From a virus, in IMG/VR virus record IMGVR_UViG_3300045941_000312, positions 1 through 28,118 of that record: a stretch of 28,118 bases of DNA, one strand, 5' to 3'. Positions 1 through 28,118 of this stretch are shown here, piece by piece. The translations under genes were made by a program, and so were the position numbers. The notes under the pieces were generated by a model. The model was not told the origin of the DNA. It was given only the letters and a program-made list of their open reading frames with translations, and did not search any database. Position 1 is the first letter of the stretch, and every line of letters begins with the position of its first letter.

Positions 1-34
1 CTCGATGCTCCTGCGTGGGAAGACCTGGACCCAT
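1..34 (-). CDS. Start of a tail gene cut by the window edge
   Basis: Only the first eleven codons (MGPGLPTQEHR) of a minus-strand gene are present. The ATG lies 14 bases beyond the TGA of the distal tail protein. An AAGGA ribosome binding site sits just after that stop, about nine bases before the ATG. By position in siphophage genomes this could be a tail-associated lysin, tail fibre or minor tail protein, but the residues are too few to recognise. The call rests on the ribosome binding site and the unbroken operon layout. Confidence 0.4.
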   Translation of the reverse strand, partial: MGPGLPTQEHR

Positions 35-48
35 GTCACCTGATCCTT

Positions 49-1683
49 TCACGCAGCAAATCTTCGTACATACGCAAACGAGACCGTCGCCGCCAGCGTA
101 TTCGTCCAGGTGTTCGGCACGTTCGGCTGCAGGCGGAACGCGCCGACGCGCGAGACCGGCTTCGGCTCGCCGAGCAACGTCCCACCGGAACTCACCGCGA
201 TACTGCGCGGGTCGAGGAACGTCAGCACGACCGCGTGCGCGGAGTCCACCCAGACGTCCGTAAAGCTGATCGCGTCGCCGGTCAGCGTGTTCGTGATCAG
301 CCCGTTCAAGCGCCGCATCGTGACCGCCGCGCCGACCGCGACCGTCGGGAATGACGCCGTCTGAAACACGACCTGCGGCGTCCCCGATACCTCGAGGGTG
401 CCAATCCCACTCAGCGTATTCGACGGTTCGCCGTAGACCGCGAGCTGGGTCGCGAGGTCGGCGTCGCCGGACGCGCCGGACCCGGCAATATCGCGCCACG
501 TATTCTCGCCGTGCAGCAGGAACTTGAGGAACGTCCGCGGCGGCGCGGCACCACTGGTCGTGAGCGTCAGGCCGGTGAGCGCGTTCGTCGTGCCGAGCGG
601 CGCCTGGGTGACGAGTCCGACGCCGTCCGCGTCGTTGATGTAGCCCTGCACGTCCTGGAAATCAAAGAACGCCTGCGTTGCCGTCTGCCGGAACCGAAAC
701 GAGGTCGACGGGTAGACCTCGCCCATCCGCGTCAGGAACCATGCGCCGGTCACGCGCGGGTTCTTCGACAACTGGAACATCGCGCCGATGACTTTCGAGC
801 CGATCGTCGTCGGCGTCGAGCGCCAGATCCACTTATGGTTGCCGATGCTCGCGTGACCGACGTCCCATCCGGCGGTATCGAAGTTCGCCGCCAGCAGCGC
901 GTTCGAGACGTTCGCGCCCATCAGGATCAGGAAGGTGACCGAGGACGACGCCGGAAGGTCGCCGCGAAAGAAAAACCGCGTCGCGGTGGCGTGATTCGGC
1001 GTCAGCACAAAGAACGGGATCGAGGTCAGGTCCGGCGCGTAGACGGCGTAGTTGCTCTCGGCGGTTGCGCTCACGCCGTTCGTCGCGATCGTGCCGTGGT
1101 TGATGCCGTCGATCGTGCCGCCGCCGACGACGATCGGATAGTTGCCGAGGTCGTAGCTCAAGGGGTTCGTCACCGTCACCGCGTAGAGCCGGTGGTCGGT
1201 CCCGGTCGCCGTCACCGTTACCTGCGGCAGCGCCGCGACGTTCCCGCCCGGTGTAATCGGCGAGGTCGTAATACCGGAGACCGTCGTCGTCGAACGCCAG
1301 AACGGGTCGAGCATCACGAAGACGCCCTCGAACAGGTCGATCGTCTGTGGCCCGAACGCCGTGATTAAGATACGCGCCTCGACCGTCTCGCCCTCCCACG
1401 ACCCTCTGAGCATCCGAATCCCGAGCAGCGGGTTGAACACCTCCATCACGTCGGCGGCCCACGCGGAGGTTGCCGCCGCCCCCGGTCCGCGCCGGACGAG
1501 AAACGGTACGCGGCGCGGCTCGCCGCTCCAGCCCTCAAACAGCGACGTATCCTCCGGCCGCGGCCCGAACGCCGGCGCGGTCGTATACGGCACCGGGGCG
1601 GCGACCGGCGTGACCATCCCGTACGCGCCGGCGTCGTTGAGGTTGATCGCATCAATCGCCGTGTAGGACGGGAGCATGACCAT
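49..1683 (-). CDS. Distal tail / minor tail protein
   Basis: This 544-residue protein directly follows the tape measure gene, where siphophages encode the distal tail protein that caps the tail tube and anchors the baseplate. It has no signal peptide and no long hydrophobic helix. It is rich in beta-prone Thr, Val and Gly. A stretch near residues 80-130 (NPLLGIRMLRGSWEGE, then VMLDPFWRSTTT) resembles the N-terminal domain of Dit-like proteins, which typically mention a measured or scaled field. The middle and C-terminus look like added beta domains, possibly carbohydrate-binding, but I cannot name them. The gene starts four bases after the tape measure TAA, with AGGA about ten bases upstream of the ATG. 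The family call comes mainly from gene order; a receptor-binding protein is the alternative. Confidence 0.6.
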   Translation of the reverse strand: MVMLPSYTAIDAINLNDAGAYGMVTPVAAPVPYTTAPAFGPRPEDTSLFEGWSGEPRRVPFLVRRGPGAAATSAWAADVMEVFNPLLGIRMLRGSWEGETVEARILITAFGPQTIDLFEGVFVMLDPFWRSTTTVSGITTSPITPGGNVAALPQVTVTATGTDHRLYAVTVTNPLSYDLGNYPIVVGGGTIDGINHGTIATNGVSATAESNYAVYAPDLTSIPFFVLTPNHATATRFFFRGDLPASSSVTFLILMGANVSNALLAANFDTAGWDVGHASIGNHKWIWRSTPTTIGSKVIGAMFQLSKNPRVTGAWFLTRMGEVYPSTSFRFRQTATQAFFDFQDVQGYINDADGVGLVTQAPLGTTNALTGLTLTTSGAAPPRTFLKFLLHGENTWRDIAGSGASGDADLATQLAVYGEPSNTLSGIGTLEVSGTPQVVFQTASFPTVAVGAAVTMRRLNGLITNTLTGDAISFTDVWVDSAHAVVLTFLDPRSIAVSSGGTLLGEPKPVSRVGAFRLQPNVPNTWTNTLAATVSFAYVRRFAA

Positions 1684-1687
1684 CGCG

Positions 1688-4600
1688 TTAGAGTCCTCGC
1701 GTCGAGAGGATCGTGCCGTCGATCACGCCGGTCGTATAGCCGCCGCCGCCGCCCGTCGAGACCGGCACCGCCGCGCTCGTATTCCGCTGCTGCTGATTCC
1801 GTAGCTCGGTCAGGATCTCCTCCAGTAGCCGGTTCGTCTCCTCGGTCGGGTCCGTCTCTCGGCCGAGCGTCCGCGCCGCCATCGTCAACTTCCAGAGTTG
1901 GCCGGTCGGGTCGTTCATTTGCAGCTGCATATCGGCAAGCCGCTGGTTGTGCTCGGCCTGGCGCCGCTGGTAGTCAAACAGCGCGGACATGCCGCCCTGC
2001 ATCATGACCATGCCCGCGGCGACCTCGTTGTTGAACACGTCCGTAAACGAGCCGCCGGGTTGCCAGCCGACGCCGGGGAGCCACCACTGCCCGCCGTGGA
2101 CCCACCCCTCATTGATGCCGAAATTCACCAGCGCCGAGGGGAGCATGTCGAGCGACCAGCCGGAGCGCGACTCGACCAGGCCGGAGTTATCAATCCCGAA
2201 CGGGTTGCCCGGTTCGACACCGGACGCGGGGGCACCAGAGGTCGTACGGAATTCCGACCCGCCGCCTTCAGCGGTCGCGCCGCCGGTCCCGCGCGGACCA
2301 GATGCGGGGGGGCGGTAATTGGCGGCCGCGTTATTCGCATCACGCTGGGCGATCGCGAGGCGCTGCGCCTCCGCTGCCGCGTCCGCGAGTCCGCGCGCCG
2401 TGAGTCGCGCCTGCTCCTCGACCGTCTTGAGGCCGTCGGCAAACTCGTAGTTCACCGGCCCGCCTTCGACGAGCGACTGGATATACGCCTCCGCCGCCCG
2501 CCGCACCTCCGGGAACTCCGACTCCAGCGCCTTCAGCGCGAACCGCGTGATCTCGGATGCGCGCTCGGTCGCCTCCGCCGCCGACATCATGCCGTTCTCG
2601 ACGGCGTTCGCAAACGTCGAGAGCGCCGCGCGGACGATCGGCGGCAGCCGGTTGAAGTCCTTGCCGATGATCTCGCTGACTGCCTCGCCCCGCCGCGCCG
2701 CCTCGCGCGTATCGAGCAGCCCGTTCTCGACCGCCGAGGCGAGGGTCGCCAGCGATGCCTGCACACGCGACGGCAAGCGGTCGAAGTCGTCGCCGATGAT
2801 CGCCGTCACCCCGGCGACCCGCCGCGCCGCCTCCTCGCCCGTAATCGACCCGGCCTGGACCGCCTCCCACATGCGCAGGACCGACGCCTGAACCTGCGGC
2901 GCGAGCGCGTCGAAGTTCGCCGGGATCACCTGAAGCGCCGCGTTCGAGGCGGCCAGCGCCGCGTCACGCTCGGCCACCACTTCCGGGTCGTTTGGTGATG
3001 CCGCCACGGCTTGCATCGCCGCCTGAACCTGCGCGCGCAGCGGTCCGCCGATAAAGGTCGGCAGCTTGGTCAGTTCCGCCTCGTACGCGACCTGGGCCGT
3101 CGCCAGCGCCGCGATCGTCTGCGGCGACCCGTTCGTCACCGCCTCCGTCACGGCGCGGACCAGTGCCATCCCCTTCTCGCCGACGCGCTGCCGCGTCGCC
3201 TCGTCCGCGACCGCCGCCGCGTACGCCTGGTTATAGGTCGAGGCCGAGAGCGTCGCCGCCTCGCGCAACGCCGTCTCCAGCGGCGCGGTGAGCGTCGTTA
3301 ACCCGGCGAGCGCCGCCTGCGCCTCTTCCGGCGTGGTTGCGGCCAGCGCCTCGGCGATCGCGTCGCGTCCGGCCTCGCCAATCGCGGCGAAGTCGGCGAC
3401 ACCGCGCGTCCTGAGCGTCTCGACGAACGTGTCCCAGGCCCGCAGTGCGGCCTGGATGTCGCCGCGGTCGCCGGTCGCGACCGCCGTGCCGGCAGCGGTG
3501 ATCGCGTCCGCCGCACCCGCGCCGACGAGCCTTCGCAGGTCCGCCGCGGCGGTCGCCTTCGCCCGTTCCTGGTTGAACTTGTCCAGTGCGGACGTGTTCG
3601 CCTCGATCATCTGGAGTTCGAGCTCATGCACCTTGAGCACGCCCTCGATCTTGCCCTTCCACGCCTCGTAGATCGTGATCTGCTGCTCTATAGCCGCCGC
3701 GTGCGCCGAGAACGGTTCGGCGTAGCGCAATTGGTCCTGCAACTGCTCGATATGGAGCGTGAGGCGCGAGACCGCCGCCAGCGCCTCGCGTTCGCCAGAA
3801 CTGATACCGATCGCGAGACCCTCGGTCCAGTCGCGGCCGATCGCCATCGCGACCTTCGATGGCGACTGCGTCTGCAACATCTGGGACGCCGCCCCCGACG
3901 CCGAGGCCGCAACGTCGCGCGCCGCCGCCGCGACGCCATCGCCGTTCGCGCGGATACCGGCCGCGAGACCGGCCGAGAAGCCCATGCCGAGTTCGAGCGC
4001 CTTCTGGTAGAGGTCGGGCGGCAACATCTGATAGATCGAGGCACGCACCTCGGCCGAGATCGTCGCGATGTTCGGCGGTAACTGCCGCATCGACGCGAGA
4101 AAGGTCGCGGTCATATCGACGACGGCTTGCTTGAGGTCGGCCATCGACCCGCCGAGACCAAGTTGCTCCTTCGCCAGTGCCGCCTGCGCCTCCGCCGTCG
4201 ATCGGTAGGCGGCGGTCATCGAACTTACGCGCTCTTGATGCGGCTTGAGCAGGTCGTCGATCTGCTTCAGCCCTTGCTGGGCCGCCGGTCCGCCCTTCTC
4301 GACCAGCCGCAGCGAACCGTCAAGCCGCTTCAGTTCGTCGGCGCTCATGCCGGTCTGATCGGCGAATTCACGCGCGGCGTACGTCCAGTCCTTGACCTGG
4401 GCCGGGTTCAGTTCGGTCGTCGCCGCCTTCGCGTTCTTGGCGATCGCGTCAAGCGACTTGCCCTGCCGGTCCCACACCTGCTCCGCCGCCGTCCCCTGAC
4501 CCGCCAGGTCGTCGATCGCCTTGCCCATCGCCTCAAGCGACGACTTGCCGTCCTTCGCCGCCTTCTCGACCGCCGCCAGTGCCGCCGCGAACGGTTGCGC

Positions 4601-6079
4601 CGGCCGCGCCGCCGTTTCCAACGCCTGCCCCGCGCCGCGCGCCGCCGTCGAGACTTCACCGAGCGCACCGCTGATTTCGTTCGTCGCGCCGTTGAACTTC
4701 ACGAACGAGGCCGCCGCCGCCTCCTGGGCCGGGGTCGCGTCGCGCATCGAGTCGCGGACGTGATCGACGCCGTCCTTCACCTTCTCCAGCGCCGCCGCGC
4801 CGAGGATCAGCGGCGCGAACCACTGCGACGTGAAGTTCGCGAGGAACGCCTGGACCGGCTTCGTGTCGAGCGCCTGCGACAGCTTATTCAGCGCGTCAAC
4901 GAGCAGCGCTAACTGCGGCAGCGCTTGCTCGCCGATCTTGATCCCGAGCGTCTCGATACTCCCGGAGAGCGCGTCCATCTTGCCGGCGAGCGTCTCCTGC
5001 CGCGCCGCGCTCATTTCCGCGACGCCGTTCGCCGCCGACATCTGCGTCTGGAAGTCCTGCCAGCCGGTCGTCCCGGTCATGACCGACTTCGTCTGCGCGT
5101 CCATCAACGCCGTAAAGGCACGGATGCCATCCGAACCGAACAGGAGCTCGGCGGTCGTCACGCGCTGCTCTTGCGTGAGGCCGGCGAACGCCGCTGACAG
5201 GTTCTGCAGGATCTGCGGGAACGGCAGGAACTTCCCGGCCGCGTCGAAGGCCGAGAACCCTAACTGGTCCATCGCCGCCTTCGCCTCTTTGCTCGACGGC
5301 GTCAGGCCGGAGATGAATGCCTTCAGCGAGGTGCCGGCGTCGGACGCCTTCAGTCCGGCGTTGCCGAGGAGACCGACCGCCGTCGCGAACTCGTCGACCG
5401 AGAGTCCGGCTGAGGCGGCCGCCAGGCCGCCCGCCGACATCGACCGCGCCATCTGATCGATGTCGATGCTCGATGCGTTCGCCGCCTTCGCCAGCGTGTC
5501 GGCGGTTCCGGCCGCATCGCCGGCGCCGAGCTTGAAGACGTTCAAGCTATCGGAGATCAGCGTCGCCATGTTCGAGACGGACGAACCGGTCGCCTCCGAC
5601 AACTGGACGACCGTCCGCGCCACGCCGCCGACCACGTCCTCGACCGAGATGCCGGAGCGGGCCAGTTCGCCCATCGCCGCCGCCGCCTCGGACGCGCTCT
5701 TACTCGTATCGGCGCCGATCCGGAGCGCCTCCTCGCGCATCGCCGCCATCTGCGCCTTCGTCGCGTTCGTCGACGCGCCGATCGCGGCGAGCGTCGACTG
5801 GAACTCCATCGCCTTGCCGATCGTTCCGGCGATCGCGGTGGTGAGCGCCTGCTGGGCCGACGAGACCCCGGCCATGCCGACGCCGAACGAGAGCGCCGAC
5901 TTCGCCGCCCCGGAAAAGGCGGAGCCCATCGAGGTCGCGGACTTCGCCGTCGAGGAGGTCGCCGCGTCCGCCTTACTCGCCGACGCCGCCAGCGCCGAGT
6001 CCCATTGGCGCAGTGACGCCGTCGCCGCGCTCGTATCGAACGTGACCGACCCGCGTAACGAGGCAACGTCCTGGGTCAT
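1688..6079 (-). CDS. Tail tape measure protein, TP901 type
   Basis: At 1463 residues this is the longest gene in the window. It sets tail length and is packed inside the tail tube. Residues 80-400 match the conserved core of TP901-family tape measures: alanine-rich helices with phrases such as STLAAIGASTNATKAQM, GELARSGISVEDVV and GLKASDAGTSLKAFISGL. Near residue 740 is the motif QSPSKVAMAIGRDWTEGLA, common in these proteins. Residues about 1045-1215 hold four helical repeats of some 43 residues. The C-terminus is glycine-rich. No peptidase or lysozyme domain was recognised. The ATG has AAAGGA eight bases upstream, and the gene follows the tail chaperone frameshift cassette, the standard siphophage order. 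If its length is the ruler, the tail would be of the order of 200 nm (inference from about 1.5 angstrom per helical residue). Confidence 0.95.
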   Translation of the reverse strand: MTQDVASLRGSVTFDTSAATASLRQWDSALAASASKADAATSSTAKSATSMGSAFSGAAKSALSFGVGMAGVSSAQQALTTAIAGTIGKAMEFQSTLAAIGASTNATKAQMAAMREEALRIGADTSKSASEAAAAMGELARSGISVEDVVGGVARTVVQLSEATGSSVSNMATLISDSLNVFKLGAGDAAGTADTLAKAANASSIDIDQMARSMSAGGLAAASAGLSVDEFATAVGLLGNAGLKASDAGTSLKAFISGLTPSSKEAKAAMDQLGFSAFDAAGKFLPFPQILQNLSAAFAGLTQEQRVTTAELLFGSDGIRAFTALMDAQTKSVMTGTTGWQDFQTQMSAANGVAEMSAARQETLAGKMDALSGSIETLGIKIGEQALPQLALLVDALNKLSQALDTKPVQAFLANFTSQWFAPLILGAAALEKVKDGVDHVRDSMRDATPAQEAAAASFVKFNGATNEISGALGEVSTAARGAGQALETAARPAQPFAAALAAVEKAAKDGKSSLEAMGKAIDDLAGQGTAAEQVWDRQGKSLDAIAKNAKAATTELNPAQVKDWTYAAREFADQTGMSADELKRLDGSLRLVEKGGPAAQQGLKQIDDLLKPHQERVSSMTAAYRSTAEAQAALAKEQLGLGGSMADLKQAVVDMTATFLASMRQLPPNIATISAEVRASIYQMLPPDLYQKALELGMGFSAGLAAGIRANGDGVAAAARDVAASASGAASQMLQTQSPSKVAMAIGRDWTEGLAIGISSGEREALAAVSRLTLHIEQLQDQLRYAEPFSAHAAAIEQQITIYEAWKGKIEGVLKVHELELQMIEANTSALDKFNQERAKATAAADLRRLVGAGAADAITAAGTAVATGDRGDIQAALRAWDTFVETLRTRGVADFAAIGEAGRDAIAEALAATTPEEAQAALAGLTTLTAPLETALREAATLSASTYNQAYAAAVADEATRQRVGEKGMALVRAVTEAVTNGSPQTIAALATAQVAYEAELTKLPTFIGGPLRAQVQAAMQAVAASPNDPEVVAERDAALAASNAALQVIPANFDALAPQVQASVLRMWEAVQAGSITGEEAARRVAGVTAIIGDDFDRLPSRVQASLATLASAVENGLLDTREAARRGEAVSEIIGKDFNRLPPIVRAALSTFANAVENGMMSAAEATERASEITRFALKALESEFPEVRRAAEAYIQSLVEGGPVNYEFADGLKTVEEQARLTARGLADAAAEAQRLAIAQRDANNAAANYRPPASGPRGTGGATAEGGGSEFRTTSGAPASGVEPGNPFGIDNSGLVESRSGWSLDMLPSALVNFGINEGWVHGGQWWLPGVGWQPGGSFTDVFNNEVAAGMVMMQGGMSALFDYQRRQAEHNQRLADMQLQMNDPTGQLWKLTMAARTLGRETDPTEETNRLLEEILTELRNQQQRNTSAAVPVSTGGGGGYTTGVIDGTILSTRGL
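2450..2950 (-). repeat. Tandem 43-codon repeats in the tape measure gene
   Basis: Four successive units of about 43 codons can be lined up. The central two are clearest: TAIIGDDFDRLPSRVQASL and SEIIGKDFNRLPPIVRAAL, each followed by a segment of type LASAVENGL / FANAVENGM. Their starts are 129 bases apart. The first unit (IPANFDALAPQVQAS...) and the last (ALESEFPEVRRAA...) are more diverged. Each unit looks like a helix-turn-helix hairpin. Such repeats are a usual way for tape measure genes to grow or shrink. Confidence 0.75.
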
Positions 6080-6091
6080 GCGCCGAATCCT

Positions 6092-6292
6092 TTACCGCCG
6101 GCTGCGACTGCCGCGTCGCGTCGCCGTCTCCGTCTCCCGCGCGACCCAGCGGTCGTAGGCGTTTGCCTCGCTGAACTCCGCCGGACTCATGACGGCGTCG
6201 AGGAATCGCGGGTGCGGGAGGCCGCAGGCGCGGGCGAGTTGGAACTGGTAGAGCGTGTAGCCGCCGCGTCCGGCGTCGAGGCGGCTGCGCCG
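6092..6292 (-). CDS. Tail assembly chaperone frameshift extension (gpT-like)
   Basis: The chaperone gene ends at 6187, but the -1 frame across its 3' end is open from a TAA at 6337-6335 to a TAA at 6094-6092. It encodes a sensible C-terminal segment: YTLYQFQLARACGLPHPRFL then SPAEFSEANAYDRWVARE. That composition (a short helix, a proline turn, an acidic helix, YDRW) is typical of the T part of G/GT tail chaperone fusions. The shift probably happens near CTTTTC at 6297-6292, where tRNA-Phe on TTC could slip to TTT; this is not a perfect X-XXY-YYZ heptamer. The fusion would be about 186 residues, 120 from G and 66 from T. An ATG at 6190 could alternatively start a free 32-residue peptide, but conserved-looking sequence begins upstream of it. 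Confidence 0.7.
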   Translation of the reverse strand, partial: RRSRLDAGRGGYTLYQFQLARACGLPHPRFLDAVMSPAEFSEANAYDRWVARETETATRRGSRSRR

Positions 6293-6651
6293 AAAAGCGC
6301 GCGGAACGCCTCGGCCGGTTCGAGGAAGGTCAGCTTATTGATCGCCTCGTCGAGCGCCGTCGTGATGTACGGATGCATCGCCGCGACGACCGCGATCGCC
6401 TGGGCCGGGTCATCGAGCCAGACCGACCGGAGGTCCGGCTCAACCAGACAGCGCGCGATCATCTGCTGCCGATACAGGTTGTAGTCCGTCTCGCCGCCGG
6501 CCATCCGGCAGTCCGCCGCGATCTCGCGCAGGTCGTTCTGCGTGAGCGCCTGGACGCGCATCCGTCCGACGCCGTCGAGGTCGACGTCGAGCTCGAGGCG
6601 CGGCAGCGCACGGAGTGCGTCGAGCGAGAGATAGCCGTTTGCGCTCGCCAT
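6187..6651 (-). CDS. Tail assembly chaperone (gpG-like)
   Basis: This 154-residue protein begins MASANGYLSLDALRALP and has an acidic, leucine-rich character, with LTQNDLREIAADCRM and a helix around TTALDEAINKLTFLEPAEAF. It sits between the tail tube and tape measure genes, where the chaperone that binds the tape measure protein is always found. I chose the ATG at 6651 because GGAGG lies seven bases upstream; the frame stays open 29 codons further, but that part is Pro/Gly-rich and lacks a ribosome binding site. The last 30 or so residues (TRSTSSNSPAPAAS...) look like an unstructured tail, as expected where most function resides in the frameshifted longer product. Confidence 0.85.
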   Translation of the reverse strand: MASANGYLSLDALRALPRLELDVDLDGVGRMRVQALTQNDLREIAADCRMAGGETDYNLYRQQMIARCLVEPDLRSVWLDDPAQAIAVVAAMHPYITTALDEAINKLTFLEPAEAFRALFGAAASTPDAAATRSTSSNSPAPAASRTRDSSTPS

Positions 6652-6739
6652 CCGGTGTCCTCCACGGTCTACGCCGGACGGGGCCGGTGACACCGGAGCA
6701 CCAACCCCGCCCGGACGCAGGCCGAGTATATGCGCCACC

Positions 6740-7156
6740 CTACGGAACGGTCGCGCGCAGGATCGTGCCCGTCGGTTTCATCGTCACGGCGCGCACGGCC
6801 ACATCCGTATACGGGTAATCGTCGTTTGCCTGACTGACGAAGCCTGGAAACGTCACGCGCCGCTTGAGCGGCACCTTGCCGGCCGGATAGTAGACGAGCG
6901 TCCCGCGCGCGCCCGGTATGAACAGGTCTTCAACCGTGAGCGACGTGTCGTCGAGCACGACCTCAAAGCTGAGTTCGGCATCAGCGAGCGTCACCACGTA
7001 CACATGGTTCGCGTCGCCGTAGCCGCTTGCGTCGGCGTCGTCGACGGAGGCGTTCAGACTCAAGTCCCGGCCCTGCGCGCCGATCGTCGAGAACGTCGTG
7101 CCGCCGGTCGGCGTCCACTCGATCACCATTAAAAGTCCGGCGGAGAACTTCGCCAT
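6740..7156 (-). CDS. Major tail (tube) protein, copy A
   Basis: This 138-residue protein is a predicted tail tube subunit, which polymerises around the tape measure to form the tube. The sequence is beta-rich, with the core IGAQGRDLSLNASVDDADAS and a C-terminal FPGFVSQANDD segment. Small tube proteins of this size, followed by the chaperone gene, are standard in siphophages. It is a near copy of the preceding gene (7170-7586): same length, no gaps, 113 of 138 residues identical by my count. The ATG has AAGGAGG upstream and there are only 13 bases between the two copies. Differences cluster at residues 9-23, 80-100 and the last ten positions, which are likely surface or lumen loops. Confidence 0.85.
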   Translation of the reverse strand: MAKFSAGLLMVIEWTPTGGTTFSTIGAQGRDLSLNASVDDADASGYGDANHVYVVTLADAELSFEVVLDDTSLTVEDLFIPGARGTLVYYPAGKVPLKRRVTFPGFVSQANDDYPYTDVAVRAVTMKPTGTILRATVP

Positions 7157-7169
7157 CGCTCATCCCTCC

Positions 7170-7586
7170 TTACGGGTTGACGCCGCGCACGATCGTGCCG
7201 GTTGGCTTCATCGTGATCGCGCGGATCGCGACATCGGTATAGGGGAAATCGTCGTTTGCCTGACTGACGAAGCCTGGAAACGTCACCTTGCGTTTGCCCG
7301 CCGTGACCCCGGCCGGCGAGAAGATCAGCGTGCCGCGTGCGCCGGGGATAAACAGATCCTCGACGGTGAGCGTCGTGTCGTCGAGGAGGAGCTCAAAACT
7401 GAGCTCGGCATCCGCCAGCGTCACCACGTAGACGTGATTGGCGTCGCCGTAGCCGGAGGCGTCCGCGTCGTCAACGCTCGCGTTCAAGCTGAGGTCGCGG
7501 CCCTGCGCGCCGATCGTCGTGACGACCGTCGAACCAGACGGCGTCCAGGAGATCACCATTGTCAAGCCAGCAGAGAATTTCGCCAC
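7170..7586 (-). CDS. Major tail (tube) protein, copy B
   Basis: This is the first of two tandem tail tube genes in transcription order. It also has 138 residues and is about 82% identical to the copy downstream. The shared central block, from TIGAQGRDLSLNASV through AELSFE, is invariant. The start is GTG, preceded by GGAGGT six bases upstream. An antisense HNH endonuclease gene lies immediately upstream, so promoters or read-through must cross about 65 bases of intergenic DNA and the whole HNH gene. Both copies appear intact, so neither looks like a decaying duplicate. Whether both enter the same tube, or one is a minor or regulatory form, cannot be told from sequence. Confidence 0.85.
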   Translation of the reverse strand: MAKFSAGLTMVISWTPSGSTVVTTIGAQGRDLSLNASVDDADASGYGDANHVYVVTLADAELSFELLLDDTTLTVEDLFIPGARGTLIFSPAGVTAGKRKVTFPGFVSQANDDFPYTDVAIRAITMKPTGTIVRGVNP

Positions 7587-7625
7587 CGTATGACCTCCTC
7601 ACAGAAGTAGCATGGCTATTATCTG

Positions 7626-7634
7626 TGGTATACT
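7626..7634 (+). promoter_or_regulatory. Extended -10 promoter for the HNH gene
   Basis: The sequence TGGTATACT is an extended -10 element (TG-N-TATACT) in a short AT-richer patch. It lies 18 bases before the HNH start codon, with a GGGAGGG ribosome binding site in between (7640-7646). No good -35 hexamer is visible, which is tolerated by extended -10 promoters. Because the HNH gene points against the tail operon it needs its own promoter, and this is the only candidate. Confidence 0.45.
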
Positions 7635-7652
7635 GCCGCGGGAGGGCCCCGC

Positions 7653-8234
7653 ATGACATCCCACATCTGCCTGGTCTGCGGCACGCCGTTCGAACGACCG
7701 GCGTGGCAGTCGCCGCGGTTTTGTTCTCGTACCTGCGCCGGCGTTGTGCGGCGCGGACGGCCACCATATGAGCGGCCATTCACGGTGGACGGCTTCTGGG
7801 CGAAGGTTGATCGCGGTGCCGGCACCGATGCCTGCTGGACGTGGCGGGGAAAGCGAAACCGCCATGGCTATGGTGTGCTTCAGGCAGCACGCAAACCGCT
7901 GCGCGCTCACCGGGTCGCGTATGAGTTGGCGCATGGCTCCATCCCGGACGGCGTCTGGGTCTTGCATCACTGCGACAATCCGCCGTGTGTGCGACCCGAC
8001 CATCTCTTCCTCGGCCGGCAGGCTGAGAACATGGCCGATGCCGCCCGCAAGAACCGGGCGGAGTACGGCACACGCCGCCACAGTGCCGTCCTGACCGATG
8101 ACGCCGTGCGCGTCATCCGCTCCCGCTATGCTGCCGGAGGCGTCACCCAGGCAACCCTTGCCCGTGAGTGGCATGTCTCTCAAAGCCTCATCAACCGCGT
8201 CATTCTCCACACCAAGTGGCGGCATGTTCTCTAG
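7653..8234 (+). CDS. HNH endonuclease, homing type
   Basis: This 193-residue protein is a predicted free-standing HNH homing nuclease. The N-terminus has a zinc site (CLVCG at 6-10, then FCSRTC at 23-28). The nuclease core is HHCDNPPCVRPDHLFLG at 105-121, with the paired His, the Asn and the final His of the betabeta-alpha-metal fold. The C-terminus from about 145 (LTDDAVRVIRSRYAAGG... ending SQSLINRVILHTKWRHV) is a helix-turn-helix segment typical of phage HNH proteins. It lies antisense to the tail operon, between the glycosyltransferase and the first tail tube gene. It has its own GGGAGGG ribosome binding site. Its TAG overlaps the TAG of the convergent gene on a shared CTAG. All this fits a selfish insertion in a structural operon. 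Confidence 0.9.
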   Translation: MTSHICLVCGTPFERPAWQSPRFCSRTCAGVVRRGRPPYERPFTVDGFWAKVDRGAGTDACWTWRGKRNRHGYGVLQAARKPLRAHRVAYELAHGSIPDGVWVLHHCDNPPCVRPDHLFLGRQAENMADAARKNRAEYGTRRHSAVLTDDAVRVIRSRYAAGGVTQATLAREWHVSQSLINRVILHTKWRHVL

Positions 8235-8446
8235 GCGCTTGGCTCCGGGTCGATCCCGGCGTCAGCGAGCGTCGCCGCGAGTTGGGCCGCGTCGCGTTCC
8301 TGCTGCGCCTTGAGGATCGGCGTCGCGTCCGCCTTCTTGACCTTGACCCAGCCGTTGCGCTCGTAGAACGCCGTGTCCGCACCCTGCTCCGGGTCAAGTC
8401 CCAGCACCGTCTGACCGCTCGGTGCCTTCCACCATTCCTCCGCCAT
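8231..8446 (-). CDS. Possible internal in-frame start: 71-residue tail-region protein
   Basis: Inside the glycosyltransferase frame, codon 231 is an ATG with AAAGGAG about six bases upstream, as good as any real start in the window. From it the frame encodes MAEEWWKAPSGQTVLGLD... ending in a charged helix (LKAQQERDAAQLAATLADAG). The sequence does not look like a glycosyltransferase C-terminus: the enzyme's recognisable part ends near residue 210. It resembles a small phage structural or assembly protein with an NGW motif. It is probably a separate gene, either still translated alone or joined to the transferase after loss of a stop codon. I do not recognise the family. Confidence 0.5.
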   Translation of the reverse strand: MAEEWWKAPSGQTVLGLDPEQGADTAFYERNGWVKVKKADATPILKAQQERDAAQLAATLADAGIDPEPSA

Positions 8447-9136
8447 GTCGCGCTCCTTTCGGTCCGGTCGCACCGGGTAGTACGGCAGCGCCGTCGACCC
8501 GCCGTGACAGATGATCTCGTCGGCTCCGTCGTTCGCGCGCCCACCCGCCTTCGTGAGTTCGAGATGCCCGACCCGGCCGTCCTCGAGCAGCGCGATCGAC
8601 AGACCGGCGGCGCGCACGTCGCGACAGAAGCGTTGGTCATGCCCGCCGGCGTGCTCCGGCACGGTCGTCTCTTTCCAGCCGCCGTCATAGACGAGCCGCA
8701 GTGGTCCGACCGAGAACGGCGGATGGGGGAGCACGTCGAACACGTCGCGGCGGATGAGGGTGCAGCCGAAGCCGCAGAGGACCGCCGACCCATCCTCGGC
8801 GCGCATCACCGACGAGAGGCCGTTGCGCAGCAGGTAGGGTGCCGCGGCGACCGGCGCGGAAAGCGCGAGCAGGTCGGTGAGCACGCCCTGGCCGACGAGG
8901 TTGTCGTCCTCGACGAACCAGAGATGGGTAACGCCTGGGTCGGAGAGCGCGAGTGCCGCGGCGACGTTGTTCGCGTCGGGCAGTGGGTAGCCGATCGCCG
9001 GGGCGAGGACGTACGGATAGCCACTGCGGGTGAGTTCGGCGAGCGCCGAGAAGACGGAACGCAGATGCCCGACGCCGCGCGTGGGCATACAGAGCGCGAT
9101 CACGGGCGCGGAGCCGTTCGACCGTGCGGCACTCAT
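8231..9136 (-). CDS. GT-A fold glycosyltransferase, family 2-like
   Basis: This 301-residue protein is a predicted cytoplasmic sugar transferase. The N-terminus (PVIALCMPTRGVGHLRSV) is a GT-A nucleotide-binding opening. THLWFVEDDNLVGQG carries a DXD-like metal site at 76-79. GFGCTLIRRDVFD (122-134) and GGHDQRFCRDVRAAG (164-178) match the acceptor and catalytic-base regions of family 2-like enzymes. I chose the ATG at 9136 because it overlaps the preceding gene's TGA as ATGA and has GGAGG six bases upstream. From residue 231 the frame continues into a separate-looking 71-residue segment with its own ribosome binding site (see next entry). Lying between the tail terminator and the tail tube, it may glycosylate a virion protein; the donor and target are unknown. 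Confidence 0.8.
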   Translation of the reverse strand: MSAARSNGSAPVIALCMPTRGVGHLRSVFSALAELTRSGYPYVLAPAIGYPLPDANNVAAALALSDPGVTHLWFVEDDNLVGQGVLTDLLALSAPVAAAPYLLRNGLSSVMRAEDGSAVLCGFGCTLIRRDVFDVLPHPPFSVGPLRLVYDGGWKETTVPEHAGGHDQRFCRDVRAAGLSIALLEDGRVGHLELTKAGGRANDGADEIICHGGSTALPYYPVRPDRKERDMAEEWWKAPSGQTVLGLDPEQGADTAFYERNGWVKVKKADATPILKAQQERDAAQLAATLADAGIDPEPSA

Positions 9137-9147
9137 GCATCGCCTCC
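9115..9147. repeat. Direct repeat copy 1 (glycosyltransferase start)
   Basis: This 33-base segment matches positions 9360-9391 in the same orientation at 28 of 32 aligned positions, with one extra base. It contains the ribosome binding site and first seven codons of the glycosyltransferase gene. Together the two copies exactly bound the small zinc-ribbon gene. Confidence 0.75.
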
Positions 9148-9381
9148 ACGACGAAGCGGTGGGCCACCCACCGGCCGCCGACAGGCGGGGCAGCCGCCCG
9201 TACAGACGCCGTCGTCGCCGCCACGATGCCACGGGTGGGAGCGGAGATAGACGTGGCCGCACAGAACACACCGCGGTGCGGCCACGGCCTCCCGCAGGGC
9301 GTCTGACCACTCCGGCCGAGGGGACGACATCCACCGCTGCCACACAGCCAGCCACGCCTCGTTAGACGGTTCGGCACTCAT
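9133..9381 (-). CDS. Small zinc-ribbon protein
   Basis: This 82-residue protein has a tryptophan-rich N-terminus (NEAWLAVWQRW) and a cysteine cluster at residues 38, 41, 60, 64 and 67, with histidines between (CVLCGHVY, then CTGGCPAC). It therefore probably binds zinc. The ATG at 9381 has GGAG about seven bases upstream and lies inside the last codons of the tail terminator gene. Its TGA overlaps the glycosyltransferase ATG (ATGA), so the two are translationally coupled and may work together. I do not recognise the family. The gene is bounded on both sides by an imperfect repeat, suggesting it arrived or arose by insertion or duplication. Confidence 0.6.
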   Translation of the reverse strand: MSAEPSNEAWLAVWQRWMSSPRPEWSDALREAVAAPRCVLCGHVYLRSHPWHRGGDDGVCTGGCPACRRPVGGPPLRRGGDA

Positions 9382-9391
9382 ACATCGCTCC
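9360..9391. repeat. Direct repeat copy 2 (tail terminator end / zinc-ribbon start)
   Basis: This is the second copy of the imperfect direct repeat at 9115-9147. On the minus strand it encodes the last residues of the tail terminator (AMYECRTV, stop) in one frame and the start of the zinc-ribbon protein (MSAEPSN) in another. The first copy reads AMHECRTV and MSAARSN in the same two frames. Confidence 0.75.
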
Positions 9392-9805
9392 GACCTGTAG
9401 CCTGGGCCGTGTCTCGTCATCGACATCCGGTGGCGACGCCTCCGGAACGCCCCCGACCCACCGCACCGACCACACGCTCTGGCCGCTCACGCTGAGTGCG
9501 TTGCCCAGGACCGCGTGCGCGCGGTTGAGTGCCGCGTAACAGCGGTCATAGGCGCCCACGCCTCCGGCATAGCCACGTTCGAATGCCATCAGGCGCAGGA
9601 CCACCCGCCGGCCCTCCTCGCCGTAGCCGTTCGCCTCATCAACCGGATCAGCCTGGACGCCGTACTCAAACTGGGGCAGGGCCCAGTCGACCTGGGCCGG
9701 TAGCACACCGTTCCACACGCCGCCCACCAGCGTCATCAGCGTGGCGTCGGCGACGAGCTTGCCGCGAAAGGCGACCTTCAGCGCGTTCAGGTCCGGCAGT
9801 GCCAT
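9362..9805 (-). CDS. Tail terminator / tail completion protein
   Basis: This 147-residue protein sits between a HK97 gp10-like protein and the tail tube region. Siphophages there encode the terminator (gpU-like) that caps the tube and joins it to the head. The sequence shows the expected pattern: an N-terminal helix (LNALKVAFRGKLVADATL), a strand near LPQFEYGV, and an alternating strand VVLRLMAFERG followed by a helix with repeated tyrosines. The start overlaps the preceding stop as TGATG. The last 20 bases overlap the zinc-ribbon gene. I assign it by gene order and the alpha-beta pattern; no diagnostic motif is visible. Confidence 0.65.
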   Translation of the reverse strand: MALPDLNALKVAFRGKLVADATLMTLVGGVWNGVLPAQVDWALPQFEYGVQADPVDEANGYGEEGRRVVLRLMAFERGYAGGVGAYDRCYAALNRAHAVLGNALSVSGQSVWSVRWVGGVPEASPPDVDDETRPRLQVGAMYECRTV

Positions 9806-10125
9806 CAGGCAAACGCCTCCTTGGCCAGGGCGCCGACCTGCCGGCCGGCCTCATAGAAGGCGGGGATGAAATAGGGGCGGGCGGACATGCGGCTCGTTCC
9901 GAACTCGACATAGATGCCGTAGACGACGCTCACGAACACCAGCCAGCGGCCGGCCGCCTCCCGCACCGCACTGATACTGCGCGCCAGATTCCCGGTCCGC
10001 TTCGGTGCGAGCCGGACGGCAATCTCCTGCACCAGCAGCGCAACCTTCGCCGCCAGTGCATCGGCCTTCGCCGGAAGGGCGGCGATGTAGGCGCGCAAGC
10101 GGTCGCCCTCGTACGACATCGGCAT
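9805..10125 (-). CDS. HK97 gp10-like head-tail connector
   Basis: This 106-residue protein has the family's clearest signature: LAPKRTGNLARSIS followed by VVYGIYVEFGTSRMSARPYF. The glycine-flanked TG-L dipeptide and the E-F-G-T sequence before an R-P-Y/F motif are shared by HK97 gp10 and similar neck proteins. It starts with a helix (DALAAKVALLVQEIAVRL) as usual. It lies between the head-closure-like gene and the tail terminator, overlapping the latter by one base. The ATG at 10125 has only a weak GGTGGG upstream, so an alternative ATG at 10119 remains possible. Confidence 0.85.
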   Translation of the reverse strand: MPMSYEGDRLRAYIAALPAKADALAAKVALLVQEIAVRLAPKRTGNLARSISAVREAAGRWLVFVSVVYGIYVEFGTSRMSARPYFIPAFYEAGRQVGALAKEAFA

Positions 10126-10126
10126 C

Positions 10127-10507
10127 TCAGCCCACCACCGTCTGTTCGCGGAGCAGCGCCGCCACGGTTAGCTGGTCGGTTGCGTACGCCGTCACCGCAA
10201 TCACCGTGAACGCCCGCCCCTTGCCCTCAACGCTCCACCCCGGCACCACCCGCGCACCGTAGGGCAGGAGCAACAGCCAGTCTCGACCCACCGTCACCTG
10301 TTGCCCGAACAGTCGCGTGAGCGCCTGCACGGCGGTCGCGGTTAAGCGGCAGCGGACGCCACGGGTTTCCGTGACGGCGCCACGCGCGGTGCCGCCCGAG
10401 GGCAGCACGGCCGCAGCCGCGGGAGCAAACAAGGAGACCGTGTCGGGAAACCAATATAGCGCAAAGGCACGGCGGAAGAGTCGGGGGTCGGTGAGGGAAC
10501 GCGCCAT
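10127..10507 (-). CDS. Head closure / head-tail connector protein
   Basis: This 126-residue protein occupies the stopper position between the adaptor and the gp10-like gene. It is mostly beta-strand, with VTETRGVRCRLTATAVQ and LLLLPYGARVVPGW. It ends in a strand-helix pattern (AFTVIAVTAYATDQLTVAALL). Small beta-barrel stoppers of this length close the portal channel before tail joining. The start overlaps the previous stop as TAATG. The assignment is by order and fold impression; no diagnostic residue is visible. Confidence 0.55.
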   Translation of the reverse strand: MARSLTDPRLFRRAFALYWFPDTVSLFAPAAAAVLPSGGTARGAVTETRGVRCRLTATAVQALTRLFGQQVTVGRDWLLLLPYGARVVPGWSVEGKGRAFTVIAVTAYATDQLTVAALLREQTVVG

Positions 10508-10983
10508 TAAAATGCGAGCTCCCGGTACGACCGCTTCCGCAGCGCCTCGGCCCGCTCGCGCAGTTCGGTGGCCAGTTTCGTGCCGTCCAATTGCGTCCCG
10601 TCCGGCAGGCGCGCGACCTTGATCAGGAGGGCCTGGTCGGAGGCAATCCGGTCGAGCATCAGCGCCGCCGCATAGCGGATATCCGTATCAAGGCTCCGAA
10701 CGATCTCGTAGTCGCGGTCGCTCACGAGCACGTGCTCCACCTCCGCCACGATCGCCGCGCCATCGTCTGGTGCCTGCTCAAAGATCAGCAGCCCGTGACC
10801 GTAGCGGACCGCGTAGGCGACATCGAGCACGACGGGGGCACCGTCGACCGTGACCGACACCGACCCTTCAACGAGCGGCGCGTTCGGCGTCTGAAACGTC
10901 GTGCGGACGCCGTCGCCCTCGAATGTCACCTCCTCGTAGCGGGGCAGGTCGCCGGTGAGCACCCGCATCTCTTCAACCGTCAT
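10507..10983 (-). CDS. Head-tail adaptor (gp6-like)
   Basis: The C-terminal half of this 158-residue protein (DTDIRYAAALMLDRIASDQ, LATELRERAEALRKRSY) is the helical bundle typical of HK97 gp6 or lambda W-like adaptors that bind the portal. The N-terminal half (VTFEGDGVRTTFQTPNAPL, VSVTVDGAPV) is a beta domain, often found fused to adaptors in phages of high-GC hosts. The start overlaps the upstream stop (ATGA), which implies coupled translation with the preceding small gene. It stands in the expected place, just before the head closure gene. Confidence 0.65.
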   Translation of the reverse strand: MTVEEMRVLTGDLPRYEEVTFEGDGVRTTFQTPNAPLVEGSVSVTVDGAPVVLDVAYAVRYGHGLLIFEQAPDDGAAIVAEVEHVLVSDRDYEIVRSLDTDIRYAAALMLDRIASDQALLIKVARLPDGTQLDGTKLATELRERAEALRKRSYRELAF

Positions 10984-11246
10984 GCCGTCGCTCCCACCAC
11001 GAAGAGGTAGCCGGCAGCATCCAGCGGGCCGGCGTCAACGGTGAGCACGGTCCCCGCGGCCGGAACCTCCTGCGGAGCACCCCCCGTGAGCGGCACGAAG
11101 TAGGCACCCGTGACGGCACGGAAGTCGGCGGCGAGGTCGAGCGTGTCGCCGGCGGTGACGGCGCTCAGTCCGTAGAGCGCCGCACGCATCCCGCCGTCGC
11201 CACGGCGGTGGAGGAGCGTCACCTGTGCCTGCGCAAGTGCGGCCAT
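10980..11246 (-). CDS. Small unrecognised head-region protein
   Basis: This 88-residue protein has no cysteine, signal peptide or membrane segment. It reads as a small beta protein: AQVTLLHRRGDGG, then VTAGDTLDLAADFRAVT, then GTVLTVDAGPLDAAGYLFVV. The phrase about a baseline mean and an imposed value is reminiscent of small head-decoration or DUF-type proteins near connectors, but I cannot name a family. The ATG has ACGGAGGG upstream, overlapping the end of the previous small gene. Its own TGA overlaps the next ATG. Confidence 0.6.
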   Translation of the reverse strand: MAALAQAQVTLLHRRGDGGMRAALYGLSAVTAGDTLDLAADFRAVTGAYFVPLTGGAPQEVPAAGTVLTVDAGPLDAAGYLFVVGATA

Positions 11247-11249
11247 CGC

Positions 11250-11357
11250 CTACGCCCTCCGTACGACCATCAACACGGCAATCACCGCGACGCCGAGGGC
11301 GACAACGGCCGAGCAGAAGCCCTGGAAATCCGGGTCGGTGAGGAACGACAGGACCAC
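11250..11357 (-). CDS. Small single-pass membrane protein
   Basis: A 35-residue frame starts at a GTG at 11357, five bases after GAGG. It encodes a short polar start (VLSFLTDPDFQGF), one clear membrane helix (SAVVALGVAVIAVLMVV) and a positive end (RRA). It fits exactly between two genes of the head operon, and its 3' end supplies the next gene's ribosome binding site. A membrane peptide here could be a holin-like or virion membrane protein, but that is only an inference. It is too short for gene finders to call reliably. Confidence 0.45.
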   Translation of the reverse strand: MVLSFLTDPDFQGFCSAVVALGVAVIAVLMVVRRA

Positions 11358-11364
11358 GGCCGCC

Positions 11365-11679
11365 TCACTTCGTCGGGGCGCGGGCGCGCATCTTGTTGGG
11401 TGCGCGCCCGCGCTGCTTCCGTGCTTCCGGTTCGGGTTCCAGCGGCAGTTCCGGCTGCTCCGCCGGTTCGGGTTCGGGTTCGGGCTCCGGTTCCGCCTCG
11501 ACGGGTGGTTCCTCCTCCACCTCCGGCTCGGTGGGTGGTGCGGCAGCGCGCACCCGGAAGGCATCCGGGTAGCGCGCGACCCGCTCACGCGACAGCGTGT
11601 AGACAGTCCCAGCCATATAGCGGTCATCTCCAATCATGCGCGTCACGAGACACAGGGCCTCGACGGTCTCCGCTGCCAT
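11365..11679 (-). CDS. Acidic Pro/Glu-rich head-region protein
   Basis: This 104-residue protein follows the capsid gene with AAGGGGAC before its ATG. Residues 1-45 form a small folded part (MIGDDRYMAGTVYTLSRERV...). Residues 50-85 are a PEPEPE-type low-complexity tail, and the end is basic (KQRGRAPNKMRARAPTK). Small proteins with an SH3-like start and acidic repeats are common directly after capsid genes and may be head or connector accessory proteins. No catalytic motif is visible. The repeat-like tail probably changes length easily. Confidence 0.6.
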   Translation of the reverse strand: MAAETVEALCLVTRMIGDDRYMAGTVYTLSRERVARYPDAFRVRAAAPPTEPEVEEEPPVEAEPEPEPEPEPAEQPELPLEPEPEARKQRGRAPNKMRARAPTK

Positions 11680-11689
11680 CGCCGTCCCC

Positions 11690-13051
11690 TTACGCCGCCT
11701 TGATCAAGCGGAAGGCGTTGACCAGCCCGACGCGCCCATCAAAGCGACTGCGCGCATAGAACCGCACCTGGTCGTTGGCCGAGGCAATCGAGTCGTCGCG
11801 GCGCAGCGACATGCCGATCCGGTCGATCAGGTAATACTGCTTGAAGTCGCCGATCGCCCCGATCACCTCGGTGGTCGCGATCGCGGTGGCATCGTCCCAA
11901 CCGACATCGTCGTACGTGACCACCCGCCGGCCGCGCAGCGTGTCCATCGGGGCGCCGGGGTTATTCGGCTCGGTGCCCGTCTGCCCGATGAAGTGGACGC
12001 CGGGACTGGTTGAGCCGATGTTTTCGATCTGCGCCATCAGCGCCGAGGTGAGCGACCACGCCACGCCCGGTGAGCGGCGGAACTGAGCCGGCAGGGACCA
12101 ATAGATTTTCGTGACGTCGGCGGCCACGATCGCGGTCGCGCCGGCGAGCGTCACGGTCTGGCCGGCGCCAAGCGCGGTGCGGAGACCTTGCGGCTCGCCC
12201 GTGCCGGAGCCGGCGATGATCTTCGTGTCCTCGTACCGCCCGCGCGCCTCGTTGAATATCTGGGCCAGCAGCGCCGGCAGATTCGTGGCGGCGTCCTCCA
12301 GCAATTCGGCCGAGATATCGACCTTGCCGCCGGACTTGGCGACGTTGAACGGCACCTGGCCCACGGCCGGCGTATTGTCCGGGAAGGGGCCTTCCTCGGC
12401 GATCGCCTGCCACAGCACCGACCCGATCGTCGGGAAGTAGCCGTCCTTGAGGCTGGTGGTGACGACCGTGCAGAGCGGTCGGTGCACGCCGCCTACAGCG
12501 CCGGGGTCGTGCAGGACGATCGTGCGGTAGTCCTCCGGGACAAAGAACCCGCCCTCGACATCGGTGTTTTCTTGCATCGCCTTGCGCTGCTCAGCAGAGG
12601 CGTCGGCGAGCCAGGCGTTCTGGTTGCGGGCGCGGAACCACCCTTGCCAGGTGTCCTTGTAGAAGTGGGCGTCGCGCTTATGGTTGTCGCCCATCTGGTC
12701 GCGCACCCAGGCCGGCTGAATCGCGGCGGAGAGCGGGCGGCCATCAATCGACTTGACCCAGCCGGCGGGGCGGTAGTTCGCATCGAACTTCGCCGTCGTG
12801 TCGGTCTTGTCGTAGGCCTTCGCCTCGAGCTCGGTCAGCGGCACGGAATTAACCATCGCGTTGAAGTCGCCGCGCAGCCGCTTGAACGTATCGGCCTGCA
12901 CCTGGAGTTCGTGCGCCTCTTTGCCCCAGATGTTCGCCTCTTCCATCAGGGCGGTCGCCTTCTTGTAGTCGCCGGCGGCAAAGGCTTCATCGGCGAGCGT
13001 CGATGACCGCTTGGCGTCGTCCTTCAGCCGGCTGATCTGGGCAATGCTCAT
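11690..13051 (-). CDS. Major capsid protein, HK97 fold
   Basis: This 453-residue protein forms the head shell. Residues 1-90 are helical and charged (ISRLKDDAKRSSTLADEAF, then ALMEEANIWGKEAHELQVQ), like the delta domain that acts as internal scaffold and is removed by the protease. The mature part holds the E-loop region and a typical HK97 core: GGFFVPEDYRTIVLHD, EEGPFPDNTPAVGQVPF and KSGGKVDISAELLEDAATN, then the P-domain/A-domain segment IIAGSGTGEPQGLRTALG, and a late RRVVTYDDVGW. It sits after the protease and has AGGAGGG nine bases before its ATG. Whether covalent crosslinks form cannot be told from this reading. Confidence 0.93.
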   Translation of the reverse strand: MSIAQISRLKDDAKRSSTLADEAFAAGDYKKATALMEEANIWGKEAHELQVQADTFKRLRGDFNAMVNSVPLTELEAKAYDKTDTTAKFDANYRPAGWVKSIDGRPLSAAIQPAWVRDQMGDNHKRDAHFYKDTWQGWFRARNQNAWLADASAEQRKAMQENTDVEGGFFVPEDYRTIVLHDPGAVGGVHRPLCTVVTTSLKDGYFPTIGSVLWQAIAEEGPFPDNTPAVGQVPFNVAKSGGKVDISAELLEDAATNLPALLAQIFNEARGRYEDTKIIAGSGTGEPQGLRTALGAGQTVTLAGATAIVAADVTKIYWSLPAQFRRSPGVAWSLTSALMAQIENIGSTSPGVHFIGQTGTEPNNPGAPMDTLRGRRVVTYDDVGWDDATAIATTEVIGAIGDFKQYYLIDRIGMSLRRDDSIASANDQVRFYARSRFDGRVGLVNAFRLIKAA

Positions 13052-13103
13052 GGTGTCGGTCCCTCCTGGTGTCGGAAGCTTTCGGCTCGGGTTCGGCGGT
13101 CGC

Positions 13104-14153
13104 TCACTCGCTCATACACGACGCCCCCAATTCCACCGCCATGTCGTGCATCGCCTGGAGGCGTTTGAGGTCGGCGGCGGCATTACGCGCCCCGGCCTTC
13201 GGAACCAACTCCGGCAGGTCGATGCCGAGTTCGCCCTGCAGGTGGGCGCGGTGGGCCAGGAACAACTCGCGCAGGCCCTCGGCGTACAGGTCGGGCCCCT
13301 TCGCCGCGTCCCCGACACCCTCGGATGTGGCGTGACCGTTCAGGTGGCGCTGCGCGGTGGCGCGGGCGGCGTCCGAGAGGTCGGCCTGCGGCAGCCGGGC
13401 GAGCGCATTGCGCAGGTGGGGGAGGTCAATGCCGCCGCCCTGGCCGTGGTGGGGGAGTTTGCGCAGACTGCGGGGCGTGGTTTTCCCGTCCGCGTCCTTC
13501 TCGCCACCGGGCAGGACGACGGCGAAGGCGTTATCCGGCAGGTCGTTGATAAAGGCCGCGGTCCAGGTCGCGAGCTCGACCCAGACATGCACGCCGCGCT
13601 CGGCCGGACAGTTCGCGTCGCCGATGTCGAGGTCGTAGGCCACGCCGCACGCCTCGCACACCTCCGGGGGCGCGTCGACGACGTGCTTGACCGCGGCGGT
13701 GGCGGTGTTGGGCGAGGCGCCCTTCAGCACGGGCGACACCTCGACCCACTCGACCGCATTGATCACGCGCACCGACTTGCCGTCGCGCTCCTCCATCTTC
13801 CAGTCGGTTGCGTAGAAGCCGACCGACCACTCTTTCACCCGGCCGCGCGCGACCATCTTGAAGGCGTAGGCACCTGGCTCGGTGTCCAGGTCAAACTGCA
13901 TCGTTGCCAGCAACCGCCGCCGGTCCTCACGCGCCGCCGTGACGCCGCCGACGATCGTGCGCGGGTCGTGCATCCACGCCACCGCCGGCAACGACGCCTT
14001 GATGCTCTGGTCGAAGGCACCAGAGGCCAGCACCTCCTGGTCGTGGTCGACGACCTCCAGCGAGTTGACGTAGGCGGTGACAATGCCCTCGGCCTCGGAG
14101 ATCGCCTTGATCTCAATCGGACTCGTCTTGCGGATCAGCGTTGGGAGCGTCAT
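13104..14153 (-). CDS. Prohead protease (HK97 family) with C-terminal extension
   Basis: This 349-residue enzyme cuts the capsid scaffold during head maturation. The herpesvirus-like protease fold covers residues 1-150: HDQEVLASGAFDQSI, the likely catalytic His62 in AWMHDPRT, Ser110 in EWSVGF, and an acidic site near EWVEVSPVLKGASP. At 349 residues it is longer than the roughly 200-residue core. The extension has a possible zinc site (CEAC at 166-169, Cys182). It also has a segment GIDLPHLRNALARLPQA preceded by LPHH, seen in many phage and plasmid proteins of unknown role. The gene overlaps the portal stop (ATGA) and lies just before the capsid gene. Confidence 0.87.
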   Translation of the reverse strand: MTLPTLIRKTSPIEIKAISEAEGIVTAYVNSLEVVDHDQEVLASGAFDQSIKASLPAVAWMHDPRTIVGGVTAAREDRRRLLATMQFDLDTEPGAYAFKMVARGRVKEWSVGFYATDWKMEERDGKSVRVINAVEWVEVSPVLKGASPNTATAAVKHVVDAPPEVCEACGVAYDLDIGDANCPAERGVHVWVELATWTAAFINDLPDNAFAVVLPGGEKDADGKTTPRSLRKLPHHGQGGGIDLPHLRNALARLPQADLSDAARATAQRHLNGHATSEGVGDAAKGPDLYAEGLRELFLAHRAHLQGELGIDLPELVPKAGARNAAADLKRLQAMHDMAVELGASCMSE

Positions 14154-16378
14154 CGCTTCGCCTCCGCGAAGATTTCAGCGAGGTACGCCGGGAGTGGCCC
14201 AGAACTCTCTTCGAGCAGGTCGACCTCGAGATCGCCGTTGGGGAACCGGAGCGTGAGACGGCCCTTCGTCGCGACGCGGCGGACGGTGGCGCAGCGGCAG
14301 GCGGGATGGGCCGGCGCGTGCATCTGCCCGGATGGGAACATCTGCGTGTCGGGAATCCAGCCCTGGGCCGCGTTGTCGCGGCAGTGGGCGGAGACGCGGT
14401 CGTCGTTCACCGTCACCCACGACTTCTCGATATCGATGCCCGAGCCGCGCAATTCGGCGGCAACGGCGCTCTTGCCCACCTCGTAGGCCGTGCCGATCTC
14501 ATGCACCGCGATCAGCTCGGCCCGGTTGCGCAGGTGCTCCTGGGTGGCACGGCCGGCGAAGCCGTCGAAAGCGGCGGTGATGGCGCGGGCCGTGCGCCCG
14601 TAGTCCCACCCCGAAGCTGAGGCATCGGCGAGCAGGGTACGCAAGCGGTCGCGGGTGGTTTGCTGGATACCGGCGACGCGGTCGGCGGCGTAGTTCGCGA
14701 GGAACCCGACCACGGCCGGCGTGGTGCGGCCGAAGGCGGGCAGCGCGGCGGTGAGACCGCGGCCCGCATCCGTCCAGCCACGCTCAAGGGCGGCGGGGGC
14801 CGCATCGGTAAGCGCCTGGCTGTAGAGCGCCTCGACCTCGGCCTGGGCGAGCCGGAGGAGTTCTTCCCACGAGCTTTCGGTGAGGGCATCGCGGCGGGAG
14901 CGCAAATGCCGGAGGAACGCCTCGCCCTCCGCCGTAAACGCCGCGGCCAACTGGCGCTGCAGGTCCTCGACCGCGGCGGCGAGTGCCGTAGGTATCGTCC
15001 GGCTATCATCGGCCGCGAACGCGCGATAGGGCGCGCGTGAGGCCCCGGCGACGGATTCCACCACCGCACCGGTGTCCGTACCCTCAGCGGCCTCTGGTGG
15101 CGATTGCGGGGCATTCGGGAGCGAGGGCGGCGTGGCACTGGCGCCGAGCGGCGTCCCCTCCGCCGACACCAGCAGCACGCCGGTTGCGAGGTAGTAGACG
15201 TCGCCCGCGTCACCGCCGAGCGGGTCCATCCCCAGGGCATCGCGCGCCTCGTCGCGGGAGATGAGACCGGCCTTGAACTGCTCGACCACGCGCGTCGACT
15301 TCGCGTCTTCGTTCTCGCCGAGCGCCTTCACCTCGGAGTAGTCCCACTCGAGTGTGCCGTCGCCCTGCAGCTCGTCGTAGTCGGCGGCGAACATGCGCGA
15401 CAGCGCACCGATGATGCGGCGGTTGCGCGGCAAGAGCGTCTCTTCCCAGAACGACTGCCGCGCCTCGGCATAGTTGGCGTAGGTGGAGTGGGCGAGGCCG
15501 ACGGAGGCGCCCACGAGCACGGGTGGCACGCCGAACACCTCGCAGACCTCGGCCTCGTTCGGCATGATGATGTCTTTGATCGCGAGGTCTTTGAGGTCGG
15601 ACGCCACCTTCTGGTAGTCGGCGTCTTCGTCGAGCACCGGGATGCGGTGCCAGTTGCGCGCACCGCTGAAGCGACTCATGAACGACGAGCGGATGCGGTC
15701 GGCTTCGTCCTGGGAGGCGAGCTTGCGCTTCACCTTGAGCAGGCCGGAGGGGATGGCGGCGTTCTGAAAGAAAGCGGCGACGAACTCGGTCAGCGACTTC
15801 GTCACGAGCAGTGAGCGCGCCAGGACGTGGATGCGGCTGAGGCCGTGGTAGTCGTCGGCGGGGTTGAACTCTTTGACGACTCCGATGTCGGCCGCCGGGA
15901 TGACGTACTCCTGGCCGTTGACGGTATAGACGTACGCCTGCGGTCCCATCGCGCCGGGGACGACCTCAAGGCGTTCGGGGCGCAGGACGAGCCACGCCAC
16001 CACCTGGCCGGCCTGCCCACGCGCCTTGTAGACGTAGGTAATGCCAGCGATGTCGAGGTAGATGTTGACCGCTTCGAGGAACTCGAACTGATCCATCCAC
16101 GGGTTTGGCCGGCGCAGGGTCTCGGCAAGGGTGCCGGTGGTGACTTCGTCGCCGAGGGTATCGCGGACTACGAGGCGGGCCTCAGCGGCGCTCGTTGCCT
16201 TCTCCTGAACGCAGGCATAGACGAGTGGGAGGCGGCCGTAGGCTTCGCGGGCGAAGGCTTCGAGGTTATCGGCGGGCGATTCGGGCAGGCCGGCGGTGCC
16301 GGCGCCGAGCAGGATCGAGGCGACGACCTCAGACCCAGACGATGCGGTGCGGCGGAAGGGCCAGAACGGGACGGCCAT
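14150..16378 (-). CDS. Portal protein fused to Mu F-like head morphogenesis domain
   Basis: At 742 residues this is much longer than a typical HK97 portal (about 400-450). Residues 1-410 form the portal: YGRLPLVYACVQEKATSAAE, the RRPNPWMDQFEFLE stem region, SGLLKVKRKLASQDEADRI, and MPNEAEVCEVFGVPPVLVGA. Residues 460-600 look like a linker with helical parts. Residues 600-715 match the Mu gpF/SPP1 gp7-like minor head domain: AVHEIGTAYEVGKSAVAAEL, then WVTVNDDRVSAHCRDNAAQG and a final HPACRCATVRRV. The fused domain normally is a separate protein ejected with or attached to the portal. The ATG has GGAGA eight bases upstream. Confidence 0.9.
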   Translation of the reverse strand: MAVPFWPFRRTASSGSEVVASILLGAGTAGLPESPADNLEAFAREAYGRLPLVYACVQEKATSAAEARLVVRDTLGDEVTTGTLAETLRRPNPWMDQFEFLEAVNIYLDIAGITYVYKARGQAGQVVAWLVLRPERLEVVPGAMGPQAYVYTVNGQEYVIPAADIGVVKEFNPADDYHGLSRIHVLARSLLVTKSLTEFVAAFFQNAAIPSGLLKVKRKLASQDEADRIRSSFMSRFSGARNWHRIPVLDEDADYQKVASDLKDLAIKDIIMPNEAEVCEVFGVPPVLVGASVGLAHSTYANYAEARQSFWEETLLPRNRRIIGALSRMFAADYDELQGDGTLEWDYSEVKALGENEDAKSTRVVEQFKAGLISRDEARDALGMDPLGGDAGDVYYLATGVLLVSAEGTPLGASATPPSLPNAPQSPPEAAEGTDTGAVVESVAGASRAPYRAFAADDSRTIPTALAAAVEDLQRQLAAAFTAEGEAFLRHLRSRRDALTESSWEELLRLAQAEVEALYSQALTDAAPAALERGWTDAGRGLTAALPAFGRTTPAVVGFLANYAADRVAGIQQTTRDRLRTLLADASASGWDYGRTARAITAAFDGFAGRATQEHLRNRAELIAVHEIGTAYEVGKSAVAAELRGSGIDIEKSWVTVNDDRVSAHCRDNAAQGWIPDTQMFPSGQMHAPAHPACRCATVRRVATKGRLTLRFPNGDLEVDLLEESSGPLPAYLAEIFAEAKR

Positions 16379-16507
16379 GCACCGGGTCTCCAGGCAGCGG
16401 ACCGACGGCGGGGAGAGGGGGAGAGGCCGTCGTCAGAATCGCTGCCACGCGAGAGGCCCGGTGCTGCCGCTCATGTGGTCGGTAGGATGCCTACGGATGT
16501 CGGCGGC

Positions 16508-16516
16508 AGTGTAGCA
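16508..16516 (-). promoter_or_regulatory. Possible extended -10 promoter ahead of the portal gene
   Basis: On the minus strand this reads TGCTACACT, an extended -10 element, in a 144-base gap between the small RHH-like gene and the portal gene. No good -35 is visible. It could drive the portal, protease and capsid genes independently of the terminase genes. The gap also has a small GTAGG-ATG-CCTAC hairpin (16482-16494). Support is only the motif and the gap. Confidence 0.3.
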
Positions 16517-16522
16517 CACACG

Positions 16523-16699
16523 TCAATCGGGTTTACCAGATGGCCCCGCCGCCGCATCCGGCGCCAGGACGCCCGCGCGGTTCAGCGCCTCCACGAGCAT
16601 CAGGGCAGCCTGGTCCTTCGGCGCGCGAAACTCGCGTTCAGCAAGTCGGACGAGCGCGTCGATCGCCGGTTGCGGTAGGTCCACAAACACTCTGCGCAC
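16523..16699 (-). CDS. Small ribbon-helix-helix-like protein
   Basis: The 58-residue product starts at a GTG with GGAGGTG seven bases upstream; an ATG five codons earlier overlaps that ribosome binding site and is less likely. The sequence RVFVDLPQPAIDALVRLAER followed by APKDQAALMLVEALNRAG reads as a beta strand and two helices, as in Arc/CopG-type DNA-binding proteins. It sits alone between terminase and portal, with short gaps on either side, which is unusual in this compact operon. It may regulate the late genes or its own promoter. An alternative is a small decoration or assembly protein. Confidence 0.55.
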   Translation of the reverse strand: MRRVFVDLPQPAIDALVRLAEREFRAPKDQAALMLVEALNRAGVLAPDAAAGPSGKPD

Positions 16700-16788
16700 G
16701 GTGAGCACCTCCATCGAGGTCTACCGTGACAGAACAAACACCGCAGAAAACAGCAGAAATACCGAGCGGATGGGGCGGCACCGTCGCG

Positions 16789-17997
16789 CTACCAGACACC
16801 TTGCGACGGAACGGCGGCGCGGTGGCGGACGGCTAAGGCGAGCGCCATCACACAGTCGTCGTGCATCCCCGGCGGCGCCTCGTAGCGGACGCCGGTTCGC
16901 GTATAGACGTACTCGAACGCCTCCAACTCCAACCGGATGACGCCGTCCGGGAACGCGACCTCGCGCCGGCCGATGGCGAGCGCCAGGCCCTCCATCAGTT
17001 GTTGCTTGGACGACGGCGAGAAGTGGAAGCCCTCGTACTGGTTCCAGCCAAGCGACTGCAGCGCCTCGACGATCGGGTCGCCGACGCCGGTGGAATCGAC
17101 CAGCGCTGGCGTGCGCCCACAGATGGCATGGATGTCCGTCACGGTCTGCTGCCAGGGCCGCTGGAATCGTTCCAGTCTGGCGGTTGTGCCTTCGGCATCG
17201 AGGCCGATGGCGACGGTCCAGTCGACGGACTTGGCAAGGTCAATGCCGAAGACGCTCGGCTCGTCCGGTGAGAGCGGAGCGACACACGCGGCGATGGCGT
17301 CCAGGCCAAAGGGATTGCCGCCGTCGTCGGACGCCTCGGCGAGGTACAGCTCGCGGAAGACGTGGTCGGGCAGCACGCGGCGGGCATCCTCGACCTCGGC
17401 GGCATCGAGCACGCCGGCGGCGACGGCATCATGGGCGGTGATGCGCGCGTAGGCCATGTCGGGCTCGCCGGATTCGGCGCGGCGGGCGAGGGCATAGAAC
17501 CAATTGCGGCGGCCCTTGACGTTGCCAATGATGCGCAGCGGCCCGCGGGTGGCGGTGAGGGTGGTACGGACGGCGTGGAAGGTCTCCTCCTTGACGCGCG
17601 AGCCCTCGTCGATGACGGCGGCGTAGACATCTTCGCCGTAGAGCGCGTCCGGGTTGTCGCCGCCCTTGAACCAGAGCACGGTGCCGTTTGCCAGGGTGAG
17701 GGTGAGCTCGGACTCATTGGCGACATACACCGCCGGCGGCAGGCCGCGCTTGATGCGGCGGAAGGGGATGCGCGCCTGCGAGTAGGTCGGGGCAATCCAC
17801 CAGAAGTTCTGGCCAGGCGTGCCCTGGACGGCCTGCTCCATCAGCCAGGCCATACAGGCCACGGTTTTTCCTGACTTGGTGGTCGCTTCACAAATGGCGT
17901 AGCGGGCGTCAGTGAAGAGCGCCGTTTGTTGGCGGTGGTAGAGCGGGGGCCGCTGGTAGGTCCAGGAGGTCGGGGCCGGCGTCGTCGTCGTGGACAC
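16789..17997 (-). CDS. Terminase large subunit
   Basis: This protein of about 402 residues is the packaging ATPase and nuclease. The ATPase shows Walker A ATTKSGKT (38-45) and Walker B VYAAVIDEGS (near 123-132), with the coupling motif following in GNVKGRR. The nuclease has Asp252 (FGIDLAKSVDW), Asp300 (ALVDSTGVGD) and the pair near 379-380 (MHDDCVMALALA). I chose the GTG at 17997, which has CGGAG six bases upstream. The open frame runs 150 codons further, but that part is arginine/proline-rich noise on the reverse of the small subunit's frame. The gene overlaps the small subunit by 89 bases. At about 400 residues it is compact but complete. Confidence 0.93.
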   Translation of the reverse strand: MSTTTTPAPTSWTYQRPPLYHRQQTALFTDARYAICEATTKSGKTVACMAWLMEQAVQGTPGQNFWWIAPTYSQARIPFRRIKRGLPPAVYVANESELTLTLANGTVLWFKGGDNPDALYGEDVYAAVIDEGSRVKEETFHAVRTTLTATRGPLRIIGNVKGRRNWFYALARRAESGEPDMAYARITAHDAVAAGVLDAAEVEDARRVLPDHVFRELYLAEASDDGGNPFGLDAIAACVAPLSPDEPSVFGIDLAKSVDWTVAIGLDAEGTTARLERFQRPWQQTVTDIHAICGRTPALVDSTGVGDPIVEALQSLGWNQYEGFHFSPSSKQQLMEGLALAIGRREVAFPDGVIRLELEAFEYVYTRTGVRYEAPPGMHDDCVMALALAVRHRAAVPSQGVW

Positions 17998-18340
17998 GGG
18001 CAGCTCCGAGGTCGAGCGAGAAGGTGATGGCACCGGAGTGTTTGATTTCGAGCGCCTGGCGGCCGTAGTCGGCGGCGTGGCGGTGTTCGAGCAACCAGAC
18101 GGCGGCGGGCCAGGTGCCCTGGGCGGCGGCCTTCTCGACCATGCCGAGCCACCTGGCCGCGGCCTGGGCTTCGGCCCGTTCGACCTTCTCCGAAAAACCC
18201 GGCTTGGTTTTGCACCAGGTTTCGAAGGTGTCCTGCGAGATGCCGGAGCCGAGGGCGGCGAGGCGGCGGGTGGCGCCGATGCCAAGCGCCGCCATGATCT
18301 GCTTCTCGCGGGCGGGCGACCACTTGGTTGGGCGCGGCAC
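17909..18340 (-). CDS. Terminase small subunit
   Basis: This 143-residue protein would recognise the phage packaging site and recruit the large subunit. Residues 10-60 form a helix-turn-helix region (KQIMAALGIGATRRLAALGS, then ISQDTFETWCKTKPGFSEKV). A helical oligomerisation part follows (RAEAQAAARWLGMVEKAAAQG, then PAAVWLLEHRHAADYGRQ). The phrase pairing a terminal WLLEHR with YGRQ is typical of small terminases. The start is GTG with GGAGGAG upstream, inside the end of the previous gene. It overlaps the large subunit by 89 bases. The C-terminal proline/aspartate tail lies in this overlap. Confidence 0.9.
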   Translation of the reverse strand: MPRPTKWSPAREKQIMAALGIGATRRLAALGSGISQDTFETWCKTKPGFSEKVERAEAQAAARWLGMVEKAAAQGTWPAAVWLLEHRHAADYGRQALEIKHSGAITFSLDLGAARVHDDDAGPDLLDLPAAPALPPPTNGALH

Positions 18341-18346
18341 GGGACG

Positions 18347-18538
18347 CTACTCCTCCGGGGCCGGCGGTGTCTCCGGTGGGGGGCCTGGGGCGATGAAGGT
18401 GGAGCCATCCTCACGGCGCCACATCCAGAGGCCCGCCGGGTCATGGAACTGCTGGAGGACGGGGGTATCGGTAGCGGTGGGGGTATCGGTCTCGATCGTT
18501 GCCGCGGGGGTGGTGGTGGACTCAGCGTCAGTGGTCAT
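18347..18538 (-). CDS. Small unrecognised protein before terminase
   Basis: This 63-residue protein starts with a threonine-rich, probably unstructured stretch (TTDAESTTTPAATIETDTPT). It ends with a short ordered core: FHDPAGLWMWRREDGSTFIA, then a proline-rich tail. Its last codons contain the ribosome binding site of the small terminase. The start overlaps the end of the methyltransferase gene by 11 bases. No function can be assigned. Confidence 0.5.
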   Translation of the reverse strand: MTTDAESTTTPAATIETDTPTATDTPVLQQFHDPAGLWMWRREDGSTFIAPGPPPETPPAPEE

Positions 18539-19040
18539 CGGAGCCTGGTCCTTTCACGGCGAGCGCGCGGATGTCCTGGACGGTGCGGTCCCATTCTAGC
18601 GCGACGACGGGGAAGAGGGAGAGCCACAGGACGAGGTCGAGGGCGGAGACGGTGGCGTAGAACTCGTGCTGGCGGAGCGGGCCACCGTCGTGGGCGGAAT
18701 GGGGCGGCCGTCCGGGGCCGGCGGCGGTGATGATCAGGACGCCACCCTCGGCGAGCAGCTGATAGGCGCGGGCGCAGAGGTCGTGGGCGTGGGGGGAATG
18801 TTCGAGGACTTCGGTCATGACGATCGTATCGGGGGTGAAGGGCGGGACGTAGGAGCGGCCGTCGGCGACGACATCGACGCCGGGTCCGGGGACGAGGTCG
18901 ACGGCGAAGTAGTCGGTGGTCGAGGAGAAGAGCGGGCGGACGGAGCCGTTGACGTTGCGGCCACCGATTTCGTACACCCGCCAGCGCGGTGGGAGGGTGG
19001 CGAGGGTGCGTTCGACGTAGGCGTAGGCGGCGGCGTGCAT
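18528..19040 (-). CDS. SAM-dependent methyltransferase
   Basis: This 170-residue protein is a short class I methyltransferase. Motif I is RVYEIGGRNVNGSVRPL (near 21-37), with an acidic end of strand 2 at YFAVDLVPGPGVDVV. Motif post-I/IV is TPDTIVMTEVLEHSPHA and a later strand is GGVLIITAAGPGRPPHS. The EVLEH sequence is usual in methyltransferase 11-type enzymes. It has no DPPY-type DNA motif, so it more likely acts on a small molecule, sugar or protein than on DNA. It overlaps the RHH gene upstream (TGATG). It may belong with the glycosyltransferase in a modification pathway, but that link is speculative. Confidence 0.75.
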   Translation of the reverse strand: MHAAAYAYVERTLATLPPRWRVYEIGGRNVNGSVRPLFSSTTDYFAVDLVPGPGVDVVADGRSYVPPFTPDTIVMTEVLEHSPHAHDLCARAYQLLAEGGVLIITAAGPGRPPHSAHDGGPLRQHEFYATVSALDLVLWLSLFPVVALEWDRTVQDIRALAVKGPGSDDH

Positions 19041-19207
19041 CAGGCATCCTCTGGTGGTGGCGGGTCAGGGAGGGAGCGGATGAGGAGGCGGACGACCTGG
19101 CGCATGGAGATGGAACGTCTCCTGGCCTCGTCACGCAGCCGGCGTTTATCACCAGCTGAGAGCGTAACGAGCAGGTCCTCAGTGGGGAAGTCGTCAGGCG
19201 CGATCAT
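19040..19207 (-). CDS. Ribbon-helix-helix protein
   Basis: The 55-residue product has the strand-helix-helix pattern of CopG/Arc proteins: LLVTLSAGDKRRLRDEARRR followed by SISMRQVVRLLIRSL. I chose the ATG at 19207 because it overlaps the TGA of the lysozyme-like gene as ATGA; a TTG five codons earlier is less likely. It probably binds DNA as a dimer, but the target is not evident. Its TGA overlaps the methyltransferase ATG (TGATG). Confidence 0.65.
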   Translation of the reverse strand: MIAPDDFPTEDLLVTLSAGDKRRLRDEARRRSISMRQVVRLLIRSLPDPPPPEDA

Positions 19208-19578
19208 CGCGCACACGACCAATGGGACGACCAGCCGCGGGCGAAGGCCCAGGCGGCACCGCGCACGTTGAGGCGCACGTCATAGACATCCCCCCACGTC
19301 GTAAAGATCGGCACCGACCGCCAGAGTCCATACGGGTGCCACTGAAACAGGCCGATTTCACCCTGCCTCCCAACAAGATCCGTGCGTAAGGTCCCTCCCG
19401 TTTCGCAGAGGGCGACGGCGAGCAACCACGATGGGCTGATGCCGTAGGCGTGGGCCTCCTCGGCAATCAGGGCGACGATGCCGTCGGGGTCGGATGCCTG
19501 CGTGGTGGTGGCGTGGGTGGCCGAGAGGCAGAGCAGGGCGGCCAGGGCGAGCGACGGAGCGGCGGACAACGCGTGCAT
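19204..19578 (-). CDS. Secreted lysozyme-like (SLT-type) protein, candidate endolysin
   Basis: This 124-residue protein begins with a signal peptide (residues 1-28, core LALAALLCLS, possible cleavage around ATHA/TTQA). The rest resembles a small soluble lytic transglycosylase or lysozyme-like fold: YGISPSWLLAVALCETGG, with Glu59 in the catalytic position, then GRQGEIGLFQWHPYGLW (71-87), and an ending with GAAWAFARGWSSHWSC. GLFQ plus an upstream Glu is the typical family signature. It would cleave peptidoglycan outside the membrane. The signal peptide would let it leave without a holin. The ATG has GGAGG about five bases upstream. It is the only lysis candidate in the window. Confidence 0.65.
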   Translation of the reverse strand: MHALSAAPSLALAALLCLSATHATTTQASDPDGIVALIAEEAHAYGISPSWLLAVALCETGGTLRTDLVGRQGEIGLFQWHPYGLWRSVPIFTTWGDVYDVRLNVRGAAWAFARGWSSHWSCAR

Positions 19579-19620
19579 AGAACCTCCGGGAACGGGACGC
19601 GGTCGTGGTGGTGGTGGTGG

Positions 19621-19854
19621 TCAGGCCGGGAACCGCACCGCCAGGCGGAGGCGGCGGCGGAGCACGACGGCCCGCCGTCCGCCGGCAAAGACCACGAGCT
19701 GCTTGCCCGCGCCGACCACCGTGCGGCCGTCGGCGCGGCGGACCGGGTCACAGGGGGCGCGCCGGAGCGCGTCATCGGTCAGCCGGTCACCGAGATAGAT
19801 GTAGCGCCAGGGGCGGGCGGCGGCGGGGCGCGGGGAACCGTGAAGGTTCGGCAT
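19621..19854 (-). CDS. Small basic phage protein of unknown role
   Basis: The 77-residue product reads WRYIYLGDRLTDDALRRAPC, then ADGRTVVGAGKQLVVFAGG and VVLRRRLRL. This pattern, with a conserved cysteine, an R-R-x-D-G turn and a valine-rich strand ending in arginines, occurs in many small phage and mobile-element proteins whose role is not known. The second of two adjacent ATGs (19854) is the better start, with AGGAGGT six bases upstream. It overlaps the stop of the previous gene (TGATG). About 40 bases with six CCA repeats separate it from the lysozyme-like gene. Confidence 0.6.
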   Translation of the reverse strand: MPNLHGSPRPAAARPWRYIYLGDRLTDDALRRAPCDPVRRADGRTVVGAGKQLVVFAGGRRAVVLRRRLRLAVRFPA

Positions 19855-20315
19855 CATGGAACCTCCTGCGTCTGGAGGCGGGCGAGATAGGTGGCGGCGG
19901 TGATGCCCGGGGAGACACCGAGCCGCCCGCGGCGTGGTGGCAGGCCGGCGGCGGCCCCGAGTCTCCACACCCGCGTCCGCGACAGACGGAAGATTTCGGC
20001 GATCACGCAGACGGGCACACCCTCGGCGTAGGCGGCGACGACGGCCTGACGTTCGGACGGTCTCAGCCCCTCCTGGCGGCTCCTTCGGGGATAGGTGCGG
20101 GTGCGGTCATAGGAGCGGCCGTGGACGGCCCGCCAGACGACCGACTGCGACACACCGAACTGGGCGGCGACGTCGGCCATCGTTGGGGCGCCGTCATAGG
20201 TCGATGCCCTGAGGGTGGCGGCGTCCTCGCCCGGGGTGATGCCCATCCGGGCCCGCGGCTGCCAGTAGGCGGCGTGGATGGCGGCGAGGGTCGGTGCCGG
20301 CATGCGGGAGGTCAT
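19854..20315 (-). CDS. DNA-binding protein with two helix-turn-helix segments
   Basis: This 153-residue protein contains two HTH segments. The first is TMADVAAQFGVSQSVVWRAV (roughly 45-65) and the second is GVPVCVIAEIFRLSRTRVWR (roughly 105-125). Both have the resolvase/homeodomain-like form used to find short sites. Basic stretches follow each (RSYDRTRTYPRRSR; PPRRGRLG). I chose the ATG at 20315 because it overlaps the upstream gene's stop (ATGA); GGTGGG lies four bases upstream. It may regulate middle or late transcription or act in packaging. A transposase fragment is possible, but no catalytic domain is visible. Confidence 0.65.
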   Translation of the reverse strand: MTSRMPAPTLAAIHAAYWQPRARMGITPGEDAATLRASTYDGAPTMADVAAQFGVSQSVVWRAVHGRSYDRTRTYPRRSRQEGLRPSERQAVVAAYAEGVPVCVIAEIFRLSRTRVWRLGAAAGLPPRRGRLGVSPGITAATYLARLQTQEVP

Positions 20316-20540
20316 CGGTCCCACCAGCCGGCCGGTTCGTCGGGCACGTCCGTCCGCCGCGGTGGCGCGGGCGGTGGGGCGGTGCCGGCAAACCAGGAGG
20401 CACCACAGGCCGGCCAGCACTGATAGGCGACGCCGGTACGCAGGCGCACGCCGACGACGGGGGCACCACAGCGGGCACAGACGACGGTGCGGGGGGGGTG
20501 GTGGTGGCGTGCGGGGCGGGACGGGGCGGCGGCGCGTCAT
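20312..20540 (-). pseudogene. Zinc-ribbon protein frameshifted at a run of eight G/C
   Basis: An ATG at 20540 with CGGAGGT five bases upstream opens a frame that becomes arginine-rich nonsense after a run of eight C (eight G on the + strand, 20491-20498). Removing one base of the run gives a clean product of about 75 residues: RTVVCARCGAPVVGVRLRTG, then VAYQCWPACGASWF, ending VPDEPAGWWDR. It has four zinc-type cysteines, and its TGA overlaps the next ATG (ATGA). In the correct frame there is no start codon before the cysteines, so the ATG at 20540 must be joined by a shift. This may be a sequencing error, a real mutation, or slippage at the homopolymer. Confidence 0.65.
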
Positions 20541-20543
20541 GGC

Positions 20544-20846
20544 TTACCTCCGGGTAAGGGATGCGGCGAGTTCGTCCCAGTCAGCGGGCTTCCACAGGTA
20601 CGTTTCGACGCCAGGGCAGCGGGCCAAATCGGCGAGCCAGGCGACCTGGGCGGGGGTGGGGCGGCCGGCGGCGGATTTGAGCTCACAGAAGATGACGCGT
20701 GGAGCGCGAACCAGGACCAGGTCTGGGAAGCCGTGCGGCGAGCGGCGGCTGTCGTAGGTATGAAAGACCTTCCAGCCGGCGAGGCGGGCGAGGGCGGTGA
20801 CCTGGGCCTGGAACTGCTTTTCGGACAGGGGCAGTGGGGTGGTCAC
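20544..20846 (-). CDS. VRR-NUC domain nuclease
   Basis: This 100-residue protein has the compact PD-(D/E)XK pattern of stand-alone VRR-NUC nucleases: EKQFQAQVTALARLAGWKVF, then SPHGFPDLVLVRAPRVIFCE with LKSAAGRPTPAQ. The Asp of FPDL and the E-x-K of CELK are the catalytic residues (about 44 and 55-57). C-terminal strands are VETYLWKPADW. In phages such enzymes lie near replication genes and are thought to cut branched DNA. Its start overlaps the stop of the upstream gene. Its TAA lies in the next gene's ribosome binding site. Confidence 0.88.
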   Translation of the reverse strand: MTTPLPLSEKQFQAQVTALARLAGWKVFHTYDSRRSPHGFPDLVLVRAPRVIFCELKSAAGRPTPAQVAWLADLARCPGVETYLWKPADWDELAASLTRR

Positions 20847-21781
20847 CGAACCACCGCGAAGACATCCGCCCGCGGACGTTTCAGCGGCTTCGACTCCGGG
20901 CCCTTCACATGAGGCACGACCCAGGTCACGCGCGCGCCGTTCTCAATGCGGCGCCAGTGGCCGCGTACCAGCCACCGGCAGGACCAGTCAACCGTGCGGC
21001 GCGCATCGGACAGATCACGCTCATACGCGCGCCGGCGCAGTTCGATCACGCGCACCTCAGCCGGGTCATCACGCGTGAGGGCGAGCCGTCGCCGGGTCGC
21101 TCGGTCCGCTCGGACACGCCCCGCGGTCACAATCCGCTGATGGATAAATGAGAAGCACGCAGCCGCATAGCGGAGCTTCATCGTCATGCGATCCGCTTTG
21201 ACGGAATCAGCAACCTGGCCATGCAGCTGTTCCATCACCCGTGACAGTGGCTCACCGATGATCCAATCCGCCATCGTGAAGGGCGCAGGGATCGCTGCAC
21301 CTCGAACATCGAGATAGAACACAAAGCGCAGGCGCTCACCTTCATATGCGCGCAACCCCTCACCAAACGGCATGAACGCGCGCCCCTCCTGCTCTACGAC
21401 GTTCGCCCAACTCACTGCGCGCAACGGCGCGACATGGTCAGGGTGATCCGGTAACGGCAGCGGTGACGCGAACCAGAAGAATCCGTAGGCGTCTGGGATC
21501 ACCTCCTCAGACAGCGTCCAATCTGGGATCGCAGGCGCGGCATCCTGAACGAGCGTCAGCGGCACACCAGACCAGTAGTACGGGGCACCCTGCATCAGTG
21601 ATGCCAGCGTTGCTGACCGGAATGACTGTTCTACGGTGTTCGCATCCATCGCCGGTCGGTCATGTGGGCTGAGGTTTCCCATCACATCACGGAACCACCG
21701 GCGCCCGTTCGGGTTGTCGGTGAGCCAATCCACCAGCGCGGCCCGTTGTTCCAATGCATCGCTGAATCGCGCATCGATCAC
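20843..21781 (-). CDS. Unknown 312-residue protein, possibly AcrVA2-like
   Basis: I cannot place this protein with confidence. It has an N-terminal helical part. Aromatic-rich strands follow (PDWTLSEEVIPDAYGFFWFA; RLRFVFYLDVRGAAI). A long helix is MTMKLRYAAACFSFIHQRI. The basic C-terminus has WSCRWLVRGHWRR then WVVPHVKGPESKPL. The R-G-H-W motif and the order of parts recall actinobacterial mobile-element proteins and, more weakly, the C-terminus of anti-CRISPR AcrVA2; that comparison is from memory. The DNA is less GC-rich than its neighbours (58-62% in two 60-base samples, against about 80% at 19621-19680), suggesting recent gain. It starts at a GTG overlapping the primase stop (GTGA). Confidence 0.7.
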   Translation of the reverse strand: MIDARFSDALEQRAALVDWLTDNPNGRRWFRDVMGNLSPHDRPAMDANTVEQSFRSATLASLMQGAPYYWSGVPLTLVQDAAPAIPDWTLSEEVIPDAYGFFWFASPLPLPDHPDHVAPLRAVSWANVVEQEGRAFMPFGEGLRAYEGERLRFVFYLDVRGAAIPAPFTMADWIIGEPLSRVMEQLHGQVADSVKADRMTMKLRYAAACFSFIHQRIVTAGRVRADRATRRRLALTRDDPAEVRVIELRRRAYERDLSDARRTVDWSCRWLVRGHWRRIENGARVTWVVPHVKGPESKPLKRPRADVFAVVR

Positions 21782-23427
21782 ACCGGCACCGCCTCGTCCT
21801 GCAGCGCATCAGCGAGATGGGGCAGGCACACGTCGCCCACCGACAGCGGCGCATCCGGGTCACAGACACAGCAGGGGGGCCGCTTTTCGCAACTTGCGTA
21901 AGAGGGAAAACGGAGCGGAAGGGAACGATCTTCCTGTTTCGCAAGTTGCGAAAAGCGGAATCCGGCCGGGTAGAGTTCGGTTCCATCGCGGGTGACGGCG
22001 GCCAGGGGGAGGCCGCACTCGCCGCAGCGGGCGACATGGACGGACTCCAACCGGACGGTGAGGTCGACGTCGCCGTCCTGGGGGCAGGGCAGCGGCTGGT
22101 CGGTGAGGTCGGGCACGGGGACGCTCGATGGCGGCGCCTTCCGAATCGTGCTGCGCTTCGCTTTGACCAGGCAGTCAGGGACGGACTCGGCGAAGACGTG
22201 GAGCGTCTCGGCGAGGCGCTGGTGGGTGGGAACGATCCGGATGTAGGGCCGCGGGCCGTCGGTGACTTCACCCGTGTAGGGATTGGCGGGGAGGTAGTGG
22301 GTGGTCTTGGTGAGCGACCCGTCCGTGATGCGCGCATCACGGGCACGGATCAGGGTGTACTCGGAGACGTGCGCGCGGCGGGCGATGGCCGGGAGACTGA
22401 TGAAGGGCACGCGGCGTATGGGGGCGTGCACCTCGTAGGCGAGCACGAGTTGGGCGACTTTAAAACTGGGGGAGGCGGCGGAGTAGATCAGCGCGCGGGT
22501 CGTACGGCTGAGGGCCTTGAGCGCCGACACGTCGGGCGGGTCGTCCGCGCTGCAGCGGCAGTCCGGATGTGGGGTGGGTGGCGCCTGGGCCGCGAGGGCG
22601 GCGATCGCGGTGAAGTGGCGCGGGGTCCAGTCCTGATCAAACCAGTCGGAGGCGTCGCCACGCTCGGAGAGTCCGGGGAGTCGCACGATCGTGACCGATG
22701 CCGCGGAGCCGTCGAGTGCGCGGGCGACCGCCTCTGCGTGGCGGCGGCCGGCCTCGTCCTCGTCGGGCACGACCAGCACATGGTGGCCGCGCAGCACGGA
22801 GGCTGCCGCCGCCCGCCACTTGCCGGCGCCACCACTGTTACACGTGGCATGGAAGCCGAGTGACCGGAAGCGGTCGACGTCCTTCTCGCCCTCGGCCGCG
22901 ATCACGGTGGAGCCGGGTGGGAGTGCGGCGATCTCGTCCTGGTGATAGAGGCGGGGCGCGACGCCGTCGAGGTTCCAGATCCACGCCCCATCACGGTCGG
23001 GGGCCGGCCGGCGCTGGCGGAACGTCTTTGACCCATCGGGGAGCCTGAGCCGCACGACCTGATAGTGGCCGTCGTAGTCGTAGATGGCCTCAATCGTGCC
23101 GTGCGGACGCTCGGCCTTCCGCGGTTTGGCCCAGGTGCGGCCGGCCTGGGCCGATGCGCGGGTGGCCTGGCGCATCGCCGCATCGAAGGCATCGGCGCCG
23201 TGGTCGTGGCCGCATGGACAGCGACCGAGCAGCCGGTGGGCGTAGCCGGATGAGCCGCCGTTCAGGGGCAGCCGGCCAGCCAGTTCCGCCCGCGTACAGT
23301 GCGCGTACACCCCATCCGAACTGAGAAAGCCCCAGCAGCGCACGCCCTGATGACGGGGCATGTCCTGGTGGGAGCCACACACGGGGCAGGGCGACTCGGC
23401 TGAGAAACGGCGAACGGCATCAGACAT
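21778..23427 (-). CDS. Phage primase with zinc finger and TOPRIM domain
   Basis: This 549-residue protein has a zinc-finger region first (CPVCGSHQDMPRH; RCPCGHDHG at about 70). A TOPRIM domain follows: VIAAEGEKDVDRF near 174-186 and VLVVPDEDEAGRR near 215-228, with the conserved Glu and the D-x-D. A winged-helix-like segment lies near 342-369 (SLPAIARRAHVSEYTLIRAR). The C-terminus has more cysteine pairs (CGECG; CCVCDPD). No helicase motifs are visible, so it likely makes or regulates RNA primers only. The ATG at 23427 has GAGGGG upstream. Two stem-loops lie just ahead. An inverted repeat lies within its 3' part, at about residues 490-516. Confidence 0.82.
   Translation of the reverse strand: MSDAVRRFSAESPCPVCGSHQDMPRHQGVRCWGFLSSDGVYAHCTRAELAGRLPLNGGSSGYAHRLLGRCPCGHDHGADAFDAAMRQATRASAQAGRTWAKPRKAERPHGTIEAIYDYDGHYQVVRLRLPDGSKTFRQRRPAPDRDGAWIWNLDGVAPRLYHQDEIAALPPGSTVIAAEGEKDVDRFRSLGFHATCNSGGAGKWRAAAASVLRGHHVLVVPDEDEAGRRHAEAVARALDGSAASVTIVRLPGLSERGDASDWFDQDWTPRHFTAIAALAAQAPPTPHPDCRCSADDPPDVSALKALSRTTRALIYSAASPSFKVAQLVLAYEVHAPIRRVPFISLPAIARRAHVSEYTLIRARDARITDGSLTKTTHYLPANPYTGEVTDGPRPYIRIVPTHQRLAETLHVFAESVPDCLVKAKRSTIRKAPPSSVPVPDLTDQPLPCPQDGDVDLTVRLESVHVARCGECGLPLAAVTRDGTELYPAGFRFSQLAKQEDRSLPLRFPSYASCEKRPPCCVCDPDAPLSVGDVCLPHLADALQDEAVPV
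21880..21958. repeat. Perfect 19-bp inverted repeat of two palindromes in the primase gene
   Basis: Arms at 21880-21898 and 21940-21958 are exact reverse complements (CCGCTTTTCGCAACTTGCG), separated by 41 bases. Each arm also holds a palindrome: TTTCGCAA-C-TTGCG and TTTCGCAA-G-TTGCGAAA, so the same 14-base motif also appears as a direct repeat (21885-21898 and 21937-21950). It is AT-rich compared with the neighbourhood and lies in a coding region. It may be a protein-binding site, an origin element or a small insertion. No target-site duplication is seen. Confidence 0.85.
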
Positions 23428-23464
23428 AGCAACCCCTCGGAGGAAGATTGACGGCGGCCACGAC

Positions 23465-23530
23465 AGCGGATGGCCGGAACGGAATCCGCTGCCGTAGCCG
23501 GCGGCCGAGCCCCTCCCCAGGCGGCTCGGC
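23465..23530. other. Two adjacent stem-loops ahead of the primase gene
   Basis: The 114-base gap between the RecT-like gene and the primase contains two inverted repeats: AGCGGAT/ATCCGCT (23465-23471 and 23484-23490) and GCCGAGCC/GGCTCGGC (23504-23511 and 23523-23530). Neither is followed by a T-run. They could be an mRNA stability or attenuation element, or a binding region near the replication genes. Confidence 0.45.
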
Positions 23531-23541
23531 ACGGTGACGGC

Positions 23542-24627
23542 TTAGTCGAAGGCGGCGACCACGGCGACCGTCTCCGACAGCGCCGCCACCAGTTCGTCGG
23601 CCTGGGCGAGCGAGAGCTGCCCAGGCCCGCGGCGGAACTCGTCCTGACAGCGCTCAATCAATTGCTGGTCGCTGATGCCGGCATCGCCGGCTAAGGCCGC
23701 GATCATCTGCCGGTGCTCAGCGGTGAGCGGCATCACGTCCACGCGCCGGCAGGGCGGCGAGCCGGCCCCGAGGCTGTGGCGCCAGGCGGACGCCTCCTGG
23801 TCCGGACCAAGCACCCACTGCCGGGGCGCGTGGTCGGGGCACGACTCAAAGGCGAGCAGGAAACGGCCGCCCTTCGGATTGGGCAGCGTGATGCAGCGCA
23901 GACCGCCCACCAGCCACACCGCTGCGTCACTGCCGTCACGGTCGGTGACGGTCTCGTCCGTTGCGACCGCCTCCGGGTGCGGCAGCTTCACGGCCGGCGG
24001 TTCGTTGGCCAACCACGGCGCCGCCTGGGTCGCGGACTGCCCGATGAGCTCGGCCGGGTCCGGCATCTCCTCAGCCGGGTCCGACACCGACGCCGCCTTC
24101 GGCACGCTGATGACATGCCCCTCGCCGTCCACCACCGCACCGAGCTCCTCCGGTGTGTAGACCACGCCGCCGAAGATGTCGGCGCAGTACCAGCGCGCGC
24201 CATTGGACATCGCCCGCGCGAACAACAGGTTGCGGGGATACTGGGTCCACACCTTGTTCGTGCTGGGCAACCCGGCGCGGCGGGCATCGGCCATCGTGAA
24301 GGTGCTGACGCCGGCGCGTTCGCCCCGGTAGACGAACTCGATCGAGCACTCGTCATCGGTGTGGGTGAGCACGCGGTAGTCGTAGGCAGTGCTGCGGCGG
24401 ATGACGGAGGCGATCAGGCCGGCCGAGGGCGCCGGCTTGCCCTGGATGATGTGAATACCGACCAGCGACGCAATGGCGGAAATGCCCATCTCCTGGCCGT
24501 ACAGAATCTTGGTCACGGCCTGGGCCTGGGTCTTCGCATCGGTGAAGTAGCCGGACTGGGCCAGCACCTGGCCGAGCGTCATCAGGTCAAGGCCGGCATC
24601 AGCGGGGATGAGGGACTGGGATGTCAT
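23542..24627 (-). CDS. RecT-like single-strand annealing protein
   Basis: Residues 1-190 of this 361-residue protein follow the pattern of phage RecT-like recombinases: LGQVLAQSGYFTDAKTQAQA, YGQEMGISAIASLVGIHIIQ, GKPAPSAGLIASVI, STFTMADARRAGL, and RNLLFARAMSNGARWYCADI followed by FGGVVYTPEELG. These form the annealing core that pairs complementary strands. The C-terminal 170 residues are different, with a few cysteines, and look like an added regulatory part (LSLAQADELVAALSE at the end). The ATG at 24627 has AAGGAG six bases upstream. No 5'-3' exonuclease partner is visible next to it. The nearest nuclease is the VRR-NUC gene. Confidence 0.75.
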   Translation of the reverse strand: MTSQSLIPADAGLDLMTLGQVLAQSGYFTDAKTQAQAVTKILYGQEMGISAIASLVGIHIIQGKPAPSAGLIASVIRRSTAYDYRVLTHTDDECSIEFVYRGERAGVSTFTMADARRAGLPSTNKVWTQYPRNLLFARAMSNGARWYCADIFGGVVYTPEELGAVVDGEGHVISVPKAASVSDPAEEMPDPAELIGQSATQAAPWLANEPPAVKLPHPEAVATDETVTDRDGSDAAVWLVGGLRCITLPNPKGGRFLLAFESCPDHAPRQWVLGPDQEASAWRHSLGAGSPPCRRVDVMPLTAEHRQMIAALAGDAGISDQQLIERCQDEFRRGPGQLSLAQADELVAALSETVAVVAAFD

Positions 24628-24638
24628 AGCGAACTCCT

Positions 24639-24779
24639 TCATGGCAACCGCCCGCTGACCAGGGCCATGGCGAGTGCGGCGAGCAGCCAGCCGAGCGCCG
24701 GCACGAGCAGCCACAGCGCCGCGGCGGCGAGCCACTCCCACACGGCCTCGGCGGCGTCGGCTTCATCACGTGGCGTCAT
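24639..24779 (-). CDS. Small membrane protein
   Basis: A short acidic start (MTPRDEADAAEAVWEW) is followed by a long hydrophobic stretch (LAAAALWLLVPALGWLLAAL, continuing AMALVSG) that can span the membrane once or as a hairpin. It totals 46 residues. The ATG at 24779 overlaps the DNA methyltransferase stop (ATGA), so translation is probably coupled. Possible roles include holin-like or superinfection protein; none is proven. Confidence 0.55.
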   Translation of the reverse strand: MTPRDEADAAEAVWEWLAAAALWLLVPALGWLLAALAMALVSGRLP

Positions 24780-25426
24780 AGCAGCACCTCTTGCCTGAGG
24801 CGATCGGCGGCGATCTCGCAATAGCGTTCGTTCAGCTCAATACCAATCGCGCGCCGCCCGAGGTCTTTGGCGGCGCGGAGCGTGGTCCCGGAGCCCATGA
24901 ATGGGTCGATCACCGTTTCGCCGTCCCCCGCGGCACACGCGACGATGTGGCGCATCGTGTCGAGCGGACGCGGTGCGGGGTGTTCGGACCGCTCGCCGAA
25001 CACGCCAGCGACATTGCCCACGTGATAGTCGCGGTTGAGCGTGGCGGAGTTCGGCGCGGCGTTCGACGCATTCGTCCAGAAGATCACCGGGTCCCAGCTA
25101 TGCCAGACGCCGGTCGGCCGAATCTGGGCAAAGTTCTTGCAGGCGGCGAAGATGCGCCAGACGTCGGGAAACCAGTCGTGCCAGTCCGCGCAGCGGCGCA
25201 TCGCTTGGAACACAAAACAGTAGCCCGTGATGCCGCGCACGGCTTCCGCGACCAACCAGCGGATCATCGCCGGATAGGCGGCGGGGTCGTCGTCCCACGT
25301 GGCGCGTGGCCAGCCGATGCCATACGGCGGGTCGGTAACGAGCGCGTCGGCGGACAGGCCGGGCAGGATGTCGCGGCAATCGCCGTGATAGATGGTGACG
25401 CCGGCGTGGTCGTAGTACGGCGTCAT
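24776..25426 (-). CDS. DNA methyltransferase, probably N6-adenine
   Basis: This 216-residue enzyme has the catalytic motif TDPPYGIGW (31-39) ahead of the SAM-binding motif DPFMGSGTT (174-182), with Glu197 in the usual SAM-ribose position. The order IV before I marks a beta-class enzyme. DPPY favours adenine as the target over cytosine N4. Its small size means a small target recognition part (residues 80-160, with many tryptophans). No restriction endonuclease is seen nearby, so it is an orphan phage methyltransferase, likely used to evade host restriction or mark phage DNA. I chose the ATG at 25426 because it overlaps the upstream stop as ATGA. Confidence 0.9.
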   Translation of the reverse strand: MTPYYDHAGVTIYHGDCRDILPGLSADALVTDPPYGIGWPRATWDDDPAAYPAMIRWLVAEAVRGITGYCFVFQAMRRCADWHDWFPDVWRIFAACKNFAQIRPTGVWHSWDPVIFWTNASNAAPNSATLNRDYHVGNVAGVFGERSEHPAPRPLDTMRHIVACAAGDGETVIDPFMGSGTTLRAAKDLGRRAIGIELNERYCEIAADRLRQEVLL

Positions 25427-25632
25427 CGGTCCGCCTCCGTCCGGCGCCGATGGGTCTCGGCGTGTGGGCACGATGCGAAATGGGTGACGCGCCCCTGTCG
25501 CACCACGCCCTCGGCGTCGTAGATGACGACGATGTCGGGGTCGAGCGGCACGGGCGCACCGGTGTGGGTGCGGCCCCACACCATCGGCCGGCCGCAGGAA
25601 CGGCAGGATGTGACGGGCAGTCGCGGCGTCAT
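25423..25632 (-). CDS. Small zinc-binding phage protein
   Basis: This 69-residue protein has CRSCGRPMVWGRTHTGAPV then PLDPD, followed by a strand and HFASCPHAETHRRR. The cysteine pairs C-x-x-C and S-C-P-H, with PLD in between, are typical of small zinc-binding proteins in actinobacterial and other high-GC phages. Its stop overlaps the methyltransferase start. The start overlaps the upstream gene (ATGA). Function unknown. Confidence 0.65.
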   Translation of the reverse strand: MTPRLPVTSCRSCGRPMVWGRTHTGAPVPLDPDIVVIYDAEGVVRQGRVTHFASCPHAETHRRRTEADR

Positions 25633-25955
25633 CCGCTCACCTCCAGCGCATCGAGCGCCCGCACCACCGCTGGATTGGCCCGTTCGTAGCGCTTCAACCG
25701 CTGCCAGGTGTCATCGCAGTGGCCGTTGGCGACATCACGCAACCGCACGAGCGTGGCTGGCGGCCGGCCATCGTAGCGGTCGTTGTGCACGGACTCGTCC
25801 AGGTGGGTGAAACTCGCTGCCGCGCGTTCGTACTCGGTGCGGAGCACGCGCAACTGCGTGAGCTGGTGCAGGCTCACGCCCTCGCGGGTCATCGCGTCGC
25901 AGACGGCGTGACCGGGGCAGGTATGGACGGCGGTGGTGGTGTGCGGTACGGTCAT
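25629..25955 (-). CDS. Small unrecognised early protein
   Basis: This 108-residue protein contains a cysteine/histidine N-terminus (VHTCPGHAVCDAM) and a long charged helix region (LRVLRTEYERAAASFTHLDE). A C-terminal helix follows (RLKRYERANPAVVRALDALE). The ATG at 25955 has AAAGGA about twelve bases upstream and a hairpin (25978-26015) lies just before it. I do not recognise the family. A role as an early DNA or host-targeting protein is possible from its place only. Confidence 0.5.
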   Translation of the reverse strand: MTVPHTTTAVHTCPGHAVCDAMTREGVSLHQLTQLRVLRTEYERAAASFTHLDESVHNDRYDGRPPATLVRLRDVANGHCDDTWQRLKRYERANPAVVRALDALEVSG

Positions 25956-25977
25956 AACGTACGGTTTTCCTTTCGTG

Positions 25978-26015
25978 GACCCCTCTCAGTCGCGTGGTGG
26001 CAGCGGAGAGGGGTC
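25978..26015. terminator. Hairpin between the excisionase-like gene and the next early gene
   Basis: Perfect 9-bp arms, GACCCCTCT (25978-25986) and AGAGGGGTC (26007-26015), enclose a 20-base loop. On the + strand a TTCGTTCGTTC tail follows; on the minus strand, the direction of early transcription, no T-run follows. It may be an attenuator or antitermination site in the early operon, or a weak terminator of + strand read-through. Confidence 0.4.
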
Positions 26016-26024
26016 TTCGTTCGT

Positions 26025-26279
26025 TCAGGCTGATCGCGGTGTATAGACCCACTCCCGAGCGGCGGTGGGTGCGCGTAGTGCAGGCGTGCGCCGCCCCTGC
26101 GATACCCTGCGGACCCGTTCGGCCACAAAGGCATCGAGGTCACTGCGGCGGATGCGGCGCACCGTGTGCGACAGCACCACCACCGGCAGCCGTCCGCGTG
26201 CCACCCAGGCGGAGAGCGTGCGCGGCGCGATGCCGAGCACGGCGGCGGCCTCGTCGTAGGTCAAGAGCGGCTCGTTCAT
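26025..26279 (-). CDS. Excisionase-like helix-turn-helix protein
   Basis: The 84-residue product begins MNEPLLTYDEAAAVLGIAPR and continues TLSAWVARGRLPVVVL, RRIRRSDLDAFVA. This is the small MerR/excisionase-type winged HTH (HTH_17-like). Phage Xis proteins of this form direct the integrase toward excision, and it sits beside the early promoter on the lytic side. The C-terminus is basic. The ATG at 26279 has AGGA ten bases upstream, inside the end of the previous gene. It could instead be a general transcription regulator. Confidence 0.75.
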   Translation of the reverse strand: MNEPLLTYDEAAAVLGIAPRTLSAWVARGRLPVVVLSHTVRRIRRSDLDAFVAERVRRVSQGRRTPALRAPTAAREWVYTPRSA

Positions 26280-26286
26280 GTGACGG

Positions 26287-26547
26287 TCATCCTGCCACCT
26301 CTGCCCGCTTGCTGTCATCCGCTGCCCGCGTGCTTGCACCGAGCGACAACAAAACGGCCAGGGCGAGCGGCGCAAGGTCCGGGAACGCCCGCATCACGCC
26401 CTGGAGCGTGCGCGGACCGGGTCGGGTCTGCCCCGTGCGTTGCAGCCGCCACGTTTCCCGATTGACCCCGAGCTGGGCGGCAAACACGAGGTCGCTCTGG
26501 CCTTCGGCCACCTGGCGGGCGCGCAACACATCCACTAGATCAATCAT
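26287..26547 (-). CDS. Cro-like regulator, likely starting at a downstream GTG
   Basis: This 86-residue protein has a Xre-like HTH: VLRARQVAEGQSDLVFAAQL then GVNRETWRLQRTG. It is the first gene of the lytic operon and faces the repressor across the operator region, so a Cro-like role is likely. The apparent ATG at 26547 lies inside a near-consensus -10 box (TATGAT). If that promoter is used, transcription would begin near 26536, just at an in-frame GTG (26535) four codons further on, giving a leaderless 82-residue protein. There is no ribosome binding site in front of either start. The C-terminal 25 residues are hydrophobic then charged and lack a known motif. Confidence 0.7.
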   Translation of the reverse strand: MIDLVDVLRARQVAEGQSDLVFAAQLGVNRETWRLQRTGQTRPGPRTLQGVMRAFPDLAPLALAVLLSLGASTRAADDSKRAEVAG

Positions 26548-26571
26548 AGTGCAAGCATGCTTGCATATCAA
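26543..26571 (-). promoter_or_regulatory. Early lytic promoter with operator in its spacer
   Basis: On the minus strand the sequence is TTGATA (26571-26566), a 17-base spacer, then TATGAT (26548-26543), very close to the sigma-70 consensus. The spacer contains the complete 16-bp palindrome TGCAAGCATGCTTGCA. A repressor bound there would block RNA polymerase directly. Transcription start is expected near 26536. Confidence 0.75.
26550..26565. promoter_or_regulatory. Operator 1
   Basis: TGCAAGCATGCTTGCA is a perfect 16-bp palindrome inside the early promoter spacer. It shares both arms (TGCAAG and CTTGCA) with the palindrome at 26635-26650. Half-sites (AGCAAGCA) continue to 26578. It is probably bound by the Xre repressor, the Cro-like protein or both. 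Confidence 0.75.
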
Positions 26572-26634
26572 GCAAGCACCGTCAACACCGAGTAGCTCGC
26601 ACCCCTTCCCCCCGCCATAGCCGCTCGCTGAGAA

Positions 26635-26650
26635 TGCAAGTATACTTGCA
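26635..26650. promoter_or_regulatory. Operator 2 and repressor promoter
   Basis: TGCAAGTATACTTGCA is a perfect 16-bp palindrome three bases before the repressor ATG. The internal TATACT (26641-26646) may be a -10 box, giving a leaderless transcript starting at the ATG (26654). Alternatively, by analogy with the lytic promoter, TATGGT (26653-26658) is the -10, with a weak TGAGAA -35 and the operator again in the spacer, and translation would then begin at a GTG near 26663. The site implies autoregulation of the repressor. Confidence 0.65.
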
Positions 26651-26653
26651 GGT

Positions 26654-27055
26654 ATGGTGGGCGTGGCGGCACCTGAGATCGGCATCCGCGTGCGGCGGTT
26701 ACGTGCGGAATTGGGCTGGACGCAAGGCCAGCTCGCCGTGCAGGCGTCCCACAAAGGACCGCAGGAGATCTCGCGCGGGTGGCTCTCGCAGGTTGAGTCC
26801 GGCGACATCGATAAGCCGGAGGCCGGTCGCCTCAATCAACTTGCGCTCGCGCTCGGAACGACCGTCGATTACCTGATGAACGGGCCGGCGCCGGACGGCT
26901 CCGTCACGCTGACCGTGCCCGAAAATGTCGCCCCCCGCCTCAACCGGCTCAAGGATGTCCCCGGCGACGTGCTCGATGCGCTCGAACACCTCGTCGCCCG
27001 CACCCATCTACGCCAGCCAGACGCCGACGAGCACGCCGAGCGTGAACGCGAGTAG
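26654..27055 (+). CDS. Xre-family repressor (CI-like)
   Basis: This 133-residue protein has a Xre HTH over residues 8-75: IGIRVRRLRAELGWTQGQLA, EISRGWLSQVESGDIDKPEA, then LNQLALALGTTVDYLM. The C-terminus is a short helical part (APRLNRLKDVPGDVLDALEH) and a charged tail. There is no LexA-like peptidase domain, so release would not rely on self-cleavage. It diverges from the Cro-like gene and lies next to the integrase, as a lysogeny repressor should. The ATG is three bases after operator 2, with no ribosome binding site; a leaderless start is likely. An in-frame GTG at 26663 is an alternative start. Its last codons lie opposite a small membrane ORF. Confidence 0.8.
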   Translation: MVGVAAPEIGIRVRRLRAELGWTQGQLAVQASHKGPQEISRGWLSQVESGDIDKPEAGRLNQLALALGTTVDYLMNGPAPDGSVTLTVPENVAPRLNRLKDVPGDVLDALEHLVARTHLRQPDADEHAERERE

Positions 27056-27103
27056 GTAGCCGAGCAGGATGCGGGACGCCAGCACGCGGTCACGGTCGCT
27101 CAT
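27008..27103 (-). CDS. Possible 31-residue membrane peptide antisense to the repressor end
   Basis: On the minus strand an ATG at 27103 opens a frame for a charged start (MSDRDRVLASR) and one membrane helix (ILLGYLLAFTLGVLVGVWLA), ending in TAG. The upstream AGG is close to the ATG and weak. The peptide is too short for confident calling, but the charge layout and clean hydrophobic stretch look like a real single-pass membrane protein rather than chance. Expression could also interfere with the repressor mRNA. It might be a superinfection exclusion peptide; this is speculative. Confidence 0.35.
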   Translation of the reverse strand: MSDRDRVLASRILLGYLLAFTLGVLVGVWLA

Positions 27104-27117
27104 ACCTGAAGCGTCCC

Positions 27118-27136
27118 ACACCGGTCGCCGCGGTGT
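27118..27136. other. Short hairpin before the integrase
   Basis: ACACCG (27118-27123) and CGGTGT (27131-27136) form a 6-bp stem around a 7-base loop, 16 bases before the integrase ATG. No T-run follows. It may affect integrase translation or be part of an arm-type site. Support is weak. Confidence 0.25.
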
Positions 27137-27152
27137 CTGACTGAGGTGTCAC

Positions 27153-28118
27153 ATGCCGCGCCGCTCCCCCGCCACCGGCCAGGTCTTTTACAAACAGGCA
27201 ACGCGGCAGTGGGTGATCCGCGCACATGGCGTCGAACGCACCAGCAAAGCCTGGCGCACGCGCAGAGATGCTACCCAGGCGCTTGAGACGCTGCTGGCGG
27301 CCTTCGCCCAGCCGCAGACGCCTCCACCATCACCGGCCCTCACTCTGGGTGATTACCTGCCCGCCTGGCTCGCCGGCATCCGTCACCGTCTGCGCCCCAC
27401 ATCGCTCCTCACCTATGACGCCGCCCTCGCCATGTGGCTCCCAACCCTCGGCGCCTGTCCACTGGACCAGCTCACCCCCCAGCACTGCCGCCGCGCCCTC
27501 GCCGACCTGCTGTCGCCCGAATCCCCCGGCGTGCGTGCCTATGCCCCATCCACCGTCGTCAAGGCCCGCGCGATTCTCTCGATGGCCCTCGCCGATGCCG
27601 TTGATGACGAGCTCATCCCGCGCAACCCACTGCGCCGCGTGCCGCCGCCACGCATCCCCGAGCGCGAGCCGCGGCCCTTCACCGTACCTGAAGTCCGCCG
27701 CATCCTGCAGAGTGTCCAGCACACACCGCTGGTCGCCGCGGTCACCCTGGCCTGCTGCTACGGCCTGCGCGCCGGCGAGGTCGCAGGACTTCAGTGGGCC
27801 GATATCACCGAAACGTCCGTGTCCATTCAGCGTCAGCACCCAGGCACCGGTGTCGGCCACCGGGCCACCAAGACGCCGGCCGCCACCCGCAGCCTGCCGC
27901 TGATTCCCCTGGTCGCCGCGGCGCTCGCCCAACAGCGGACCCTGCAGGACGCGTCGCAGTACGTCGTCGGCGTCCGGCGTGAATCGCTCGGAAGGCAATG
28001 GCGGCAGCACGTCCAGGCGGCAGGCATCCCGCGGCGCACCTTCCACGAGCTGCGTCACGCCGCCGTCACGCTGCTCGCATCACTCGGCGTTGATGAGCAG
28101 GTGCGGATGATGGTGGTG
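27153..28118 (+). CDS. int: Tyrosine integrase, 3' end beyond the window
   Basis: The first 322 codons of the phage integrase are present. The N-terminal 60 residues are a basic arm-binding-like segment (GQVFYKQATRQWVIRAHGVE). Residues 63-165 are the core-binding domain (LTLGDYLPAWLAGIRHRL...). The catalytic domain shows Arg206 (YGLRAGEVAGLQW), Lys240 (TKTPAATRSLPL), and His298/Arg301 (FHELRHAAVTLLASLGV). The final Tyr lies outside the window. The ATG at 27153 has GAGGTG four bases upstream. It is co-directional with the repressor, 97 bases downstream. It integrates the phage and, with the HTH protein, excises it. The attachment site is not visible here. Confidence 0.93.
   Translation, partial: MPRRSPATGQVFYKQATRQWVIRAHGVERTSKAWRTRRDATQALETLLAAFAQPQTPPPSPALTLGDYLPAWLAGIRHRLRPTSLLTYDAALAMWLPTLGACPLDQLTPQHCRRALADLLSPESPGVRAYAPSTVVKARAILSMALADAVDDELIPRNPLRRVPPPRIPEREPRPFTVPEVRRILQSVQHTPLVAAVTLACCYGLRAGEVAGLQWADITETSVSIQRQHPGTGVGHRATKTPAATRSLPLIPLVAAALAQQRTLQDASQYVVGVRRESLGRQWRQHVQAAGIPRRTFHELRHAAVTLLASLGVDEQVRMMVV

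What the first reader, a model, noticed from the sequence alone, without database searches (positions are those of the whole stretch)
21880..21958. Perfect 19-bp inverted repeat made of two palindromes inside the primase gene
The arms are exact and each holds a TTTCGCAA-N-TTGCG palindrome, so the same motif appears as direct and inverted repeat 52 bases apart. It is AT-rich in a GC-rich gene. Phage origins sometimes lie within replication genes (as in lambda O), so this could be the origin or a binding site for a phage protein. A miniature insertion element is the alternative; no target duplication is seen and the protein remains in frame.
Basis: partly seen in the sequence, partly recalled or inferred. 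Interest (0 to 1): 0.6.

Follow-up and report, generated by a model that had tools for sequence, protein, structure and literature searches.

The report
Likely phage replication origin inside primase
A perfect 19-base inverted repeat near the end of a phage's DNA-primase gene is probably the site where the phage starts copying its DNA; unrelated-looking repeats at the same place in dozens of other phages and some plasmids support this, but no experiment has tested it.

Summary
The 19-bp arms at 21880-21898 and 21940-21958 are perfect, each built on a CGCAA-N-TTGCG palindrome, 52 bp apart, inside the reverse-strand primase gene. Simulated windows never exceeded 13 bp. The half-site TTGCGWAA occurs exactly four times in the 34.6-kb phage genome, all in this element (0.6 expected).

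Close relatives are near-identical copies of the same phage, so arm conservation cannot be tested. I compared architecture instead. Among 75 non-redundant phage toprim-primase loci, an inverted repeat with arms of 11 bp or more lies at the primase gene's end in 21, against 14 of 595 other gene ends (p = 5e-13). The primase end is the most repeat-dense 600-bp bin of its locus in 46 of 75 (6 expected). Repeat sequences differ between phages, but the layout recurs: inverted repeat sets around a usually GC-poorer centre. Two cultured phages and three plasmids show it too. Published PICI origins have this layout, and the lambda origin has 19-bp dyad repeats inside gene O.

Most likely this is the initiator-binding core of the replication origin, embedded in the primase gene (about 0.68). 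A mobile palindrome is disfavoured (no other copies found); an intrinsic terminator does not fit. Origin function itself is inferred.

The parts
21880..21898 (.). left arm of the perfect 19-bp inverted repeat (CCGCTTTTCGCAACTTGCG)
21940..21958 (.). right arm of the perfect 19-bp inverted repeat (CGCAAGTTGCGAAAAGCGG)
21885..21901 (.). left palindromic unit TTTCGCAACTTGCGTAA, two half-sites (proposed initiator dimer site)
   Evidence: binding is inferred
21937..21953 (.). right palindromic unit TTTCGCAAGTTGCGAAA, perfect 17-bp palindrome, two half-sites (proposed initiator dimer site)
   Evidence: (I6); binding is inferred
21899..21939 (.). 41-bp centre between the arms, 49% GC in a 68.5% GC genome (proposed melting region, inferred)
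21778..23427 (-). toprim primase gene (P0001, 549 aa; ORF open to 23532): toprim region aa about 110-265, C-terminal region with a by-eye winged-helix-like stretch and a CxxC/CxxC pair
21862..22026 (-). stretch from CGEC (22015-22026) to CCVC (21862-21873), a putative zinc ribbon whose loop is encoded by the element
   Evidence: sequence; only a very weak Pfam zinc-ribbon match (E 1.8), so inferred
20843..21781 (-). next gene downstream, overlapping the primase stop; phrog_15934, unknown function
23542..24741 (-). RecT-like annealing protein gene upstream in the same replication/recombination module

Best explanation
The element is the initiator-binding core of the phage's replication origin, embedded in the 3' part of its own primase gene. 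Two palindromic iterons (each two half-sites TTGCGWAA, so suited to a protein dimer) in mirror orientation flank a 41-bp stretch that is GC-poor for this genome. The primase protein itself, or a partner, would bind the two palindromes, distort or melt the DNA there, and load the replication machinery, with the toprim domain making primers. The DNA also encodes 25-26 residues, apparently a loop between two CxxC pairs, so the origin is carried without breaking the protein. Shown: the repeat, its non-randomness, the exclusive clustering of half-sites, its place at the primase 3' end, and the strong association of such arrays with that place in other phages and plasmids. Inferred: binding by this protein, melting, and origin activity.
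For: Perfect 19-bp inverted repeat, at most 13 bp in simulations. All four TTGCGWAA sites of the 34,579-bp genome lie in the element, 0.6 expected. In 75 non-redundant phage toprim-primase loci, inverted repeats with arms of 11 bp or more lie at the primase end in 21/75 against 14/595 other ORF ends, p = 5e-13; the primase end is the most repeat-dense bin in 46/75, about 6 expected. The hypothesis was written down before 62 of those loci were fetched; these give 42/62. The centre is GC-poorer than the locus in 17 of 21. Repeated similar palindromes: 13/75 against 29/877 control bins, p = 6e-6. L279 is a close analogue: TGACGAGTTAACCCGTCA and TGACTAGTTAACTCGTCA around a TATATTTT-containing centre, 84 bp. 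In-gene cases exist: L317, L276, part of L304. The pattern recurs in Rhizobium phage RHph_Y3_1, Salinibacter phage M1EM-1 and Roseomonas, Komagataeibacter and Salinibacter plasmids. PICI origins lie immediately 3' of the initiator gene, with two iteron sets flanking an AT-rich region, and pri-rep-ori plasmids replicate (PMC6092414). The lambda origin lies in gene O, with four 19-bp inverted-repeat iterons and a 40-bp A+T-rich region (PMC5043065, PMC4488673).
Against: No relative with a diverged copy of this primase C-terminus exists in the collections, so conservation of the arms against silent sites is untested. Each arm holds one palindrome, fewer repeats than most analogues; by the 8-mer measure the site ranks second of 46 bins in the window. 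Most analogues start at or after the stop codon; this one lies 103-181 bp before it. The protein has no recognised helicase or DNA-binding domain, and the AlphaFold model of the C-terminus was useless (pLDDT 30). Cumulative GC skew has no turning point at the element (maximum 26.3 kb, minimum 11.9 kb), though one-directional transcription could mask it. The centre is not absolutely AT-rich. About 40% of primase loci lack a detectable array.
Confidence: 0.68

Rival explanations
1. A regulatory DNA site rather than an origin: two operators for the phage repressor or for autoregulation of the replication module, looping DNA or blocking transcription within the primase gene.
For: Paired palindromes are typical of dimeric repressors; an HTH_31 repressor-like gene lies at 26654-27055.
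Against: No further copy of the motif near the repressor gene or any start of an operon; no promoter-like site in 21600-22200; the strong association of such arrays with primase 3' ends is not explained.
Confidence: 0.12
2. A miniature mobile palindrome inserted in frame into a protein loop, comparable in outcome to Rickettsia palindromic elements.
For: Whole element is one long imperfect hairpin, AT-richer than its gene, in a loop between two CxxC pairs; removing 75 bp with a 2-bp CG repeat would restore the frame (by eye).
Against: Single copy in the phage; found only in the same phage among viral contigs; no exact paired match in 84,980 species genomes; single motifs in viral contigs near chance and unpaired; 400 Chloroflexota genomes show no enrichment.
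Confidence: 0.09
3. An RNA element: the hairpin acts in the mRNA to modulate translation or stability at the primase/downstream-gene overlap, or ends transcription.
For: Very stable fold on both strands (-44 and -51 kcal/mol, z about -6).
Against: Large 41-nt loop and no T-run after the 19-bp stem; the only terminator-like match is a weak 5-bp stem inside the loop; no Rfam match; palindromic half-site structure is unnecessary for an RNA hairpin.
Confidence: 0.08
4. Another phage DNA site: packaging (cos/pac), attachment or resolution site.
For: Such sites can contain inverted repeats (general knowledge).
Against: Integrase is 5 kb away at 27153-28118 and terminase 3.3 kb away at 16789-18444, whereas att and cos usually adjoin those genes (general knowledge).
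Confidence: 0.03

Closest known systems
PICI/SaPI pri-rep-ori origins (PMC6092414)
   Same: Origin at the 3' end of the primase/initiator gene; two mirrored sets of repeats flank an AT-richer centre; repeat sequence is specific to each replicon.
   Different: Published PICI origins lie after the gene; here the site is inside the coding region and each side has one palindrome, not several iterons. This is a phage with capsid, tail and terminase genes, not a satellite.
Phage lambda origin within gene O (PMC5043065, PMC4488673)
   Same: Origin DNA lies inside a replication gene; about 19-bp dyad-symmetric repeats suited to protein dimers; neighbouring about 40-bp region richer in A+T.
   Different: Lambda has four iterons on one side of the A+T-rich region; here one palindrome on each side. 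Lambda O is an initiator without primase; here the gene is a toprim primase.
Iteron arrays at toprim-primase 3' ends in phages and plasmids found here (L279, L280, L291, L333, L369, L373, L376)
   Same: Location, span (about 80-140 bp) and mirrored repeats around a usually GC-poorer centre.
   Different: Repeat sequences unrelated; most arrays begin at or after the stop codon.
Rickettsia palindromic elements and other MITE-like palindromes (from memory)
   Same: Palindromic DNA read in frame in a protein.
   Different: Those are dispersed in many copies; this has one.

Membership tests
Iteron-type replication origin (lambda / PICI kind) | multiple specific repeats clustered at one place in the replicon | tested here: met
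   four half-sites TTGCGWAA, all four of the genome within 21885-21953
Iteron-type replication origin (lambda / PICI kind) | linked to the initiator/primase gene | tested here: met
   inside the 3' part of the toprim primase gene
Iteron-type replication origin (lambda / PICI kind) | adjacent A+T-rich melting region | tested here: inconclusive
   centre 49% GC against 68.5% genome: GC-poor for the genome but not AT-rich in absolute terms
Iteron-type replication origin (lambda / PICI kind) | bound by the cognate initiator | not testable with these tools
   needs EMSA or footprinting
Iteron-type replication origin (lambda / PICI kind) | supports autonomous replication | not testable with these tools
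   needs a plasmid maintenance assay
PICI (phage satellite) | satellite lacking its own full structural gene set | tested here: not met
   window has terminase, capsid and other phage structural genes
[quoted passage not shown]
   mirrored units flank a GC-poorer centre, but inside the gene, 103-181 bp before the stop, one palindrome per side
Mobile palindromic element / MITE | multiple dispersed copies | tested here: not met
   one copy in the phage; no paired match in species genomes; the host itself is unknown
Mobile palindromic element / MITE | target-site duplication or empty site | tested here: inconclusive
   only a 2-bp CG direct repeat by eye; no relative without the element
Intrinsic terminator | short-loop GC hairpin followed by a T-run | tested here: not met
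   41-nt loop, no T-run after the 19-bp stem; only a weak 5-bp stem with T-rich tail inside the loop

The most novel reading that the evidence does not exclude
Phages and plasmids with this toprim-primase family generally carry a self-specific origin at the 3' end of the primase gene, the layout described in 2018 as shared by no known replicon other than PICIs, and here the origin DNA has been absorbed into the coding sequence, so the primase encodes its own origin as a protein loop.
Probability: 0.5. Interest if true: 0.6.

Novelty: new member of a known kind. Interest (0 to 1): 0.5.

Why it matters
If true, it locates the replication origin of an uncultured temperate phage from sequence alone and gives a simple rule (look at the 3' end of the toprim-primase gene) that applies to a large share of metagenomic phages and some plasmids. 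It would also mean that the origin layout reported as peculiar to phage satellites (PMC6092414) is common in ordinary phages and plasmids, which bears on where satellites got their replicons. Matched sets of primase and cognate repeats would make initiator-origin co-evolution testable.

Tried and rejected
Mobile-element reading tested by exact and paired motif scans of viral contigs and species genomes and by 400 Chloroflexota genomes: no family. A vague recollection that this palindrome is common in Chloroflexota was not borne out. The loose scan CGCAANTTGCG..CGCAANTTGCG gave over 100 loci, but the ones examined are ORF6N-like genes or unrelated tandem repeats. Homologues of the primase C-terminal half: none beyond two near-identical contigs. 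RecT neighbours from other phages carry no related primase. AlphaFold on the C-terminal 265 residues failed; Pfam, NCBIfam, PHROG and PDB searches found no DNA-binding domain there. GC skew gave no turning point at the element. Rfam and tRNA scans were empty. No phage record in INPHARED matches the element's DNA. The host was not identified.

Full report
WHAT IS THERE. The two arms at 21880-21898 and 21940-21958 are exact 19-bp reverse complements, 41 bp apart. Each contains the palindrome CGCAA-N-TTGCG; the right unit is a perfect 17-bp palindrome and the left one has a single edge mismatch. With mismatches the stem reaches 33 bp. In 60 Markov simulations of the window no perfect inverted repeat within 120 bp exceeded 13 bp, and it is the best inverted repeat of the whole window. 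The element has 53% GC in a 68.5% GC window and is in the lowest 0.3% of 80-bp stretches.

CONTEXT. The window is a whole virus record. It carries terminase, capsid, RecT-like annealing protein, VRR nuclease, methyltransferase and repressor-like genes and an integrase-like ORF at 27153-28118 (read by eye). Two further contigs are the same phage at 99.98% identity; one of them (G001, 34,706 bp) spans both window ends, so the phage map is circular with about 34,579 bp and the window lacks about 6.5 kb (circularity inferred from the overlap of ends). The gene containing the element is on the reverse strand, ends at 21778 and encodes a toprim primase: PHROG 6088 and 239 and an alignable toprim region with invariant AEGEKDVD. 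No helicase domain was recognised. The element lies between CGEC (22015-22026) and CCVC (21862-21873), so it seems to encode a loop of a C-terminal zinc ribbon; this is by eye, with only a very weak Pfam match.

SPECIFICITY. In the circular genome the half-site TTGCGWAA occurs exactly four times, all in the element; 0.6 are expected.

MOBILE ELEMENT TEST. The element has one copy in the phage. The paired motif with its TTTT flanks has no match in 84,980 species genomes. In 2.9 million viral contigs the paired motif is found only in the same phage and in one unrelated intergenic repeat, L109. The single motif TTTTCGCAASTTGCG has 107 hits, close to what I expect by chance, none with a partner except this phage. 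This disfavours a mobile family, though the host is unknown.

COMPARATIVE TEST. Because this primase's C-terminal half has no diverged relative, arm conservation cannot be tested. Instead I asked whether related primases have comparable DNA at their ends. In the first 16 relatives several had their strongest inverted repeat right at the primase stop codon: L280 has three TGCAAGGGT repeats mirrored by three; L279 has TGACGAGTTAACCCGTCA ... TGACTAGTTAACTCGTCA around a TATATTTT-containing centre; L273 and L274 have mirrored CATGTA or GGTGTA repeats around an AT-rich centre. I wrote the hypothesis down and then fetched 80 more loci. In 75 non-redundant loci, inverted repeats with arms of 11 bp or more (span 50-170 bp) lie within -150 to +200 of the primase stop in 21, against 14 of 595 other ORF ends (Fisher p = 5e-13). 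With arms of 16 bp or more it is 6 of 75 against 1 of 595. By a repeat-density measure the primase end is strictly the top 600-bp bin in 46 of 75, about 6 expected; in the 62 loci fetched after the hypothesis it is 42. The centre is GC-poorer than the locus in 17 of 21. Repeated similar palindromes occur in 13 of 75 primase ends and 29 of 877 control bins (p = 6e-6). In the window itself the element is the best inverted repeat but second of 46 bins by the density measure.

INDEPENDENT RECORDS. Of eight annotated records chosen from the hit lists, five show arrays at the primase end: Rhizobium phage RHph_Y3_1 (TTGGGAACG-type repeats), Salinibacter phage M1EM-1 (one 13-bp inverted repeat), and the Roseomonas, Komagataeibacter and Salinibacter pSR14 plasmids. 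A plasmid that lives on this primase gene must have an origin, which makes these arrays natural candidates.

IN-GENE PRECEDENT. L317 (-140 to -60 before the stop), L276 and part of L304 have arrays inside the coding region, so the window's position is unusual but not unique.

MECHANISM. Most likely the two palindromes are binding sites of an initiator dimer, either the primase protein through its C-terminal region or a partner, and the GC-poor 41-bp centre is opened for helicase loading and priming. Shown: anatomy, non-randomness, association with the primase end. Inferred: binding, opening and origin function.

WHAT IS KNOWN. [quoted passage not shown] The lambda origin lies inside gene O and consists of 19-bp inverted-repeat iterons binding O dimers next to a 40-bp A+T-rich region (PMC5043065, PMC4488673). 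From memory, origins near the primase gene were also described for phages such as Sfi21 and P4; the library held no paper to confirm it. The window's element works like these and differs in being inside a primase gene with one palindrome on each side.

LIMITS. The AlphaFold model failed, no DNA-binding domain is recognised, GC skew does not turn at the element, and the host is unknown. The 75 loci were taken by similarity to the toprim region and are not a random sample of phages; some could be satellites rather than full phages.

Noticed in passing
L125, L134, L142, L157, L164, L173, L178, L183, L187, L195, L213 and others: Genes whose products read like ORF6N-domain proteins (by eye, '...PYAFTEQG') in Bacteroidales, Clostridia, Treponema and others carry two or three palindromes such as AAGGTCGCAATTTGCGACCTT that encode repeated SQ(I/F)ATS motifs; repeat number and spacing vary between genomes.
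   Followed up: partly
L280:5954-6079, L291, L333, L348, L373: Very strong mirrored iteron arrays (arms of 20-31 bp) directly at the end of toprim-primase genes in other phages and in a 9.7-kb Roseomonas plasmid; candidate origins.
   Followed up: yes
L109:2249-2318: Unrelated viral contig with CTTCGCAAGTTGCGCTGCC ... GGCAGCGCAACTTGCGAAG in an intergenic stretch just before an ATG; same core palindrome pair as the window.
   Followed up: partly
L147:7303-7360: CGCAASTTGCG palindromes on both sides of a promoter-like stretch (TTGACA ... TACAAT) in a Clostridia genome, by eye like paired operators.
   Followed up: no
L112:10247-10319 and L119:1293-1365: Two viral contigs with paired CGCAASTTGCGTAA palindromes 62 bp apart; flanks differ, function unknown.
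   Followed up: no
window 1-28118 against G001 (34706 bp): The window is an incomplete, differently cut copy of a circular map of about 34,579 bp; about 6.5 kb, including an amidase-like lysin gene (by eye), is missing from it.
   Followed up: partly
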